Assembly: GCF_032302195.1 (NCBI RefSeq)
Contig: NZ_CP135275.1
Coordinates: 930,001-994,000, forward strand
DNA from: Paenibacillus sp. MMS20-IR301
Lineage (GTDB): Bacteria; Bacillota; Bacilli; Paenibacillales; Paenibacillaceae
Length of the DNA stretch: 64,000 nt
Direction: 5' to 3'
The position numbers were made by a program, and so were the translations under genes. Shown piece after piece: positions 1-64,000 of the stretch. The notes below the pieces were generated by a model. It saw only the letters and a program-made list of their open reading frames with translations. It ran no database searches and was not told where the DNA came from. Position 1 is the first letter of the stretch. Every line of letters begins with the position of its first letter.

Positions 1-384
1 CCGCTGATCTCGGAATATGTGGCCGCCTTCGTCCGGGATGCCTTCGGTACCGAAACTCCGCCGGAAAGTCATCTGCCCTATGCACGCAGCCTTGCCGAGG
101 CCGGGAGTCTGCATCTGTGGGTTGTAGAAGATACACCGGTATCCATGGCCAATCTGGCACATATGTCGGCCAGACATGTCCGGATTAATGAGGTATTCAC
201 TCCGCAGGAGCACCGCAAGCACGGTTATGCCAGTGCGGCGGTAGCTGAATTATGCGCACAAATGCTTGGCAGGGGCATTACGCCTATGCTCTACGCGGAT
301 GCGGCCAACCCGGATTCCAATAAGGTCTATCAATCGGTCGGGTTTGTAAATGCAGGTACGGTTGCGGATCTGCGGTTTCAGTAG
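1..384 (+). CDS. GNAT family N-acetyltransferase, 3' part only
   Basis: The frame is open from the window edge (first codon Pro at base 1), so this is the C-terminal 127 residues of a gene that starts upstream. The visible part fits the GNAT fold: a strand ending in NEVFTP, the acetyl-CoA loop region EHRKHGYASAAVAEL (a degenerate Q/RxxGxG/A signature), and the C-terminal element DAANPDSNKVYQSVGF, which matches the N..S..Y...GF signature of the family. GNAT enzymes move an acetyl group from acetyl-CoA to an amine; the substrate cannot be told. The GTG at base 19 is probably internal. Confidence 0.75.
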   Translation, partial: PLISEYVAAFVRDAFGTETPPESHLPYARSLAEAGSLHLWVVEDTPVSMANLAHMSARHVRINEVFTPQEHRKHGYASAAVAELCAQMLGRGITPMLYADAANPDSNKVYQSVGFVNAGTVADLRFQ

Positions 385-426
385 GAGAGCTTGGAGAGCA
401 GATAAGAGGGGAGGGAGTGTCAGCTG

Positions 427-1158
427 ATGCTGAAAGGGATGAAAATCATTGTGACCGGCGCTGCTTCCGGGATCGGCAAGGCGATTGTTATACGTTGTCT
501 GCAGGAAGGGGCTGAAGTGATTGCCTGTGACCTGAACAGCCCGCTTCTTGAGGAACTGAAGACCGCTACGGCTTCCGATAAGCTAAGCTCCTGCCGGCTG
601 GATGTCGGCAGCTATACCGAGGTGGAGCATTTCTTCACATACATACAGCAAGAGCATGCGGATGTTGCCGGACTGGTCAACAATGCGGGGATATATCTGG
701 GCCGCGGTCTGCTGGAGTATACATCTGAGGATATCGACAGGGTACTGGATATCAATATCAAGGGGTATGTCTATTTCTCGCAAGGGTTCGGACGGCTGCT
801 GCTGGATCAGAAGCGTCAAGGCGTCATCGTCAACATGTCCTCTGTATCCGGCCAGGAGGGCAGTTCAGATGCAGTGTATGGCCTGACCAAGGCAGCTGTA
901 CTCGGCTTGACCAAAAGCTGTGCCATGAACTTTGCTCCTTATATCCGGGTGAATGCAGTTGCCCCGACAATGACCAATACACCGATGATGGGGCATATTC
1001 CCGAGTGGAGGCAGCAGGAATATCTGGAGCATCAATTAACCCCGGAACCGCTGCTGGCGGAGGATATTGCGGAGACAGCGGTTTTTCTGCTGAGCAGCAG
1101 AGCGAGGGCCTACACCGGAGCCACATTTGATATTAACAACGGCTGTTACTTACGCTGA
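427..1158 (+). CDS. SDR family NAD(P)-dependent oxidoreductase
   Basis: A 243-residue classical short-chain dehydrogenase/reductase. The Rossmann cofactor motif TGAASGIG is at residues 10-17, NNAG at 85-88, the catalytic Ser near 138, and the YxxxK pair at Tyr151/Lys155. The C-terminal FLLSSRARAYTGATFDINNG is typical of the family. An acidic residue after the second strand (DLN) suggests NAD(H) rather than NADP(H), which is inference. The ATG is preceded by a purine-rich Shine-Dalgarno (GGGAGGGAG) about 9 bases upstream. It lies 42 bases after the acetyltransferase and may be co-transcribed with it. The substrate is unknown. Confidence 0.88.
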   Translation: MLKGMKIIVTGAASGIGKAIVIRCLQEGAEVIACDLNSPLLEELKTATASDKLSSCRLDVGSYTEVEHFFTYIQQEHADVAGLVNNAGIYLGRGLLEYTSEDIDRVLDINIKGYVYFSQGFGRLLLDQKRQGVIVNMSSVSGQEGSSDAVYGLTKAAVLGLTKSCAMNFAPYIRVNAVAPTMTNTPMMGHIPEWRQQEYLEHQLTPEPLLAEDIAETAVFLLSSRARAYTGATFDINNGCYLR

Positions 1159-1290
1159 ATTACCGGCTGGCCGGAAGGCTTACAGGAATTCTGGGGAACT
1201 GGACAAATAATAGTGTGGTGCACCGCGATCTGCTGCAGGGATTATGTCAGAATATATTGAGGAAGCTGCCTGCCCCAGCGCGCCGGAAAT

Positions 1291-1320
1291 TTGACTTGCA
1301 GCCTCCGTGTTGACTATGCT
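1291..1320 (+). promoter_or_regulatory. putative SigA promoter for the AI-2E family permease
   Basis: TTGACT, an 18-base spacer and TATGCT, about 60 bases before the permease start. Read by eye; only the match to consensus supports it. Confidence 0.4.
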
Positions 1321-1380
1321 ATTAGGAAGTGCAATTCATCACACACCTATTGAAAGTGTTGCAGCAGGGGGGCGGCGGAT

Positions 1381-2535
1381 ATGGAAAGACGTCAGGTCTG
1401 GCCGGATAAATTCCGGAAGTTTATTCTGAATAACAAGTTTGTGGTGGCGCTGCTGATCGTGCTGCTGACGGGTCTTACTGTACTCGTATTCTCAAAGATT
1501 CCTTTTATATTCAAGCCGTTATCGGTGCTGCTGCATACTGTGGCGGCGCCGCTGCTGCTCTCGGGAGTCGCCTATTATCTGCTGAACCCGCTGGTGGACC
1601 GGATGGAGAAGCATAACCGTGTGAAGCGGGCCTATGGTATTGTGATTCTGTATCTTGTCATAGCCGGAATTATCACATTGATTCTGCTGATGGTCATTCC
1701 GATTCTCCGCACCCAGCTGCTTGGGCTGATAGATAATTTTCCGCGGTACAGCGAGCAGATTCAGGCGGAATTCATTCATCTGACCGGCAGTGAGCTGTTC
1801 GGAAAGATCCAGGATAGTGTAGGGACTGACATCAGTGACCTCACCGGCAAAATCACTACCTGGGGGACCTCATTCCTGAATAATGCGGCTACCGGCGTGG
1901 GGAATTTCGTGGGAACCTTAACCGAGATTGTGCTGGCCTTAGTGACTACTCCGTTCATTCTGTTTTATCTGCTGCGTGACGGCCGGAGATTGCCTGATTA
2001 TCTGATGAGATTCATTCCTACCGCGCTGCAGCCGCAGTCCAGAATGGTTATGAAGGAAATGAACAGCCAGGTAGCGTCCTATATCCGGGGACAGATTATT
2101 GTCAGCTGCTGCATCGGCGTGCTGCTCTATATCGGTTATCTGATTATCGGGCTGGAATATTCGCTGGTGCTGGCAATTGTTGCCGCCTGTACGGCAGTTG
2201 TGCCTTATCTCGGGCCGGCTATTGCGATTACGCCTGCGCTTGTAGTGGCGCTGGTGACCTCACCGTTTATGCTGCTGAAGATGATATTCGTCTGGACGGC
2301 AGTCCAGCTGATTGAAGGCAAATTCATCTCTCCGCAGATTATGGGCAAGACGCTGAAGATTCACCCGATTACGATTATTTTTGTCATTATTTTTGCCGGA
2401 AAAATGTTCGGAGTGCTCGGCATCATTCTGGCGGTACCGGGTTATGCCGTGCTTAAAGTGGTTGTCACCCATGCCTTCCAGTGGTTCCGGTTCCGCTCCG
2501 GGCTCTATAAAGTGATTGAAGAAACTGAGGAATAA
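1381..2535 (+). CDS. AI-2E family transporter (YueF-like permease)
   Basis: A 384-residue polytopic membrane protein of the AI-2E family transporter type (PF01594). It has a hydrophobic N-terminal pair of helices (about 20-45 and 55-75), a third helix near 82-105, a hydrophilic central part (about 110-160) and a C-terminal bundle of about five helices. The family signature around VVPYLGPAIAITPALVVAL and the QLIEGKFISPQIMGK segment are present. Members include the E. coli AI-2 exporter TqsA and sodium/proton antiporters, so the transported substrate cannot be fixed. A GGGGGGCGG run before the ATG serves as ribosome site. The carboxylesterase follows at once and may be co-transcribed. Confidence 0.88.
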   Translation: MERRQVWPDKFRKFILNNKFVVALLIVLLTGLTVLVFSKIPFIFKPLSVLLHTVAAPLLLSGVAYYLLNPLVDRMEKHNRVKRAYGIVILYLVIAGIITLILLMVIPILRTQLLGLIDNFPRYSEQIQAEFIHLTGSELFGKIQDSVGTDISDLTGKITTWGTSFLNNAATGVGNFVGTLTEIVLALVTTPFILFYLLRDGRRLPDYLMRFIPTALQPQSRMVMKEMNSQVASYIRGQIIVSCCIGVLLYIGYLIIGLEYSLVLAIVAACTAVVPYLGPAIAITPALVVALVTSPFMLLKMIFVWTAVQLIEGKFISPQIMGKTLKIHPITIIFVIIFAGKMFGVLGIILAVPGYAVLKVVVTHAFQWFRFRSGLYKVIEETEE

Positions 2536-2554
2536 CGTGAAAAGGATGAGTGCA

Positions 2555-4033
2555 ATGACAGGACAACTGGTGAATACGGCTTACGGGCAAGTACAAGGGG
2601 AACAGAGCGGCGGTGTAAAGGTCTGGCGCGGTATCCCGTTTGCGGCTCCCCCTGTTGGCGAGCTGCGCTTCTGTGCTCCGCAGCCGCCGGAGTCCTGGAG
2701 CACTGTGCGGGAGGCCAAGGCATTCGGTCCGGTCAGCCTTCAGCCGGTAAGCACCAGCGGTACGCGGTTCGGCGGACAGAGTCCGGTGTACTCGGAGGAC
2801 TGTCTGTATCTTAATATCTGGTCTCCGGCTGCTGAAGAGGACGCAGGGCTGCCGGTCATGGTCTGGATCCACGGCGGGACCTTTGTCACCGGGGCAGGCA
2901 GCCAGCCGATGTTTGACGGCACAGAGATGGCCAGGAACGGCAACGTTGTGCTGGTTACAATCAATTACCGGCTGGGACCGCTTGGGTTCCTGCATTTGTC
3001 GCCGCTCGGCAGCGGACTTGGCTCCAATCTCGGACTGCTGGATCAGATTGCCGCACTGGAATGGGTACAGGGGAATATTGCCGCATTCGGCGGCGATCCG
3101 CAGCAGGTTACGGTGTTCGGGGAGTCGGCAGGCAGCATGAGTATAGCTGCGCTGCTGGCGATGCCGGCGGCAAAGGGGTTATTCTCGCAGGCGATACTGG
3201 AGAGCGGTGCGGCCCAGAGCCTGAGCGGGCAGCAGGGTGAAGAGATTGCTGCTGCCTTCATGGCGGAGCTGGGTGTGCAGGCCGGCGGCAGCCTTGAGCT
3301 GCTGCACAGCCTCCCGGCCCAGAGAATTATGGAAGCAGCCGGGCGGATGGCGTACAAGCTGTCAGGTGATTCCATGAGCATGTATTTCCAGCCGGTCATT
3401 GAGCCGTCCACCCTGCCGCAGGAACCGGCGCAGGCGATCCGGGAAGGCGCGGCAAGCGGCATTCCCCTGCTGATCGGGACGAATCTGCATGAAGGCAACC
3501 TGTTCTTCCGTGAAGGACAAGGAGGGGACAGCTTCGAGTCCTCGCTCCATTCCCTGGAGCTGTTAATGGGCATTGAAGATCTCTCTGAGCTGACCTCTGA
3601 TTACAGCAGAACCTGGCAAGGACAGGCGGAGGTGCTGACCGATTTGTTCTTCTGGGCCAGCTCGATTTCACTTGCCGAGAAGCAGTTCAAGCATGCTCCG
3701 GTCTGGATGTACCGGTTCGACTGGACAGTTCCCGGTCATCCGCTGCTGGAGAAAGCAATTCATGGAGCTGAGATACTCTATGTGTTTGGTAATCTGCCGC
3801 TGCTTAAGCAATACGGCCTGGAGGTTACGGCTGAAATGACGGGCGTTGCGAAAGCGATGCAGAGGGCCTGGACGGCCTTCGCCCGGCATGGCGACCCGGC
3901 TGTGCCGGAGCTTGCCTGGCCGCAGTACACGCCGGAGCAGCGGGCTACTCTGTTGTTTGACCGGATATCGAGTGTGGTCAATGATCCGGATAGTGCGAAG
4001 CGTGAGCGTATTTTTGCACATTATGCAGGCTAG
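2555..4033 (+). CDS. type B carboxylesterase (pNB esterase-like)
   Basis: An alpha/beta-hydrolase of the carboxylesterase type B family (492 residues from this ATG). It hydrolyses carboxylic esters and is probably cytoplasmic, since no signal peptide is seen. The second family signature EDCLYLNIW is near residue 82, the oxyanion HGG near 106-108, and the nucleophile elbow GESAG has Ser191. A Glu in GTNLHEGN and a His in HGAEI fit the other triad positions. The start is uncertain: in-frame GTG 2537 and ATG 2546 are close, and the frame overlaps the permease end. ATG 2555 gives the usual N-terminus (TGQLVNTAYGQVQG) and has AAAGG upstream. Confidence 0.88.
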   Translation: MTGQLVNTAYGQVQGEQSGGVKVWRGIPFAAPPVGELRFCAPQPPESWSTVREAKAFGPVSLQPVSTSGTRFGGQSPVYSEDCLYLNIWSPAAEEDAGLPVMVWIHGGTFVTGAGSQPMFDGTEMARNGNVVLVTINYRLGPLGFLHLSPLGSGLGSNLGLLDQIAALEWVQGNIAAFGGDPQQVTVFGESAGSMSIAALLAMPAAKGLFSQAILESGAAQSLSGQQGEEIAAAFMAELGVQAGGSLELLHSLPAQRIMEAAGRMAYKLSGDSMSMYFQPVIEPSTLPQEPAQAIREGAASGIPLLIGTNLHEGNLFFREGQGGDSFESSLHSLELLMGIEDLSELTSDYSRTWQGQAEVLTDLFFWASSISLAEKQFKHAPVWMYRFDWTVPGHPLLEKAIHGAEILYVFGNLPLLKQYGLEVTAEMTGVAKAMQRAWTAFARHGDPAVPELAWPQYTPEQRATLLFDRISSVVNDPDSAKRERIFAHYAG

Positions 4034-4059
4034 ACCTTTATAATCGGTGTAACACCACA

Positions 4060-4115
4060 AGCAGCATTCCCTTTGTCCGGGAGCTAATATCTCCGGCAGG
4101 GTATGCTGCTTTTTG
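4060..4115. terminator. bidirectional terminator between convergent genes
   Basis: AGCAGCAT...CCCT pairs with AGGG.ATGCTGCT, followed by a T run on the plus strand. It lies between the esterase (plus) and the binding-protein gene (minus), with A-rich sequence on the other side. Confidence 0.7.
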
Positions 4116-4161
4116 GTGTATGATTCAGCTTATATGCTGTCAGTATCACGCCCGGCAGCAG

Positions 4162-5340
4162 TTATTTCACCGGGGTATACCCGGTCTTCTCAACCAGCTC
4201 CTGACCTTCTGCAGACTGGATCCATTCCAGAAAGGCGGCGATGTTCGGATTGGTGCTGCCCGCTGTTACAGCATAGAATTCGGATGTGAACGGATAGTCA
4301 CCGCTGCGGATACTCTCTTTGGAAGGAGCAACTCCGTCAATTTCCAGCAGCTTGATTTCATCGCTGCTATTCATCTGGGAGGCGTAGAAGAGAAAGCTGA
4401 ATCCAAGCGCATTATTGTAATTGCGGTAACTGGCGGTCAGGCTGATGATGCCGCTCATGACATCGGCCACATTCTCTTTCGGCGGATTCATCAGCTTACG
4501 GTCTCCCATAATCTTCTGCAGCATCGTCTGGCTTCCGCTGCCTTCGTCCCGCTGAAATGCTCGGATGGACGTATGCTTGCCGCCAACCTGCTTCCAGCTG
4601 GTCAGTGTGCCCCCATAGATATCCTTCACCTGTTCAGCGGTCAGCCCGTTCACCGGATTGTGCTGATTGACAAAGAAGACAAAGGCTTCACGCCCGACCG
4701 GCGTCAGCTTCAGCTCTTGGCCGGCAAGCTTTGCCTGCTTCGTCTGGGCCAGAGAGGGGGCTGCCGCAAAGATAATATCGGCATCCCCTTTAATCAGCCG
4801 CTTATAGGCCTCGGAGGTTGTCGTGCATAAAGCCAGATCATTACCTGTCTCATGAATATTATAGTTATATGTATCCGGCGGATATACCGCTTGAACGAAT
4901 GCGGAGTACAGCGGATAAAGGGCGGTCGCGCCGTCCAGGCGGGGCATCTGCTCCGTGATTTGATAGGCTGGTTTATGATCCAGGGCAGCGGCTTTGGTAT
5001 TTACTTCAAAGGGAGCATACTGCAGCAGATTCACTTCCGGCTCGCTTACTTCAGTGAGGCTGTTTATGTATGCCTGCCGGATCTCATGTCCCGCTGCACT
5101 CAGCAGGCAGATGCCGGCAAAAGCCGCCAGCAGGATCAGCCGCAGCCGTCTGCTGAACAGTTCAAAGATGGTAATTACGGTAAACACCGCAAGGCCTGCC
5201 GCAGCGGCGAGGATAAGCGGAGCATAGAATAGCATGCCTCCGGTAAAGGTGGCAATTACATAAGCGATAAAACCGGTGATTGTAATGATGGCCAGAGCAA
5301 GGATAGAGTAGAGCAGCTTGCTTCCAAGGGATCTTTTCAC
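4162..5340 (-). CDS. membrane-anchored PstS-like substrate-binding protein
   Basis: The C-terminal 270 residues resemble PstS-type phosphate-binding proteins (PBP-like domain): DGATALYPLYSAF, GDADIIFAAAP, a PVGREAFVFFVNQHNPV segment, and RDEGSGSQT near the ligand loop. Instead of a lipoprotein signal, the N-terminus has three hydrophobic segments (roughly residues 9-34, 38-62 and 68-88), so the domain is probably held outside the membrane by a small membrane module. GTG 5340 is chosen as start because GGAGGT sits 4 bases upstream; an ATG 24 bases further upstream would swallow that site. No pst permease genes are adjacent. A role in phosphate sensing or uptake is inference. Confidence 0.75.
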   Translation of the reverse strand: MKRSLGSKLLYSILALAIITITGFIAYVIATFTGGMLFYAPLILAAAAGLAVFTVITIFELFSRRLRLILLAAFAGICLLSAAGHEIRQAYINSLTEVSEPEVNLLQYAPFEVNTKAAALDHKPAYQITEQMPRLDGATALYPLYSAFVQAVYPPDTYNYNIHETGNDLALCTTTSEAYKRLIKGDADIIFAAAPSLAQTKQAKLAGQELKLTPVGREAFVFFVNQHNPVNGLTAEQVKDIYGGTLTSWKQVGGKHTSIRAFQRDEGSGSQTMLQKIMGDRKLMNPPKENVADVMSGIISLTASYRNYNNALGFSFLFYASQMNSSDEIKLLEIDGVAPSKESIRSGDYPFTSEFYAVTAGSTNPNIAAFLEWIQSAEGQELVEKTGYTPVK

Positions 5341-5572
5341 AGTTACCTCCAAGTATGATTTCAATATTATGGATGTAAAGCGTAATCTTCGTCCATTTTA
5401 TAACAGACCGGCCATTCTGCCAAACTCTATGCGAAGAAGAGATGATAGCGGTAGTCCGCTTGCCGGAAATGATTGAAGAGTGAAAGGAAAATGGTTATTT
5501 TCATAAAAAGGCTGGACGAAATGCCCAAACGGAGTTATCCTGAGATTGTGAAAAAAATAACGGAATACAAGA

Positions 5573-5713
5573 TTCTCGGGGTAAGGTGAAATTCCTGACC
5601 GGCGGTGATGTTCAAAGCGAACTAAGCCCGCGACTCGTTACTCTATCACAAGAGGAAGCGACTGATCTGGTGAGAATCCAGAGCCGACGGTAAAGTCCGG
5701 ATGGGAGAGGATC
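5573..5713 (+). ncRNA. FMN riboswitch (RFN element) upstream of an EamA permease
   Basis: Conserved RFN blocks are visible in order: TTCTCGGGGTAAGGTGAAAT, CCTGACCGGCGGTGAT, AGCCCGCGA, GATCTGGTGAGAATCCAGA, GCCGACGG, and AGTCCGGATGGGAGAGGA. In Firmicutes FMN binding normally stops transcription or translation of flavin synthesis or uptake genes. A terminator follows about 50 bases downstream, so attenuation is expected. It is the first of two RFN elements in this window. Confidence 0.95.
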
Positions 5714-5762
5714 ATAAGATAAAGGCAGACAGGTGTATTCCTGGTGTCTTTATTGATAATGG

Positions 5763-5805
5763 CCCCCGATTGTTGTCCTGTTTACAGGTGACTCGGGGGT
5801 TTTGG
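5763..5805 (+). terminator. riboswitch-linked terminator
   Basis: CCCCCGA pairs with TCGGGGG around an inner CCTG/CAGG hairpin, followed by TTTTGG. It lies between the FMN aptamer and the permease start, the position expected for the expression platform. Confidence 0.7.
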
Positions 5806-5844
5806 TCTCTTATCGAGGGTTTGTATCGACAAGGAGAATGAAAG

Positions 5845-6807
5845 ATGAGTAATGTTACTGCTTCAACCCAAGGTGTCCGCACCGCACCGCTGCGCAGCGG
5901 ATTCTGGCTGGTCGTTCTGGGGGCGGCGTTATGGGGCGTTGACCCGCTGTTCCGGATTATCCTGCTGAAATCACTGACCTCCTCCCAGATTGTCCTGCTG
6001 GAGCATGTGGTACTCTTTCTCGTCGCCGCACCTGTACTCTGGCGTCAACGTGCTGATCTGAAAGGTATCCGCCTCCGTCAGGCTGCAGCACTTCTGGTTG
6101 TATCCTGGGGCGGCTCGGCTGTAGCAACGATTCTGTTCACCAAGGCCTTATCCAGCGGAGATTTCAATGCTGTACTGCTGCTGCAAAAGCTTCAGCCGCT
6201 GTTCGCCATCGGTCTTGCTGCGGTTATTCTCAAAGAACGCCTGCCGAAGAATTTCGCCCCGCTCATTATTGTTGCGCTGTTCGGCACTTACCTGCTTACG
6301 TTTGGCTGGACCATACCTTTCGGACATGTGAACAGCTTTATAGGTGTAGGCAGTCTAATGGCGCTGGGTGCTGCAGCATTATGGGGCGGCTCCACCGTTA
6401 TGGGCCGTTATCTGCTGGGTTCAATGAAATATGAAACGGTAACTTCCCTGCGCTTCATCCTGGCACTGCCGCTGCTGTTCGTGATTACAAGCATGGAAGG
6501 AGCACCATGGCAGATTCAAGGCGGACTCAGCGCTTCCAGTCTTGTGGCGGTCAATCTGCTGCTTCAGGCCCTGCTGCCGGGACTTCTCAGTATGCTGCTC
6601 TACTATAAAGGGCTGAATACAACCAAGGCTTCAGTCGCTACCCTGGCTGAGCTCAGCTTCCCTATGACAGGCATCCTGATTAACTGGATTGTCTATAGCC
6701 AGCTGGTTACTTTGCCGCAGCTTATCGGCTTCGCACTGATCTGGACTGCACTGTTCTTTATTTCAAGCCAGCAGAACCGCCAGGTGGAACTGGCCAAGCA
6801 GAACTAA
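5845..6807 (+). CDS. EamA/DMT family permease under FMN control, probable riboflavin importer
   Basis: A 320-residue membrane protein with about ten hydrophobic segments arranged as two EamA halves (roughly residues 18-150 and 165-305). The halves share the pattern of AALWG..PLF and AALWGGSTVMGRYLL. The start ATG follows AAGGAG by 8 bases. Family membership alone does not give a substrate, but the gene stands alone behind an FMN riboswitch. Some EamA proteins (RibN) are known riboflavin importers under the same control in proteobacteria, so riboflavin uptake is the best inference. Confidence is high for the family and moderate for the substrate. Confidence 0.85.
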   Translation: MSNVTASTQGVRTAPLRSGFWLVVLGAALWGVDPLFRIILLKSLTSSQIVLLEHVVLFLVAAPVLWRQRADLKGIRLRQAAALLVVSWGGSAVATILFTKALSSGDFNAVLLLQKLQPLFAIGLAAVILKERLPKNFAPLIIVALFGTYLLTFGWTIPFGHVNSFIGVGSLMALGAAALWGGSTVMGRYLLGSMKYETVTSLRFILALPLLFVITSMEGAPWQIQGGLSASSLVAVNLLLQALLPGLLSMLLYYKGLNTTKASVATLAELSFPMTGILINWIVYSQLVTLPQLIGFALIWTALFFISSQQNRQVELAKQN

Positions 6808-6860
6808 TTCGTAATAAACCGCAGCCTGAGGGGATATGCTCCAGGGCTGCGCCAAATATT

Positions 6861-6904
6861 AGAGGATGCTTCCTTAGCCTTAACGGCCGGGAGCATCCTC
6901 TTTG
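6861..6904 (+). terminator. terminator after the EamA permease
   Basis: AGAGGATGCT.CC pairs with GG.AGCATCCTC, then TTTG. The hairpin sits between convergent genes. Confidence 0.7.
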
Positions 6905-6924
6905 TTGTACCTGTCAGCAGGCAG

Positions 6925-8103
6925 TTATTGCTGCAGCTGAGGAGTCAGTACAATGGAATGGTAACCGAGCTGCTTCAGCTGTGCCTGTGTAATGTAGAGC
7001 CTGTTTGTGCTGACGAAGCTGTTGGCCGGAGTGCAGATGATCTTTGTGCTGCCGGCCGTAAGCGTATAACGGTAGCCCGCGGCTTTAGCAGCTGCGGTAG
7101 TCCGCGCTTCAAGGTCAATGCTCCAGCCGAGTGCTGCGGCCAGCGGCTTCACCGGGATCCAGGCTGCTCCATCCTTGGTGAAAACTGTGGCTACGTCTAC
7201 GCTTTGTCCATCCAGCAGTACGCTGTACTCATAAGTCAGAGTCACAGGGATCTCCACAACTGGCAGCTGCCCAAGGACGATGTTCTTAGGCGGCTGCACC
7301 TCCGCTGTTGAAGAAGCAGGAGAAGGCGGGAACAGCGTCCTCAGCTCGGCATCATCTTTAATCAGGCGCGATGTGCCGTTGTTCAGATTATAGACCCAGG
7401 GCCGGCGCAGGGGCTCGTTTTTGGCAAACTGGATGATTCCCGCGGCCGGATTCCAGTTCTGCAGGCTGCCTTGCAGCAGCTCCTGACGTTTACCCGTTAA
7501 CGGGTTATAGGTGCTGATTACATTCTGTCTGGCGTCTTCGCTATATCTGTTCTCAAGCAGGGTATGCTGATCTATCCAGAAGGCGTAATACCGGCCCTGG
7601 CTGGAATAATAGACCGAAGTAGCTCCGGTTGCCATGTTCTTAAGGTAGTAATCCGTGAACTTAGCCGGGTATCCGCTATTTGCAGTTGCTCCTGGCACCC
7701 ATACGTATCTGGAGCGTCCGATAAACCCGAAGCTGCCATCCGGAGAGAGATCGTAAACGGTTTTGCGCAGGATGGACCGGCTTTGCGTATCATACACATA
7801 GCTTAACTCCGGATCATCGCTCCACGATAAGGACAACTCCCCGTTTGTGTTTTCCCATAAATACTGAAAAGGCTCCTGCCACTTGGCGAAGCTTCCGTCC
7901 GGCTGCCGGGCAATGACCGCGTGATCATAGCTGCTGCCATTGAACTGTCCTGCTGAATACAGCTCAATTCCTTTCTCCCTGTTGATATACGAATCGGAAT
8001 AATAAATTTCTTCTGCCGCATGTGCGGCGGGCGCTGCTGCCATGGCCAGAAGTACAGATGCGCTAAGGGCCAATCCTAAGGTTGTCCGGGTCATCTTCTT
8101 CAT
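6925..8103 (-). CDS. secreted stalk-domain (copper amine oxidase N-like) protein
   Basis: A signal peptide is evident (MKKMTRT then a hydrophobic stretch ending in AAHAAEE). The middle part has repeated short beta segments rich in Trp, Tyr and Gly (WQEPFQYLWE, SFGFIGRSRYVWVPG, GRYYAFWIDQHTLLEN), suggesting a beta-propeller-like or WD-like sensor fold; that is inference. The C-terminal 110 residues match the copper amine oxidase N-terminal-like 'stalk' domain common in Paenibacillus surface proteins (WIPVKPLAAALGWSIDLEART). ATG 8103 is chosen because AAGGAG lies 12 bases upstream and abuts the alternative ATG at 8115. The gene stands alone and its function is unknown. Confidence 0.7.
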   Translation of the reverse strand: MKKMTRTTLGLALSASVLLAMAAAPAAHAAEEIYYSDSYINREKGIELYSAGQFNGSSYDHAVIARQPDGSFAKWQEPFQYLWENTNGELSLSWSDDPELSYVYDTQSRSILRKTVYDLSPDGSFGFIGRSRYVWVPGATANSGYPAKFTDYYLKNMATGATSVYYSSQGRYYAFWIDQHTLLENRYSEDARQNVISTYNPLTGKRQELLQGSLQNWNPAAGIIQFAKNEPLRRPWVYNLNNGTSRLIKDDAELRTLFPPSPASSTAEVQPPKNIVLGQLPVVEIPVTLTYEYSVLLDGQSVDVATVFTKDGAAWIPVKPLAAALGWSIDLEARTTAAAKAAGYRYTLTAGSTKIICTPANSFVSTNRLYITQAQLKQLGYHSIVLTPQLQQ

Positions 8104-8205
8104 ATTTAGGGGCATCTCCTTTTAGTATAAGCTGACTAATTAGACTTCCATAATTTAGAAAGGTTGCGGATGCCGGGGTTTGCGGAGCTGAATTAGCAGC
8201 TGCAA

Positions 8206-8235
8206 GAGTAAAAATAAGCCTTTTCTCCCATACTA
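8206..8235 (+). promoter_or_regulatory. putative SigG/SigF promoter of the spoVA operon
   Basis: A perfect CATACTA (8229-8235), the forespore sigma -10 motif, lies 53 bases before the spoVAA start. The -35 candidate 17 bases upstream (GAGTAA) is a weak match to the SigG pattern TGAATA. SigG control of spoVA is known in B. subtilis. Confidence 0.5.
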
Positions 8236-8288
8236 CCGTTAATCTTACTGCATAACCGCTTTACATTACAGCTTAGGAGGTGCCGCAG

Positions 8289-8954
8289 ATGAGTAACAGG
8301 CACTCGGCTCCCGCGATTTACATACAGCTAAAAAACCGGGTGACGGTGCCAAGAGGCAGGGATGTGCTGCTGCGGGATGTAGCCCATCTGATTACTGAGC
8401 CGGAGTGGCGGGAGCCGCTGTATTCGCTCTTGCTGCTGCAGCCCAAGAGCAGTGACGGCAATCTGATCCTGATTGATCTCTTGACCGTCATTCCGCGGAT
8501 CCATGAGCTGCTGCCCGGTGCGGATATTCAGCCGATTGGCGAGGGAAGAACCATTGTCCAAATCGAAGGCCCGGCCGAAGCGCGTAAGCCGTCAATGGCT
8601 TTATTCGTTCTGGTGTGGCTGCTGCTGTTCTTCGGCTCGGCGCTGACCATTATGAATTTCCATGCCGATGTAAGCATGCTGGAGGTGCAGATCCGGATTG
8701 TAGAGATGCTCACCGGCCGCCGGGATGAACATCCGTATATGTTTCAGATTGCCTATTCGCTGGGAATCGGGTTTGGGATGGTGATTTTTTTCAATCATTT
8801 GTTCAAAAAGAAATGGAACGAGGAGCCAACCCCACTGGAGGTGGAGATGTTCCTGTATCAGAAGAATATCGACCACTATGTAGTCAATGAGGAGTACAGC
8901 AAAATGAAGACCCGCAGGGATGACCAGACCGGTCCGGAGGAGGAAGGATCATGA
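8289..8954 (+). CDS. spoVAA: stage V sporulation protein AA
   Basis: A 221-residue protein matching SpoVAA: an N-terminal soluble domain (about 1-100, starting IYIQLKNRVTVPRGRDVLLRDVA) and then two hydrophobic helices (about 103-122 and 155-172). SpoVA proteins form the spore inner-membrane channel for Ca-dipicolinate, taken up during sporulation and released in germination. AGGAGG precedes ATG 8289 by 8 bases; the in-frame GTG at 8280 overlaps that site and is rejected as start. It overlaps spoVAB by 4 bases (ATGA). The gene order AA-AB-AF then lysA follows B. subtilis, except that AC, AD and AE are missing between AB and AF. Confidence 0.9.
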   Translation: MSNRHSAPAIYIQLKNRVTVPRGRDVLLRDVAHLITEPEWREPLYSLLLLQPKSSDGNLILIDLLTVIPRIHELLPGADIQPIGEGRTIVQIEGPAEARKPSMALFVLVWLLLFFGSALTIMNFHADVSMLEVQIRIVEMLTGRRDEHPYMFQIAYSLGIGFGMVIFFNHLFKKKWNEEPTPLEVEMFLYQKNIDHYVVNEEYSKMKTRRDDQTGPEEEGS

Positions 8955-9376
8955 CGGCGCAAATCTCGCTTGGACTGAATCTGCTGCTTGGCATTGCCGG
9001 AGGTATTGCTGTCGGCGGAGGGGTGATTGCGCTGTATATTGTCCTCGACATGGTCCCGAGGCTGGCGCAGCTCACCTCTTCCTACGACAAAGTGCACTGG
9101 TATGAAGGTGCGATGATCGGCGGTTCACTGGTGGGTACAATAAGTGATTTCTGGAACTTGACAATAAAGGCGGGGCCGCTGGCTGAGCTTGGGGTCGGGC
9201 TGTTCGACGGCGTGTTTATCGGCATGCTGGCTGCTGCCCTTACGGAGGTGCTGAATGTGTTGCCGATTCTCGCGAAACGGCTGCATATGACCCATCTGCT
9301 GTTCGGGCTGTTAATGGCCATGGTCTGCGGCAAGGTGGCGGGCTCGTTGTTTGACTGGTTTGTATACCGACAGTAG
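8951..9376 (+). CDS. spoVAB: stage V sporulation protein AB
   Basis: A 141-residue membrane protein with about four hydrophobic segments (8-38, 52-70, 78-100 and 112-132) and the SpoVAB pattern GGIAVGGGVIALYIVLDMVPRL. Its start overlaps the stop of spoVAA (ATGA), so the two are translationally coupled. It acts with SpoVAA in the spore inner membrane. Its exact job in dipicolinate transport is not settled in the literature. Confidence 0.9.
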   Translation: MTAQISLGLNLLLGIAGGIAVGGGVIALYIVLDMVPRLAQLTSSYDKVHWYEGAMIGGSLVGTISDFWNLTIKAGPLAELGVGLFDGVFIGMLAAALTEVLNVLPILAKRLHMTHLLFGLLMAMVCGKVAGSLFDWFVYRQ

Positions 9377-9390
9377 AAGGAGGTCATGAG

Positions 9391-12156
9391 GTGGTAAGGT
9401 ATATTCACAGCGGTGATCAGGTAGAGGCGGAACAGAAGCAGCAAGGCAAGCCGGTTGGGCAAAAAGCGCCGCCGCAGGCCGGGAAGCCCCCCCGGCATGA
9501 TAGTGCTGGCGGAAGGCAGGACGCCGAGGCAGCAGCGGAGCCGGGCGAAGTGACACGCCCGATTGCGGGCGGGCAGGAGAGCCCGTCCGGGCTGGACGCT
9601 GAGCCAGCAGCGGAGCCGGGCGAAGAGACGCGCCCGGTTGCGGGCGGGCAGGAGAGCCCGTCCGGGCTGGACGCCGGGGCAGCAGCGGAGCCGGGCGAAG
9701 AGACGCGCCCGGTTGCGGGCGGGCAGGAGAGCCCGCTGGGACAGGACGCAGGCGAGGGCAGTGCGGCGGAGGCGGACAGCGGCGCAGGAGAGGACGGAGC
9801 AGCGCGCGGTGAAGAGAGAGGCGCAGTGGAAGCTACAGACGAATCATCGCCCGGGGGCGGGGTATTCGGATTTCTGAGCAGCCTGTTCGGCGATGAACCG
9901 GAACCGGGTCAGGGCAATGAAGCTGACGCTGGCTCTGCCGGCGGGCAGAATCAGCAGATGGAAGCTGCGGATGAACTGGGCCAGCCTAATCAGGATCAGA
10001 AGCAGGATGGGCGCAATAACGTGGACATCGGGGTGGATTCCGGAGCAACCGGTTATGGAGACCATGATTTACAGGCTTCTGATGGAGCAGGAACACCGGA
10101 TCAGGAGGGAACAGCGAAAGCGGATCAGGATAGCCCGGATTCCGGCCCGGACACAGCACCGCCGGGGGCAAGTTCAGCAGATCAGGGCACTCAGGGCTTT
10201 ACTGCAGGGAATAATGAAAATGGCGGACAATTAAGCTCGGGGTCAAACAAGGAATCAGCCCCGGCAGCTGGTGCACAATCTTCTGCAGCTGAGGCCCCAG
10301 GAGACCAGGATCAGGATACGGAAACATCAGATGAACTGGGGGCGGAACCCCCTGCTGCGGCCCATAAAGGCTTTTTCGCCCGTTTATTCGGCGATGACGA
10401 AGAGACTGAGGATGAGGGTGAAGAAGACTCCTATTCCAATACTTCCGGCAGGAGCGGGGGGCAGCGTGCAGCAGTTGGTCAGGCACAGAGTAAGGCACAG
10501 GGGGACGGCGGCCAGGAAAGCCCGGAGCAGTCCGGAGAGAAAACTGGAAAGGCTGCCAAGAAGGCGAAAGCCGAGCCGCAAGCGGAGGCGGCGGAAAAGC
10601 CGAAAGATCCGCTTCAGCAGAAACGTGACAATGAACGTTCAGATTCACTGGAGCAGTCCATCCTGTACTGGCAGGGTAATGACAAAATTTCGCCCGAGCT
10701 TGAAGCTACCAAAAAAACACTGACAGAGGTCATGGGCCTGGGCTCTTCCTTTGACATCGTGTTCAGGGAAATGTCCTTCGGCGGCCGCCGCACTGCACTG
10801 CTCTGTATCAGCGGTTTCGCCAAGGATACGATTATTGACGAGATTCTGAAGCGTCTCACCTACCTGACCCCGGAGAATATTTCTGCCGATGTGTTCTCCA
10901 GCTTCATGAGCGAGTACATTCCCCATGTCCAGGTGGAGAAAGGCGAGCTGCTGAGCGAGAGCATCAATAAAGTGCTGTCGGGAATGAGCGTGTTCTTCTT
11001 CGAGGGTGAAACTCAGGTAATTGTGATGGATACCCGCGCCTACCCTGCACGCAGCCCCGATGAGCCTTCCATTGAACGGGTTGTCCGCGGAGCACGCGAC
11101 GGCTTTACGGAGACACTGCTGAGCAATGTGGCGCTGGTCAGACGGCGGGTACGCGATCCCGGGCTTAAATTTGAGATGCATCAGATCGGGCGGCGGACAC
11201 GGACCGATGTCAGCTTGGCCTATATTGATGACATAGTGGACAAGACCCAGGTCCAGGCGGTTACGGATAAGCTGAAAAGTGTGGATATCGACGGCATTCC
11301 TCTGGCTGACAAGCAGCTGGAGGAGGCAATCGTAGGAGGGGGCTGGAATCCCTATCCGCTTGTCCGTTACTCGGAGCGCCCGGATATTGTGGCTTCCCAT
11401 CTGCTGGAAGGCAGAGTGGTAATTTTTGTGGATACCTCACCGAGCGTAATGGTACTGCCAACGACGTTTTTTGATCTGTGCCAGCATGCGGAAGAGAACC
11501 GCCAGACGCCTTTCATGGGCAGTTACCTGCGCTGGGTGCGGTTCATCGGGATTTTTGCCTCAATGTTTCTGCTGCCGCTGTGGATGCTGCTGGTTATTCA
11601 TCCGGAGCTGAAGCCGGCGGTGCTGGAATTTATCGGGCCGCAAAAAACTGCCAAGATCCCGCTCATCGCCCAGTTCCTTATCGTAGAGCTTGGGGTGGAC
11701 CTGCTGCGGATGGCCGCAGTGCATACCCCGACACCGCTGGGTTCAGCGATGGGCCTGATTGCCGCCATTCTGGTCGGCGACATTGCCGTACAGACAGGGC
11801 TGTTCGTCAACGAAGTCGTGCTCTATATGGCGGTGGCTTCAATCGGGATGTTCGCAACGCCGAGCTATGAGCTGGGGCTGGCCAACCGGATTGTCAGGCT
11901 TGTGCTCCTGCTTGCTGTAGCCGCCTTCCAGGTGCCCGGCTTCATGATCGGAACGACGCTGCTGGTGGTGCTGCTGACGACACACCGCTCGTACAATTCG
12001 TCGTATTTGTGGCCGTTTATACCATTTAATGCAAAAGCAATGGGTGAAATCATCCTGCGACAGCCGGTGCTCAGCTCGAAAACAAGGCCTTCCTTCAACA
12101 AAACCAGAGATAATACCCGGATGCCGCCTGTCCAGAAGAATGAGCGCAAGTCGTAG
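9391..12156 (+). CDS. spoVAF: SpoVAF/GerA-type germination protein with a long disordered N-terminal extension
   Basis: The C-terminal half (from about residue 416) is a full GerA-family/SpoVAF protein: soluble domain LEQSILYWQGN...GYGDGF-type core (here RVVRGARDGFTETLLSN), then about five membrane helices from residue 715 on, ending in a Ser/Lys-rich tail. Position after spoVAB and before lysA matches spoVAF, whose product modulates germinant-receptor signalling in B. subtilis. Unusual is the N-terminal extension of about 410 residues, acidic and rich in Gly, Ala, Glu and Gln. It contains three 25-residue tandem repeats (about residues 44-118) and two copies of an aromatic motif, GFLSSLFGDEPE and GFFARLFGDDEE. 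The GTG start follows AGAAGGAGGT. SpoVAF proteins are usually near 490 residues; this one is 921. Confidence 0.88.
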   Translation: MVRYIHSGDQVEAEQKQQGKPVGQKAPPQAGKPPRHDSAGGRQDAEAAAEPGEVTRPIAGGQESPSGLDAEPAAEPGEETRPVAGGQESPSGLDAGAAAEPGEETRPVAGGQESPLGQDAGEGSAAEADSGAGEDGAARGEERGAVEATDESSPGGGVFGFLSSLFGDEPEPGQGNEADAGSAGGQNQQMEAADELGQPNQDQKQDGRNNVDIGVDSGATGYGDHDLQASDGAGTPDQEGTAKADQDSPDSGPDTAPPGASSADQGTQGFTAGNNENGGQLSSGSNKESAPAAGAQSSAAEAPGDQDQDTETSDELGAEPPAAAHKGFFARLFGDDEETEDEGEEDSYSNTSGRSGGQRAAVGQAQSKAQGDGGQESPEQSGEKTGKAAKKAKAEPQAEAAEKPKDPLQQKRDNERSDSLEQSILYWQGNDKISPELEATKKTLTEVMGLGSSFDIVFREMSFGGRRTALLCISGFAKDTIIDEILKRLTYLTPENISADVFSSFMSEYIPHVQVEKGELLSESINKVLSGMSVFFFEGETQVIVMDTRAYPARSPDEPSIERVVRGARDGFTETLLSNVALVRRRVRDPGLKFEMHQIGRRTRTDVSLAYIDDIVDKTQVQAVTDKLKSVDIDGIPLADKQLEEAIVGGGWNPYPLVRYSERPDIVASHLLEGRVVIFVDTSPSVMVLPTTFFDLCQHAEENRQTPFMGSYLRWVRFIGIFASMFLLPLWMLLVIHPELKPAVLEFIGPQKTAKIPLIAQFLIVELGVDLLRMAAVHTPTPLGSAMGLIAAILVGDIAVQTGLFVNEVVLYMAVASIGMFATPSYELGLANRIVRLVLLLAVAAFQVPGFMIGTTLLVVLLTTHRSYNSSYLWPFIPFNAKAMGEIILRQPVLSSKTRPSFNKTRDNTRMPPVQKNERKS
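9520..9744 (+). repeat. three tandem 75-bp coding repeats in spoVAF
   Basis: Units 9520-9594, 9595-9669 and 9670-9744 each begin GACGC and carry GCAGCGGAGCCGGGCGAAG. They encode the peptide core AEPGEETRPVAGGQESP. The near identity, units two and three above all, points to recent duplication and possible length variation between strains. Confidence 0.9.
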
Positions 12157-12347
12157 GAAAATACAAATCAACTGCAAATTAGTCCATTCTATGGCGTTCC
12201 CTCTGTCTGTTATACTGAATTTACTAAACAGCTCCGTATAAAGCGGATTTTCCCTCCTAATGACGGATTGCAGGAACCCCGCGGAGCAATATAACATATA
12301 CTAGACAGGGTGGAACAGATATTCCACAGAAATTGGAGGACTGCGCA

Positions 12348-13682
12348 ATGTTTTTACACGGGACGAGCCGAATTAACGATGCAGGGCATCTGGAAATCGG
12401 CGGATGTGATGTGACTGAATTGAAAGCGGAGTACGGAACACCGCTATATATAGTGGACGAGCAACTGGTACGGCAGCGCTGCCGCGAGTACATGGAGGCT
12501 TTCAGAGCTTCCGGCCTCGGATTCCAGGTTGCCTATGCCAGCAAGGCGTTCTCGACAATGGCGATGTGTCGCTTGGCGGATGAGGAAGGATTGTCGCTGG
12601 ATGTTGTGTCTGACGGAGAGCTGTACACTGCACTGCAGGCCGGATTCCCGGCTGCGCGGATTCATTTCCACGGCAACAACAAGACACCGGATGAGATTGA
12701 AATGGCAATTGACGCCGGCATCGGCTGTTTTGTAGCCGACAATCTGGTAGAGCTCGGGATGCTGCAGGCCATTGCTGCCCGCAAGGAAGTGACTGTGAAT
12801 ATTCTGCTGCGTGTTACACCGGGGGTTGAGGCGCATGCCCACCATGCCTATGCTTCTACCGGTCAGACCGATTCTAAATTCGGCTTCGATGTCGGAAACG
12901 GTTCGGCGGCGGAAGCGGTCCGGCTGGCGGACAGCAAGGCTAACCTCAATCTGCTTGGTATTCATTCCCATATCGGTTCGCAGATTTTTGAAACGGAAGG
13001 CTTCCAGCTGGCGATTGAACGGATTGCCGAATTCACCCGCAAAGTGAAGGAAGAACTGGAAATCAGCTTCCCTGTAGTCAATCTTGGCGGCGGCTTCGGC
13101 ATCCGTTATGTGGACGGGGATACGCCGCTGCAGGTTTCGGAATACGTAGCAGCGATTACAGATGCAGTGAAAACACATTTTGCCGGCATCGGTGAGAGCC
13201 TGCCGCAAATCTGGGTAGAGCCGGGCCGCAGTATTGTGGGCGATGCAGGCACGACCCTGTACACTGTGGGCACCAGCAAGGAAATTCCGGGTGTGCGCAA
13301 ATATGTTGCTGTAGACGGCGGCATGACTGACAACCCGCGTCCGGCCCTGTATGAATCCAAATATGAAGCATTGCTCGCCAGCCGCGCGACAGAGCCGAAT
13401 GCAGAGACTGTATCCATTGCCGGTAAGTGCTGCGAGAGCGGTGATATGCTGATCTGGGATGTGGAGCTGCCGAAGGTGGAAAGCGGCGATCTGCTTGCTG
13501 TTGCCTGCACCGGAGCATACAACTATTCCATGGCCAGCAACTATAACCGCATCCGCCGGCCGGCAGTAGTCTTCGTGCAAGGCGGCCAGAGTGATCTGGT
13601 GGTACGCCGCGAGACTCATCAGGATATCGTAGCCAATGATATTGTACCGGCACGGATTGCCAAACAGCCGGTTACGAAATAA
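12348..13682 (+). CDS. lysA: diaminopimelate decarboxylase
   Basis: Catalyses the last step of lysine synthesis, meso-diaminopimelate to L-lysine and CO2, with pyridoxal phosphate. The 444-residue fold-type III enzyme shows the PLP lysine in YASKAFS (Lys66), the FHGNNKT loop, GIHSHIGSQ, the phosphate-binding [17 protein letters not shown], and the active-site CCESGD (Cys361/362 to Asp366). ATG 12348 follows GGAGGA by 7 bases. It sits between spoVAF and ppiB as in B. subtilis. I looked for a lysine riboswitch in the 190-base leader and did not see one; only a short GTGGAA/TTCCAC hairpin (12310-12327) is present. Confidence 0.95.
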
Positions 13683-13693
13683 CAGGTCAAACA

Positions 13694-13727
13694 AGGCAGG
13701 CGGGGGACTTCCCGCTTGCTTTGCTTT
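13694..13727 (+). terminator. terminator after lysA
   Basis: GCAGGCGGG pairs with CCCGCTTGC (one G-T pair) over a short loop, followed by a T-rich but imperfect tract. Confidence 0.55.
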
Positions 13728-13749
13728 GTGCCGGGTTTCATAGTAAACT
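13721..13749 (+). promoter_or_regulatory. putative SigA promoter of ppiB
   Basis: TTGCTT, a 17-base spacer and TAAACT, about 47 bases before the ppiB start. It overlaps the tail of the lysA terminator. Confidence 0.4.
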
Positions 13750-13795
13750 AATACAAGTGTTCAATATTTGTCATTTCGAAAGGAGTCATTTACAT

Positions 13796-14227
13796 ATGGC
13801 TAAGCAAGCGAAAATTACACTCGAGAACGGTAATGTCGTACTGATCGATTTGTTCGAACAGGATGCACCTAATACGGTAGCAAACTTTGAGAAACTGGCT
13901 AACGACGGATTCTACAACGGTCTGGTCTTCCACCGTGTAATCCCGGGCTTCGTAGCTCAAGGCGGCTGCCCTAACGGTACTGGTACCGGTGGTCCTGGCT
14001 ACACAATCAACTGTGAGATCAACCCGAACAAGCATGAGCGCGGCTCCCTGGCAATGGCCCATGCCGGTAAGAACACAGGCGGAAGCCAGTTCTATATCGT
14101 ATACTCCCCGCAGCCGCATCTGGACGGAGTACACACTGTATTCGGTAAAGTGGTTGAAGGTATGGACCAGGTTGATGCCTTCAAAGGCCGCGACAAAATG
14201 ACTAAGGTTGAAATTGTAGAAGTATAA
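13796..14227 (+). CDS. ppiB: peptidyl-prolyl cis-trans isomerase, cyclophilin type
   Basis: A 143-residue cytoplasmic cyclophilin that speeds cis-trans isomerisation of Xaa-Pro bonds during folding. Signature pieces are [13 protein letters not shown] with the catalytic Arg, [17 protein letters not shown] and [19 protein letters not shown] 13796 follows AAAGGAG by 10 bases; further upstream in-frame codons extend into the promoter and are rejected. The B. subtilis order lysA-ppiB-rib is kept here, but a membrane protein, the adhesin and mscL are inserted before the rib operon. Confidence 0.96.
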
Positions 14228-14246
14228 TTTCATTTTAGAAATACTA

Positions 14247-14300
14247 TAACAAAGCCAAAACACCCGGCTGGGATCCCAGCCGGGTGTTTTGGCTTTGTTA
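14247..14300 (+). terminator. ppiB terminator, a perfect 54-bp palindrome
   Basis: TAACAAAGCC through GGCTTTGTTA is a perfect inverted repeat with 27-base arms and no spacer, GC-rich in the centre and T-rich on the outgoing arm. It would act as a strong hairpin in either direction. Confidence 0.8.
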
Positions 14301-14552
14301 AGGGAATTATTCAGTGCGGCGGGTCAAATTCCAGCCTAATTTGATCCTTGCGGACATCACAGACCTTATCCGCCACTTTTGATGTGCTATCTCGACTTTT
14401 CCGGTGAAATAACGGCGCTGGTGTCCGGAAGGCCCGCCACCCCGTCGCTTTTTCACAACTTAAGGTCTTCCATGTCCGTAACGCTCTTCTTCCTGAACAG
14501 CAGCCCCAATCCCTCTGACTCTGCTGCTAAGGAATAGGCTACTGCCGTAATT
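14301..14552. other. intergenic stretch without a recognised gene
   Basis: Between the ppiB palindrome and the next gene's stop. No start codon with a ribosome site and no convincing protein on either strand. It may be remnant or repeat DNA; nothing in it can be assigned. Confidence 0.4.
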
Positions 14553-15320
14553 TTACCTGATCCTGAGCTTGGTGCGGCTTCGGCGGCTGTGGCGTGCGGC
14601 ATAGAGCTCCGGCAGCTTGAAGAAGATCAGGAACATCAGCAGGAAGATGATGAAGGCAAAGCCCTCTTCAACGAGCAGGTAATACGGATAAGGCCCGAAA
14701 TAATCAAGCACAGAGAACGTGCTGGGCTTATGGACCAGGAACATGTAGTTGGAATCCAGCAGCAGGTCAGCGGCATAGACGCAGGCGGCAACGATGTTCA
14801 GGCAGAGCATCGTGAAGAAGAGAGAACGCCAGCCCGGCCGGTATTGTTCAACCCAGGTCATATACAGGGAAGCGAGAATGATCGAACCGTGGGCGATGAA
14901 GAACAGCAGGAAGCGGAAATGCGGAAACGGATAGACGAGATTTGGTGTAAGCAGGGCGATGAATGCGCCGCCGATTCCGGCGAAGTAGAGAAAAGAATAG
15001 AGCAGCCTGCTGCGGGTGAGCAGCATGAGCGCGGATAAGAGCAGCGTAATTCCGCATAACTCAAGCGGCAGGGAGGAACTGCGGCTCCAGATATCGTGGG
15101 AGAGGTACCAGACATGCAGCCCGGCTTCTGCCGATATCAGCAGCAGGATAAGCAGCAGACGGACGAACAGCCGCGGACCGGTGTGCTGGCGAAGGGAAAA
15201 GCGCACTGCATAGAGAATCAGGCAGCAGACGGCGATGACGGCCAGGGCGATTAAGTGCGGGGTTGAGAACATAACGAAATCAATGTCACGTTGGCGGTCC
15301 CAAAAATGAATACGGTTCAC
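14553..15320 (-). CDS. YwaF-like TIGR02206 integral membrane protein
   Basis: A 255-residue protein with about seven hydrophobic segments. The family pattern includes FSTPHLIALAVIAV near the N-terminus, LPLELCGITLLLSALMLLTRS, FPHFRFLLFFIAHGSIILAS with a conserved His, and YFGPYPYYLLVEEGFAFIIF. This matches the TIGR02206/YwaF family of unknown function. The GTG start follows AAGGAG by 8 bases. It runs convergent to ppiB and divergent from the adhesin gene. No function is proposed. Confidence 0.8.
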   Translation of the reverse strand: MNRIHFWDRQRDIDFVMFSTPHLIALAVIAVCCLILYAVRFSLRQHTGPRLFVRLLLILLLISAEAGLHVWYLSHDIWSRSSSLPLELCGITLLLSALMLLTRSRLLYSFLYFAGIGGAFIALLTPNLVYPFPHFRFLLFFIAHGSIILASLYMTWVEQYRPGWRSLFFTMLCLNIVAACVYAADLLLDSNYMFLVHKPSTFSVLDYFGPYPYYLLVEEGFAFIIFLLMFLIFFKLPELYAARHSRRSRTKLRIR

Positions 15321-15483
15321 TCAGCTCTCTCCTTGGATAAAAAAATAATTAAATAAAAATAAAAAATCATAATTTTAATTTAATCTGATTCTAATGAACT
15401 TCTCTTAGGTGATATAAGTATATATCGTTGAAGCTGGGCAGAAAAGGCAGGATTCTCAGTTTTTTTAAATAGTAAGAAAGTAT

Positions 15484-15564
15484 AGATGGCTGCACGATGC
15501 CCTAATACATAACTTTCCTCCAGACCGGAGGGATGCTTACTGCTGGCTTGTCAGCCATCTTTTC
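15484..15564 (+). ncRNA. structured leader or hairpin upstream of the adhesin gene
   Basis: AGATGGCTG (15484-15492) pairs with CAGCCATCT (15552-15560), closing a 59-base interior with a CCTCC/GGAGG hairpin (15517-15532), and is followed by TTTT. The shape suits a cis-regulatory RNA with a built-in terminator. It matches no riboswitch consensus I know and lacks the cyclic-di-GMP GCAAAGCC core. Confidence 0.45.
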
Positions 15565-15609
15565 AGCATGTTTGGTCAATCATATCTAACGAACGGGGGA
15601 TTCTGGTTA

Positions 15610-18600
15610 ATGGTGAGAAAAAGAGCAAGCCTGATTATCGTCATCCTTATGCTTTTCGTGCAGTATGCCTATGGAGTAGGGTTTTTCCCGCAGGTGAAAG
15701 CAGCGGCAATTGAGCAAGACAGAGATATTATGACCAGTGTATCTATGGCGGTCTATGGTCCGGATGGAGGGACTGTAACGGGCAGTGTGTATGATCTCGA
15801 TTCAACCGTCACGCTGGATTACACCTGGGCACTGCCTGACGGGCATAGTTATGTCCTGGGGGACAGCTTCACCTTCCAGCTTCCCGCACAGTTCGAATTG
15901 TTCAATGATATTCAGGGCGGACTCGTGTCTGACGAAGGGGATGTAGGCACATTCACAGTCAGTAAGGCTACGCATCAGGTGGTCATGACCTTTAACGACT
16001 ATATCCAGAATCATGACAATGTCCAGGGAACGCTGCGGATTAATACTAAATTCGATAAACAGGTGATAGGCGGTACTACAGTCCAGCAGATCCTGTTCCC
16101 GATCAGCGGCGGTATACAGACAGTGACCGTCGCATTCATGCCTGTGGTCGGATCAACGATTGAGAAGCGCGGGGTCTCAAGCGGCTTCAACGCTGATCAT
16201 ATCCGCTGGACGGTGGATGTGAACAAACGGCTGGAAGCAGTCAGTAATGCAGTTGTGACTGACCCGGTTCCTGCCGGACTCGCCTTGGATAGCACGGTTA
16301 CCGTAGCGGTATACCAGCTTAACGTCCTGCTTGACGGCACAGTGACCGAAGGCCCGGCAGTGGACAGCAGTAAATATACAGCGGATGTGTCCGGCGGGAC
16401 GCTGGTGCTCCGGTTCACTGATCCAGTCATTACAGGAGCTTATCGTATTGTCTATACGACACCTGTGGTCAGCGACAGTCTGACCAGCTTCACCAATACT
16501 GCGACATTCAGCGGGGACGGGCGGACTCCCGTAAGTGACTCGGATACAGTAGTGATTGAACGCGGTGCGAGTATTAATAAAAAAGCGGTCAGCTATGACT
16601 GGGGCAACCAGACGATATCCTGGGCTATTGAGTATAACTATAATAACCGGACGATCTCACCGGGGAATGCAGTACTGACGGATCTGTTCAATGCCTCACA
16701 GTCGCTGGTTCCGGGTTCGCTGCGCATTTATCCGGTTACACTGGATTCAGCCGGACAGGTGAGCAAAGGGGCTGCACTGAACGAGGGCACGGATTATACA
16801 GTGACTCCGGCTTCAACCGGAGCGGTTGCCGGCTTCAAACTGGAGTTCGCGTCTACCGTGAACGTTCCATACCTGATTGAATATAAGACCAAAGCGGTAG
16901 ACCGGGTGTTCAGCGATACTACGATTACGAATACGGTATCCGACAGCACTTACAGTGATCAGGCAACCCAGCTGATCCGGCCGGCGATTATCTATAAGAA
17001 TCTGTCCGGGGTCAATTACACCACCCATATCACGGATTGGAAAATCACCCTGAACGGCGACAATTATCCGATGAGCGGAGTGGTTGTGACAGACGGCTTC
17101 CCGGATGGCGGACAGAAGTATATCGAAGGCTCACTGGTCGTGCGCAATGGATCGGGTACCGTGCTTAGTCCTTCAGCTTACTCCCTGGTTGCCGGTTCGC
17201 CGGTACAGCCAAATGAAAGCTTCAAGGTTATCTTCAACGGGCCGGTCAGCGGTACACACACGATTAGTTATAAGACTGAATTCAGCAATGACTGGCTGAC
17301 AGGCAGCACGGATAATTTCATCAACCTGGCACGGATCGACTGGAAGGACAGTGACAACAAACCGCAGACGGCTGAGGCCAGAGGGCTGTTCATACCTAAT
17401 TCCGCAGTGAAGAATAACGGCTTCAAGGCCGGGACTTATGATGCTTCCGCCAAAAGGGTTACCTGGAACATCGGTGTTAATTATAACAGTAAGATTATTG
17501 CCGATCCCGTGGTCACGGATATTCTGAATGCCGGACAGGCGCTGATTCCGGGTACAGTCAAGGTATACCGGATGAACATCGCCTCTGACGGCAGCCGGGT
17601 CCGGGGAGCCGAGGTTAGCAGCAGTGCTTACAGCTATAGCGTCGGAAGCGGCAATGAGCTGCGGGTGAATTTCCAGAATGCTATCAGTTCACCGTATTAT
17701 GTCGTCTTCTCCACCAGCCTGGAAGGCCAGCTAATCGGTAAAACCATTGAGAATACCGCCAAGCTGCTGGATGGGACAAAGCCGGTCTCCAGCGATTTGA
17801 AGGCTAGTGTAAACATTCCGCATGGTGATGAATATCTCTACAAGGATGGTGTGCAGGCTGGTGACAGGCTGCAGTGGACCATCACAATCAACCGGACGCA
17901 ATCCCATGTGAAGGACGCAATGATCACGGATGTGCCCAGCTCGAATCAGATTCTGCTTCCGGAGACATTCCATCTTTACCGTGCAGTAACGGCTGTCCAC
18001 GGCGACATATCCAAAAGCGGGCCCGAACTGGTGCGCGGCACAGACTACAGCTTGAATATCAGCGCTGATGAGGGCGGGAAGCAGACCTTTGTGCTTAGCT
18101 TCTTGCAGGATATCGATTCCGCCTATGTACTGGAATACGATTCATTAATCGTAGCCAACACGGGGGATAAGCTGACTAATACTGTGAATTTCAGCGGTAA
18201 TAATGTTGTCACCGTCAGTAAGGATACCAGCAAAGAAATCATTGTCGGGGTATCCAGCGGTTCGGGTACAGGCAACGGTGTCAGAGGAACGCTGAATGTC
18301 CACAAGCTGGATGCCGGAGATAATACGAAAGTACTCGCCGGAGCAACCTTTGAGCTGTACCGCTTGAACGGCAGCGACCGTGTGCTGGTTAATACACGGA
18401 CCACAGATGCGTCAGGCAAAGCAGTATTCAATAATATCTGGCTGGGCAGCTACGTGCTGGTCGAAACAGCGGCTCCGGCAGGCTACGTGCTTGACAGGAC
18501 GGAGTATCCGGTGAACATCGGCTCATCGGCAGCGGTGAATCTGACAGTGCTGAATGCTCTTGCGGAGCAGCCTACAGCTACACCAACACTGGCGCCAACA

Positions 18601-19083
18601 CCAACATCAACATCTACACCGTTGCCATCAGAGACGGCGGCTCCGACGGAAGCACCGGCGGTTACTCCGGGACCGGGGGTTAGCCCTGTTCCGACACCTG
18701 CTCCGACAGATGCTCCGGCAGCTACTGCCGGACCCGGGATTACGCCAACTCCTGTAAGCACTGTAGTTCCGGGCATCATTATTGACGATCCGGCAGTGCC
18801 TGCGGGCCCTGGATTGCCGGCTAGTGCGGTGCCAACATCAACGTCAACGGTTGCTGTAAACACGCCTGAATCCGAAATTCCTGTTGATGATCAGACCCCG
18901 CTTGGCGGTGTCGAGATTGAGGATGATGCTATTCCGGAAGGGACAGCATCCGGACCTGACTCAGGCGGCACGCTGCCACAGACTGGGGAGAGCAGCCCGC
19001 TGCCGATCTATCTGGCGGGTATGGCACTAATTCTCGCAGGATTTATACTCACTCTGGTATTCAGAAAAACGCGGAAGCAGTAA
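15610..19083 (+). CDS. LPXTG-anchored surface adhesin with repeated collagen-binding-like domains
   Basis: A 1157-residue secreted protein. It has a signal peptide (MVRKRASLIIVILMLF..., cleaved near VKAAAIEQ), then an N-terminal beta-rich domain and five repeats of about 140 residues. The repeats begin near bases 16179, 16588, 17013, 17434 and 17850. Each carries a W.I.(V/L/I)N.. strand and a VVTD/VLTD motif as in Cna-type adhesive domains. A SpaA/prealbumin-like domain follows (about 898-990, GTLNVHKLDAGDNTKVLAGATFELY split at GT and EL), then a Pro/Thr linker, then LPQTGE (bases 18973-18990), a hydrophobic helix and an RKTRKQ tail. Sortase would couple it to peptidoglycan; no sortase gene is in the window. 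ATG 15610 has GGGGGA upstream. The ligand is unknown. Confidence 0.9.
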   Translation: MVRKRASLIIVILMLFVQYAYGVGFFPQVKAAAIEQDRDIMTSVSMAVYGPDGGTVTGSVYDLDSTVTLDYTWALPDGHSYVLGDSFTFQLPAQFELFNDIQGGLVSDEGDVGTFTVSKATHQVVMTFNDYIQNHDNVQGTLRINTKFDKQVIGGTTVQQILFPISGGIQTVTVAFMPVVGSTIEKRGVSSGFNADHIRWTVDVNKRLEAVSNAVVTDPVPAGLALDSTVTVAVYQLNVLLDGTVTEGPAVDSSKYTADVSGGTLVLRFTDPVITGAYRIVYTTPVVSDSLTSFTNTATFSGDGRTPVSDSDTVVIERGASINKKAVSYDWGNQTISWAIEYNYNNRTISPGNAVLTDLFNASQSLVPGSLRIYPVTLDSAGQVSKGAALNEGTDYTVTPASTGAVAGFKLEFASTVNVPYLIEYKTKAVDRVFSDTTITNTVSDSTYSDQATQLIRPAIIYKNLSGVNYTTHITDWKITLNGDNYPMSGVVVTDGFPDGGQKYIEGSLVVRNGSGTVLSPSAYSLVAGSPVQPNESFKVIFNGPVSGTHTISYKTEFSNDWLTGSTDNFINLARIDWKDSDNKPQTAEARGLFIPNSAVKNNGFKAGTYDASAKRVTWNIGVNYNSKIIADPVVTDILNAGQALIPGTVKVYRMNIASDGSRVRGAEVSSSAYSYSVGSGNELRVNFQNAISSPYYVVFSTSLEGQLIGKTIENTAKLLDGTKPVSSDLKASVNIPHGDEYLYKDGVQAGDRLQWTITINRTQSHVKDAMITDVPSSNQILLPETFHLYRAVTAVHGDISKSGPELVRGTDYSLNISADEGGKQTFVLSFLQDIDSAYVLEYDSLIVANTGDKLTNTVNFSGNNVVTVSKDTSKEIIVGVSSGSGTGNGVRGTLNVHKLDAGDNTKVLAGATFELYRLNGSDRVLVNTRTTDASGKAVFNNIWLGSYVLVETAAPAGYVLDRTEYPVNIGSSAAVNLTVLNALAEQPTATPTLAPTPTSTSTPLPSETAAPTEAPAVTPGPGVSPVPTPAPTDAPAATAGPGITPTPVSTVVPGIIIDDPAVPAGPGLPASAVPTSTSTVAVNTPESEIPVDDQTPLGGVEIEDDAIPEGTASGPDSGGTLPQTGESSPLPIYLAGMALILAGFILTLVFRKTRKQ

Positions 19084-19106
19084 TCAGCATACAGCCGCGG
19101 GAATGA

Positions 19107-19145
19107 CAGGCACAGGGCGCTTGGCGCCTTGTGCTTGTTTTTTTT
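19107..19145 (+). terminator. terminator after the adhesin gene
   Basis: GCACAGGGCGC pairs with GGCGCCTTGTGC (wobble pairs), followed by eight T residues. Confidence 0.8.
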
Positions 19146-19208
19146 ATAATTCCGGTGTGGAGAGATGCTATAATAAGGGCAAAATCAATGACTTGGAGGG
19201 ATATTGCA

Positions 19209-19616
19209 ATGTCCATGTGGAAGGAATTCAAAAGCTTTGCAATGAAAGGAAATGTGCTTGATCTGGCGGTGGCGGTTGTAATCGGGGCGGCTTTCGGCAA
19301 AATCGTTACTTCGCTTGTGGCCGACATCATCATGCCGCTCATCGGGCTGATCAGCGGGGGGATCGACCTTCAGGGCCTCCAGGTCGGCAGCGGGGAGGCA
19401 GCGGTTAAGTATGGTTCATTTCTGCAGTCTGTCGTAGACTTCTTCATCATCTCTTTCTCCATCTTCCTGGTGGTTAAGCTGGCAAGCAGATTCCGGCATA
19501 AGGAAACGGTTAAAGTGGAAGTTGTAGAGACGCCGGCACCGGCACCCGAGGTTGTGCTGCTGACCGAAATCCGTGATCTGCTGAGAGCGGACAAGCAGCG
19601 GCAGTCGGAGAATTAA
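19209..19616 (+). CDS. mscL: large-conductance mechanosensitive channel
   Basis: A 135-residue MscL that opens under membrane tension to release solutes after osmotic downshock. Present are the N-terminal amphipathic SMWKEFKSFAMKGN, the pore helix TM1 (NVLDLAVAVVIGAAFGKIV with the small-residue packing face), the extracellular loop, TM2 (DFFIISFSIFLVVKL) and a charged C-terminal helix after a Pro/Ala linker (PAPAPEV). ATG 19209 is preceded by GGAGGG 8 bases upstream; ATG 19215 is an alternative. It lies between the adhesin terminator and the rib operon leader as a single gene. Confidence 0.95.
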   Translation: MSMWKEFKSFAMKGNVLDLAVAVVIGAAFGKIVTSLVADIIMPLIGLISGGIDLQGLQVGSGEAAVKYGSFLQSVVDFFIISFSIFLVVKLASRFRHKETVKVEVVETPAPAPEVVLLTEIRDLLRADKQRQSEN

Positions 19617-19658
19617 GGGAACTAAGTTACATAAATAAAGTAAATTTCCGAAACACAC

Positions 19659-19687
19659 TTGCATTTCCTGCCGGTAAGTGATAATTT
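19659..19687 (+). promoter_or_regulatory. putative SigA promoter of the riboflavin operon
   Basis: TTGCAT, a 17-base spacer and TAATTT. The predicted start near 19694 lies about 30 bases before the FMN aptamer, as expected for a riboswitch leader. Confidence 0.6.
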
Positions 19688-19726
19688 TGTTGTAGGCAAA
19701 ACTTGTTATTCAACTGAATAGATCAA

Positions 19727-19893
19727 TCCTTCAGGGCAGGGTGTAATTCCCTACCGGCGGTGATGCTGCCAGATCGGGCTGTAAAGTCCAGATCTGCTGC
19801 TTAGTCCGCTACCCGCTTCGTATGCTTGTCATATGGACGGTGGACCCGGTGCAATTCCGGGACCGACAGTATAGTCTGGATGGAAGAAGGAGA
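19727..19893 (+). ncRNA. FMN riboswitch (RFN element) of the rib operon
   Basis: RFN blocks in order: CAGGGCAGGGTGTAATTCCC, TACCGGCGGTGATGC, GCTGTAAAGTCC, GCCCGC-type pairing (here ACCCGC), GACCCGGTGCAATTCCGG, GACCGACAGTATAGTC, and CTGGATGGAAGAAGGAGA. It has a longer variable arm than the first RFN in this window. FMN binding should shut down ribD-ribE-ribBA-ribH through the terminator that follows. Confidence 0.95.
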
Positions 19894-20031
19894 GATTGAC
19901 GCGCTGCGCTTGTTTTGGGCAGCCGTACTGCAGTATTTTCTAAAATTATGTGCTAAGTTTCACAATTTCGTCAGTATTCCTGGCGTTTATTTAGGCATAA
20001 TTTTACTAAGCTGCCGTTAACTCTCGTATAT

Positions 20032-20071
20032 CCCGTCTTGAACTCCTCCTGGAGATTGAGACGGGTTTTTC
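20032..20071 (+). terminator. rib operon attenuator terminator
   Basis: CCCGTCT pairs with AGACGGG around an inner CTCC/GGAG hairpin, followed by TTTTT. It lies about 140 bases after the FMN aptamer and 51 before ribD. Confidence 0.8.
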
Positions 20072-20121
20072 TGTTTGGATTGTACACATTATGAATACAT
20101 CCGGTGATTGGAGGCAGGCAG

Positions 20122-21222
20122 ATGGATAAGATGAATGATGAGTTCTATATGTCCCTTGCGCTGGATATGGCGGAAAGGGCGCAAGGCCAGACCGGGATTA
20201 ACCCGGTTGTCGGCTGCGTAGTGGTGAAGGATGGTGTCCTGATCGGGCTTGGCACCCATCTGCAGCGCGGTACCGGACATGCCGAGGTGCATGCGCTCAA
20301 TATGGCGGCAGGCAAGGCGCAAGGCAGCACAGCTTATGTTACGCTCGAACCTTGCAGCCACTATGGAATTACCCCTCCCTGCAGCCAGCGTCTGATTGAT
20401 GAGGGAGTAGCCAGAGTGGTTGTCGCCTGTGAAGACCCCAATCCGCAGGTGGCAGGCCGGGGAATTGAAATGCTGCGTGAACAGGGCATCGATGTTGAAG
20501 TAGGGCTGCTGCGGAGCCGCGCTCTGCGGCTGAATGAGAAGTTCATCAAGTATATTTTGACCAAGCAGCCATTCATCACGCTCAAGAGTGCAAGTACCCT
20601 GGACGGCAAAATTGCTACCCGCAGCGGAGACAGCAAATGGATTTCGAATGCGGAGTCGCGGGAGCTTGTACATACGCTGCGCCACCGGCATCAGGGAATT
20701 ATGGTCGGGGTGAATACCGTCATTGCCGATAATCCTTCGCTGACGACAAGGCTTAACGTTCCGGGCCTGAATCCGGTGCGGATCATTATTGATTCAGCCC
20801 TGCGGCTGCCGCTGGATAGTGCTGTAGTGACTGATGGGCTTGCCCCTACGATAGTCGTGGCTACTGAGGCAGCCGATTCAGCCCGCAAGGAGGCACTGCT
20901 CGCTGCAGGCGTTCAGGTTGTCAGCGCCGGCAGCGGTCCGCGGGTGGATCTGCAGGCCGCTATGATTGAGCTTGGAAGGCTTGAGATCGGTTCAGTCCTG
21001 CTGGAAGGCGGAGGCACGCTGAATGGTGCGATGCTGGAGCAGGGGCTGGTTGACCGGGTAATCCTCTTCTTCGCCCCGAAGATTGTGGGCGGAGGCGCAG
21101 CGGCAGCAGGGACCTTCGATTTCCCGGGGGTGGAGCTGATGCGCGATGCAGTTATGCTTGCAGGACTGGAAGTGGAGGTGCTCGGGGATAATGTCTGTAT
21201 CAGCGGCACCCCGGTGCGTTAA
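20122..21222 (+). CDS. ribD: bifunctional riboflavin deaminase/reductase
   Basis: Carries out steps two and three of riboflavin synthesis: deamination of the pyrimidine intermediate from GTP, then reduction of its ribosyl side chain with NADPH. The N-terminal deaminase domain (about 1-145) has the zinc motif GHAEVHA and PCSHYGITPPC. The C-terminal reductase domain (about 146-366) has TLKSASTLDGKIAT, GDSKWISN, a VGVNTVIADNPSLT loop and LLEGGGTLNGAML. ATG 20122 follows GGAGG by 7 bases; the in-frame GTG at 20104 precedes that site and is rejected. First gene of the rib operon. Confidence 0.96.
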   Translation: MDKMNDEFYMSLALDMAERAQGQTGINPVVGCVVVKDGVLIGLGTHLQRGTGHAEVHALNMAAGKAQGSTAYVTLEPCSHYGITPPCSQRLIDEGVARVVVACEDPNPQVAGRGIEMLREQGIDVEVGLLRSRALRLNEKFIKYILTKQPFITLKSASTLDGKIATRSGDSKWISNAESRELVHTLRHRHQGIMVGVNTVIADNPSLTTRLNVPGLNPVRIIIDSALRLPLDSAVVTDGLAPTIVVATEAADSARKEALLAAGVQVVSAGSGPRVDLQAAMIELGRLEIGSVLLEGGGTLNGAMLEQGLVDRVILFFAPKIVGGGAAAAGTFDFPGVELMRDAVMLAGLEVEVLGDNVCISGTPVR

Positions 21223-21260
21223 AAAAAGTGTAAAAGCTGTAATAACGAAGGAGGGATAGG

Positions 21261-21929
21261 ATGTTCACCGGCCTGATTGAAGAGGTGGGTATCCTCCGCA
21301 GCGTCACGAGCGGGGGGGAGATGATGGTGCTGAACATTGGCGCCTCCCTCATTATGGATGATCTGAAGATCGGCGACAGTGTTGCCGTCAACGGCGTCTG
21401 CCTAACCGCAACATCGCTTGGCGACCGTTATTTTACGGTTGATGTTATGCCGCAGACCTACCGCAACAGCACTCTCAAAGAGCTGAGGACCGGAAGCAAG
21501 ATGAATCTGGAGCGGGCGATGGCCGCCGGCGGACGTTTCGGCGGGCATATCGTCCAGGGGCATGTGGACGGCACCGGCGAGATCCGCAGCGTCAAGCGTG
21601 ATCAGAATGCGGTTGTGTTCGAAATTGCCCCGGATAAGGGAGCATTGTTCAAATTCATTATTCCAAAAGGTTCTATTACGATTGACGGCATCAGCCTCAC
21701 GGTTGTGAATACAGAAACTGCAACGTTTACCGTGTCGATCATTCCCCACACGCTCGGAGAAACGGTGCTGGCCCATAAGCGTACAGGCGACACGATTAAT
21801 ATTGAATGTGATGTGCTCGGCAAATATGTGGATCATCTGCTTCATTATGGTTCACGGTCCGGAGATCAGGAGGATGCGGCCAGCTCGAAGATCAGCCATG
21901 ATTTTCTGGCGGCCAACGGCTTTGTGTAA
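21261..21929 (+). CDS. ribE: riboflavin synthase alpha subunit
   Basis: Dismutates two 6,7-dimethyl-8-ribityllumazine molecules into riboflavin and the pyrimidine precursor. The 222-residue protein has two lumazine-binding halves. The first starts MFTGLIEEVG and ends near residue 97, with VNGVCLTAT; the second starts GGHIVQGHVDGTG, with IDGISLTVV. This duplication defines the family. GGAGGG precedes the ATG by about 5 bases. It lies 38 bases after ribD. The C-terminal tail of about 20 residues is slightly longer than usual. Confidence 0.96.
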   Translation: MFTGLIEEVGILRSVTSGGEMMVLNIGASLIMDDLKIGDSVAVNGVCLTATSLGDRYFTVDVMPQTYRNSTLKELRTGSKMNLERAMAAGGRFGGHIVQGHVDGTGEIRSVKRDQNAVVFEIAPDKGALFKFIIPKGSITIDGISLTVVNTETATFTVSIIPHTLGETVLAHKRTGDTINIECDVLGKYVDHLLHYGSRSGDQEDAASSKISHDFLAANGFV

Positions 21930-21991
21930 TACAAGATTCGGCGGATGCCAGCCGGTAAGGCGGGGCATACAGCCATCAGGAGGACAGAATC

Positions 21992-23245
21992 ATGAGTCAG
22001 CAAGACCAAAAGGACAGCGTCCTGGACCCGATTGAGGATGCCATTTATGATTTGATGCGCGGCAAGGTTATTATTGTTGTTGATGATGAGGACCGCGAGA
22101 ATGAAGGGGATTTCATCGCCCTGGCTGAACGTGCCACACCGGAAGTCATTAACTTCATGATTACCGAAGGCCGCGGACTGGTCTGCGTTCCGATTACTGC
22201 AGAACGGGCGGAGGAGCTGGATCTGCAGCCGATGGTTGCCACGAATACTGATAACCATGGTACTGCGTTTACAGTCTCCATTGACCATAAGGATACCACG
22301 ACCGGTATTTCAGCCGGCGAGCGTTCCCAGACTATTAAGGCGCTGATGGACCCGGACGCGAAGCCTTCCGATTTCCGCAGACCGGGCCATATGTTCCCGC
22401 TGATCGCCAAAAAAGGCGGAGTGCTCCGGCGCTCCGGCCACACTGAAGCGGCAGTCGACCTTGCCCGGATGTGCGGCTCCTACCCGGCCAGTGTAATCTG
22501 CGAAGTAGTCAAAGCTGACGGCTCCATGGCCCGTCTGCCGGATTTGATCGAAATTGCGAAGAAGCATGACCTTAAGCTGATCAGCATCAAGGATCTCATT
22601 CACTACCGTAATGAGAAGGAACAGCTGGTTCACCGGGAAGTGTCAGTTAATCTGCCGACGGATTTCGGTGTTTTCCAGACGATTGCCTACACCAACGAAG
22701 TGGATGACAAGGAGCATGTAGCCTTGGTAAAAGGGGATATTTCCGGAGATGAGCCGGTGCTGGTACGGGTGCATTCCGAATGTCTGACCGGAGATGTCTT
22801 CCATTCCCACCGCTGTGACTGCGGACCGCAATTTGAAGCCGCGCTGCGCCAGATCGATGAAGCCGGCAGAGGCGTGCTGCTCTATATGCGCCAGGAAGGG
22901 CGCGGTATCGGCCTGATCAATAAGCTGCGTGCCTACAAGCTGCAGGAAGAGGGACTGGATACCGTAGATGCCAATCTCCGGCTCGGGTTCCCGGCAGATC
23001 TGCGTGACTACGGAATTGGCGCACAGATCCTAAAGGATCTGGGTATACGCCAGATCAGACTGCTCACGAACAATCCGCGCAAGATCAAAGGGCTGGAAGG
23101 CTATGGTCTTGAAGTGGTGGAGCGTGTAGCGATTCAGATGCCGGAGAACAAGGATAATTCCAATTATCTCCACACGAAGCAGGCCAAGCTTGGCCATCTG
23201 CTGACTTTTGACAATATCGAACAGAACGAGGATTCCAAGATTTAA
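21992..23245 (+). CDS. ribBA: bifunctional DHBP synthase / GTP cyclohydrolase II
   Basis: Makes both precursors of the lumazine ring. The N-terminal half (about 12-210) forms 3,4-dihydroxy-2-butanone 4-phosphate from ribulose 5-phosphate, with [23 protein letters not shown] and [11 protein letters not shown]. The C-terminal half (about 215-405) opens GTP: it has the zinc cysteines in [17 protein letters not shown], then [22 protein letters not shown] and LTNNPRKI. The 417-residue length fits the fused enzyme found in Bacillales. GGAGGA precedes the ATG. It is third in the operon and is followed by ribH. Confidence 0.97.
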
Positions 23246-23296
23246 ATGGGCTCAGCAGCACTAACTTATAACATACCAGAAGGGTTGATGAATATT

Positions 23297-23764
23297 ATGC
23301 CGAATTATTTTGAAGGACATTTAGTATCCGAGGGTTTGAAATACGGGGTTGTCGTAGGACGTTTCAATGAATTCATTACAAGCAAGCTGCTCTCCGGGGC
23401 ACTTGATGCATTCAAACGCCATGGCGTAGCAGATGATGAGGTGGATGTAGCCTGGGTTCCCGGCGTGTTCGAAATTCCGCTCATTGCTCAAAAAATGGCC
23501 GAAAGCGGCAAATATGATGCAGTAATTACCCTTGGCACTGTGATCCGCGGATCCACAACACACTACGACTATGTATGCAACGAGGTAGCGAAGGGCGTGG
23601 CGGCTATCAATCTGAAGACCGGTGTGCCGACTATCTTTGGTGTGGTTACTACCGAGAACATTGAACAGGCTATTGAGCGTTCCGGAACGAAAGCCGGCAA
23701 CAAAGGCTGGGATGCGGCGACGGCGGCTATTGAAATGGCTAATCTTAACAAACTCTTCAAATAA
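23297..23764 (+). CDS. ribH: 6,7-dimethyl-8-ribityllumazine synthase
   Basis: Condenses the pyrimidine and dihydroxybutanone phosphate intermediates into lumazine and forms an icosahedral shell in Bacillales. Motifs: [46 protein letters not shown] with the catalytic His, and [17 protein letters not shown]. Start choice: ATG 23297 ([10 protein letters not shown]) gives 155 residues, the usual length. ATG 23288 (MNIMPNY) is nearer the AGAAGGG site, and an in-frame ATG directly at the ribBA stop (23246) is also open. This is the last gene of the operon; I see no clear terminator after it. Confidence 0.95.
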
Positions 23765-23772
23765 GACAGCTC

Positions 23773-23802
23773 TTGACGGATTGGCGTAAATCGTGCTTAT
23801 TT
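23773..23802 (+). promoter_or_regulatory. possible SigA promoter before scpA
   Basis: TTGACG, an 18-base spacer and TTATTT. The -10 is weak. With no terminator after ribH, read-through into scpAB is also possible. Confidence 0.3.
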
Positions 23803-23897
23803 ATATGTATGAGAAGAAAGCATGAACATAGATCTTTCTACTTGTGTAGCGTCCTTGTGGCGCTGCACTTTACTTTTGTTGGGCTGGAGGAAACCGC

Positions 23898-24689
23898 GTG
23901 ACTGTATTGTACAAGCTGGAGACGTTCGAAGGTCCGCTCGATCTGCTCTTGCACTTGATTGACAAAGCGGAAATCGATATCCAGGACATTCCGGTCAGCG
24001 AGATCACGGAGCAGTACATGGACTACCTGCAGGGGATGCAGGAGCTTGAACTGGATATCACCAGTGAATTCCTGGTCATGGCGGCTACCCTCTTGTCTAT
24101 TAAGAGCAAGCTGCTGCTGCCGAAGCCGCCGGTGATTGAAATTGAGGATTTCGAGTATTATGAGGATGACGGCTATGACCCGCGGGCTGAGCTGGTACAG
24201 CGTCTGATCGAATACCGCAAATTCAAGAGTATTGCTGTACAGCTGCTGGATATGGAGAGCGAGCGCAGTTTGATTTTTACGAAGGAGCCGGAGGATTTAG
24301 GGCCCTTTGTTCCCGCGCCCGCCGATAACCTGCTGGTAGGACTGCATACTGCCGATCTTATTGCCGCGTTCCGCAAGGCGCTGAGCAAGGCAGCACGGAG
24401 AAGCTCTTACCAGCGGATTACCCGGGACGAGATCTCGGTCAAGGACCGGATCCGTGATGTGTCAGAGGCACTGCAGCGTAAAGGAAAGGGCGGAAGGCTG
24501 CGTTTCTCGTCCCTTTTGCATGATGAAATGGCCCGTCATGAGATCGTTGCTACGTTTCTGGCTATTCTGGAGCTGATGAAGATGAGGGCTATTTACTGCT
24601 ACCAGGAGAAATTATTTGACGATATTGTGATGGAGTGGAGAGGAGGAGAGGAATTCAGTGGACTACAACACGCTGAAATCGATTATTGA
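23898..24689 (+). CDS. scpA: segregation and condensation protein A (kleisin)
   Basis: The kleisin subunit of bacterial condensin, bridging Smc heads with ScpB for chromosome organisation and segregation. The 263-residue protein begins with the conserved YKLETFEGPLDLLLHLIDK and continues DIPVSEITEQYMDYL. An ATLLSIKSKLLLP helix binds the Smc neck; an acidic linker and a C-terminal winged helix (about 185-255, VATFLAILELMK) follow. The GTG start follows GGAGG by 7 bases. It overlaps scpB by 32 bases, so the two are coupled. Same position as in B. subtilis, after the rib genes. Confidence 0.96.
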   Translation: MTVLYKLETFEGPLDLLLHLIDKAEIDIQDIPVSEITEQYMDYLQGMQELELDITSEFLVMAATLLSIKSKLLLPKPPVIEIEDFEYYEDDGYDPRAELVQRLIEYRKFKSIAVQLLDMESERSLIFTKEPEDLGPFVPAPADNLLVGLHTADLIAAFRKALSKAARRSSYQRITRDEISVKDRIRDVSEALQRKGKGGRLRFSSLLHDEMARHEIVATFLAILELMKMRAIYCYQEKLFDDIVMEWRGGEEFSGLQHAEIDY

Positions 24690-25272
24690 AGGTTTGCTGT
24701 TTCTCTCAGGGGACGAAGGGTTATCCGTGCGGCAGATTGCCGAGATTACCGAGCAGCGGTCTGATCTGGCTTCAAGAGCCATTGAGGATCTGAAAGGGGA
24801 CTATGTATCTCAGAACCGGGGGCTGCAGGTTGTACAGATTGCCGGGAACTACCGGCTGGCTACGCTGCCGGAGCATGCGCAATATTTCGAGCGCCTGGCC
24901 TACTCGCCTTCCCGCTCATCCCTGTCCCAGGCAGCACTGGAGACGCTCGCCATTGTGGCGTACCGCCAGCCTATTACCCGGGTGGAGATTGAAGAGATCC
25001 GCGGGGTGAAGTCGGAGCGGGCGATACATACGCTGGGGAATAAGGATCTTATACAGGAGGTGGGCCGGGCTGAAGCCGTCGGCCGGCCGATTCTGTATGG
25101 AACGACCAAGTCCTTCCTGGACAGCTTTGGGCTGGCCAGCTTGAAGGAGCTGCCGGAGCCGTCCGCCTTCGATACTTCCGACGGGCTGGAAGAAGAGACG
25201 CAGCTGCTGTTCAGCAAGCTGGACAGCCAGTTGACCTTCGGTGAGGCGGAAGCAGATACAGAAACAGAATAA
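24658..25272 (+). CDS. scpB: segregation and condensation protein B
   Basis: Partner of ScpA and Smc in condensin, dimeric, with two winged-helix domains. Conserved pieces: YNTLKSIIEGLLFLSGDEGLS split around IIEG, LQVVQIAGNYRLATLPEHA, SQAALETLAIVAYRQPITR and EIEEIRGVKSERAIHTL, then GRPILYGTTKSFLDSFGL. The acidic C-terminal tail (about 165-204) is typical. The GTG start lies inside the scpA end and follows GAGGAGAGG. Confidence 0.96.
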   Translation: MDYNTLKSIIEGLLFLSGDEGLSVRQIAEITEQRSDLASRAIEDLKGDYVSQNRGLQVVQIAGNYRLATLPEHAQYFERLAYSPSRSSLSQAALETLAIVAYRQPITRVEIEEIRGVKSERAIHTLGNKDLIQEVGRAEAVGRPILYGTTKSFLDSFGLASLKELPEPSAFDTSDGLEEETQLLFSKLDSQLTFGEAEADTETE

Positions 25273-25318
25273 CTATGGCGGGAGACCGCTGAACCGGATG
25301 AACTGGTAGTACCTGTAG

Positions 25319-25349
25319 AACCGTTGCCCCTTAGGCAGCGGTTTTTTTT
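25319..25349 (+). terminator. terminator after scpB
   Basis: AACCGTTGCC pairs with GGCAGCGGTT, followed by a run of seven T. Confidence 0.8.
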
Positions 25350-25467
25350 AGCAGCGGGACAGAAATTGGAGCTGTTTGCAGAGATGCGAATGTTATCCAG
25401 CAATTTTTGCCATACTAAACCAAAGGCACCATTATATATTACCTGAGGCTGCTTGGAGGTTAAGATT

Positions 25468-26166
25468 GTGACGTTATGGCTTGCGATACCTTTAGCCCTG
25501 CTGCTGCTGGTTATGCTGCTGCTCTTGCTGGTGTTGGCTTCTTCAATACATTTTCATTTCCGTCTATGCAGGCTGGGTAAGGATGACCGGATTGAACTGG
25601 ATGTCCGGGCACTCTACGGATTGGTTAAGTTCCATTATGAGCTGCCGGAGCTGGTCTTTGAAAGTATTGAGCAGGGAATTCAAGTGAAACTCGAAAAAAG
25701 CGGTATTGCTCCGGTGAAGCAGGACAGCGATAAGCGGGAACAAATCGACAAGGAAGCTATATCCGAATGGTTCTCGAATATCCGCACCGCTCTCAAGGCT
25801 ACCCGGGGACTCCGGAAGTGGCTGGTGAGCACATTGTCCCACGTGCAGATTACGAAGCTGGACTGGTCCACGGATTTCTCGCTTGGTGATGCTGCACATA
25901 CAGCTACTGCAGCCGGGGCTTTATGGGGGATGAAATGGACGATGATCGGCTGGGTTTCGCGGTTTGTCAGGCTGCAGCACAGTCCGCGGATGTTCGTAGC
26001 CCCGGTGTTTCGGGATGAGCCTTGCTTTTCTACCGAGGCAGTATGTACGGGCAAACTGTCTGCCGGGTATGCCTGCTATGCCGGGCTCCAGCTGCTGCGC
26101 CGGATTGCGAAGGTTGAAGGCGGCCTTGGCCGCTGGAAGGAACTGCTTAGCCGGGTGCGGCAATAA
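25468..26166 (+). CDS. ytfI: DUF2953 protein, YtfI-like
   Basis: A 232-residue protein with one N-terminal membrane helix rich in Leu (about 2-25) and a soluble domain. The C-terminal pattern LDWSTDFSLGDAAHTATAAGALWGMKW is recognisable as the DUF2953 core (here with both ends trimmed it reads TDFSLGDAAHTATAAG). In Bacillales such genes (YtfI) lie next to ytfJ, as here, and are linked to sporulation, but no biochemical role is known. GTG 25468 is chosen because GGAGGT lies 7 bases upstream. It probably forms an operon with the next gene. Confidence 0.8.
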   Translation: MTLWLAIPLALLLLVMLLLLLVLASSIHFHFRLCRLGKDDRIELDVRALYGLVKFHYELPELVFESIEQGIQVKLEKSGIAPVKQDSDKREQIDKEAISEWFSNIRTALKATRGLRKWLVSTLSHVQITKLDWSTDFSLGDAAHTATAAGALWGMKWTMIGWVSRFVRLQHSPRMFVAPVFRDEPCFSTEAVCTGKLSAGYACYAGLQLLRRIAKVEGGLGRWKELLSRVRQ

Positions 26167-26246
26167 AAAAACTACATACTCCCTTCCATAGTGGGCAAGA
26201 TAAGGACTGCAGGTACACTTATATGCATAATAGGAGGAGAACAACA

Positions 26247-26732
26247 ATGTCAGATCATCCGATTCAAGGTCTAATGCAGACCGCTATGGAAAATATTAAA
26301 GGCATGGTTGATGTGAATACCATTGTCGGAGATCCTGTAGAAACGCCGGATGGCAGCGTGATTCTACCGATCAGCAAGGTTGCGTTCGGGTTCGCCGCAG
26401 GGGGCAGTGACTTCCGGGTAGAGGACGATGCACCTGGGGTAAACGGCAGCGGCGGCGGAGTGAAGATGCTTCCGTTCGGGGGAGGCAGCGGCGGCGGAGT
26501 CTCGATCCGTCCGATAGCTTTTCTGGTAGTGGGCAGGGAAGGGGTACATATTGTGCCGCTCGACAATCAAACCCATCTGTTCGAGAAGATCATCGATGCT
26601 ACACCTAACCTGATTGATAAAATCCAGAACATGTTTCAACCAAACGGAGTTCCTGTAGGTGCTGAAGTGCCCGCCCAGGTGACCAAAACTGTAGTCAAAA
26701 CCGAGCCGGCCACCCATTCGTCGGCACACTAG
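26247..26732 (+). CDS. ytfJ: GerW family sporulation protein YtfJ
   Basis: A 161-residue protein of the GerW/YtfJ family, needed for proper germination response in B. subtilis (GerW influences SleB-dependent germination). The conserved start PIQGLMQTAMENIKGMVDVN, GDPVETPDGSVILPISKV, FGFAAGGSDF, a Gly-rich loop and GREGVHIVPLDN are visible. ATG 26247 follows AGGAGG by 9 bases. It lies 80 bases after ytfI and ends in a terminator. Confidence 0.93.
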   Translation: MSDHPIQGLMQTAMENIKGMVDVNTIVGDPVETPDGSVILPISKVAFGFAAGGSDFRVEDDAPGVNGSGGGVKMLPFGGGSGGGVSIRPIAFLVVGREGVHIVPLDNQTHLFEKIIDATPNLIDKIQNMFQPNGVPVGAEVPAQVTKTVVKTEPATHSSAH

Positions 26733-26763
26733 AGGAGCGTTGCATTTCAATATTTTTTCCGGA

Positions 26764-26794
26764 GGGGTATCGCCTAGAGGCGGTATCCTTTTTT
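26764..26794 (+). terminator. terminator after ytfJ
   Basis: GGGTATCGCC pairs with GGCGGTATCC (two wobble pairs) around TAGA, followed by six T. Confidence 0.8.
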
Positions 26795-26955
26795 GTGAGT
26801 GTACCCCCGAGGCCAAACACTGTTTGCCGGGGTTATTTTATCATGCACAGAAGGCTGGGACATACTGCCGCCAAGCGGCGCATACACTTGTACAACCAGG
26901 CAAGGCTGTGGAGCCCTGTGCTTAAGTAGAACAGATAAGAGGCCGGAGGATGAAC

Positions 26956-28155
26956 ATGAAGACATTAACCGTAAAACCGTTGGTATCCTTATTAATATGC
27001 CTGCTGCTGGTGCTGGTACCGCTGCCTTGTGTCCGGGCCGAGAATGCTTCGGTCTCCACACACGCCAGGGCGGCAGCGCTGATTGATGTCGAATCCGGCA
27101 GGCTGCTCTACAGCAGCCGGGGTGATGAGCCGATGCTGATTGCCAGCCTGACCAAAATAATGACGGCCATTGTGGCCATAGAGAATGGTGATCTGGCTTC
27201 CAAGGTAAAAGTGGGGAAAAACGCTTTTGCCAAAGAGGGCTCTTCCCTGTATCTGAAGCAAGGCGAGGAGATGTCTCTGGAGGATATGCTGTACGGCCTG
27301 ATGCTGCGTTCGGGGAATGATGCGGCCACCGCGATTGCCGAGCATGTCGGCGGGTCGGAGCAGGGCTTTGTCTATCTGATGAATGCGAAGGCGGAGGAGC
27401 TGAACCTTAAGCATACGCATTTCGCCAACCCGCATGGACTGGATGCCGAAGGCCACTACTCGAGCGCAAATGATCTGGCAGAGTTAACCGCTTATGCGCT
27501 GCATAACCCGGTATTTAAGGAGATTGTAGCTACTAAGGAGAAGACGGCGGACAATCCGAATGAGCAGTGGGATTACAAATGGAGCAATAAGAATAAAATG
27601 CTGCGGCTCTATGAAGGGGCGGACGGCGTGAAGACGGGGTATACCAAAAAAGCGCTCCGCTGCCTGGTCAGCTCTGCTACACGGGGCGGACAGCAGCTGG
27701 TTGCGGTTACGCTGAACGACGGCAATGACTGGAATGACCATTCGGCACTGCTGGATTTCGGCTTCAACCACTACCCTCTTAAGACGCTGGTAGAACGTGG
27801 TGAAGGCATCAGCGGCTACAATCTGGTCACCGGGATGGAATTCTCGTATCCGCTTGGCCAGGGGGAGGAAGCCAGGCTGGTCACCAAGCTGGTGCTGAAC
27901 GAGGAGAAGACTCCTGCCGGAGCGGATTCCCGCGCGGGTGAAGGGGCTGCGGCCAGCAGCTTCGGACTCAAGGGGGCCATTATTCTGCAGCTGGGCGGCA
28001 AGGAAATCGGCCGAGTTCCGGTGTATGCGCCGAACCAGCTGCCGCCGGAAGCAACGGCGTATACGAAGAGATACAGCCCGGCCGGTGCAGCACCATACCC
28101 TGCGGACAACTGGCTGCAGGCCTTCGGCAGCGCGTTGCGGGCGTTGTTCCAGTGA
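26956..28155 (+). CDS. D-alanyl-D-alanine carboxypeptidase (DacB/DacF type)
   Basis: A low-molecular-weight penicillin-binding protein that trims the terminal D-Ala of peptidoglycan stem peptides. A signal peptide (to about PCVRAENA) is followed by an S11 peptidase domain: SLTK (the nucleophile Ser in LIASLTKIMT), SGN in LRSGNDAA, and KTGYT. A C-terminal beta domain runs from about 285 to 400. Position between ytfJ and spmA-spmB matches dacB of B. subtilis, which lowers cortex cross-linking with SpmA/SpmB. DacF is the alternative assignment. ATG 26956 is preferred over 26950 because GGAGG abuts the latter. Confidence 0.9.
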   Translation: MKTLTVKPLVSLLICLLLVLVPLPCVRAENASVSTHARAAALIDVESGRLLYSSRGDEPMLIASLTKIMTAIVAIENGDLASKVKVGKNAFAKEGSSLYLKQGEEMSLEDMLYGLMLRSGNDAATAIAEHVGGSEQGFVYLMNAKAEELNLKHTHFANPHGLDAEGHYSSANDLAELTAYALHNPVFKEIVATKEKTADNPNEQWDYKWSNKNKMLRLYEGADGVKTGYTKKALRCLVSSATRGGQQLVAVTLNDGNDWNDHSALLDFGFNHYPLKTLVERGEGISGYNLVTGMEFSYPLGQGEEARLVTKLVLNEEKTPAGADSRAGEGAAASSFGLKGAIILQLGGKEIGRVPVYAPNQLPPEATAYTKRYSPAGAAPYPADNWLQAFGSALRALFQ

Positions 28156-28410
28156 TGCGGAGCTGCCTAAGTGCTAAGTGTAGAAAAGGCATCTATTTCT
28201 ATGGCAATATCCGATATTGCGAAAACAGTTGGATAAACAGCATTTAATTTGGCTCAACCGGCGGATAACAGGCAGTACAGGTGAAATTAATATACGAATA
28301 TCCAACTATTTTCGAAAAAGTTGCTTTGAAGCCTTAATTAAATAGCATAAATCCACCTATTATTTAGAAGCTAAATTAAGTTCAGGGTGAAGCTGGAGGA
28401 GGGGAAACGA
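28156..28410. repeat. AT-rich intergenic region with degenerate repeats
   Basis: CGAAAACAGTTGGATA (28220-28235) and TATCCAACTATTTTCG (28299-28314) form an inverted repeat matching at 15 of 16 positions. ATCCAACTAT (28300) recurs as ATCCACCTAT 51 bases later (28351). No gene is seen. It sits between dacB-like and spmA, which are otherwise adjacent operon genes. Confidence 0.55.
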
Positions 28411-29082
28411 ATGATAAACGGTATCTGGCTGGGGATGATTCTGATCGGGTTTGTGTTTGCGGCTGTGAACGGACGGATGGATGAATTCACGGCTGCCGTA
28501 TTCGACGGTGCCAAAAGCGGCGTTACGGTCAGCTTCGGACTAATCAGTGTACTGGTGTTCTGGCTGGGGATTATGCGGATTGCGGAGGATGCCGGCCTGC
28601 TGAAGAAAATAGCCAGAGTGCTTGGACCGGTAGTAGCCTTTTTATTCCCGGATGTGCCCAAAGGCCATCCGGCTATCGGCTATATCCTCTCCAATATGAG
28701 CGCCAATCTGCTGGGGCTTGGCAATGCTGCTACCCCCATGGGCATTAAGGCGATGCAGGAGCTGCAGAGCCTTAATCCGGACAAGGAGACCGCTAGCCCG
28801 GCGATGTGTACCCTGCTTGCGTTAAATACGGCCAGCATTACGCTGATTCCGGCAACGCTGATAGCCATCCGGCTGAACTATGGATCAGCCGACCCGGCAG
28901 CAATTGTCGGAACGACGCTGGCCGCTACGGCAGTGGCCACGCTTGCCGCTATTGCAGCGGACAGGCTGTTCCGCCGCCTGACCCTGCTGCGGAGGCCTCC
29001 GGCCCCGCCGCCGCTGGTAAAGAAAAGCAAGGGCCCGGCGAAAGGGAGCTCGGCGCTCCCTCATTCTTCTATGAAAGGGTGA
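28411..29082 (+). CDS. spmA: spore maturation protein A
   Basis: A nucleoside-recognition/Gate-domain membrane protein, 223 residues, about five hydrophobic segments. Signature pieces: IWLGMILIGFVFAAVNGRMDE split at GFV, GVTVSFGLISVLVFWLGIMRIAEDAG (family core around LGIMRIAE), and NMSANLLGLGNAATPMGI. With SpmB and DacB it controls spore cortex cross-linking and core dehydration. ATG 28411 follows GGAGGAGGGG by 6 bases. The Pro/Lys/Ser-rich C-terminal tail (about 195-223) is longer than I would expect. Confidence 0.93.
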   Translation: MINGIWLGMILIGFVFAAVNGRMDEFTAAVFDGAKSGVTVSFGLISVLVFWLGIMRIAEDAGLLKKIARVLGPVVAFLFPDVPKGHPAIGYILSNMSANLLGLGNAATPMGIKAMQELQSLNPDKETASPAMCTLLALNTASITLIPATLIAIRLNYGSADPAAIVGTTLAATAVATLAAIAADRLFRRLTLLRRPPAPPPLVKKSKGPAKGSSALPHSSMKG

Positions 29083-29088
29083 CCCGCT

Positions 29089-29622
29089 TTGTTCCAATTA
29101 ATCAGTCTAATCTCCGCCTGGGCGATACCGGTGATGGTCACCTTCATCCCGCTCTATGCCTTCACCCGGAGGATTCCGGTCTATGAATCCTTCGTGGAGG
29201 GGGCGAAGGACGGGTTCAGCACTGCCATAGCCATCATCCCCCATCTGGTCGGCATGCTGGTGGCGATCAGCGTCTTCCGGGCATCGGGGGCACTGGACTT
29301 CCTGATGGGCTTTATAAGCCCTGCTCTGAAGGGGCTGGGTGTTCCCCCTGAAGTTCTTCCGCTCGGCCTCCTGCGCCCGTTGACAGGCACCGGATCGCTT
29401 GCCTATACGACAGACCTGATCCGTGTTCACGGGCCGGACTCATTGATCGGCATGATTGCATCTACTATACAGGGGAGTACAGATACCACCCTGTATGTGC
29501 TGACCGTATACTTCGGCGCTGTAGGCATCCGCAACGGCCGTTATGCGCTTAAAGTAGGCTTGTTCTCCGATATTGTCGGCTTTGTTGCGGCGATTGCTGT
29601 ATGTCTGCTGGTCTTTGGGTAA
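29089..29622 (+). CDS. spmB: spore maturation protein B
   Basis: A 177-residue Gate-domain membrane protein, partner of SpmA. Conserved: WAIPVMVTFIPLYAFTRRI, VYESFVEGAKDGFSTAI, IIPHLVGMLVAISVFRASGA, PLGLLRPLTGTGSL and IQGSTDTTLYVLTVYFGAVG. The start is TTG 29089, 6 bases after the spmA stop, with AAAGGG as a moderate ribosome site. It ends the conserved spm pair; the following genes are lineage-specific. Confidence 0.94.
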   Translation: MFQLISLISAWAIPVMVTFIPLYAFTRRIPVYESFVEGAKDGFSTAIAIIPHLVGMLVAISVFRASGALDFLMGFISPALKGLGVPPEVLPLGLLRPLTGTGSLAYTTDLIRVHGPDSLIGMIASTIQGSTDTTLYVLTVYFGAVGIRNGRYALKVGLFSDIVGFVAAIAVCLLVFG

Positions 29623-29717
29623 CCGAAAAAGCCGCTGGGAAAAGAAGGAAAAGTCCGGTGCCCTGAAGAATTATTCAACAGATATCCATTGATTAATTCA
29701 GAGGAGCAAATTTTATA

Positions 29718-30209
29718 GTGGAAATGATTGTGATTTTACTATTTTTATATGTATTTGTTTTCATCTATTTATATACACACGCAGTTAAAGCATTTAAGGA
29801 AGAGTGGGTCCTTGACCGAAAGTTTCTGGCCCGTAAGCTGCTGAAATTATCGGGGATATTCCTCGCCCTGCTCCTGATTAATTTCCTGATGCTGAATTTC
29901 AATCTGGAAAGAACCGGGAGTACAGGTGCGCTGCAACTGAATATACTCTGTGGATTCATTGCATTCTCCGGGGTCTTGGCTTTTTTTGCCGGGAGGAAGA
30001 TATTCACAGCCTTCATGGGAGTTTTGTATATATTAGATCTGCTTACATTTATTTATTACATAGGGAAAATGACTGGTAATGGGCTGGAGGATTTCGCTCT
30101 CGGCATACACAGCGGGATTATCCTTTTTATTAACCTGCTGCTATTTGCCGCAGCTATTCTTCTTGATCGTGCAATTCCGCTCGAAGAGCCGGGTGATAAG
30201 ATAATTTAA
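29718..30209 (+). CDS. small membrane protein of unknown function, paralog 1
   Basis: A 163-residue hydrophobic protein with about four membrane helices (roughly 3-22, 43-62, 72-110 as two segments, and 130-152) and a basic loop EEWVLDRKFLARKLLK after the first helix. I do not recognise a family. It is clearly related to the gene at 30452, sharing the loop-helix pattern (E/R)...L.R(K/R)L..LSG.F and ending YI.DL. The GTG start has GAGGAG 12 bases upstream. It lies between spmB and rluB, where B. subtilis has nothing comparable. Confidence 0.65.
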   Translation: MEMIVILLFLYVFVFIYLYTHAVKAFKEEWVLDRKFLARKLLKLSGIFLALLLINFLMLNFNLERTGSTGALQLNILCGFIAFSGVLAFFAGRKIFTAFMGVLYILDLLTFIYYIGKMTGNGLEDFALGIHSGIILFINLLLFAAAILLDRAIPLEEPGDKII

Positions 30210-30228
30210 CGGATGGACAGGCACCTTT

Positions 30229-30400
30229 GTTGCACGTCGTACAACTTAAAGCGCCGAGTTCCGGCGGAATTATAAGGATTGTTGTAGAATTTACAATAAT
30301 TTCAACGCTTTACCGTTGAAATGGAAAGAAATGTTGTATTTCTTACAGCATTCTTTGAATAGAGCTGCTATCCTGATGAGAATATTGTATTTTCTGCAGG
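30229..30400 (+). repeat. four imperfect palindromes with a 52-base period
   Basis: 17-base units start at 30229, 30281, 30333 and 30384 (steps 52, 52, 51). They read GTTGCACGTCGTACAAC, GTTGTAGAATTTACAAT, GTTGTATTTCTTACAGC and ATTGTATTTTCTGCAGG, following rTTGtA-N5-TaCAr. The 35-base spacers include hairpins (CGCCG/CGGCG in the first, TTCAACG/CGTTGAA in the second). The array fills the gap between the two paralogous membrane-protein genes. Confidence 0.65.
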
Positions 30401-30451
30401 ATTTTTTGCGGCATGTTTAATAATTATTATTCCGGAGGGGCAGCGGGGAAG

Positions 30452-30937
30452 ATGGGACCGGTTATTTTCTTATTGGCTTGCTATGCGGCAGTTCTATTGT
30501 ACTTGTTTCATCACGCCAGAGATATTTTTGCATTAGCCTGGAATCAGGAACGCAGCAACTTGAGCCGCAGGCTGGTGATGCTGTCCGGGTTATTTATTTT
30601 ACTTCTGCTGATGGACTTTCTGGTGCTGAATACCAATTGGGAGCATGCAGGCCGGAGCTTTATTCTGCCCGTAAATATATTTCTTGGAGCGGTTGTTCTT
30701 ACAATCGTGCTGGGTATCTTTGCCCTAAGGTATGTATTTGCAGGAATCATCACATTTCTGTACATATTCGATCTGGTCCAATATCGTCAATTCCTGACAG
30801 CTATTACGGGAGATTCTTCGCGGGATGGCGGTATCGGATATGGCTTGCTGTTTAATATATTTATTAATCTAATCGGTTTTGCCGTAGCTGTTGCTATAGA
30901 TCATGTTATCCATCTGGTACAAAAGGCTAAAGTATAA
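30452..30937 (+). CDS. small membrane protein of unknown function, paralog 2
   Basis: A 161-residue hydrophobic protein with about four membrane helices, paralogous to the gene at 29718. The N-termini align without gaps when the start is ATG 30452 (MGPVIFLLACY against MEMIVILLFLY, both reaching a HA motif at residues 21-22). That alignment decides the start, although an upstream in-frame ATG at 30413 exists. The loop NQERSNLSRRLVMLSGLF corresponds to the paralog's basic loop. GGAGGGG lies 13 bases upstream. Function unknown. Confidence 0.65.
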   Translation: MGPVIFLLACYAAVLLYLFHHARDIFALAWNQERSNLSRRLVMLSGLFILLLLMDFLVLNTNWEHAGRSFILPVNIFLGAVVLTIVLGIFALRYVFAGIITFLYIFDLVQYRQFLTAITGDSSRDGGIGYGLLFNIFINLIGFAVAVAIDHVIHLVQKAKV

Positions 30938-31044
30938 ATTGTTTGAAGCTTATACTCGTATTAGCAGTGGGCACGTGTTGCCCGGTATTTATGTGACTGC
31001 TATTTTGAATGGTATGCAAGCGCTGCGCAGCAGCCGCTTGCCCT

Positions 31045-31085
31045 CAGCCCTTACCCTCCTCAGCGGGTGAGGGCTGATTGTTTTA
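31045..31085 (+). terminator. terminator after the paralog pair
   Basis: CAGCCCTTACCC pairs with GGGTGAGGGCTG over a CTCCTCAGC loop region, followed by ATTGTTTTA. A second hairpin, GCAAGCG/CGCTTGC, lies just upstream (about 31017-31041). Confidence 0.65.
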
Positions 31086-31109
31086 TCTTTGAAGGGTTCC
31101 CGCACAGCC

Positions 31110-31260
31110 CGCTGGCGGAGGAACGGAGCGGAAGTTTGGAGCTGTAGGAGCGCCAGCGACCGCCTTTGTCTGCGGATTTCACCGCTTAGCGGTATAAATC
31201 GAAGAAATCTGCAGACAACAGCGGCCGGAAGCCCAAATCTTCTGCGGAGTTTCGATTAGC
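31110..31260. repeat. nested palindromic intergenic element
   Basis: TTGTCTGCGGATTTC (31166-31180) pairs with GAAATCTGCAGACAA (31204-31218) at 14 of 15 positions. It encloses ACCGCTTAGCGGT (31181-31193), itself a perfect palindrome with a TTA loop. CCGC and GCGG extend the outer stem. No coding potential is seen in 30938-31374. It resembles palindromic repeats I associate with Paenibacillus intergenic regions, from memory only. Confidence 0.5.
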
Positions 31261-31374
31261 CGGCTCCCCCGCCCGCCCGCGCCCCCAACCCCCAAAGATT
31301 TTAACAGCAGTCCTCACCCCGCGCCCTCCCACTTCATATGCTATTTCAGCATTACGGAGGGAGGCCGGCAAAGG

Positions 31375-31719
31375 GTGGACTACAAAGGCTTTATTCTGCA
31401 TCATTCCCGCTGTACGTCGATTAACGGAAAAGGATTTGACTTCTGGGTCGGTTTAGACGGGGCGGTCTATGCTGCGCCGCTGCTGACAGATCCTGAGCAT
31501 ATTCATATTTGCTTTGAAGGCAACTATGGCGAGGCAGAGGCGGTTCCGCAGCTTACGGAAAGCCAGCAGCAGCTGTTTGCAGCCGGCAAGCTGATTCTGG
31601 AGCTGGCGGAACGTTATCAAATTACCCCTTTACTGATTGAACCGCATAGTAAAACTTGCCCTGGTGCATTTTTTCCGTGGAATGACCTTGTGATTTATCC
31701 TTCGGGTGGTTATCATTAA
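31375..31719 (+). CDS. short N-acetylmuramoyl-L-alanine amidase / PGRP-like protein
   Basis: A 114-residue protein. GFILHHSRCTSINGKGFDFW opens with the family's zinc-binding His region (HH at 9-10). HIHICFEGNYGE matches the PGRP/amidase_2 central strand, and PHSKTCPGAFFPW at the end carries the second zinc His and Cys. The order fits a minimal amidase that cleaves the bond between muramic acid and the stem peptide. No signal peptide is seen. The GTG start follows GGAGGGAGG by about 10 bases. It lies 20 bases before rluB. Confidence 0.75.
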   Translation: MDYKGFILHHSRCTSINGKGFDFWVGLDGAVYAAPLLTDPEHIHICFEGNYGEAEAVPQLTESQQQLFAAGKLILELAERYQITPLLIEPHSKTCPGAFFPWNDLVIYPSGGYH

Positions 31720-31739
31720 CCTGAGGTGAGTAGTCGAAA

Positions 31740-32498
31740 ATGGAAAGATTACAGAAAATTTTGGCGCAGGCTGGTGTGGCGTCCAGACGCAAGTGTGAAG
31801 AAATGATTTTAGCCGGTAAAGTGGAAGTCAACGGGGAACTCGTAACTACGCTTGGCACGAAGGTGGACCCCGCAACAGATATTATTAAAGTCTCGGGCAG
31901 GCTGATCAGAGGCGAGAATAAAATCTATATCATGTTCAATAAGCCTAAGGGTGTAATTACAAGCGCATCCGATGATAAGGGCCGCAAGGTGGTTACGGAT
32001 TACCTGAAGGGCATTACCGAGCGTGTATACCCTGTTGGCCGTCTGGATTATGATACCGAAGGGCTGCTGCTGCTGACCAATGACGGTGAGTTTGCCAATC
32101 TGCTCACGCATCCGAAGCATCACGTGCCGAAGACGTATCTGGCCACGGTCAAGGGTGTGCCGCACGGCACGGCGCTGGACAAGCTGAAGGCCGGCATCAA
32201 GCTGGAAGACGGCATGACGGCTCCGGCGGAAGTCGAGTACAAAGATGTTGACGAGGATAAGAAGGAAACGGTTATCAGCATCACGATTCATGAAGGGCGC
32301 AACCGTCAGGTCCGGCGGATGTTTGAAGCGATTTCTCATCCGGTAATCCGCCTGAAGCGGATTTCCTTCGGAGATATTCTGCTCCAGAACCTGAAACGCG
32401 GCTCCTACCGTCATCTGACCAAGGATGAGATTAATCATCTGCAGCAGATTGCCAAAGCGGGGGCGCTAAGAGAGAATACGACCCGCAAAGACACATAA
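31740..32498 (+). CDS. rluB: 23S rRNA pseudouridine synthase
   Basis: Modifies a uridine near the peptidyl transferase centre of 23S rRNA. The 252-residue protein has an N-terminal S4 RNA-binding domain (about 2-60, MERLQKILAQAGVASRRKCEE split after AGV) and the RsuA/RluB catalytic domain. The latter has the nucleophile Asp in GRLDYDTEGLLLLTNDGE and the INEGRNRQVRRMF-type motif (here IHEGRNRQVRRMFEA). It sits between spmAB and resA as in B. subtilis (ypuL). The Shine-Dalgarno is GAGGTGAG, 10 bases upstream. Confidence 0.95.
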   Translation: MERLQKILAQAGVASRRKCEEMILAGKVEVNGELVTTLGTKVDPATDIIKVSGRLIRGENKIYIMFNKPKGVITSASDDKGRKVVTDYLKGITERVYPVGRLDYDTEGLLLLTNDGEFANLLTHPKHHVPKTYLATVKGVPHGTALDKLKAGIKLEDGMTAPAEVEYKDVDEDKKETVISITIHEGRNRQVRRMFEAISHPVIRLKRISFGDILLQNLKRGSYRHLTKDEINHLQQIAKAGALRENTTRKDT

Positions 32499-32610
32499 AG
32501 TTCACAATTCCCCCTCCTAAAACTGTGACAATATTCGTTATAATGTTCATAGGATGTTCACACCTAACGAATAATGTAATGAGTTGCGTCACAGAAGGGG
32601 GCACCCGCGT

Positions 32611-33135
32611 ATGGGCAAAGCGAGAAAGCCGATCCAAATTGTGATTCTATCTCTAATTCTCCTGCTTGGGGTATATGCTGTCGGTTCCTCCGTGTTCGGA
32701 GGCGAAGGTAAACTGGAGGAAGGCGGAAGAGCGCCGGACTTCAAGCTGCTGGGGCTGGACGGCCTGACCCACACGCTGGAGGAATACAGAGGGAAGTCCG
32801 TAGTGCTTAACTTCTGGGGCTCCTGGTGCGCCCCTTGTGTGAAGGAAATGCCTGCCCTGCAGGCACAGTGGGAGAAGTGGAAGGATCAGGGCGTAGTGGT
32901 GATAGGAGTGAATGTAGGCGAGGATCAGATGACGGTGGAGAATTTCGTGAAGCTGGTCGACATCAATTTTCCGGTTGTAATGGATACGGGACGTGATGCC
33001 GTCCGCAGCTACGGGGTATCACCGCTGCCGACTACATTCTTCATTAATGAGAAGGGCAAGGTGGACAGCATTCACATCGGCCAGCTGGATTTAAGTTCGC
33101 TTGACGAGCAAATCGGGAAGCTGGTGGGACAATGA
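32611..33135 (+). CDS. resA: thiol-disulfide oxidoreductase for cytochrome c maturation
   Basis: A membrane-anchored thioredoxin-like protein (174 residues). It has an N-terminal helix (about 8-27), then a TlpA-type domain on the outer face with the redox motif WCAPC in NFWGSWCAPCVKEMP, the family's buried Glu region, and the cis-Pro segment SPLPTTFFI. ResA reduces apocytochrome c haem-binding cysteines so that ResB/ResC can attach haem. ATG 32611 follows AGAAGGGGG by 10 bases. It overlaps resB by 4 bases. Confidence 0.95.
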   Translation: MGKARKPIQIVILSLILLLGVYAVGSSVFGGEGKLEEGGRAPDFKLLGLDGLTHTLEEYRGKSVVLNFWGSWCAPCVKEMPALQAQWEKWKDQGVVVIGVNVGEDQMTVENFVKLVDINFPVVMDTGRDAVRSYGVSPLPTTFFINEKGKVDSIHIGQLDLSSLDEQIGKLVGQ

Positions 33136-34820
33136 AGCCGAACCTGCCGCTGATCAGCAATACCAAATGCGAATGCGGACATCAGAACCCTGTGGGGACG
33201 GTGCTCTGCGAAGCCTGCGGTAAACCGCTTGACGAGAAGGAATGGAAGGCTACAGGAAATCTGGAGATGCGGTACGACGGGGTTGCCCGGCGCTCACAGC
33301 GTGTAAGTCCGGGGATCATCGACCGGGTCTGGAACTTTTTTTCCTCCGTCAAGATTGCCATCTATCTCATTGTACTGACACTGCTGGGCGCTATGCTGGG
33401 TACGATATTTCCGCAGGAGAGCACGTTTCTGAATATTGATGCATCAACTTATTATAATGAAATGTATGGAACAGCCGGGAATATATATTATAGACTCGGC
33501 CTTTCGCATACCTACGAATCCTGGTGGTTTGTAACGCTGCTTGTGATGATTGGGGCTTCCCTGGTCGTTTGCAGCCTGGACCGGGTGCTTCCGCTGTACA
33601 AGGCACTGACCCGGCAAAAGATCCGCAAGCACCGGCAGTTTCTGACCCGTCAGAAGCTGACGCTCACGGCCGCTGTGGAGGAAGAGCCGGAGTCCTGGAC
33701 TTCGCGCATGATCCAGCCGCTCCGGAAGAAGGGCTACAGGGTCCGGACGGAAGGCGGTGCTCTTTTAGCCGAGAAATACCGTTTCAGTCGCTGGGGACCT
33801 TATGTAATACATATCGGCCTGATTATATTTTTGCTGGCAGTACTCGCCAGAGGGCTTCCCGGACTGAATATGGACCAGCATCTTGCATTTCCGCAGGGAG
33901 AGGCTGTCAGAATTCCGGATACAAGCTTTTACCTGAAGAATGAGCAATTCACAGTAGAATTCTATAGTGACGAAGAGATGCCGGCCGAATTCCGCGGGGT
34001 TAAGGTTCTTCCCAAGCTTTATGAGACTAAAGCGGTCCTCTATGAATGCACTGCAGACTGCTTGGACCCGTCTAAGGAGCCTAAGCTTGCTGAAGTGGCC
34101 AGGCACGACATTCAGGTGAATTCTCCGTTGAGCTACAAAGGAATGAAAGCGTATCAGTTTGATTATGACCTGACCCCGGTGCTGCGTTCCGTGAAGCCTG
34201 ATCTTGTAAATTCAGCAACGGGCGAGAGCTACGGAAAGTTTGAGCTGGATATGAAGAATCCCGGGCGGGTTTTCAAGGCTGGTCCTTATACGCTTGAGCT
34301 GAAGGAGAAATATATGGATTTCGGACTGAATGAAGAAGGCCAGCCGGTATCCAAATCGCCTTACCCGAATGCGCCGGCCTTTCTGTTCCTGCTTAAGGGG
34401 CCAGGTCTGCCGGACGGGGGGCAGCAGTATTTTTACTTCCCGAAGCAGGTGGATAAAGAGCAGTTCCAGCAGGCAGCCATTAACGATAAGCTGGGCGGCG
34501 CAGACAGGTTTCTGGAGCTTGAGGTCAGCAGTATGAGCGATGTTGATTTCGCGGAGTCCACCACTTATCTGAATGTGCGTGTGGACCGGGCAATGCCCTT
34601 TGTCTGGGTCGGTGCAGGAATTATAATGCTGGGACTCATTCTCGGCTTCTACTGGCAGCATAGACGCATCTGGCTGTTCGTAGAGGACGGGGAGCTGGTA
34701 TTAGGAGGCCATACGAACAAGAACTGGTTCGGCTTCCGCCGTGAAATCGTTTCTATTCTTAAGCAGATAGACATGACAGTCGATGAAAAATCATTGGACA
34801 ACGGAGGAGGCCTGGCATGA
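33132..34820 (+). CDS. resB: cytochrome c biogenesis protein ResB
   Basis: One half of the system II haem-export and attachment complex (with ResC). 562 residues with helices near 74-93, 132-155 and 218-240, a large outer domain (about 245-495) and a last helix (about 496-515). Family segments NFFSSVKIAIYLIVLTLLGA (partly) and GTIFPQE are present. The N-terminus carries a short zinc-ribbon-like CEC-x11-CEAC motif (cysteines at about 13, 15, 27 and 30) facing the cytoplasm; I believe Bacillales ResB share it, but this was not checked. It overlaps resA and resC by 4 bases each. Confidence 0.94.
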   Translation: MKPNLPLISNTKCECGHQNPVGTVLCEACGKPLDEKEWKATGNLEMRYDGVARRSQRVSPGIIDRVWNFFSSVKIAIYLIVLTLLGAMLGTIFPQESTFLNIDASTYYNEMYGTAGNIYYRLGLSHTYESWWFVTLLVMIGASLVVCSLDRVLPLYKALTRQKIRKHRQFLTRQKLTLTAAVEEEPESWTSRMIQPLRKKGYRVRTEGGALLAEKYRFSRWGPYVIHIGLIIFLLAVLARGLPGLNMDQHLAFPQGEAVRIPDTSFYLKNEQFTVEFYSDEEMPAEFRGVKVLPKLYETKAVLYECTADCLDPSKEPKLAEVARHDIQVNSPLSYKGMKAYQFDYDLTPVLRSVKPDLVNSATGESYGKFELDMKNPGRVFKAGPYTLELKEKYMDFGLNEEGQPVSKSPYPNAPAFLFLLKGPGLPDGGQQYFYFPKQVDKEQFQQAAINDKLGGADRFLELEVSSMSDVDFAESTTYLNVRVDRAMPFVWVGAGIIMLGLILGFYWQHRRIWLFVEDGELVLGGHTNKNWFGFRREIVSILKQIDMTVDEKSLDNGGGLA

Positions 34821-36079
34821 GCTTGCTTGATTTCAGCAGTGATGTCTTTATTGCCGCATTCTTTTTATACAGCGGAGCTTTCATGTTGTTCACCATCGCC
34901 ATTATGGGCCGCAGATGGTCCGGCAGGAAGCCGGAGGAGCACACTGCACGCTGGGGCAGACTGGCTTTTATCGCCTCTTCGCTCGGGCTGCTGTGTCATA
35001 TGGCGTATTTCGTCACCCGCTGGATGGGCTCAGGCCATATTCCGGTCAGCAATATGTATGAATTCATGACCTTCTTATCCATGATGGTTATGGTTGCGTT
35101 TACGGTGATCTTCGCGATCTACCGCAAGATTATTCTCGGCGTATTCGCAGTTCCGATTTCAATTATAGTGATGGCCTATGCAGCGGTATTTCCGCAGGAA
35201 GTGCAGCCCTTGATTCCGTCGCTGAAATCCATCTATTTGAATATTCATGTCACGCTGGCAGCGCTGGGCGAATCCTTCTTTGCAGTCGGCTTTGCTGCCG
35301 GGCTGATGTATCTGCTGCGGACGGTGAATTTCGGCAGTAAGGAACGGGGCGACCGCAAGCAGCAGAGACTGGTTGAATTTACTCTCTTCTCAATCATTGT
35401 TATAATTGGTTTTCTCGGATCCGTATTTGCTTTCCGGGGAGCCGGCTACGAATCTGTTTTTGTCCGTACTAACGTTACGATTGACAGCCCCGGGCAGGAA
35501 GATAGTACAATAGAGAAAGTGAGTTATAAAATGCCGCCGATTGTGGCACCTTACCATAGCGAAATTGAGAGCTTCCAGCCGTTTCTTGGTATGAAGCAGC
35601 CGTTATTCGAAGCACCTTCCTGGATGAACGGTGTCAATGCAGGACGCAAATTTAATACCGTAATCTGGTCCCTGCTATCCGGTCTGATTCTTTATGGAAT
35701 TCTCCGCCTGGCAGTACGTAAGCCGCTGGGCAGGGCGATTCATCCGGTTCTGGACGGAATTGATGAGAATGACCTTGATGAAATTACTTACAGGGCTATA
35801 GCCATCGGTTTTCCGATATTCACGCTGGGGGCTTTGATTTTTGCAATGATATGGGCCGAGGTGGCCTGGGGCAGATTCTGGGGATGGGACCCCAAGGAGG
35901 TCTGGGCACTCGTTACCTGGCTATTCTACAGTGCTTATCTTCATTTGCGGCTGGCCCGCGGATGGCAGGGACGCAAATCTGCTTGGCTTGCAGTACTCGG
36001 CTTTCTAATCGTAATGTTTACCCTGGTTGGTGTTAATTTGGTGATCGCCGGACTTCATTCCTATGCGGGGACGGACTGA
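34817..36079 (+). CDS. resC: cytochrome c biogenesis protein ResC (CcsA type)
   Basis: The haem-handling partner of ResB, a CcsA/CcmF-like polytopic protein of 420 residues with about eight helices. The tryptophan-rich haem motif WGRFWGWDPKEVWALVTW is in the C-terminal part (about 350-367), and conserved His residues lie in AYLHLRLARGW and GLHSYAG. An unusual hydrophilic insert (about 215-280) separates the fifth and sixth helices. It completes the coupled resABC unit; resD follows after 75 bases. Confidence 0.95.
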   Translation: MSLLDFSSDVFIAAFFLYSGAFMLFTIAIMGRRWSGRKPEEHTARWGRLAFIASSLGLLCHMAYFVTRWMGSGHIPVSNMYEFMTFLSMMVMVAFTVIFAIYRKIILGVFAVPISIIVMAYAAVFPQEVQPLIPSLKSIYLNIHVTLAALGESFFAVGFAAGLMYLLRTVNFGSKERGDRKQQRLVEFTLFSIIVIIGFLGSVFAFRGAGYESVFVRTNVTIDSPGQEDSTIEKVSYKMPPIVAPYHSEIESFQPFLGMKQPLFEAPSWMNGVNAGRKFNTVIWSLLSGLILYGILRLAVRKPLGRAIHPVLDGIDENDLDEITYRAIAIGFPIFTLGALIFAMIWAEVAWGRFWGWDPKEVWALVTWLFYSAYLHLRLARGWQGRKSAWLAVLGFLIVMFTLVGVNLVIAGLHSYAGTD

Positions 36080-36154
36080 AACATTAGATTCACCATCGCG
36101 CAGGCAAAGTAAGGGTAACGTTCTACTGTATTTGATGAAGGGGTTGTTGTGTAA

Positions 36155-36871
36155 ATGGCAGAGCACTTGAATAGAATTCTGGTGGTGGATGACGAAGAGC
36201 GCATCCGCCGCCTGCTCAAAATGTATCTCGAAAAAGAAGGCTACGAAATTGATGAAGCCGAGGACGGCGAAATCGCTCTGCGGAAAGCAACAGCCAATGA
36301 CTACGGTCTGATCTTGCTGGATGTCATGCTGCCGGGCATTGACGGAATTGAAGTGCTTACCCGGCTGAGAGGGGTTAAATCTACACCGGTTCTGATGCTC
36401 ACAGCCAAAGGTGAGGAGATTAACCGGGTCCAGGGTTTCGAAATGGGTGCAGATGACTACGTCGTGAAGCCGTTCAGCCCGCGTGAAGTGATTTACCGGG
36501 TCAAGGCGATTATGCGCCGTTCCTCGGCAACCGCCTTTTTGTCCAAAGAGAGCAACTCAAGCAATAACATTGTATTTCCGTTTCTCATTATCGAGCATGA
36601 CGCACACCGCGTTACCGCCGGCGGCCAGGAGGTAAGCTTGACGCCTAAGGAATATGAGCTGCTGCATTATCTCGCTATTTCACCGGATAAGGTATTCTCG
36701 CGTGAAGAGCTGCTTAAGGATGTATGGAATTACGAATTCTTCGGAGACCTGCGGACAGTAGATACCCATGTCAAGCGGCTGCGCGAGAAGCTCAATAAGG
36801 TGTCCCCGGAATCGGCGGCTATGATTACAACGGTATGGGGCGTAGGTTACAAGCTTGAGGTGCCTAAATAA
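36155..36871 (+). CDS. resD: response regulator ResD
   Basis: An OmpR/PhoB-type regulator of 238 residues. The receiver domain (about 6-122) has acidic pocket DDEE, the phospho-acceptor Asp in LILLDVMLPGIDG, and Lys in VKPFSPREV. The DNA-binding winged helix is at about 140-236 (SLTPKEYELLHYLA, RTVDTHVKRLREKL, TTVWGVGYKLE). In B. subtilis ResDE activates genes of oxygen limitation, nitrate respiration and haem/cytochrome synthesis. resE starts directly after the stop. Confidence 0.95.
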   Translation: MAEHLNRILVVDDEERIRRLLKMYLEKEGYEIDEAEDGEIALRKATANDYGLILLDVMLPGIDGIEVLTRLRGVKSTPVLMLTAKGEEINRVQGFEMGADDYVVKPFSPREVIYRVKAIMRRSSATAFLSKESNSSNNIVFPFLIIEHDAHRVTAGGQEVSLTPKEYELLHYLAISPDKVFSREELLKDVWNYEFFGDLRTVDTHVKRLREKLNKVSPESAAMITTVWGVGYKLEVPK

Positions 36872-38311
36872 GTGAACTTCTGGAGAAGTCTTGTCGGTAA
36901 GCTGTGGATCACGATCATCTGTCTGGTTGCTGTCGTGCTCATTACACTGGGGCTGTTTCTGCTGCCCTATATCGACAGTAATTTCGCCAATTCCGGGGCG
37001 ATCAAACGTTTGTTTACGTATGTCTGTATGATCGGGTTTTCCTTAACGACATTCTTTGCCTTATTTTTGTTTACGAAGATTACACAGCCGATGCAGCAGG
37101 TGATTGAGGCGGCCAATAATATCCGCCGCGGCGAATATGGTACAAGACTGACGCTCGTAACCAGTGATGAGATCGGTCAGCTGGCCACCTCCTTCAATCA
37201 CATGGCTGAAGAGCTGGAAGAGAACATACGCAGCTTGAATCAGGAAAAAGGCCATCTGTCCAGCGTTCTGCGCAGTATGAGCGATGCCGTAATTACCTTT
37301 GATATCGAGGGGCGGATCATTCTGACCAATCCGCACGGGCAGGCACTGCTGGAAACCTGGAGCGATCTGGCCTGGGAGCAGGAGGCCGACAGCGGGCTGT
37401 ATCCGCCGTCTGCTGCCTCTGGTGAGGTGCCGCCGCCGCTGCTGCATTTGTTTTTCAGCACGCTCAGCCAGGGCGGTGACCAGCGCTCCAATGTACATGT
37501 CCGGCAGGGTGTTTGGTCCGTGCATATGGCCCCCCTCTATGCCGAGGATCATCTCCGAGGGGCGGTAGCTGTACTGCGTGATGTAACTGAAGAGGTGCGG
37601 CTGGAGAAGATGCGGCGCGATTTCGTCGCCAATGTCTCCCATGAGATCCGTACCCCGCTGTCTATGATGCAGGGATACAGCGAGGCACTGCTGGACGGCA
37701 TGGCCTCCTCTCCGGAGGAGAGCAGTGAGCTGGTTCAGGTCATACATGACGAATCGCTGCGGATGGGCCGTCTGGTCAAGGACCTGCTCGATCTGGCCCG
37801 CATGGAAGCCGGGCATCTTGATATGATGAAGGTTCAGGTGGATGCCGGGGAACTGCTGGAGCGGGTATACCGTAAGTTCGCCGTCAGAGCCAAGGAACGG
37901 GAGATTCTGCTTGAACTGAAGAAATCCGGGCCGGAGCTGCTGCTGAAGTCTGCTGATGAAGACAAGCTTGAGCAGGTGCTGACTAATCTGCTGGACAATG
38001 CTTTCCGCCATACACCCGCCGGCAAAATGATCTCCATTACAGCCGGCTCCATGATTCTGGAAGGCCGGAGCTACCTGGAGATTGAGATCAGGGATCAGGG
38101 TGTAGGCATCACGCCGGAGGATCTGCCCTATATCTTCGAACGTTTCTACAAGGCAGACAAAGCGCGGGTCCGCGGGGAGTCAGGCGGAACCGGGCTGGGT
38201 CTTGCGATTGTCAAGAATATCGTCGAATCGCACCACGGCAGCATTCACGCTTCCAGCAAGCCTGGCGAAGGGACCGCCTTTATCCTGCGGCTTCCTGTCG
38301 AAAAACAGTAA
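36872..38311 (+). CDS. resE: sensor histidine kinase ResE
   Basis: Partner kinase of ResD, 479 residues. There are two membrane helices (about 10-32 and 47-70) with a very short outer loop, a HAMP linker (about 70-122), a PAS-like domain (about 128-240), the phospho-acceptor His in FVANVSHEIRTPLSMMQGY, and an HATPase domain with NLLDNAFRHT, DQGVGI and GTGLGLAIVKNI. The short extracellular part (about 15 residues) contrasts with the larger loop of B. subtilis ResE, so sensing probably lies in the PAS domain (inference). The GTG start abuts the resD stop. Confidence 0.93.
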   Translation: MNFWRSLVGKLWITIICLVAVVLITLGLFLLPYIDSNFANSGAIKRLFTYVCMIGFSLTTFFALFLFTKITQPMQQVIEAANNIRRGEYGTRLTLVTSDEIGQLATSFNHMAEELEENIRSLNQEKGHLSSVLRSMSDAVITFDIEGRIILTNPHGQALLETWSDLAWEQEADSGLYPPSAASGEVPPPLLHLFFSTLSQGGDQRSNVHVRQGVWSVHMAPLYAEDHLRGAVAVLRDVTEEVRLEKMRRDFVANVSHEIRTPLSMMQGYSEALLDGMASSPEESSELVQVIHDESLRMGRLVKDLLDLARMEAGHLDMMKVQVDAGELLERVYRKFAVRAKEREILLELKKSGPELLLKSADEDKLEQVLTNLLDNAFRHTPAGKMISITAGSMILEGRSYLEIEIRDQGVGITPEDLPYIFERFYKADKARVRGESGGTGLGLAIVKNIVESHHGSIHASSKPGEGTAFILRLPVEKQ

Positions 38312-38329
38312 ATCCGGACATTGCATGAC

Positions 38330-38357
38330 AGCGCCTCTGACAGCAGAGGTGCTTTTT
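38330..38357 (+). terminator. terminator after resE
   Basis: AGCGCCTCT pairs with AGAGGTGCT, followed by TTTT. Confidence 0.75.
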
Positions 38358-38432
38358 GTTGAAACCACCACATAAATCTTGTTCATCGTGGAACATATCT
38401 TTTAAGCAAATGCTAGCAGGAGGCTGGACATT

Positions 38433-39926
38433 ATGATTCTTTCATTGGACCAGGGGACGACCAGTTCAAGGGCGATTCTCTTTAACGAGAGCGCAGGAAT
38501 GATCGCGCAAGGACAATATGAGATTAAACAGTCTTTCCCCCGCCCGGGCTGGGTAGAGCATGACCCGGAGCAGATCTGGGAGAGCCAGCTTGCCGCCGCC
38601 AGAGATGCTATCAGCGCCAGCTCAGCCCCGGCTGACAGCATTACAGCAATCGGTATCACCAACCAGCGGGAGACGGCACTGATCTGGGAGAAGGTCACAG
38701 GGAAGCCGATCTATCCGGCGATTGTCTGGCAGGACCGCCGGACAGCTCAGCATTGCGAGGAGCTGAAGGCGCAGGGGATGGCCGGAGAGATTGCAGCGAA
38801 GACAGGGCTTGTCATCGACGCCTATTTCTCAGCTACGAAGCTGGCGTGGATTCTGGACCATGTACCGGGAGCCAGGGAGCGTGCAGCTAAGGGAGAGCTC
38901 ATGGCAGGAACCGTTGACAGCTGGCTGATCTGGAAGCTTACAGGCGGCGCTGTGCATGCCACAGACGTTACCAATGCCTCCCGGACGATGCTGTATAATC
39001 TGCATGAGCGCAGATGGGATTCCGGACTGCTTGAGACGCTGCGGATTCCGCCGTCCATTCTGCCTGAAGTACGGATGTCGGGCGGTGATTTCGGTACCGC
39101 AGACAAGCAGTGGTTCGGTGCAGCTATTCCAATCCGCTCTGTGCTGGGTGATCAGCAGGCGGCGCTATTCGGTCATACCTGTCTTGAAGCGGGCAGTGCC
39201 AAGAATACCTACGGGACAGGCTGCTTCATTCTGATGAATACAGGTACAGAGGCTGTATCCTCGAGCCACGGCCTGCTGACGACCGTTGCCTGGGGCATCG
39301 GGGATGAACTCTATTATGCGCTTGAAGGCAGTGTATTTGTCGCAGGAGCGGCCGTACAATGGCTGCAGGAAGGGCTGGGTCTGATTGAAGGGCCGGCTGA
39401 CTCGGAGGAGAAGGCAAGTGAAGTCGGAGACAGTGAGGGCGTAGTGGTCGTACCTGCCTTCACCGGTCTTGGTGCGCCGTACTGGGATATGTATGCCCGC
39501 GGGGCTGTGTTCGGGCTGACCCGCGGCACAACTGCCGGACATCTGGTCCGGGCAACGCTGGAGTCACTGGCCTTTCAGTCCCGTGACGTGATCGGAGCTA
39601 TGGAGAAGGACGCAGGGATGCCGCTCAGCGGCCTCAGAGTGGATGGCGGCGCAGTACGCAACAATCTGCTGATGCAGTTCCAGGCAGACATTCTGGGCAG
39701 CGACGTTACACGTACAACCTACGCGGAGACTACTGCACTTGGTGCTGCGCTGCTTGCCGGACTTACATCAGGCATCTGGACCCGGGAGCAGCTGGAGCAG
39801 TTCAACAAGGCCGAGAAGGTGTTCTCGCCGCAGATGGGGCAGGAGGAGCGTGAGCACCGTTACCGCGTCTGGCAGGATGCTGTAGCGCGGACGATGGGCT
39901 GGGAGAAGCATGAAGGGCAGCACTAG
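38433..39926 (+). CDS. glpK: glycerol kinase
   Basis: Phosphorylates glycerol to sn-glycerol 3-phosphate with ATP, a 497-residue FGGY-family kinase. Motifs: SLDQGTTSSRAILF, ITNQRETALIWEK, the active-site GDQQAALFGH, NTYGTGCFILMNTG, VPAFTGLGAPYWD and RVDGGAVRNNLLMQFQADI (around VDGGAVRNN). The ATG follows AGGAGG by 8 bases. Unlike in B. subtilis, no glpF or glpD is adjacent, and I see no GlpP-type antiterminator structure in the 75-base leader. Confidence 0.96.
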   Translation: MILSLDQGTTSSRAILFNESAGMIAQGQYEIKQSFPRPGWVEHDPEQIWESQLAAARDAISASSAPADSITAIGITNQRETALIWEKVTGKPIYPAIVWQDRRTAQHCEELKAQGMAGEIAAKTGLVIDAYFSATKLAWILDHVPGARERAAKGELMAGTVDSWLIWKLTGGAVHATDVTNASRTMLYNLHERRWDSGLLETLRIPPSILPEVRMSGGDFGTADKQWFGAAIPIRSVLGDQQAALFGHTCLEAGSAKNTYGTGCFILMNTGTEAVSSSHGLLTTVAWGIGDELYYALEGSVFVAGAAVQWLQEGLGLIEGPADSEEKASEVGDSEGVVVVPAFTGLGAPYWDMYARGAVFGLTRGTTAGHLVRATLESLAFQSRDVIGAMEKDAGMPLSGLRVDGGAVRNNLLMQFQADILGSDVTRTTYAETTALGAALLAGLTSGIWTREQLEQFNKAEKVFSPQMGQEEREHRYRVWQDAVARTMGWEKHEGQH

Positions 39927-39961
39927 GTTCACTGGGACAGAAGTGTAAAAGCCTGCCGGAT

Positions 39962-40005
39962 AAAAAACGGCCCGCAGCAGTTATCCTGCCAGCGGGCCGT
40001 TTGAA
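39962..40005. terminator. bidirectional terminator between glpK and the KASIII-like gene
   Basis: AACGGCCCGC pairs with GCGGGCCGTT. A-rich sequence before and T-rich after let it serve both convergent genes. Confidence 0.8.
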
Positions 40006-40012
40006 TTATATA

Positions 40013-41005
40013 TTAGTATTCCATTACAAAGGCAACATTTTGCCAGCCGGCGCCTACAGTCCAGAACAGCACCTTATCACCGCGTTCGAGCTGTCCGGTC
40101 GTCACGGCTTTATGCAGTGCGATGAAAGGGCTGCTCGTAGAGGTGTAGCCGAATTCATCGCCGATGTATACTGCAGCATCCGGATCAATTCCGATTTTGC
40201 CGGAGACCGCCTGAATGTTCGGTAGCGACAGCTGCGAGAAGCAGGCCGCTTTGATGGATTCAGGGGCAATCCCGTTATTGCTTAGCAGTGTATTGATCGA
40301 TTCCGAGGCAGCATCCACGCAGATCGAATCATCGAACGGAATAAACTTCACATTGAATTCGCCTGCAGCGACACCGCTGCGTCCGAGATTAGCCAGGCCT
40401 TCTGCCGGGAATAAGGAGTTCCCGTAGACACAGGTATCGGTCTGGTAGATCGAATCAATGAAGCCTACAGAATTCTCATCACGCTCCAGGATGACAGCAG
40501 CAGCAGCATCCCCGAAGTTGGCGTAGTATACCGGATCATTTTTGTTAGCATGCGGGGCAACATAATCCGAGCCGATGACAAGCGCACGGCGGATCCGCGG
40601 ATTGCCAAGCATCTGGCGGCTGACCTGCTCCACTGCAGCAGTCATTCCGGCACAGTTGGCGTTGCTGTCGATGCAGATCGTATGCGATGCCCCGTTAATT
40701 AAACGATGAATCATGAGTGAGTTTGTAGGAAAAATATATTCAGGAGTTTGGCTTGCATAAGCGATTAAATCAATATCTGCACCGGACAATCCGGTTTTTT
40801 CCAGAACATTGCTTGCGGCTTCAAAGGCCATCGTCAGGGAGTTCTCATCTGTGCTGCTGATGCTGTACCGGGTATCACGGCCCAGTGTAGCCAGAAGTCC
40901 GCGGATATCAATGCCCTTCTCATCGAAATGCTGAATGAAAAAGTCATTGCTGATCTTAGTGCTTGGATGGTAGATATCAATGTCCTTAATGCGAATCCCA
41001 GCCAT
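40013..41005 (-). CDS. KASIII/FabH-like acyltransferase lacking the usual His and Asn
   Basis: A 330-residue thiolase-fold protein related to 3-oxoacyl-ACP synthase III. The nucleophile Cys118 is in NANCAGM, and GDAAAAVIL and the C-terminal VGAGWQNVAFVMEY are typical. The catalytic His (normally in PHQAN) aligns with Ser257 (FSQLSLPN), and the Asn (normally GNTS) with Tyr287 (FGYTS). So a normal decarboxylating condensation is unlikely; acyl transfer without decarboxylation is the better guess, as for some KASIII-like proteins of secondary metabolism. ATG 41005 follows AGGAGGT by 6 bases. Last gene of the minus-strand cluster. Confidence 0.85.
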   Translation of the reverse strand: MAGIRIKDIDIYHPSTKISNDFFIQHFDEKGIDIRGLLATLGRDTRYSISSTDENSLTMAFEAASNVLEKTGLSGADIDLIAYASQTPEYIFPTNSLMIHRLINGASHTICIDSNANCAGMTAAVEQVSRQMLGNPRIRRALVIGSDYVAPHANKNDPVYYANFGDAAAAVILERDENSVGFIDSIYQTDTCVYGNSLFPAEGLANLGRSGVAAGEFNVKFIPFDDSICVDAASESINTLLSNNGIAPESIKAACFSQLSLPNIQAVSGKIGIDPDAAVYIGDEFGYTSTSSPFIALHKAVTTGQLERGDKVLFWTVGAGWQNVAFVMEY

Positions 41006-41181
41006 AGTAGACCTCCTAAAAGTATTATGCATATAAGCTTTCTGATTACACTTCGGCAAAACTCGCTTCGTAAGCTAAAACTTAAGTTATGTTAGTAAGT
41101 GATCTCGTACAAACTTAATCATGATAACTGGCGGTAAAGCCCGGAGTTTCAATGATGGAATTTAGGTGTATATAAAAATTA

Positions 41182-41532
41182 CTAGGCTTGTACCGTCGAG
41201 ATAATGTCCAGGTTTTCCAGTCCTGCTTTGCGGCCCAGACGCGCCAGCTGCATTTTGAGAATCGGGTTGTTCTCCAGGGTCAGGGTGACCTTCTGGAAGC
41301 CGTCAGACTTGAACATGATGAAGCAGCCTTCCAGCAGCGGCACAACATCAGGGGCGGTTACGTTAAGCTTTCTGCAGTCGATATCAAGGGCATATTCAGC
41401 CGGATTAATCGGGTTAATGGTCTGCTGGTAAGCTTGAATGGATTTCAGGCCATCCTCATTCGAGAAGGTTCCTTCCAGCTCAATATTAATGACTTTCTTT
41501 GCACTGTCCGTCTTCAAAATAAATTGTCCCAT
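41182..41532 (-). CDS. small STAS-like protein
   Basis: A 116-residue soluble protein. Alternating strands and helices, with YALDIDCRKLNVTAPDVVPLL in the place of the STAS core strand and helix (D.S.V..IDSSG region), suggest a SpoIIAA/STAS-like fold, but the usual phosphorylatable Ser is not evident. ATG 41532 is chosen because GGGAG lies 8 bases upstream; ATG 41538 is too near it. The gene lies between the CMD-like and KASIII-like genes and has its own candidate promoter upstream. It may be a scaffold or regulator for the pathway enzymes, which is inference. Confidence 0.6.
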   Translation of the reverse strand: MGQFILKTDSAKKVINIELEGTFSNEDGLKSIQAYQQTINPINPAEYALDIDCRKLNVTAPDVVPLLEGCFIMFKSDGFQKVTLTLENNPILKMQLARLGRKAGLENLDIISTVQA

Positions 41533-41666
41533 GTTCATCTCTCCCGTAATTTTGATTGCATGACAACTCAGACCTTATCGGTTAATCATCATGATGGATA
41601 TCCGGAAACTGCATTCTTACGACTATATTCGACATTTGAATTTAGTTTTTGGGATATTTTGCCTTC

Positions 41667-41696
41667 ATTATAACCGCATGATTCTCGAATATGCAA
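41667..41696 (-). promoter_or_regulatory. SigA-type promoter inside the cluster
   Basis: On the minus strand: TTGCAT, an 18-base spacer and a perfect TATAAT. It would drive the STAS-like and KASIII-like genes independently of the riboswitch. It is flanked by the inverted 12-mer ATTCGACwTTTG at 41627-41638 (plus strand) and 41699-41710 (minus strand). Confidence 0.65.
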
Positions 41697-41731
41697 TACA
41701 AAAGTCGAATGTTGTAATATCTTGTAAGGGA

Positions 41732-42094
41732 TTAACGGATCTCTTCCAGCGTCTCCAGCAAAACATTGAAAGCCGAAATCACTCTTGGAGCGCCAATAAC
41801 CGGTACCAGATGCAGCAGAATTCCTTTGATTTGATCAACGGTCATTCCGACGCGAAGTGCCATTACATAATGAACACCAAGCTGTTCAAACTGCCCCATA
41901 GTTATTAAAGATGAGATAACGGCGATCTCCTTCCAGTCCGCCCCAATAGTTGTCCGCTGAAAAATATCCCCGTAAGCATTACCCATAATGAACTCGGCAA
42001 GCTCAGGGAAATGCTCTTTGATCGGTGCCAGCGCTTTTGCTCCGTATTGTCCTGAAAGATTAGTGAAATGCTCCAAACCGCTGTTCGTGTTCAT
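41732..42094 (-). CDS. carboxymuconolactone decarboxylase family protein
   Basis: A 120-residue CMD-family protein (PF02627 type). The core reads DWKEIAVISSLITMGQFEQLGVHY, ALRVGMTVDQIKGIL and APRVISAFNVLLE. The AhpD-type CxxC redox pair is absent, so it is not a peroxidase relay. Family members act as decarboxylases or lyases on ring or keto-acid substrates; the substrate is unknown here. AGGAGG precedes the ATG by 9 bases. It is 49 bases after the thiamine-diphosphate enzyme and surely co-transcribed with it. Confidence 0.82.
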   Translation of the reverse strand: MNTNSGLEHFTNLSGQYGAKALAPIKEHFPELAEFIMGNAYGDIFQRTTIGADWKEIAVISSLITMGQFEQLGVHYVMALRVGMTVDQIKGILLHLVPVIGAPRVISAFNVLLETLEEIR

Positions 42095-42143
42095 ACTTCA
42101 TGGCCTCCTGAGAGTAGGGTAGTAGAGTGGGATGCAATCCGGC

Positions 42144-43787
42144 TTAATTAAGATCAAGTGTCCGGTGAGCCGTAGGAGGCATTTCATCACGGTCGGTTAA
42201 AAGCTCAATCACAGCAACACGGTTTAGCGCAATTGCCTCGCGGACTGCTGAAGCAAATTGCTCCTGTGTCTCGCATCGGAAGCCTGCGGCACCAAGCGAT
42301 TCGGCGAATTTGACAGCATCAAGAGGAACCTCGAACAGTGTTCCATCAATCCGGCCGGTTGTTTTCGCCATACCCTTGAGTGCCATATCCAGCTGCATAT
42401 TATTGACAACAATGAAAATCACAGGTATTTCCTTGCAAACGGCTGTGTTTATTTCAGTACCAAGCATCATGAAGCAGCCGTCACCCGTAATGCAGAACAC
42501 GGTTTCTTGCGGAGCGGCTACCTTGGCTCCGATGGCCATGCCGATTGAATTGCCCATGCAGGCAAAATAATCATCGAAAACAAAGCTGCCGGCCTTCTTA
42601 ACGTTGAACCATTTCACTGCGTTGAAGCCATGGCTGCCGTCATCGACAAATACAGTACTGTCATAAGGGATCAAATCACTCATTGTGCTCATTACTGAGG
42701 CGAGAGACAGCTTGGGCAATACGGGAAGCTCCTCATGATACTCATTGGATACTGTAATCTCGCGTCTCTTGACGGACGCCGGATCAATCTGCTGAAGGTA
42801 CAGCTCCAGATTGTCCCGCATATCGCCGCCAACAGAAATGGTGCGAGAATGGAGGATTTTACCGACAAATGTAGGATCGACATCAAACTGAATCAGCAGC
42901 TCAGGATGGTTCTCAGGCTTCAGATTACAGATGGTCATATCGCTTAGCCGTGAGCCAAGGACAATAAAAAGATCGCTGTTGTTCATTAGCTCTTCACCGT
43001 GCGGACATCCGCCGACGCCGATAGGCCCGTGATAGAGCGGGTGATCCCAGGCGATGGTGCCTTTGCCGCCGGGAGAGGTGACAACAGGAATGTTGAAGGT
43101 TTCGGCCAGCTGGACAAGCTCCTTGTGGGCTCCGGAACGGTTGACGCCTTTACCGGCGATGATCAGAGGTCTGCTGGAGGCATTGATTGCCGAGACGACC
43201 CGTTCAAAGTTAGCGTAGTTGACGAGCTTTTCCCGTTCAGGCAGCACGATCCGGCATTCCTCCAGCCGTTCCGTTTGGACATCAAAGGGAATGCAGAGAT
43301 GGACAGGGCCTTTTTTGTCACCCAGCGCGATGGACAGGGCATGATTGAATATAGTGCTGAAATGATCACCGCGTTCAACCAGCTTGCTGAACAGCGTTGC
43401 CGGCCGGAACATCTCTGCCAGATCGGCAAGGTAGGATGTGGAATCCTGACACTGGGGAATCCCCAGCTCTTTAATTGACTGATGGCCGGTGATGAAGAGA
43501 ACGGGAAGATTGTTAGCCTTGGCATGTGCCGCAGCGGTGAGCAGGTTCGTTCCGCCCGGGCCGGAGGTGCCGAAGGCTACCCCGAGACTGCCTGTTTTGA
43601 GCGCGTAACCGCCTGCTTCAAATCCGGAGCTGGATTCATGCCGGCCGGGAATGAATTCAATACCATAATCTACAAGCTTTAGTGCGATAGGACAAATAGA
43701 TTTGCCGATAATCCCAAAAGAATGTGTTACTCCGAGATTGTGTAATGCCTCGGCCATATAATCTGCAACTGTCTTCAGAACATCCAC
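42144..43787 (-). CDS. thiamine-diphosphate-dependent enzyme (acetolactate synthase-like)
   Basis: A ThDP enzyme of the acetolactate synthase/benzoylformate decarboxylase superfamily, about 547 residues. The PYR domain has the cofactor-activating Glu51 in PGRHESSSGFEAGGYA, followed by GTSGPGGTNLL. The middle domain has PLIIAGKGVNRSGA. The C-terminal PP domain has the Mg/ThDP motif GDG at 435-437 ending in NN at 462-463. Such enzymes join a 2-oxo acid to another carbonyl (acyloin or acetohydroxy acid formation) or decarboxylate it. No small regulatory subunit and no ilvC neighbour are present, so a branched-chain amino acid role is unlikely. The start is uncertain: GTG 43787 is the first plausible codon after the riboswitch terminator; upstream in-frame codons lie within it. 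Confidence 0.85.
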   Translation of the reverse strand: MDVLKTVADYMAEALHNLGVTHSFGIIGKSICPIALKLVDYGIEFIPGRHESSSGFEAGGYALKTGSLGVAFGTSGPGGTNLLTAAAHAKANNLPVLFITGHQSIKELGIPQCQDSTSYLADLAEMFRPATLFSKLVERGDHFSTIFNHALSIALGDKKGPVHLCIPFDVQTERLEECRIVLPEREKLVNYANFERVVSAINASSRPLIIAGKGVNRSGAHKELVQLAETFNIPVVTSPGGKGTIAWDHPLYHGPIGVGGCPHGEELMNNSDLFIVLGSRLSDMTICNLKPENHPELLIQFDVDPTFVGKILHSRTISVGGDMRDNLELYLQQIDPASVKRREITVSNEYHEELPVLPKLSLASVMSTMSDLIPYDSTVFVDDGSHGFNAVKWFNVKKAGSFVFDDYFACMGNSIGMAIGAKVAAPQETVFCITGDGCFMMLGTEINTAVCKEIPVIFIVVNNMQLDMALKGMAKTTGRIDGTLFEVPLDAVKFAESLGAAGFRCETQEQFASAVREAIALNRVAVIELLTDRDEMPPTAHRTLDLN

Positions 43788-43819
43788 CCCGCAAGTTGTT
43801 ATTAGGTATGTAGCAATAG

Positions 43820-43849
43820 AAAACCTGCACTCGTTAGTAGGAGCACAGG
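43820..43849 (-). terminator. expression-platform terminator of the cyclic-di-GMP riboswitch
   Basis: On the minus strand CCTGTGCTC pairs with GAGTGCAGG (two G-U pairs) and is followed by TTTTC. It lies 54 bases after the aptamer and about 33 before the ThDP gene start. GTTGC of the aptamer 3' end could pair with GCAAC just before the hairpin. Confidence 0.65.
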
Positions 43850-43902
43850 CCTGTTGCACGAATCACAGACCGGACATGAAATCTAAGACGTCCGTAGTGT
43901 TT

Positions 43903-43990
43903 CAGCAACCTGGCTGTCATGGTCCTATAAAGATATAGGACTGTAGATCCATGGCTTTGCGTCATTCCCTTTCGAAGAATTTTGCCTCTT
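43903..43990 (-). ncRNA. cyclic-di-GMP-I (GEMM) riboswitch
   Basis: On the minus strand the conserved class I core is complete: GAGGCAAAATTC, the GAAA tetraloop in TTCGAAAGGGAA, GACGCAAAGCC, then a variable stem with AGTCC...GGACC, and GACAGCCAGGTTGC closing P1. These are the tetraloop and ligand-pocket elements of the known cyclic-di-GMP-I aptamer. It leads the ThDP-CMD-STAS-KASIII cluster. Whether ligand turns the cluster on or off depends on the terminator pairing, which I have not modelled. Confidence 0.92.
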
Positions 43991-44028
43991 ATTCTGTTAG
44001 GAGTAATAGAAGAATAATTTTCCTTTAC

Positions 44029-44056
44029 AATATATTCCTCGCTCTCCTTTTGTCAA
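44029..44056 (-). promoter_or_regulatory. SigA promoter of the riboswitch-controlled cluster
   Basis: On the minus strand: perfect TTGACA, a 16-base spacer and TATATT, with the aptamer beginning about 39 bases downstream. The remaining 44057-44323 stretch is AT-rich and shows no gene. Confidence 0.65.
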
Positions 44057-44323
44057 TAAGCGCAGTTTATGGAACTCGAAATTTAGCGAATTTTCAGGGA
44101 TGAAAGCGGCTTGAAATGATAGTTTTCAAACCATTTGCATTATGTTTTCCGAAAATGTGGATGTGTAATAATATAAATTCAAAAAATCAAATGTATAGTA
44201 TTATAGAGGTTTTTATATATATATTTAATGAATAGTAAGTAAATAATACAAATTTACTTTTTATGGTTATGCAGAATCTTAACACTTTGTGAATATTACA
44301 GTAAATCTTTGCCTCGACATAAT

Positions 44324-44361
44324 AAAAAAGCCGTTTCCGCAGTTTGCAGCTGCGAAAACGG
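44324..44361 (-). terminator. terminator of the chemoreceptor gene
   Basis: On the minus strand CCGTTTTCGCAG pairs with CTGCGGAAACGG and is followed by CTTTTTTATT. Confidence 0.8.
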
Positions 44362-44377
44362 ACTCTCTGCGAATCTG

Positions 44378-45628
44378 TTAAAATTTGAAAATATGAATTG
44401 TTTTTTGCAGCTGGAAAACCGATTGGGTCATCTTCTCGGTCTCTTCAGCTACGGACTGCAGTGCATGGATTTGCTCGTTCATCGCTGCGGATACCTCTTC
44501 GGTACCTGCTGCCGTCTGCTGGGTGATCGCCGAAATATTCTCAATTGCTCCGGAAATTTTAAGCGCACTTTCGAGCATCAGGTCACTCTCGGCGGAGAAG
44601 GAGGCGATCTGCTCAGTTATGTACTGTACGCTGTGAACGATTTGGGAGAAGATATGTGCAGTTTCGGTAATCATCTCATTCTGTACTTGTACTACTTCTT
44701 CGTTGATGGCAATATTATCGATCGCCTGCTTGATATCAGCTTCTATGCTGCGGACCAGTCCGAATACCTCTTTGGTGGAGGCAGTGGATTCTTCCGCCAG
44801 CTTGCGGACCTCCTGGGCGACAACTGCGAATCCGCGGCCATGTTCGCCTGCACGCGCAGCTTCAATGGAAGCGTTCAATGAGAGCAGGTTCGTCTGCTCA
44901 GCAATTTCAGTAATGCTCTTGGCAATCATGGTAATGCCGCGGGCATTCTGCGAAAGGGCTTCGATTGTGTCTGCCACCTTTTGTGTAGCCTGAATATTCT
45001 TGCGCATGCCGTCTGCCTGGGTATCAACGGAGATTCGTCCTTGTTCAACCAGTTCAAGCGTATGTACAGAGCGTTTATTCATTTCTTTTGTAGAATTCGT
45101 ATAATTGGAGACCTTGGTTTCAATATCTTTGATGGACTCGGTCATTTCTGCAATATCTACCGAAATTTCGTTCGCGCCGAGGGCCAGTTCATTGGAAGAG
45201 GAGGCTACCTGGGCCATTACGATCTTCAGGTTCTGGTTCTTATCCTCTATCCCGCGGCTGGCATCCATAACCTGACGGGTGAGCTGTGAAGCATCAGTCA
45301 GAATCTTCTTCAGCTTGTCGATCATTGTGTTGAAGGAACGGCTGATATCGCCCATGGAGCCACTCTCGTCCGCCCGGCTGGTGAAGTCGCCTTTGGCAAT
45401 CGTATGCGTTACATTGGAGATATCCTCAAATGAAGATGTAAGCGTTCTCTCAATGAAGCGCGCGAGCGGGAAGGTTAGGGCAGCGAGTACCGCAATCAGA
45501 ATAAGGCCAATCACAACCTTGCCCATAATGATCAGCGTAATCAGCACGGGGACAGCGAATAAAGCGGCAACCAGGTAACATCCGGCAATAATTCTTTGTT
45601 TTAACGGCAGCTTGTTCATCCAGTCCAT
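44378..45628 (-). CDS. methyl-accepting chemotaxis protein
   Basis: A 416-residue chemoreceptor. The N-terminus has two adjacent helices (about 13-32 and 34-54) with almost no extracellular loop, then a HAMP domain (about 55-108), a coiled-coil signalling domain and the conserved hairpin [41 protein letters not shown] (core around [12 protein letters not shown]). Lacking a periplasmic sensor domain, it probably senses membrane or cytoplasmic signals. The ATG follows AGGGGGA by about 10 bases. It is transcribed in the same direction as the cyclic-di-GMP-controlled cluster but upstream of that promoter, with its own terminator. Confidence 0.93.
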
Positions 45629-45736
45629 AAAGTATAGTTCCCCCTAAAAATGATAATTGTGTATTGTCATATTATAGGGGATTAGAGCGCGATCGGTCTA
45701 TTGTAAGAACTGACATAAAACTTCTTTTTGCATTCG

Positions 45737-46711
45737 CTAAAAAGAGTGCGGTTGCGTATTGTTTTCGTACAGCAAAAGAGCTTCACGTAAACTGCACTCT
45801 ACGCTGCCGGCCAGCTCCGCCGGAGAAGCTACAATAATACCCGGACTTAACGACAGGATGATCCGGCAGGCTGACTCCGGCGTATTGAATTCAGCTTGCA
45901 CAACTATCCAGCCGGGGCGGGCATCCGGGGTCTGCTGCAGGATATTAACGTAACGCTCCTTCTGCAGGGCGTTCATGGCATTCTCCTTCACAAGCAGCTC
46001 TGCCGGATAGCGCGGGAGGGAGGATTTGAATGCCGTGGTTGAAGCCTCCCAATAGTCTGCCAGGTTGAAATTTGCCGGTCTGCGAAAAGTTTCTTCCATG
46101 ACTTCGGCACTATTAATCCGTGAAATACGATAGGTCCGCATGCCTTCTCCGGTCTCTGCGGCGACATACCACACTCCGCGTTTGACGACCAGCCCGAGCG
46201 GGCAGATCAGCCGCTCTGCGTACTCTTCTCCGCGCAAATAACCGATGCGCACTTTATGCTCCTCCCATACGGCTTCCTGCAGTGCCGTAAGACAGGGATA
46301 GGTTTCTCCGGACGGATGCCAGCCTGCACCGTCAATATGAATCCGCTCGTTTAGAACACTCAGCGGTGAAGCCGGCAGTCTGGCAGAGGCAGCCTGCAGC
46401 TTGCGGCTTGCGGAAGAGAACTCGGACTGGATTCCCAGCGCCTGGAGAATTGCAGGATCGGCCGGCAGGAGCAGTGCTGAGATCTCTTTGGGGGTCATTC
46501 CGGTCAGCGAGGTCCTGTAACCCTCGGCAAGCATCCAGCCTCCCTCGCGGCCGCGTTCGGCCAGCACAGGGATACCGGCGATGCCGAGCGCCTCCATGTC
46601 CCGGAAGATCGTCCTTTCCGAGACCTCGAGCGTCTCGGCGAGCTCCCTTGAGCTGATTTTACCGCGGTTTTGCAGCAGCAGCAGAATGGACAATAAACGG
46701 TCTGCCCGCAT
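45737..46711 (-). CDS. HTH (DeoR-like)-WYL transcriptional regulator
   Basis: A 324-residue YafY/PafC-type regulator. The N-terminal winged helix (about 1-58, MRADRLLSILLLLQNRGKIS then SSRELAETLEVSERTIFRDM) is followed by a WYL domain (about 135-225; GVWYVAAET and TYRISRI are the recognisable strands) and a C-terminal extension. WYL domains bind nucleotides or other small ligands and switch DNA binding. ATG 46711 follows AAGGAGG by 7 bases. It is divergent from the SDR gene at 46879, with a strong inverted repeat between them, and probably regulates it. Confidence 0.88.
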   Translation of the reverse strand: MRADRLLSILLLLQNRGKISSRELAETLEVSERTIFRDMEALGIAGIPVLAERGREGGWMLAEGYRTSLTGMTPKEISALLLPADPAILQALGIQSEFSSASRKLQAASARLPASPLSVLNERIHIDGAGWHPSGETYPCLTALQEAVWEEHKVRIGYLRGEEYAERLICPLGLVVKRGVWYVAAETGEGMRTYRISRINSAEVMEETFRRPANFNLADYWEASTTAFKSSLPRYPAELLVKENAMNALQKERYVNILQQTPDARPGWIVVQAEFNTPESACRIILSLSPGIIVASPAELAGSVECSLREALLLYENNTQPHSF

Positions 46712-46762
46712 AATAAGCCTCCTTATATGAAGAGATGGAATCACAACAATGAATATAACCAG

Positions 46763-46807
46763 TATAAGTCTTATATATGTCAGGAGCTGTCATATATAAG
46801 GCTTATA
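46763..46807. promoter_or_regulatory. large inverted repeat, likely WYL operator
   Basis: TATAAGTCTTATATATGTCA (46763-46782) and TGTCATATATAAGGCTTATA (46788-46807) are inverted copies, matching at 18 of 20 positions, separated by 5 bases. Each arm itself contains TATAAG/CTTATA. It lies midway between the divergent regulator and SDR genes, the expected place for an autoregulatory operator. Confidence 0.65.
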
Positions 46808-46878
46808 TTAATAAAGAGAACGGATTGGTGCAACATAGCTGATAGAATATGCAGCATTAGCTGAGAGGAGAGGTTATT

Positions 46879-47724
46879 ATGACAACGTTAAACGGGAAGA
46901 TAGCACTAGTAACAGGCGGGAGCAGGGGGGCGGGAAAGGGGATCGCGCTAGAGCTGGCTAAAGCAGGTGCCTATGTATATGTTACGGGAAGAAATGCCGG
47001 ATCTCTGCAAGATAGAGGACCAAGGACGCTTGAAGGTGTACTGGATGAAATTCATGAGGCCGGTGGTGCAGGCGCCGTTATCCGCTGTGATCATACGAAT
47101 GACGGGGAGACAGAGGCGGTAATCCGGCAGATTGCCGCAGAGAAGGGGCGCTTAGATATTCTGGTCAATAATGTATGGGGCGGCAATAGCCTTCCGATTG
47201 AGATAAAGCCGATGTGGGAGCTTCCGGCTGCCCATTGGGACAATATGTTTGATGCCGGAGTCCGGGCGCAGCTCATGACTAACTATTATGCCGTTCCGCT
47301 GATGCGCAGCGGGGGCTCCGGTGCAGGGAAGCTGATCATTCATACCACCTTCTGGGATGATTATAAATACGTAGGGAATTTCTATTATGATTTGTCTAAA
47401 AATGCGCTTGTACGCATGGCCTTCGGCCTTGCGGCTGAACTGGCGGAAGACGGCATCGCTGTAATTCCGCTATCACCCGGGTGGATGCGGACAGAGCTGG
47501 TGCTGGACAGCCTGAAGACAGATGAGGCACACTGGCGGGAGGTCGAAGAGCTGCAGGCCAGCGAATCTACAGCATATATCGGCCGCGCAGCCGTAGCACT
47601 GGCTGCTGATCCCGGGGTGCTGAAGCTGTCAGGCAAGCCGCAGCAGGTAGGCCGCCTGGCGGAGGAATACGGCTTCACGGATACTGACGGACGGCGGATT
47701 CCGGTCTTCAGGGTTCCAGAATAA
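46879..47724 (+). CDS. SDR family oxidoreductase (DHRS1-like)
   Basis: A 281-residue short-chain dehydrogenase/reductase. The cofactor motif is TGGSRGAGKGIA (about 13-24), the basic TGRN after the second strand favours NADP(H), and the structural motif is NNVWGG instead of NNAG. The catalytic Tyr/Lys are in YYDLSKNAL. NNVWGG and a FWDD strand are features I associate with the DHRS1-like group. The ATG follows GAGAGG. The substrate is unknown; control by the divergent WYL regulator suggests induction by a small ligand. Confidence 0.85.
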   Translation: MTTLNGKIALVTGGSRGAGKGIALELAKAGAYVYVTGRNAGSLQDRGPRTLEGVLDEIHEAGGAGAVIRCDHTNDGETEAVIRQIAAEKGRLDILVNNVWGGNSLPIEIKPMWELPAAHWDNMFDAGVRAQLMTNYYAVPLMRSGGSGAGKLIIHTTFWDDYKYVGNFYYDLSKNALVRMAFGLAAELAEDGIAVIPLSPGWMRTELVLDSLKTDEAHWREVEELQASESTAYIGRAAVALAADPGVLKLSGKPQQVGRLAEEYGFTDTDGRRIPVFRVPE

Positions 47725-47730
47725 TCAGCA

Positions 47731-47789
47731 AAAAAACACTCCTCCGGAATGGATGGCCTGAGCCATCCTTCCGGAAAGAGTGTTTTTTT
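47731..47789. terminator. bidirectional terminator between the SDR gene and serA
   Basis: AAAAAACACTC pairs with GAGTGTTTTTT, with TCCGGAA/TTCCGGA and GGATGG/CCATCC extending the stem inward. It serves both converging genes. Confidence 0.85.
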
Positions 47790-47794
47790 GGGTC

Positions 47795-49387
47795 CTACAG
47801 CAGAATGATTTCTTCTGCAGTGTTGATCTCAGGCAGTCCGGCCAGCTTAACCAGGACATCCTGCGGAACAGCCTTGTCAACGGTCAGCAGCATGATGGCG
47901 GCACCGCCGACAATTTTACGGCCAACCTGCATGGAGGCGATGTTGACGTCATTCTGTCCGAACAATGTGCCGACGAGACCGATAATACCCGGTTTATCGT
48001 TGTGCGAAATGACAACCTGATGGCCTTCCGGAGCGATGTCCACCGGGAATTTGTTGACCTGCACAATCCGTTCGCCATAGCCCTGCAGCAGTGTGCCGGC
48101 AACCAGGCGTTCTTCGTCATGCTCAGCCTTCAGAGTAACCGTGATCAGGTTGGTGAAGCCTTTGGTCTTGGAGGCCTTGGTCACTACCACGTTAACATCG
48201 CGCGTCTTGGCCAGGTGCATCGAGTTTACGATATTAACATCACCGGCAAAGTGACGGGAGAGAACCCCTTTGACAATATAGCGGGTTAATGGCTGAGTAT
48301 CCACATCAGAAAGATCTCCGGCGTATTCCACATGAATCTCGCGGATGGCCCCGTCGGTAATCTGGGTTGCGAAGCTGCCCAGCTTCTCGCCGAGTGTAAA
48401 GTATGGCTGCAGCTTGTTCATCACGCTCGGTGCGACCGGCGGGATGTTCACGGCATTGATGAAAGGCTCATTGCGCAGAATATGCAGCACCTGCTCCGAT
48501 ACGTCAATTGCCACATTCTCCTGTGCTTCCACGGTCGAAGCCCCCAGATGCGGAGTCACGATAATTTTCGGATGGGAGAGGAACGGATGATCAGCCTCCG
48601 GCGGCTCCTTCTCGAATACGTCGAAGGCAGCTCCGGCAACGATCCCGCTGTCAATGGCTTCAACCAGGGCCATTTCATCGATAACACCGCCGCGTGCACA
48701 GTTGACAATGCGCATACCTTTTTTCATAACCTCGAACTGCGGGCGGGAGATCATATGGCGGGTTTCCGGTGTCAGCGGTGTATGAACAGTAATGAAGTCT
48801 GCACCACGGACAATGTCATCCACCGAAGCAAGCTTCACTTCCAGCTTCTCTGCACGGTCTGCGGTCAGGAACGGGTCATAGGCCAGTATATCCATGCCGA
48901 AGGCTTTGGCTCGCTTAGCCACTTCACTGCCGATCCGGCCCATACCGAGCACGCCCAGTGTTTTGCCGCGCAGCTCAACGCCGAGGAAAGTCTTTTTGTC
49001 CCATACACCGGAGATGGTCTTGGCATAGGCTTGAGGAATATGACGGGCGAGTGCCATCATCATAGCGAAAGCATGTTCACAGGTAGTAATGGTATTGCCG
49101 TCCGGGGCGTTGATTACAACGACACCGCGCTGGGTGGCAGCTTCCAGCTTAATGTTGTCTACACCGACGCCAGCCCGGCCGATCACCTTGAGATTAGTAC
49201 CGGCTGCGATGATTTTCTCAGTTACAGTAGTCTGGCTGCGGACGAGCAAGCCGTCATATTCGCCAATGATTGCAATAAGCTCATCTTCATTTAGTCCTGT
49301 TTTCTTGTCCACAGTCACATCGCTTGCGTCCATCAATTGCTGAATCCCCAAATCACTGATCGGGTCCGATACTAATACTTTAAACAT
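47795..49387 (-). CDS. serA: D-3-phosphoglycerate dehydrogenase
   Basis: First committed step of serine synthesis: 3-phosphoglycerate to 3-phosphohydroxypyruvate with NAD. The 530-residue long form has a catalytic/NAD domain (about 1-315; GKTLGVLGMGRIGSEVAKRA with GxGxxG, NCARGGVIDE, and the Glu and His active-site residues in EPPEADHPF and TPHLGAST). An intervening domain (about 318-445) and a C-terminal ACT domain (about 455-530; HNDKPGIIGLVGTLFG) follow. The ACT domain often binds serine for feedback control. A T-box leader adds control by tRNA charging. Confidence 0.96.
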   Translation of the reverse strand: MFKVLVSDPISDLGIQQLMDASDVTVDKKTGLNEDELIAIIGEYDGLLVRSQTTVTEKIIAAGTNLKVIGRAGVGVDNIKLEAATQRGVVVINAPDGNTITTCEHAFAMMMALARHIPQAYAKTISGVWDKKTFLGVELRGKTLGVLGMGRIGSEVAKRAKAFGMDILAYDPFLTADRAEKLEVKLASVDDIVRGADFITVHTPLTPETRHMISRPQFEVMKKGMRIVNCARGGVIDEMALVEAIDSGIVAGAAFDVFEKEPPEADHPFLSHPKIIVTPHLGASTVEAQENVAIDVSEQVLHILRNEPFINAVNIPPVAPSVMNKLQPYFTLGEKLGSFATQITDGAIREIHVEYAGDLSDVDTQPLTRYIVKGVLSRHFAGDVNIVNSMHLAKTRDVNVVVTKASKTKGFTNLITVTLKAEHDEERLVAGTLLQGYGERIVQVNKFPVDIAPEGHQVVISHNDKPGIIGLVGTLFGQNDVNIASMQVGRKIVGGAAIMLLTVDKAVPQDVLVKLAGLPEINTAEEIILL

Positions 49388-49591
49388 GGTCTCTTGTCCT
49401 CCTTCAATTTAGAAAGCTAATATGCCAAGGATGCCCTGGGAGGGCAATCCGCAGTACCATAATCATCAGAAAAGGTGGCGCGCACGCTCGAATAACGGGG
49501 TAACGCGCTGTCGCATAAAAGAGACAGTGTGCAAAGAGCCGGCAACGGTGCACGACGGGCGGGCCGGGCAGCAATACAGAATCCGGGTAAC

Positions 49592-49845
49592 AAAAAAACT
49601 CCCAACCCCATACTACTGCCGTAGTAAGGGACGAGAGTTGTCGTGGTACCACCCTAATTCACTGTAGCAGTTAAACTACAGCCTCATTGGCCTGCAAAGG
49701 CCACACTGGTAACGGAGATGATCCGATTGTATCTACTCAAGGTTCAATACAATATCTCAGGAGCGCTAAAGAATTCTGTTCACCACCGGTTTGCACCAAC
49801 CACCGGCTCTCTGAAGATTTCCAGATCCTTTGTTCCATCATCGGT
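49592..49845 (-). ncRNA. T-box leader of serA
   Basis: On the minus strand the T-box sequence AGGGTGGTACCACG (rc of 49642-49655) is followed by a terminator. Its ACTC..CG.CCC and GGGGTTGGGAGT arms are followed by seven T (49592-49639). Stem I begins GATGATGG and closes with ATCATC, and contains the AGAGAGCCGGTGGTTGGTG distal loop region. An AGC triplet (rc of 49765-49767) on the 3' side of stem I is a candidate Ser specifier codon, fitting serA. Uncharged tRNA-Ser should allow read-through. Bases 49388-49591 are further leader without a gene. Confidence 0.9.
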
Positions 49846-49866
49846 TTTGCTTGATTAATTTTTCAT

Positions 49867-49896
49867 AATGTAACATGGTGATGCCAAGTGTGTCAA
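49867..49896 (-). promoter_or_regulatory. SigA promoter of the serA T-box transcript
   Basis: On the minus strand: perfect TTGACA, an 18-base spacer and TACATT. The predicted start falls about 15 bases before stem I of the T-box. Confidence 0.65.
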
Positions 49897-49962
49897 TAGG
49901 CTTCTTCAGCTTTGGGTCGTCTTGAAGTGGACCCGGTTTTTCGTTATGATGCATTAATGGTC

Positions 49963-50868
49963 TTATTCATAAAAGAAGGGAAGCTGCGGCATAATCTCCT
50001 TGCCGTAATACTGTTCCCGCCACTTGATGAAGTCCTGCTCCTGTACCGCACCGGTGGATATAAGCAGGGTGACCGATGACTGTACATCCTTAAGCTGCAG
50101 GGAGCTCGCAGTACCGGAGTAGATCATATCATCAATTTTGGCAGTGATATCCTGAGGATCGTAGCCGGCGTAGATTCCGCGGTTGAGCATCATATCTGCG
50201 ATGGAAGCGTTTTTCAGCAGCAGCGGCATTTTTTTCCATTGAATGAAAGACAGGGTCTTCAGCTCTCCGGCCTGCTCCGGAATGGACGAATTGGTCTTCG
50301 CCCCCCATTTAAGCATGGAATCATAAAAGTTCTTCTGGGCCAGCAGCCCGAACTTCACAGCGCTTGTAGTGAAATTATCGCTTCTCAGCAGCTTGGCCGC
50401 TTCCGCTCCGGAGGAGCCGGCAGAGACCTTGCCGGAAGCCTGCGAGAACAGGGTTAGGCTCTTTAATACGTTAAGCTGTGACTGATACAGCAGCGGTGAA
50501 TTGGTGAACAGGGAATCCTGCGTGACCTTGGCATACTGCTTATCCGCCAAAATGCCAAGATTCTTGAGTGTGGCCGCATTCTGGCGCGCATCCGTGCTGC
50601 GTGCGAGGCTGTCCACCTGATCATTCCAATTGCGCTTGAATTCCCGATAAGGCAAAAATACGTTATGATAGAACGTAACAAGATCCTGCTGCTGATAGGA
50701 GCCGGAGAACTCCTCTGTTAGATCCGGACCGGCCAGTTTGGCATACTTAGCTTCCGTTTTGTCTGCTCCAACCTTTACTCCCGTAAAAAACGAGGCGAAT
50801 GCGGATATTAGAAACAAGATAAAACCTAGTGTGTACAGCATTTGAGTGCGGGAGGTACGGCTGTTCAT
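49963..50868 (-). CDS. membrane-anchored protein of unknown function
   Basis: A 301-residue protein with one N-terminal hydrophobic helix (about 12-32, LGFILFLISAFASFFTGV) and a long, mostly helical soluble part predicted to face outside. It has no cysteines and no motif I recognise. YTLGFILFLI plus QQQDLVTFYHNVFLPY near residue 60-75 might help find relatives. ATG 50868 follows AAGGAGC. It is divergent from the CPBP protease gene at 50934. Confidence 0.6.
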   Translation of the reverse strand: MNSRTSRTQMLYTLGFILFLISAFASFFTGVKVGADKTEAKYAKLAGPDLTEEFSGSYQQQDLVTFYHNVFLPYREFKRNWNDQVDSLARSTDARQNAATLKNLGILADKQYAKVTQDSLFTNSPLLYQSQLNVLKSLTLFSQASGKVSAGSSGAEAAKLLRSDNFTTSAVKFGLLAQKNFYDSMLKWGAKTNSSIPEQAGELKTLSFIQWKKMPLLLKNASIADMMLNRGIYAGYDPQDITAKIDDMIYSGTASSLQLKDVQSSVTLLISTGAVQEQDFIKWREQYYGKEIMPQLPFFYE

Positions 50869-50933
50869 AGTTAGTGCTCCTTCGTATAGGGAAATTATCT
50901 TATGTAAAAACATTATAGAACAGGCAGGTTACA

Positions 50934-51527
50934 ATGAAAAAATTCAAATTCAGCGAGATCAAAATTAAAAAAGCCGATCCTCAGCAGCTGACCGACAAGC
51001 TGCTCTTAATCAATCTGTACATTACCCAGGGCCTTACACTCTTTATCGGTTTGATATGGATATTATTACAGAAAAGAAATCCCATTCACATATTAAATTT
51101 TCCAGAGAGCCTGAATTTCGTGTATTGGGGGCTCGGTCTTGCGGCAATTATGCTCATTGTTGATTTCCTTTTGACCCATATTGTTCCAGAGGACAGCATG
51201 GATGACGGAGGGATTAATGAGCTGCTGTTCGGGAACCGGCCGCTGTGGCATATCGTGGTTATCGCGGCAATTGTCGCAGTCTGCGAGGAGCTTCTTTTCC
51301 GGGGAGCGATACAGCACTCACTCGGGCCTTACTGGACAAGCATCCTTTTTGCTGTAATTCATGTGCGTTACCTGCGCCACTGGATTCCAACCGGCTGGGT
51401 GTTCCTCAGCAGCTACGGGCTCGGGTTTATTTATATCCATTCGGGCAGCCTCTGGGCACCTATCCTGTGCCACTTCGTGATAGACCTGTTCTCCGGTATG
51501 GTGATCCGTTACAGGAGGGCATCATGA
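50934..51527 (+). CDS. CPBP family intramembrane metalloprotease (YpbD-like)
   Basis: A 197-residue membrane protein of the CAAX-protease/bacteriocin-processing (Abi) family with about five helices. The metal and catalytic motifs are EELLFRG (Glu-Glu-x3-Arg, about 121-127), FAVIHV with His, and HFVIDL near the end. Family members cleave within or near membranes, and some modify or protect against peptides. Position before the ypbG-like phosphoesterase matches ypbD in B. subtilis. The next gene starts at its stop (ATGA). Confidence 0.88.
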   Translation: MKKFKFSEIKIKKADPQQLTDKLLLINLYITQGLTLFIGLIWILLQKRNPIHILNFPESLNFVYWGLGLAAIMLIVDFLLTHIVPEDSMDDGGINELLFGNRPLWHIVVIAAIVAVCEELLFRGAIQHSLGPYWTSILFAVIHVRYLRHWIPTGWVFLSSYGLGFIYIHSGSLWAPILCHFVIDLFSGMVIRYRRAS

Positions 51528-51898
51528 GCGAAGGATTAAGCCGGGTGAAATCCCGCAAGAAACAGTATAAAGGCGAAGACAACCCTCCTGTCAAAGGGAA
51601 AAGCGGAAAGCCGGTTCCGGCAGCAGTAACAGGCCAGCAGGAGACTCCGGCCGGGGAGCCGGGAACATTGTCCAGAAAGGCGCGCCAGACGCTGCAGCGG
51701 ACCTCCGGAAAGCCGAAAGGCAAGGCGGCGGCTAAAGAGGGTGAAGAAACGCCTTCGCGGGCACAGAGCTATCCTTCGGAACGAATCCGGTTCAGCAAGA
51801 TGTTTATTAATTCACTGATCATCATATTTGTGCTCTTATTGGCCTTTTTGCTGTGGTGGGGCATCATCGGGGCACCGCCGCTCAAAACGTTATGGTAA
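51524..51898 (+). CDS. small basic membrane protein of unknown function
   Basis: A 124-residue protein: a long, basic, Lys/Pro/Gly-rich, probably disordered cytoplasmic N-terminus (about 1-90) and one membrane helix near the C-terminus (about 95-115, INSLIIIFVLLLAFLLWWG). ACAGGAGGG precedes the ATG, which overlaps the protease stop by 4 bases. It lies where B. subtilis has ypbE, but I see no LysM domain, so no equivalence is claimed. Confidence 0.7.
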   Translation: MSEGLSRVKSRKKQYKGEDNPPVKGKSGKPVPAAVTGQQETPAGEPGTLSRKARQTLQRTSGKPKGKAAAKEGEETPSRAQSYPSERIRFSKMFINSLIIIFVLLLAFLLWWGIIGAPPLKTLW

Positions 51899-52728
51899 CG
51901 GCAGTACTGCTGGTTCTTCTGGGCCTGTGCGCCGGAGCTGCGGCAGTTATGGCGGTCCTTATGGTTGCCGGAGCGTTCCGCAGCCGCATTATTGCCGAGG
52001 AAATAGTACTGGCCGGCCTGCCCGGCGGGTTCGACGGCTACCGGATTCTCTTCATCACCGATATACACCGGCGCCGTCTTCCAGCTGCACTGCTGGAAGA
52101 GTACCGCGGAGAGCTGGATGCCGTCTTCCTGGGCGGCGATCTGACGGAGAAGGGGGTTCCCCTTAAGCGCCTGCGTAATAATCTGGCGCTTGCCGCATCC
52201 CTGGCCCCTGTTTATGCAGTTCATGGGAACCATGATTACCAGGCGGAGATCAGGCTTGTAGATCAGCTCATACGCAGCAGCGGAGCCAGGCTCCTTGTTG
52301 ATGAGAATGTGAAGCTTGAGTGCAGCGGGGCGGAAATTGTGCTTACAGGAGTGGATTTCCCGCGGACAGGCGGCAAGCGGGCTTATCATGCGCTTCCGCC
52401 GGTCACGGCCCGGGATGACGGAGCCTTCCGGATCATCCTTGTGCATGACCCGTTATGGCTGGCGCAGCAGAAGGAGGTGCCGGCTGATCTGATTCTGGCC
52501 GGTCACACCCATGGCGGGCAGGTAGTGCTTCCCTTTATAGCGAGCAGGCATGCCGATGAGTTCTACCGGCACTATAATGCCGGAATGTACGATTTACCTG
52601 CGTACGGAAATGATACATACCAGCCCAAGATGCTCATCAGCCGTGGCTTTGGCACTGCGCATCTGCCGCTGCGCTGGGGCAGTCCGGCAGAGATGCATCT
52701 GCTCACCCTGCGCTGCAGGCAGGAATAG
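51892..52728 (+). CDS. metallophosphoesterase (YpbG/YkuE type)
   Basis: A 278-residue calcineurin-like phosphoesterase with an N-terminal membrane helix (about 2-27). Metal motifs in order: FITDIHRR (D-x-H), GGDLTEKG (GDxxE-like), GNHDYQ (GNHD), and GHTHGGQV (GHxH). The substrate is unknown; relatives act on phosphodiesters or UDP-lipid precursors. ATG 51892 overlaps the previous gene by 7 bases; the ribosome site is poor, so translation is probably coupled. Order and type match B. subtilis ypbG near serA. Confidence 0.87.
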   Translation: MVTAVLLVLLGLCAGAAAVMAVLMVAGAFRSRIIAEEIVLAGLPGGFDGYRILFITDIHRRRLPAALLEEYRGELDAVFLGGDLTEKGVPLKRLRNNLALAASLAPVYAVHGNHDYQAEIRLVDQLIRSSGARLLVDENVKLECSGAEIVLTGVDFPRTGGKRAYHALPPVTARDDGAFRIILVHDPLWLAQQKEVPADLILAGHTHGGQVVLPFIASRHADEFYRHYNAGMYDLPAYGNDTYQPKMLISRGFGTAHLPLRWGSPAEMHLLTLRCRQE

Positions 52729-52740
52729 CCGGCAGAAATC

Positions 52741-52798
52741 AAAAATCGCTCTTGCGGATTGAAGGCGGATGCCTTCATTTCCACAAGGGCGATTTTTT
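52741..52798. terminator. bidirectional terminator
   Basis: AAAAATCGCTCTTG pairs with CAAGGGCGATTTTT, with inner GAAGGC/GCCTTC. It lies between convergent genes. Confidence 0.85.
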
Positions 52799-52901
52799 AA
52801 TAACATTTGATTGTCTGCGGTCATTTACCGGGGTCCCCGCAAAGTACCTGAGTTCGCTTCGAAGTAATCGCCTCACTTTGTGAGGGTATTTGTGGGGCTT
52901 A

Positions 52902-53819
52902 TTACCGCATTTTCAGTTCAATGCTGCGGGGATCAACAAAGCTGTAGCCTTTGCCTTCGAGCGTAGTCAGCAGAGTATCCAGCGCCTCCACGGTCCAGGG
53001 CAGCTCATGCATCAGGATATTGCTGCCGGAATGCAGCTGGCTGGTCACATTGCTGATCAGCTTTTCTGTTTTGCCCGTGTCCTTTTCTTTCATCTCCCAG
53101 TCAAGCGAACCTACAGACCAGGTCATATAAAGCAGGCCGTTGCCAGCCGCGATTTTTTTGCCGACATCACCGCCGGCGCCGTGCGGCGGACGGAAGAACT
53201 GCGGGGCCTCTCCGGTAATTTCCTTGACGATATTCTGCACATCCTCGATCTGTTTCCTGACCTCAGTCTCGGATTTATCCTTCAGCACAATATGGTCCCA
53301 GCTGTGGTTGCCGATAATACCGCCCCGGTCATGGATTAGCGTAAGCAGCTCCGGATGCTCTTTCACCCGGTACCCGTTGACGAAGAAGATGGCTTTGGCA
53401 TTATGCTTGTCCAGCGTATCCATCAGCGGATTAATCAGCTCGGCTTCTTTGGGCCCGTCGTCGAAGGTGAGCAGGACCACTTTTTTGTCAGTCGTTTCCG
53501 TATTAGGGACAATATCATAATTCTTGTTCATATGGTACAGCAGCGGCACTTCGGCCGCGGCAGCAGAATCGTCCGGCTGCGCAGTCCCGGCAGCATCCGC
53601 CTGCGGTGAAGCTTCAGGCGAAGGCGCTGTCTCTGCTGAACTTGCCGGCTGGGCAGACGGGGCGGCAGTTGCCGGCTCTGCTGTTCCTGATTGTGCTGTT
53701 GCCGCTGGCTGCGGCTGATTCCCTGCTGCGGTGTCTGCTGAATTCCCGTCACTATTGCAAGCTGACAGGAGAAAAGCAGCCAGGAGCAGCGTGATTGTTG
53801 CTTTACCCACTTTTTTCAT
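52902..53819 (-). CDS. polysaccharide deacetylase lipoprotein
   Basis: A 305-residue secreted lipoprotein with lipobox LLSAC (Cys21). A low-complexity Ala/Gln/Pro linker (about 25-95) is followed by a NodB-type deacetylase domain: LLTFDDGP (metal Asp), GNHSWDH (two metal His) and RPPHGAGG. It would remove acetyl groups from a cell-wall or surface polysaccharide; peptidoglycan deacetylases of this type alter lysozyme sensitivity. The ATG has only a weak AAGAAAG site. It is divergent from the small gene at 53905. Confidence 0.9.
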   Translation of the reverse strand: MKKVGKATITLLLAAFLLSACNSDGNSADTAAGNQPQPAATAQSGTAEPATAAPSAQPASSAETAPSPEASPQADAAGTAQPDDSAAAAEVPLLYHMNKNYDIVPNTETTDKKVVLLTFDDGPKEAELINPLMDTLDKHNAKAIFFVNGYRVKEHPELLTLIHDRGGIIGNHSWDHIVLKDKSETEVRKQIEDVQNIVKEITGEAPQFFRPPHGAGGDVGKKIAAGNGLLYMTWSVGSLDWEMKEKDTGKTEKLISNVTSQLHSGSNILMHELPWTVEALDTLLTTLEGKGYSFVDPRSIELKMR

Positions 53820-53904
53820 CTCGCTTTCTTGTTGTTTGACTGTATGAGCCGGAATCTTTCCGCGAACACTAAGCATGATTTTACCATACAAGGAGGTTAG
53901 AGAT

Positions 53905-54273
53905 ATGAATACTTCGTCATTTCTGTGCGGAGTGCTGATGGGCGCTGCCGCCAGTATGATTATGTCCAAAAAACGGAGCGCCATTATGTCATCCATGCTG
54001 CATACCGGAGAAGCTTCATCCAGTGCCGGCGAAAAGGCCAAGGATAAAATCATGGGGATGGCAATGACCGGCTTCGGCAGTACGGCAGCGGACAGCAGCC
54101 ATGACAAGCATGCCCAGGCATCAGCCGGCAAAGAGCATCATGAGGAATCACCGGTGAAATCCAAGGAGTCGAATCTGAATATGCTGAAGGACTTCATCCG
54201 GAGCAATCCGGATGTTAAGCATGAAGTGGAGCAGATCCTCAAGGATACACATACAGCCATACCGGGATTGTAA
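53905..54273 (+). CDS. YtxH-like small protein
   Basis: A 122-residue protein whose N-terminal segment (SSFLCGVLMGAAASMIM) looks like the short glycine-rich helix of YtxH-type proteins. A polar, His/Lys/Glu-rich middle (about 50-88) and an amphipathic C-terminal helix (LKDFIRSNPDVKHEVEQILKD) follow. AAGGAGGT precedes the ATG by 9 bases. Function unknown. Confidence 0.7.
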   Translation: MNTSSFLCGVLMGAAASMIMSKKRSAIMSSMLHTGEASSSAGEKAKDKIMGMAMTGFGSTAADSSHDKHAQASAGKEHHEESPVKSKESNLNMLKDFIRSNPDVKHEVEQILKDTHTAIPGL

Positions 54274-54290
54274 CCGCAAAGGGCGTAAGC

Positions 54291-54337
54291 AGAATCATTT
54301 TGGCGGTGCCCCGCACTGCTGAAATGATTCTTTTTTT
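54291..54337 (+). terminator. terminator after the YtxH-like gene
   Basis: AGAATCATTT pairs with AAATGATTCT, followed by seven T. The following 54338-54559 leader shows no gene. Confidence 0.8.
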
Positions 54338-54559
54338 GCCGTGGAATCTGTTTAAATTAGATGTATGTGCATACAGTGATTAGGCGGAGCAGCGGGGCTT
54401 TACAGATAAAGGGCAAATAATTGGCCTTGTTCTATATTTATTTACGTGCATTTAGAGCGTCAAAATGATAACATACATACATAGTAACCATTTTTGGCTC
54501 ATTACTCGGGACTCATCATACATTAATACTAAATGAGCTTGCAAAAGGAGGATCCTGTC

Positions 54560-55174
54560 ATGAGAATAGAGCGATTAGGTCAAGATAAGATACGGATTTT
54601 CCTCACTTTTGACGACCTGAGCGAGCGGGGCATCCAGAAGGAAGACATGTGGCAGGAGGTTCCCAAGGTGCATGACCTCTTCACGGAAATGATGGATCAG
54701 GCGTATAGTGAGCTTGGATTTGACGCTACCGGTCCGTTAGCCGTGGAAGTGTTCGCACTGCCCGCACAAGGTATGGTCGTTATAGTGACCCGGGGAAAAT
54801 ATGATCACCATCAGTACGGTGGAGCCGGGGAAGATGAATTGCCTGAAGAGATTTACGAAATGGAAGTTACTCTTGAACAAAGCGACTCCATTGTGTATGC
54901 ATTCCGCGATTTTGAGGTTTTGGTTGAAGCGGCCCATGTACTCATTGGCAATATTACTTCTCAAGGTCAGCTGTATTCTTATAATGATAAATGGTATCTC
55001 TACTTCGATCCGAAGGATTTCGAGGAACCGGCAATGGCAGGTCTTGTCGGCGTGCTTTCAGAATTTGGGGATTCCTCTCCGGTAACCCAGGCTGTGCTTG
55101 CGGAATATGGCAAGACAGTTATGGCGGAGAACGCGGTACAGACATTGTGCACTCATTTTAAACGCCAGGAGTAA
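54560..55174 (+). CDS. mecA: MecA-type adaptor protein
   Basis: Adaptor of the MecA/YpbH family that delivers substrates (competence factor ComK in B. subtilis) to ClpC-ClpP. The 204-residue protein begins MRIERLGQDKIRIFLTFDDL, the conserved N-terminal substrate-binding part. An acidic/His linker (about 85-105) is followed by the C-terminal ClpC-binding domain (FEVLVEAAHVL, LYSYNDKWYLYF). Location between the ypbG-like gene and prsW suits B. subtilis ypbH (mecB); this may be the only copy in the genome, hence the symbol. ATG 54560 follows AAGGAGG by 10 bases. Confidence 0.9.
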   Translation: MRIERLGQDKIRIFLTFDDLSERGIQKEDMWQEVPKVHDLFTEMMDQAYSELGFDATGPLAVEVFALPAQGMVVIVTRGKYDHHQYGGAGEDELPEEIYEMEVTLEQSDSIVYAFRDFEVLVEAAHVLIGNITSQGQLYSYNDKWYLYFDPKDFEEPAMAGLVGVLSEFGDSSPVTQAVLAEYGKTVMAENAVQTLCTHFKRQE

Positions 55175-55320
55175 TAACCGGAAGGGCACCGGGGCGTCCC
55201 GCTCTGTTGCCCTTTCTTGGATTTTGCTGCCGGGAGAAGATCATGCTTGACAGCGGGCGCAAGTATAGTCCGCAGAATATTTCAGCAGAACCTAGTTTTA
55301 GGTGCGGGGAGGCTACTTCG

Positions 55321-56016
55321 GTGCTTTTGTTATCGGTCATTTCGTCAGCAGTGGCACCGGGACTTGCGCTGTTGACTTTTTTCTATCTGAAAGACAAGTA
55401 TGACCAGGAGCCGCTCCATATGGTGCTTAAGGTATTCCTGCTCGGCCTGATCATTGTGCTGCCGGTGATGATTATCCAGCGGGGGCTGGTGCTCGGTCTG
55501 GACGGCGGCCCTTATGTAGATTCGTTTCTGATCTCCGCAGGGGTGGAGGAAGCGTTGAAGTGGTTTGTGCTGTACCATATGATTTACAATCATACCGAAT
55601 TTGACGAGCCCTATGATGGAATACTATACGCCGTAGCAATTTCGCTCGGTTTTGCAACAATAGAGAATGTAATGTATGCCTGGTACAGCAATGCTTCAAT
55701 CGGTTCTATGATCATAAGGGCGCTGCTTCCGGTATCCGGACATGCCATGTTCGGCGTAATCATGGGGTACCATATGGGCAGAGCCAAATTCTCGGGCGGT
55801 GTCCGGACAAGAAGGATTCTGCTCATTTCGCTGCTGCTGCCGTGGCTCTGGCATGGAATCTATGATTTCCTGCTGACCTCCACGGCCAACTACTGGATCT
55901 GGTTCATTGTGCCGCTGATGGCGGTTCTGTGGTACGGGGGAATGGGCAAGGTGGCGCGGGCCAACAGCCGTTCACCGTTTCGTTTTTTGAAGCGTGAGGA
56001 AGAGGTTAACCTGTAA
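55321..56016 (+). CDS. prsW: PrsW family intramembrane protease
   Basis: A 231-residue polytopic protease of the PrsW family, which in B. subtilis makes the site-1 cut in anti-sigma factor RsiW. Conserved: VAPGLALLTFFYLKDKYDQE, the paired glutamates in GVEEALKWF, FATIENVMY with Glu, and GHAMFGVIMGY and WHGIYDF with His. GTG 55321 is chosen because GGGGAGG lies 8 bases upstream and the protein then starts at the same point as B. subtilis PrsW (MF..ISAGIAPG pattern). An in-frame ATG at 55243 would add 26 polar residues. Confidence 0.93.
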   Translation: MLLLSVISSAVAPGLALLTFFYLKDKYDQEPLHMVLKVFLLGLIIVLPVMIIQRGLVLGLDGGPYVDSFLISAGVEEALKWFVLYHMIYNHTEFDEPYDGILYAVAISLGFATIENVMYAWYSNASIGSMIIRALLPVSGHAMFGVIMGYHMGRAKFSGGVRTRRILLISLLLPWLWHGIYDFLLTSTANYWIWFIVPLMAVLWYGGMGKVARANSRSPFRFLKREEEVNL

Positions 56017-56083
56017 TAGAGATGGACACACTTAATCCAGAAGGGCAGTTCCTTAGAGCAAGGAATTCCAGAGAGGAGCGAGG

Positions 56084-56239
56084 TGTCTTTTTTTGCGTGT
56101 AAAAGTCCGGATTATCTGCAAGCAGTGCGGCGAAACCTACATATTAAGAGGAAGCAAGGATCAGGGAGTCATTCAGACCGGCTTCAAGCAGTGCCTCTGC
56201 AGCAGCGTGAGCGGGTTTGAAATCGAAGAGCGCGCCTGA
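56084..56239 (+). CDS. tiny zinc-ribbon-like protein
   Basis: A 51-residue frame beginning at GTG 56084 (or TTG 56093). It encodes RIICKQCGETYILRG, then GFKQCLCSS and EIEERA at the end. Two cysteine pairs (CxxC and CxC) about 24 residues apart suggest a small metal-binding ribbon. AGGAG precedes the GTG and a terminator follows 20 bases after the stop, so it is a complete transcription unit end. No function is known to me. It occupies the place where sleB stands before ypeB in B. subtilis. Confidence 0.6.
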   Translation, partial: CLFLRVKVRIICKQCGETYILRGSKDQGVIQTGFKQCLCSSVSGFEIEERA

Positions 56240-56258
56240 ATAATCCTTGAAACTGATG

Positions 56259-56280
56259 CCCCACTTTGTGGGGTTTTTTT
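56259..56280 (+). terminator. terminator before ypeB
   Basis: CCCCAC-TTT-GTGGGG followed by seven T. Confidence 0.85.
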
Positions 56281-56352
56281 CCGTGTGCATAAGACTTCTC
56301 AGTTATTGTCAAACTAACGGCAATAAGCTACTGAAAGGAGTTTTGCGGACCC

Positions 56353-57711
56353 ATGTACAAAAGATTAAGTGCCATTATGTTCCCGCTGACCGCACTTTTG
56401 CTGCTAGGAGCGCTGGTCTGGGGCTATCAGGAGAATCAGGAGAAGAATTCAATTCTGATCAAAGCGGAGAATCAGTATCAGCGGGCTTTTCATGATCTGT
56501 CCTTTCATATGGAGCAGCTGCATGGAGAGCTGGGGAATACCCTCGCCGTCAATACAACATCAAACGGGAGGCACCGTAAGGGCCTTGTGAATGTCTGGAG
56601 GCTGACCAGCCAGGCCCAGAATGAAATCAACCAGCTGCCGCTCACCCTGCTGCCGTTCAGCGAGACGGAGGAGTTCCTCTCCAAGATTTCCAATTTCTCT
56701 TATAAAGCAGCCGTCCGTGACTTCACCAAGAAGCCGCTGACCGAAGGTGAAATGGCCAATCTGAAGACTCTCTATGCGAATTCAGCCGAGATCTCCAAGG
56801 ATCTGCAGACCGTCCAGGACAAAGTCATCAGTAACCGGCTGCGCTGGATGGATGTCGAAACAGCGCTTGCCACCGAGGAGAAAGCGGAGGATAACACAAT
56901 CATTGACGGATTTAAAACCGTGGATAAACGGGTCGCCGCTTATCCGGAGCTTGATTATGGCCCTTCCGTTGCAAGCATTTATGACAAGCGTTCGGTGAAA
57001 AAGCTGGGCGGCAAGCCGGTTACTCCAGAGCAGATTAAGGCTAAGGCGCTGAAAGCTGCCGGAATGCAAGGCAATGCTGACGTGAAAATTCAGGAGAACG
57101 GCAAAGGGACGGAATGGGCTTCCTACACAGCCACGGTGATCTCAAAGGATCATAAAGAGCCGGTCTCAATGGATTTCACCGCGGAAGGCGGCCTGCTGAT
57201 CTCTTACAATGACAGCCGCGAGGTTGGTCCGGCTAAGGTGTCCATGAAACAGGCTGTTGTGAAGGCCGGAGAATTCCTGGAGAAAAAGGGCTACCCGGCC
57301 ATGACCGCTGTCAGTGCAGACAGATATGACAATCTCGGCAATCTGACCTTTGTCAGCAGCCAAGACGGCGTATTGATCTACCCTGAGAAAGTAACAGTGC
57401 GGGTCGGGCTTGATACAGGTGAGCCTACAGGATTTCAGGCCAGCGATTATGTGCATGAGCATAAGGAGAAGCGGGAAATTCCGCAGCCGCAGCTAAGTCT
57501 GGAAGAAGTGAGAAAGCTGCTGAATCCGGAATTCAAAGAGCTGTACAACAGGCTTGCCTGGATCGAGAATGAAGATGCCGTGGAACTGCTGACATACGAG
57601 TTCGGGGGTAAAATCAACGGCTCGCAATTCCGGGTCTACCTGAATGCGGCTGACGGCAATGAAGAAGCTGTTGAGCAGGTCCGTACCTCCTCGGGGGCAC
57701 AGGAGAAATAG
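56353..57711 (+). CDS. ypeB: germination protein YpeB
   Basis: A 452-residue spore protein with one N-terminal anchor helix (about 5-23), a helical N-terminal domain (about 28-200) and C-terminal PepSY-like repeats (three, roughly 225-450; e.g. DSREVGPAKVSMKQAVVKA and EIPQPQLSLEEVRKLLNPEF around their core). In B. subtilis YpeB keeps the cortex-lytic enzyme SleB stable in the spore and is encoded just after sleB. Here no sleB precedes it. The ATG has AAGGAG 12 bases upstream. Confidence 0.92.
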   Translation: MYKRLSAIMFPLTALLLLGALVWGYQENQEKNSILIKAENQYQRAFHDLSFHMEQLHGELGNTLAVNTTSNGRHRKGLVNVWRLTSQAQNEINQLPLTLLPFSETEEFLSKISNFSYKAAVRDFTKKPLTEGEMANLKTLYANSAEISKDLQTVQDKVISNRLRWMDVETALATEEKAEDNTIIDGFKTVDKRVAAYPELDYGPSVASIYDKRSVKKLGGKPVTPEQIKAKALKAAGMQGNADVKIQENGKGTEWASYTATVISKDHKEPVSMDFTAEGGLLISYNDSREVGPAKVSMKQAVVKAGEFLEKKGYPAMTAVSADRYDNLGNLTFVSSQDGVLIYPEKVTVRVGLDTGEPTGFQASDYVHEHKEKREIPQPQLSLEEVRKLLNPEFKELYNRLAWIENEDAVELLTYEFGGKINGSQFRVYLNAADGNEEAVEQVRTSSGAQEK

Positions 57712-57751
57712 CCGGCGTCTCGCAGCGTACGGACAGATGCAGAAGGAAAGG

Positions 57752-57783
57752 GCGCATTCCCGGAAACGGAATGCGTCTTTTTT
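57752..57783 (+). terminator. terminator after ypeB
   Basis: GCGCATTCC pairs with GGAATGCGT around CGGAAAC, followed by CTTTTTT. Confidence 0.8.
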
Positions 57784-57894
57784 GGCGACTGCAGGAAATA
57801 TAAGACCAGGACATGCGCGGATGAAACTTTTCTGACCGGGGCCGCAATTGCCATGCTATAATCGGTTTAGAATTAATTACTAACTCATGCGGCG

Positions 57895-58557
57895 GTGACA
57901 GGTTTGTATCCCAAAATCAACGAGTACTTATACATTCAGGTAGCTTCCAGTGATGCAGCGGAGTCCGAGAAGGAATACCGGGCAAGAATTGCGGATATGG
58001 AGGATGATACATTCCTGATAGAAATTCCGATGGAGGAGAATAGCGGCCGGCTGAAAAAGCTGTTTATCGGTGACGAGCTGTCTGTATATTTTCTGACGGA
58101 AGGCGGAATCAAAAATTATTTCAATACCCATGTGCTCGGCTTCAAGGAGGAGGTCATCCGTATGCTGCGGCTGCGTAAGCCTGCGGAGGAATCCATCTTC
58201 AAAATCCAGCGCCGCAGCTTTTTCCGTGTCAATGCCGAGCTGGAGCTGGCGGTCAAAGACGCGCTTGGAAGCCGTTTTCTGGTCCGGACCGAGGATATCG
58301 GCGGCGGCGGGGCCTCGTTCCTCAGTGACGGGAAGGTTTCCCTCGCGGTAGCGGACAAGCTCGTCTGCTGGCTGCTGGTCTCCTACCGTAACGGCAGCAC
58401 GGAGCATGTTAATTTCGAAAGCGAAATTGTACGGATCAAGAAGCTGGAAACCGGACGCAATCTGATTATGCTGAAATTCTCGGCCATCTCCGATTCTGAA
58501 CGCCAGAAGATCATCCGCTACTGTTTTGAACGCCAGTTTGATTTCCGCAACCGCTGA
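57895..58557 (+). CDS. ypfA: YpfA-like PilZ-domain protein (cyclic-di-GMP receptor, flagellar brake type)
   Basis: A 220-residue two-domain protein: N-terminal YcgR-like beta domain (about 5-95) and C-terminal PilZ domain (about 98-215). The PilZ ligand motif RRSFFR is present (QRRSFFRVNA). The second motif, normally (D/N)xSxxG, reads DIGGGG, with the Ser replaced by Gly. In B. subtilis YpfA (MotI/DgrA) binds cyclic di-GMP and stops the flagellar motor. Position between ypeB and cmk is the same. The GTG start lacks a strong ribosome site; a TTG 9 bases later is possible. Confidence 0.88.
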   Translation: MTGLYPKINEYLYIQVASSDAAESEKEYRARIADMEDDTFLIEIPMEENSGRLKKLFIGDELSVYFLTEGGIKNYFNTHVLGFKEEVIRMLRLRKPAEESIFKIQRRSFFRVNAELELAVKDALGSRFLVRTEDIGGGGASFLSDGKVSLAVADKLVCWLLVSYRNGSTEHVNFESEIVRIKKLETGRNLIMLKFSAISDSERQKIIRYCFERQFDFRNR

Positions 58558-58578
58558 ACCGGGCGGCGGGGAAACTTC

Positions 58579-58603
58579 AAAAGGCTGCAAAAACAGCTTT
58601 TTT
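58579..58603 (+). terminator. terminator after ypfA
   Basis: AAAGGCTG pairs with CAGCTTTT (one G-U pair), followed by T residues. Confidence 0.65.
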
Positions 58604-58627
58604 CTCCGTAAAAACCTCTGTGTCATT

Positions 58628-58656
58628 TTGCACTGGGTTACAATCTGTGGTATAAT
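58628..58656 (+). promoter_or_regulatory. SigA promoter of the cmk operon
   Basis: TTGCAC, a 17-base spacer and a perfect TATAAT. One of the best consensus promoters in the window. Confidence 0.75.
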
Positions 58657-58666
58657 TTTATAAGTC

Positions 58667-58687
58667 GCAGGCAATGCCTGCTTTTTT
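58667..58687 (+). terminator. terminator-like hairpin at the very 5' end of the cmk transcript
   Basis: GCAGGC-AAT-GCCTGC followed by six T, beginning about 4 bases after the predicted transcription start. It could be an attenuator, a 5' stabilising hairpin, or a back-up terminator for ypfA. Confidence 0.55.
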
Positions 58688-58770
58688 CTTGATAATATCA
58701 GCAAGCCAGTAGAGAAATATGCCGCTTAGGCCTATTTTCTGCGGAAGAGTGTTTGAGGAGGAATGCCCCG

Positions 58771-59481
58771 TTGGACAGGCAGGGGACACATACTTACGAG
58801 AGAATTAACGTCGCCATCGACGGACCTGCCGGGGCAGGCAAGAGTACTGTAGCCCGATTGGTAGCACGGGAGCTGTCTTTCATCTATGTTGACACAGGCG
58901 CGATGTACCGGGCAATCACCTGGTATATGATCCGTGAAGGCATATCTGCGGAGGAGCATGAACTGATCGACCGGATGGTCCAGGGCATGGAAATTGATCT
59001 TCTTCCGGAGAAAGATGTGCAGAAGGTGCTGATTAATGGGGAAGACATGACCCCGCATATCCGCAGTCTTCAGGTCAGCGGCCAAGTGTCGCAGTATGCG
59101 AAGATTGAGGGTGTAAGATCCAGGCTGAGTCAATTGCAGCGCCAGATGGCGCTTCGCAAGGGAGTCGTAATGGATGGCCGGGATATCGGTACAACCGTAC
59201 TGCCGGATGCCGAAGTGAAGATTTTCATGACGGCAAGTGTGGAGGAGCGTGCTCTCCGTCGTTACAAGGAACTGAAGGATACGGAAACAGTGACTCTCCA
59301 GCAGCTTGAACATGATATTGCCGCGCGGGACCGCCTCGATGAGAGCCGGGAGATTTCACCGCTGCGCCGTGCCGAAGATGCCATTCTTCTGGATACGACC
59401 CATATGGATATCGGTCAGGCCGTGGAAGCCATCGTCTCCCACTGCAGAACTTATGTTAACGGGGAGAGGAATCATCTATGA
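58771..59481 (+). CDS. cmk: cytidylate kinase
   Basis: Phosphorylates CMP and dCMP with ATP for nucleotide recycling and phospholipid precursor supply. The 236-residue P-loop kinase has IDGPAGAGKSTVARL, YVDTGAMYRAITW, VMDGRDIGTTVLPDAEVKIF (around DGRDIGT) and RLDESREISPLRRAEDA. TTG 58771 is chosen because GAGGAGG lies 9 bases upstream; the nearby ATG 58763 is out of frame. It overlaps plsC by 4 bases. Same position as in B. subtilis, before the S1-domain gene. Confidence 0.95.
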   Translation: MDRQGTHTYERINVAIDGPAGAGKSTVARLVARELSFIYVDTGAMYRAITWYMIREGISAEEHELIDRMVQGMEIDLLPEKDVQKVLINGEDMTPHIRSLQVSGQVSQYAKIEGVRSRLSQLQRQMALRKGVVMDGRDIGTTVLPDAEVKIFMTASVEERALRRYKELKDTETVTLQQLEHDIAARDRLDESREISPLRRAEDAILLDTTHMDIGQAVEAIVSHCRTYVNGERNHL

Positions 59482-60065
59482 TTTATGCTATTTGCGTTGG
59501 ATTGCTTCGCTTGATTTATGCCGTTCTGTTCCCGCTGAAGATTGTGGGAAGAGACAATGTGCCAAAGGAGGGCGGAGTGCTGCTCTGCGCAAATCACATC
59601 AGCCTGCTGGATCCGATGACGATCGGCATTAAGCTGAAACGACAGGTAAAGTATATGGCCAAGGCTGAACTCTTTGAGGTTCCGGTGCTGGGCTGGCTCA
59701 TTAAGCAACTGGGGGCTTTTCCTGTTAAACGTGGCGGCGTAAGCAAAGAATCCATCAAGACGTCCCTTAATACGCTCCGCAGCGGACATGTTATGGGCAT
59801 CTTTCCGGAAGGAACGCGGAATTCTGACTCGGGGTCGGCGAAGAAAGGCGCAGCCAGCTTTGCCCTTCGCAGCGGTGCAGCCGTTGTACCTGCGGCCATA
59901 ATCGGGTCTTATAAGCCCTTCCGCCGGATGACTGTAGTCTACGGGGCTCCGATAGATCTCAGCTCGTTTGAAGGTGCGGGAAGCGAATCTCTGGAGGCAG
60001 TAACCGATGTGATTATGGGGCGCATCCGTGAGATGATTGAAAGCGGTAAGCCCAGCCAGCATTAA
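59478..60065 (+). CDS. plsC: 1-acyl-sn-glycerol-3-phosphate acyltransferase
   Basis: Adds the second acyl chain to form phosphatidic acid at the inner face of the membrane. The 195-residue protein has an N-terminal helix, the acyltransferase motif NHISLLDP (H-x4-D), the substrate motif FPEGTRN and a VPAAIIGS strand. It is translationally coupled to cmk. The gene neighbourhood links lipid synthesis (plsC here, plsY and gpsA downstream) with cmk. Confidence 0.95.
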   Translation: MIYAICVGLLRLIYAVLFPLKIVGRDNVPKEGGVLLCANHISLLDPMTIGIKLKRQVKYMAKAELFEVPVLGWLIKQLGAFPVKRGGVSKESIKTSLNTLRSGHVMGIFPEGTRNSDSGSAKKGAASFALRSGAAVVPAAIIGSYKPFRRMTVVYGAPIDLSSFEGAGSESLEAVTDVIMGRIREMIESGKPSQH

Positions 60066-60243
60066 TTTGCGGCTGAGAGATGCTGCTGCCGCAGTGATCA
60101 GATAAATAACAGCATAACCGTTATTATTTGGAACATACTAACTTACAAATGCAAACGGATTGATCCAGAAGTGAATGGTTGTTTTGAACTCTGCTCTACG
60201 CGGGTTTAAATAAATGGGGTTTTGAATCGAGGAGGGTAATCAC

Positions 60244-61560
60244 ATGTCTGAAGAAATTAAAAATCAAGAAGCTGCGGATAACGTTGAGAACAACGAAACC
60301 GTAGAAGGGGCAGAAGTTGTGGAAGCCGCTGTAACAGCTGTTTCCGGCAGTGAAGAAGAAGTGACAAGCCAGGAAGGTCTGGAAATCATTTCTTTGAAAA
60401 AAGGCGATACCGTGAAAGGAACAATCGTCAAAATCGAAGATAACCAAGCTTATGTAAGCATTGGATATAAATACGACGGCGTTATTCCTATCCGCGAATT
60501 GTCTTCCGTTCAGCTTGACAATGCTGCAGCAGCAGTAGAAGTGGGCCAAGAAGTGGAATGCAAGGTTGTCAGCATCAACGACAACAAGGAAAGCCTGGTT
60601 CTTTCCAAACGTGCAATCGACAGCGAAAAATCATGGGAAGATCTGGAGAAGTATTTCGCTTCCCAGGAAGCTTTCGAAGTTGTTGTAGCTGATGTTGTCA
60701 AAGGCGGCCTTGTGGCTGACGTTGGCGCACGCGGCTTCATCCCGGCTTCCATGGTTGAGCGTCACTTCGTTGAAGATTTCAGCGATTACAAAGGCCGTAC
60801 CCTGCGCGTTAAAGTGAAAGAGCTTGACCGCGAGAACAGCAAAGTAATCCTGTCTGCCAAAGAAGTGCTGGAAGAAGAATTCGAAGCTAACAAGCTGAAG
60901 ATTATGTCCGAGCTGTCCGAAGGACAAATTATCGAAGGTACTGTACAACGTCTGACCCAGTTCGGCGCATTCGTTGATGTAGGCGGCGTTGACGGCCTGG
61001 TTCACGTATCCGAGATCGCCTGGAATCACGTGGAGAAACCTTCTGATGTTGTATCCGAAGGCGATAAGGTTCGCGTTAAAGTACTTAAGGTTGATCCTGA
61101 AAAAGGTAAAATCAGCCTCAGCATCAAGGCGGCTGCTCCGGGTCCTTGGGATTCCGCTGCTGGTCAAATCAACATTGGCGATGTAGTAACAGGCGTAGTT
61201 AAACGCCTTGTAAACTTCGGCGCGTTCGTTGAATTGCTTCCAGGCGTAGAAGGCCTTGTGCACATCTCGCAAATTTCCCACAAGCACATCGGCACTCCGC
61301 ATGAAGTGCTTAAAGAAGGACAAGAAGTTCAAGTGAAAGTCCTTGACTTCAACCCGTCCGAGAAGCGTGTTAGCCTGAGCATCAAGGAAACTGAGGAAGC
61401 TCCGGCTCCTGTTGCCAGACCAGAACGTACGAACAACAGAGACAGAGCACCTAAAGAAGTGCTGAACAATCCTAACGTATCGCTCAGCAACGAAGGCCTC
61501 AGCTTCACACTGGCTGAACGTTTCGGCGACAAGCTGGATAAATTCAAGGGTAACAACTAA
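60244..61560 (+). CDS. rpsA: S1-domain protein, ribosomal protein S1 homolog (YpfD)
   Basis: A 438-residue protein with four S1 RNA-binding domains starting near residues 52, 137, 221 and 306 (repeated GxxVxGxVxxxxxxGAFVxxxxGxxGLVHxSxxS pattern, e.g. LTQFGAFVDVGGVDGLVHVS and VNFGAFVELLPGVEGLVHIS, 20 residues each). An acidic N-terminal extension of about 48 residues (Glu/Val-rich) precedes the first domain and is longer than in B. subtilis YpfD. In low-GC Gram-positives its role on the ribosome is not essential and not fully clear. GAGGAGGG precedes the ATG. The codons are biased as in highly expressed genes. Confidence 0.94.
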   Translation: MSEEIKNQEAADNVENNETVEGAEVVEAAVTAVSGSEEEVTSQEGLEIISLKKGDTVKGTIVKIEDNQAYVSIGYKYDGVIPIRELSSVQLDNAAAAVEVGQEVECKVVSINDNKESLVLSKRAIDSEKSWEDLEKYFASQEAFEVVVADVVKGGLVADVGARGFIPASMVERHFVEDFSDYKGRTLRVKVKELDRENSKVILSAKEVLEEEFEANKLKIMSELSEGQIIEGTVQRLTQFGAFVDVGGVDGLVHVSEIAWNHVEKPSDVVSEGDKVRVKVLKVDPEKGKISLSIKAAAPGPWDSAAGQINIGDVVTGVVKRLVNFGAFVELLPGVEGLVHISQISHKHIGTPHEVLKEGQEVQVKVLDFNPSEKRVSLSIKETEEAPAPVARPERTNNRDRAPKEVLNNPNVSLSNEGLSFTLAERFGDKLDKFKGNN

Positions 61561-61592
61561 TCCCTTTGTTATTTCATCATAACGGGTAAAGT

Positions 61593-61636
61593 AATCGGCG
61601 AGCCCTCAATACGGGGGTTCGCCGATTGTGTTTTTT
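61593..61636 (+). terminator. terminator after the S1-domain gene
   Basis: AATCGGCGAGCCC pairs with GGGGTTCGCCGATT, followed by GTGTTTTTT. Confidence 0.8.
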
Positions 61637-61726
61637 GGGGCTGGCAGAACAGCTGCAAGACTGTTAGCCAATTGAATTGTTTTTTGCTATGATGAGTAAC
61701 GTAAGGAAGACAGGAGGAATGAAGTT

Positions 61727-63052
61727 ATGGCAAGACCCGTAGTGGCCATCGTAGGCAGGCCTAACGTCGGTAAATCGACGATATTCAATAGGCTGATTGG
61801 CGATCGGCTGGCCATCGTAGAGGATAAACCGGGGATTACGCGTGACCGGATCTATGGCGTTTCAGACTGGAACGGCAAGTCCTTCAGTGTGATTGATACC
61901 GGAGGTATTGAGATTGACGGTGAAGATGCGATTCTGAAGTCCATCCGCGTCCAGGCGGAGCTGGCGATTGAAGAAGCGGATGTTATCGTATTTATGTGCG
62001 AAGCCAAGAGCGGGCTTACAAGTTCGGATGAAGAAGTGGCACAGATTCTGTTCCGTTCCGGCAAGCCGATCGTACTGGCGATTAATAAAGTAGATAACAT
62101 GAAACGCTCCGAGGATATTTATGAATTTTACAGCCTGGGATTCGGTGACCCGATCGGAATTTCGGGAAGCCATGGAACCGGAATCGGTGACTTACTGGAT
62201 GCGGTTGTTGAACGTCTCCCGGATACAACCGATGATGAATATGATGATGATGTCATCCGTGTGGCCTTAATCGGGCGCCCGAATGTAGGCAAATCCTCCC
62301 TCGTGAACGCTATCCTGGGTGAAGAACGCGTCATTGTCAGTGATGTTGCCGGTACTACACGCGATGCTATTGATACACCTTTTGAGCGGGATGGCCAGCG
62401 TTACGTGCTGATCGATACGGCAGGTATGCGCAAACGCGGCAAAGTCTACGAAAACACGGAGAAATACAGTGTTATGCGGGCTATGAAGGCTATTGAGCGT
62501 GCTGACGTTGTACTGGTTGTGATTAACGGCCAGGAAGGCATTATTGACCAGGACAAGCATATTGCCGGTTATGCCCATGATGCTGGCAAAGCCTCGATCT
62601 TTGTCGTCAACAAATGGGATGCCATTGAGAAGGACGACAAGACGATGCAGAACTTTGAACGCACTATCCGCGACCACTTCCTGTTCATGAGCTATGCGCC
62701 GGCCGTGTTCCTGTCTGCACTCACCAAACAGCGGCTGCAGAAGCTGCTGCCGGTAGTTCAGCATGTTGCACAGCAGCATGCGCTGCGGATTACAACCCAT
62801 CTGGTAAATGATGTGGTGTCTGATGCTGTGGCAATCAATCCTCCGCCAACGGATAAAGGGCGGCGTCTGCGCATCAACTATGTAACCCAGGTTGCGGTGA
62901 AGCCGCCAACGATCGTCGTATTCGTAAATGATCCGTCGTTGATGCACTTCTCCTACGAGCGTTATCTGGAGAACAAAATCCGCGCAGCATTCAATTTCGA
63001 AGGCACACCAATCCGTCTCTTTACACGGCGCAAATCCGAAAACGAAGGTTAG
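61727..63052 (+). CDS. der: ribosome-assembly GTPase Der (EngA)
   Basis: An essential tandem-GTPase acting in 50S subunit assembly. The first G domain (about 4-165) has [13 protein letters not shown] and NKVD. The second (about 178-350) has [13 protein letters not shown] and NKWD. The C-terminal KH-like domain (about 355-441) has [17 protein letters not shown] and RYLENKIR. The 441-residue length is usual. AGGAGG precedes the ATG. It is followed at 12 bases by plsY. Confidence 0.97.
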
Positions 63053-63064
63053 GGGAGAAGAGTA

Positions 63065-63682
63065 GTGGCGTTTGAACTTCTGGTTATCGTTGTAAGCTAT
63101 TTGCTTGGCTCTGTCAGCTTCAGTGTATTACTCGCCCGGCTGCTCAAAGGTATTGATATCCGCCAGTACGGAAGCGGCAATGCGGGGGCGACCAATACAC
63201 TGCGTGTGATGGGGAAGGGACCGGCCATACTGGTGCTGTTTCTGGACGTACTGAAGGGAATTGCCGCAGTCTGGCTTGGAACCTGGGCCGGCGGCTGGGG
63301 GACCTGGGTAGCGGTAGCTTGCGGGATCGCTGCTATTATCGGGCATAATTGGCCGCTCTATTTCCACTTTCGCGGCGGGAAGGGCATTGCAACGACAATT
63401 GGCGTAATGGCTACACTTGCATTTTGGCCTGCACTGATTGCGGGGGTAATTGCGATTCTCGCTATTGTCTTTACCCGCTATGTATCGCTGGGTTCACTGA
63501 TTTTTGTGGCGCTGACACCGGTATTCCTGCTGTTCACCGCATTCTCACCTCCGGAGCTGTGGGGGAGTCTGATTATTGCGTTGTTTGCATTCTGGCGGCA
63601 CCGCAGCAATATTGTGAAGATTTCGCAGGGCCGGGAGAACAAGATCGGCTCTAAAGTCAAGGAGGCGAACCGCGTTGTCTGA
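63065..63682 (+). CDS. plsY: glycerol-3-phosphate acyltransferase PlsY
   Basis: Transfers the acyl group from acyl-phosphate to glycerol 3-phosphate, the first step of phospholipid synthesis in most Gram-positives. 205 residues, about five membrane helices. The three family motifs are present: SxxRxxxxGxDIRxxGSGNxGxTN (here DIRQYGSGNAGATNTLRVMG), GHNWPLYFHFRGGKG, and the late RHRSN segment. The GTG start follows GGGGAGAAG. It overlaps gpsA by 8 bases. Confidence 0.95.
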   Translation: MAFELLVIVVSYLLGSVSFSVLLARLLKGIDIRQYGSGNAGATNTLRVMGKGPAILVLFLDVLKGIAAVWLGTWAGGWGTWVAVACGIAAIIGHNWPLYFHFRGGKGIATTIGVMATLAFWPALIAGVIAILAIVFTRYVSLGSLIFVALTPVFLLFTAFSPPELWGSLIIALFAFWRHRSNIVKISQGRENKIGSKVKEANRVV

Positions 63683-64000
63683 TAAAGTGACCGTGCTGGT
63701 CGCGGGCAGCTGGGGAACTGCGCTGGCTACTGTGCTGGCGGCAAACCACTCGGAGGTTTATCTGTGGACGCGAAAGACCGAACAAGCTGACGAGATCAAT
63801 AAAGCACATACGAATGATCATTTCCTGCCGGGAATCAAGCTGCCTGAGAATATTATTGCCACCACCGATATGGAGACTGCGGTTTCCGGCTCGAAGGCGG
63901 TAGTTATTGTAGCTCCGTCATCCGCCATGCGCGAGGTGGCCCGCAGCCTTAAGCCCTTCTGGAAGGAAGATATGCTCTGCATTCACGCTACCAAGGGGTT
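63675..64000 (+). CDS. gpsA: NAD(P)H-dependent glycerol-3-phosphate dehydrogenase, 5' part
   Basis: The N-terminal 108 residues of GpsA, cut by the window end. It makes sn-glycerol 3-phosphate from dihydroxyacetone phosphate for PlsY. Visible: VTVLVAGSWGTALATVLAAN, VYLWTRK, FLPGIKLPENI, and AVVIVAPSSAMREV. The cofactor motif normally GxGxxG (GAGSWG) reads VAGSWG, with the first Gly replaced by Val. TTG 63675 is chosen: GGAGG lies 9 bases upstream. Together with plsY, plsC and glpK the window holds much of early phosphatidate synthesis. Confidence 0.93.
   Translation, partial: MSDKVTVLVAGSWGTALATVLAANHSEVYLWTRKTEQADEINKAHTNDHFLPGIKLPENIIATTDMETAVSGSKAVVIVAPSSAMREVARSLKPFWKEDMLCIHATKG

Follow-up and report, generated by a model that had tools for sequence, protein, structure and literature searches.

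Class I cyclic di-GMP (c-di-GMP) riboswitches usually control motility, adhesion, and surface genes. In the alpha-hydroxyketone signaling systems CqsA/CqsS and LqsA/LqsS, the synthase gene lies beside a sensor kinase gene, and the CqsA and LqsA synthases are PLP dependent. The ThDP enzyme of the xenocyloin genes is XclA. As described in PMC4425429, XclB and XclC of Xenorhabdus bovienii are ester-forming KASIII-like enzymes, and the KASIII-like acyltransferases CerJ and Pau29 retain the acyl-accepting residue and have lost the first condensing His. The locus analyzed here lies within a 64,000-nt stretch of Paenibacillus sp. MMS20-IR301 DNA (contig NZ_CP135275.1, positions 930,001 to 994,000), which we call the window. 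Its enzymes, encoded behind a c-di-GMP riboswitch, probably make a small product of the alpha-hydroxyketone type. Sensor, chemotaxis, and c-di-GMP proteins are encoded next to relatives of these enzymes, and this suggests a small-molecule signal, so far undescribed, that is connected with the decision between motile and sessile life.

The riboswitch leader

A sequence-only reading of this DNA had proposed a complete c-di-GMP-I aptamer at 43903-43990, with a promoter upstream, a terminator downstream, and four genes on the same strand. The Rfam covariance model finds this aptamer with slightly wider limits, and the leader contains the following features:

44077..44090 (-): tandem TTCG repeat with a 10-bp period, upstream of the riboswitch promoter
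44029..44056 (-): riboswitch transcript promoter, TTGACA - 16 nt - TATATT, 11/12 consensus matches
43901..43996 (-): c-di-GMP-I riboswitch aptamer, Rfam RF01051, 69.5 bits, E 1.5e-11
43905..43914 (-): aptamer 3' strand GCCAGGUUGC, predicted antiterminator, with two possible pairing partners, one within the aptamer and the other the 5' arm of the terminator
43815..43849 (-): intrinsic terminator (expression platform), hairpin 43849-43824 plus T-rich tract 43823-43815

The aptamer score compares with a gathering score of 35, which places it in the c-di-GMP-I class. In an alignment of 20 sequences, 99.5% of the cells are paired and both sides have changed in 5 of 20 pairs. Of the five covariation measures, four are matched by none of 500 shuffles; the remaining one, further pair types, is matched by 284 of 500. 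The promoter is kept across the aligned leaders. The repeat upstream of it may be interpreted as a degenerate Spo0A-box-like pair; the pattern TTCG-N6-YYYG occurs in 17 of 20 testable leaders, which are homologous loci and not independent, compared with 0.4 expected from shuffles (11 of 31 leaders were excluded because they were too short or had the promoter outside the stretch taken).

The terminator hairpin (-12.3 kcal/mol in the window) is present in 31/31 leaders, with a mean of -13.6 kcal/mol, and is absent from the output of the generic terminator scan. The competing antiterminator duplex is -13.3 kcal/mol in the window and averages -13.9 across the 31 leaders; its z score against shuffles has a mean of -2.46, is below -2 in 22 of 31 leaders, and is -1.14 in the weakest. 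The platform thus looks like one that acts by transcription termination, and since both terminator and competing antiterminator occur in all 31 leaders, an OFF switch is predicted. While this anatomy is observed, the direction is a prediction: c-di-GMP-bound aptamer would hold its 3' strand, the terminator would form, and the ThDP and CMD genes would be turned off at high c-di-GMP and expressed mainly when it is low.

The ThDP-CMD and STAS-KASIII gene pairs

The four genes and the elements around them are as follows:

42144..43778 (-): ThDP-dependent enzyme, acetolactate-synthase superfamily; Pfam PF02776, PF00205, PF02775
41732..42094 (-): CMD-family protein, PcaC-like; Pfam PF02627, E 2.5e-10
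41703..41709 (-): TTCGACT, resembling a Spo0A box, upstream of the STAS promoter-like element
41667..41696 (-): STAS-KASIII promoter-like element, TTGCAT - 18 nt - TATAAT, with a poor -35 and a perfect -10
41628..41634 (-): perfect Spo0A core TGTCGAA, downstream of that element
41182..41538 (-): STAS-fold protein, directly upstream of KASIII
40013..41005 (-): KASIII-like protein; Pfam PF08545, PF08541; Cys118 kept, His replaced by Ser257, Asn by Tyr287
39962..40000 (-): terminator-like inverted repeat plus T-run after KASIII, read directly from the sequence and absent from the generic terminator scan output

Based on the leaders, the ThDP start is probably CTG 43778-43776, behind GGGGTG 43790-43785; GTG 43859 was rejected because it lies upstream of the terminator. 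The N, central, and C domains of the ThDP enzyme are all present, and E75, G459-D460-G461, and N486-N487 (the catalytic Glu and the GDG...NN motif) are invariant in 47 aligned rows, which assigns it to the acetolactate-synthase superfamily. The assignment holds at the superfamily level only, as the score against NCBIfam TIGR00118 is 282 bits, below the cut-off of 538 for biosynthetic acetolactate synthase. The closest PDB sequences are BbmA (8x3x) and CsmA (8x3z), and no paper on either is among the literature matches listed. The CMD protein scores 40.6 bits against a PF02627 cut-off of 23, and so belongs to the CMD family; against the PcaC equivalog of NCBIfam it scores 41.4, short of the 155.7 cut-off. 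Its His75 is invariant over 44 aligned rows, and the window CMD protein contains no Cys. It is likely the partner decarboxylase of the ThDP enzyme. CMD proteins are often catabolic, and the PDB matches of the ThDP enzyme include the ThDP lyases benzaldehyde lyase and cyclohexane-1,2-dione hydrolase; both observations would suit a pair that cleaves an environmental acyloin or diketone, with GAF sensors (see below) detecting the substrate. We consider this very improbable, given that the window-clade unit has no transporter or oxidation gene and that a KASIII-like acyltransferase and riboswitch control would better suit synthesis.

When the KASIII catalytic residues are placed by alignment with FabH, the window protein lacks the Cys-His-Asn triad of a condensing KASIII. 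In 47/47 aligned homologs the Cys is kept, while Ser stands in place of the condensing His and Tyr in place of the Asn. The loss of this dyad speaks against an ordinary condensing enzyme and makes a non-condensing acyltransferase probable. The protein encoded upstream matches solved STAS (SpoIIAA-like) proteins in fold and has no credible sequence-family match in Pfam, NCBIfam, or a PDB profile search with the family of this STAS protein. It differs in this from SiaC, SpoIIAA, and RsbS, as it does in having KASIII as its neighbor in 80/80 of the best KASIII loci, where STAS is always upstream.

The pattern TTG-N3-N16..19-TAT[AT][AC]T occurs in 16 of 32 STAS upstream regions, compared with 1.4 expected, and is missing in the other 16. 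The window element is not in the output of the generic promoter scan, which requires a better -35. Allowing one mismatch with TCGA retained, we counted 69 Spo0A-like sites in 31 STAS upstream regions, compared with 11.3 expected, and 29 of the 31 have at least one; these promoters are homologous and non-independent. The core TGTCGAA is that given for Spo0A in PMC3485338. STAS-KASIII appears to be served by a separate, conserved promoter accompanied by sites that resemble Spo0A boxes, in which case the genes under direct command of the riboswitch would be ThDP-CMD. Between CMD and STAS, the generic scan shows no terminator-like site on the minus strand, so read-through is possible.

Conservation of the locus and linkage to sensors

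The four-gene set is present at 45 of the best 80 KASIII loci, also at non-syntenic sites (L055, L057, L059, L068, and L080) and in another genus of the same family (L232 and L233), and the sequence-only expectation that the genes are conserved as a unit is borne out to this extent. Some slots are STAS-only and some lack KASIII, and STAS or STAS-KASIII is also found without ThDP. The promoter pattern is present at 4 of 5 STAS-only loci (L076-L079) and absent in L072-L075, where STAS lies ~50 nt behind CMD.

These data bear on the sequence-only proposal of riboswitch control over the whole four-gene set, which they do not support. As a full alternative, the locus would be a single dedicated pathway for an acylated acyloin, serving as an antibiotic or surface compound, with the riboswitch over all four genes and no signaling role. 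Conservation of the four genes together, possible read-through from CMD, the close spacing in L072-L075, and the XclB/XclC precedent (PMC4425429) are all consistent with this. The conserved STAS promoter-like element and the STAS-only and KASIII-less slots weaken a single riboswitch operon, and the sensor genes that adjoin ThDP homologs also count against this alternative. We regard it as distinctly unlikely.

The riboswitch precedes ThDP in 32 of 33 scanned loci of the genus with window-type ThDP (36 such loci are known). It was found at 0/5 STAS-only loci in the same chromosomal slot. Of the 45 named loci with the four-gene set, 26 gave no riboswitch; for such loci in the P. amylolyticus group, the count is 0/26. 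Rfam finds no aptamer in L232, L233, L121, L127, L133, or L141, and the riboswitch was not found at L098 either. This speaks against the earlier view of the riboswitch as an integral element of the pathway. In Cohnella, 4/4 loci with upstream sequence have the order riboswitch (same class), MCP, GAF-type gene, ThDP, STAS, KASIII, and we could not make out the expression platform there by eye. The Cohnella-type ThDP belongs to a different branch of the tree from the window ThDP, and the riboswitch was not found in 7 of 11 named loci that have it (one of the 7, L153, is cut off). The window also has a chemoreceptor gene nearby:

44378..45628 (-): MCP with HAMP and signaling domains (Pfam); a conserved neighbor, outside the riboswitch transcript

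A terminator-like site (44361-44331) lies behind this gene. Pfam finds no ligand domain in the MCP, which is also present at STAS-only loci L071 and L076-L079.

The best lead comes from outside the window. Among 33 distant ThDP homologs, 26 adjoin a gene for a DhaR-type GAF sensor, and another 4 are near a chemoreceptor gene; these linked enzymes are mostly accompanied by CMD. Of eight GAF sensors analyzed with Pfam, four carry PAS-GGDEF-EAL and the others PAS-kinase. The sensor N-terminal domain fits the DhaR model in 14/14 sequences and matches the DhaR structure 4lrx (E 8.2e-13). In the tree, which includes the own-genome ThDP paralogs L236 and L237 under the provisional label 'ilv', the window ThDP falls within the sensor-linked family, and its nearest outside row is the GAF-kinase-linked L100. 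The window's own genome has no DhaR-type GAF sensor at E 1e-15, and a GAF receptor there was dropped as a candidate. This linkage of ThDP to GAF-PAS-GGDEF-EAL, GAF-PAS-kinase, and chemoreceptor genes makes a signal the more likely product, compared with a generic surface metabolite.

E. coli DhaR binds DhaK/DhaL, and DhaR-type GAF-PAS domains may bind proteins instead of ligands. ThDP-CMD could itself be the sensor, a metabolic enzyme bound by the DhaR-type GAF-PAS domain. This domain would then pass information on the flux of keto acids or triose to a c-di-GMP, kinase, or chemotaxis output, with no secreted signal. The uniform fit to the DhaR model and the match to structure 4lrx agree with this, and in L086 and L100 the mechanically called sensor and ThDP ORFs overlap, which fits a complex. 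Such an enzyme would leave unexplained STAS-KASIII and the loci with the riboswitch or MCP alone, and we think it unlikely.

A candidate signaling module compared with known systems

The reading we prefer, tentatively and at somewhat less than even chances, treats the locus as a small-molecule module coupled to signaling, with two transcription units and, as its product, a signal or cue of the acyloin type that is connected with c-di-GMP. Unit 1 would comprise the promoter, riboswitch, ThDP, and CMD, off at high c-di-GMP. Judging from the protein families, the ThDP enzyme would form an acetolactate-type or acyloin product from two keto-acid or aldehyde units, and the CMD protein would decarboxylate or release this product. 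Unit 2, STAS and KASIII, would have its own promoter, probably Spo0A controlled, with possible read-through from unit 1. KASIII, with its acyl-accepting Cys and without the condensing residues, would add an acyl group, with STAS as its constant partner and perhaps a carrier-protein dock, and the product would serve as the signal or cue. In relatives, ThDP (mostly with CMD) is tied to chemoreceptors or to DhaR-type GAF-PAS sensors whose output is GGDEF-EAL or histidine kinase; in the window's genus, the riboswitch would supply c-di-GMP control in place of the sensor.

It is possible, if rather doubtful, that such undescribed modules extend across the Bacilli. In these, ThDP (usually with CMD, and with STAS-KASIII acylation in some lineages) would make a signal of the acyloin type, which chemoreceptors or receptors with a DhaR-type GAF-PAS would feed into c-di-GMP turnover, phosphorelay, or chemotaxis; the riboswitch on the synthase genes would close the loop in the window's genus and Cohnella, and Spo0A would set acylation in the window's genus. 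If this is true, spore-forming Bacilli gain a chemically distinct, ThDP-made class of signal tied to c-di-GMP and probably to sporulation, and both the STAS-KASIII pair and the uncharacterized Cys-Ser-Tyr KASIII site gain a function. Judging by titles and the beginnings of abstracts, none of the literature matches listed describes such a system.

The window aptamer resembles RF01051 (GEMM) riboswitches in sequence, structure, covariation, and termination-like platform, and differs in sitting directly upstream of a ThDP-CMD pair. The ThDP-linked sensors share with E. coli DhaR a GAF-type domain followed by PAS; DhaR is an enhancer-binding activator, whereas these sensors are fused to GGDEF-EAL or histidine kinase instead. 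The xenocyloin-like logic of the sequence-only reading holds in part: a ThDP enzyme accompanies a KASIII-like enzyme that is probably non-condensing, as XclA accompanies XclB and XclC, the latter two being ester forming (PMC4425429). However, the window has a single KASIII, its site is Cys-Ser-Tyr, and STAS is its constant partner; a CMD protein, control by a riboswitch, and sensor-linked relatives are further differences. As described for CerJ and Pau29 in the same paper, the window KASIII keeps the acyl-accepting residue and loses the condensing His, but the CerJ site is Cys-His-Asp, while the window protein has Ser and Tyr for His and Asn. As in the CqsA/LqsA systems, a predicted alpha-hydroxyketone-type product may be encoded beside a sensor kinase in relatives of the locus, whereas the window's own genome shows no such GAF sensor at E 1e-15. 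The likeness is one of working only, as the synthase candidate is a ThDP enzyme rather than a PLP-dependent one, the sensors are of the GAF-PAS type, and the output includes c-di-GMP and perhaps chemotaxis.

The ThDP leader and the genes behind it

The leader of the ThDP gene contains the following elements:
44056-44029, minus strand: promoter TTGACA-16-TATATT, the top score among the 12 promoter-like sites listed in 39900-44500
43901-43996, minus strand: c-di-GMP-I aptamer (Rfam 69.5 bits, gathering 35, E 1.5e-11)
43849-43815, minus strand: terminator 3' of the aptamer, recognised by conservation
43778, minus strand: probable ThDP start codon at the conserved position, CTG, 3' of the terminator

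The complete c-di-GMP-I aptamer described in the sequence-only reading was recovered by the Rfam search proposed there, as the single one in the 64-kb window, and the consensus promoter upstream of it and the terminator downstream were found as claimed. The terminator is missing from the list of the generic terminator scan and is supported by conservation: promoter, aptamer and terminator are all conserved across 31 aligned leaders, the window's among them. In these leaders the conserved ThDP start codon, preceded by GGGGTG or GAGGTG, is TTG in 23, CTG in 7 (window included) and GTG in 1. Among 20 aptamers, 99.5% of pair cells hold standard pairs and 5 of 20 pairs have changes on both sides, values that 0 of 500 shuffles matched; the number of further pair types, one of five covariation measures, was no better than shuffled. 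A terminator hairpin forms in 31/31 leaders (mean, -13.6 kcal/mol), as does a competing duplex between the aptamer 3' strand, GCCAGGUUGC, and the terminator 5' arm (mean, -13.9). Set against shuffles of the downstream sequence, the z score of this duplex averages -2.46 (below -2 in 22/31; weakest, -1.14). The natural reading is that the leader is a predicted OFF switch, in which the ligand-bound aptamer would retain its own 3' strand and allow the terminator to form. Of the 20 leaders in which it could be tested, 17 have a tandem TTCG repeat (period, 10 bp) 5' of the riboswitch promoter versus 0.4 expected, and loci L062, L068 and L080 lack it; as the loci are homologous, this count too indicates conservation rather than independent trials.

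The claimed set of four same-strand genes is present downstream of the terminator. Pfam supports the identities given for ThDP (three domains), CMD and KASIII, but the STAS-like protein has no match in Pfam or NCBIfam. The leader precedes ThDP, but control of all four genes by the riboswitch is not supported, since at some loci STAS-KASIII carries a promoter-like element of its own. In the window, the 193-nt CMD-STAS gap contains TTGCAT-18-TATAAT, which is absent from the generic promoter scan because its -35 is poor. A comparable pattern occurs in 16/32 STAS upstream regions versus 1.4 expected, and 31 such regions hold 69 sites resembling the Spo0A core TGTCGAA (PMC3485338) versus 11.3 expected, with at least one site in 29/31; because the loci are homologous, these counts indicate conservation rather than independent trials. 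Control by Spo0A would be consistent with these sites. The regions with the promoter-like pattern include those of four of five loci that have STAS alone (L076 to L079, not L071); it is absent at L072 to L075, where STAS lies ~50 nt past CMD. The sequences suggest two transcription units, ThDP-CMD and STAS-KASIII, rather than one, with CMD-to-STAS read-through a possibility.

Distribution of the riboswitch

Window-type ThDP (at least 76% identity) is present in 36 genus genomes, and 33 of their leaders were scanned with Rfam. A riboswitch precedes ThDP in 32/33:
window, 1/1
L072-L075, 4/4
L051-L058, 8/8
L060-L068, 9/9
L069, L070, L080-L085, 8/8
L059, L099, 2/2
L098, 0/1

It is absent at 5/5 STAS-only loci and at 7/7 other scanned STAS-KASIII loci (L031, L032, L034, L035, L036, L038 and L045), two of which, L031 and L032, have a Cohnella-type ThDP. 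Based on this distribution, we conclude that in the genus the riboswitch accompanies window-type ThDP, not STAS-KASIII. The slot between an MCP gene and a glpK-like gene (glpK, serA and resD are putative labels read from sequence) holds, in relatives, all four genes, ThDP-CMD-STAS without KASIII (L072-L075), STAS alone (L071, L076-L079) or ThDP-CMD alone (L098). Complete clusters lie at other chromosomal sites in L055, L057, L059, L068 and L080. In L068 (~9835-11080), an opposite-strand 414-aa open reading frame, possibly a mobile element, separates ThDP and CMD.

The sequence-only reading also held that the four genes are conserved together. Among the best 80 of 465 KASIII loci, STAS is immediately upstream of KASIII in 80/80, and the full set is present in 45/80, in agreement with that claim. 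In this set the window KASIII is closest to the proteins of Paenibacillus phytohabitans (94%) and P. tritici (93%), which marks the genome as Paenibacillus-like. A model built from genus aptamers found the riboswitch at 19 of these 45 loci, all window-type, a count not additive with that for the genus genomes since the two sets partly share genomes. The other 26 come from P. amylolyticus, P. pabuli and their relatives (here called the P. amylolyticus group); the same model did not find it there, and Rfam also gave no match at four of them or at L232 and L233. In the P. amylolyticus-group clusters L121, L133, L232 and L233, which lack a riboswitch match, a divergent gene adjoins ThDP; at L121 and L232 it encodes a GFO/IDH/MocA oxidoreductase.

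Four of five Cohnella loci (L149-L152) have a c-di-GMP-I type riboswitch followed by MCP, a 144- to 146-aa gene, ThDP, STAS and KASIII; the fifth, L153, is cut off at ThDP. Rfam scores are 89.4 bits (L152) and 72.7 bits (L151), and L149 and L150 match the RF03167 variant. The small gene is GAF by Pfam in L149 and assigned by position only in L150-L152. Cohnella ThDP is only 28 to 31% identical to that of the window and forms a separate tree branch (support, 100/100). At seven more named loci with Cohnella-type ThDP (L153, L155, L156, L157, L159, L160 and L165), the genus-aptamer model gave no riboswitch match, and four of these are also negative by Rfam. The ThDP-STAS-KASIII association therefore involves either of two distinct ThDP branches, and the c-di-GMP riboswitch link takes two architectural forms, neither of which extends throughout its lineage.

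Other leaders were also recorded. The window has two FMN riboswitch aptamers (5568-5716, plus strand, 116.1 bits; 19723-19895, plus strand, 106.4 bits) and a T-box leader (49624-49850, minus strand, 107.6 bits) upstream of the serA-like gene 47795-49387; this T-box leader recurs in eight scanned relatives. Tandem c-di-GMP-I aptamers, ~75 to 105 nt apart, occur at several genus loci, including in the window's own genome (genome:contig:positions G000:C1:5093854-5094089, G023:C292:1781-2058, G042:C2:884723-885001 and G047:C20:90193-90472).

Sensor genes beside distant ThDP homologs

We collected 33 distant ThDP genes, comprising 15 of 16 matches below 60% identity in the genus-genome search and 18 of 23 places outside the window's family. 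CMD is in the neighbourhood of 27/33 (opposite strand in L221, L226 and L228). A same-strand gene with a shared N-terminal domain adjoins ThDP in 26/33. At four (L091, L227, L231 and L234), an MCP-like gene lies beside the ThDP-CMD pair or one small ORF off by tblastn, with Pfam for L091 only; at L215, L216 (contig edge) and L218, neither GAF sensor nor MCP was seen. The shared domain of ~190 aa is a DhaR-type GAF: 14/14 align with a portion of the DhaR model (best, 5.5e-22), a profile search retrieves DhaR structure 4lrx (8.2e-13), and 4/14 reach Pfam GAF, the best slightly under its cut-off. By Pfam, four of eight sensors are PAS-GGDEF-EAL and four PAS-HisKA-HATPase. At E 1e-15 there are 0 to 5 such domains per genome, in 49/100 genomes, and judged from this frequency chance adjacency to ThDP is very unlikely. 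The 7.69-Mb, single-contig window genome has none at this threshold. With midpoint rooting and some long branches, window and P. amylolyticus-group ThDP are nested in the sensor-linked family, the nearest outside row being the GAF-kinase-linked L100.

At L100 and L101, the GAF-domain gene overlaps ThDP and no adjoining CMD was found; at L100 a 340-aa protein without a Pfam match follows. Two GAF-domain genes lie near one ThDP at L095, L097 and L226, possibly two outputs for one synthase; Pfam identifies the L095 pair as a PAS kinase and a GGDEF-EAL protein. The domain also occurs, in a ~530- to 600-aa open frame, in at least 10 genus genomes that lack ThDP at E 1e-100, including G004, G010, G014 (C1:416446), G042 and G047.

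The preferred reading of these computed neighbourhoods is that the product, made by putative acyloin-type chemistry with CMD as a putative decarboxylase and probable acyl transfer, may act as a signal. Computation also shows residue losses in KASIII. Rival readings are a trigger enzyme, with the GAF-PAS domain reading the enzyme itself, a plain acylated metabolite, or catabolism.

Comparison with known systems

In titles and abstract openings of open-access PMC literature on c-di-GMP riboswitches and Paenibacillus, acyloins and quorum sensing, CMD and acetolactate synthase, and histidine kinases, this system is not described. The c-di-GMP-I riboswitch class is already known, and ThDP-plus-KASIII chemistry has precedent. 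Alpha-hydroxyketone signalling is established for CqsA/LqsA. The gene combination and the GAF/c-di-GMP linkage appear to be new.
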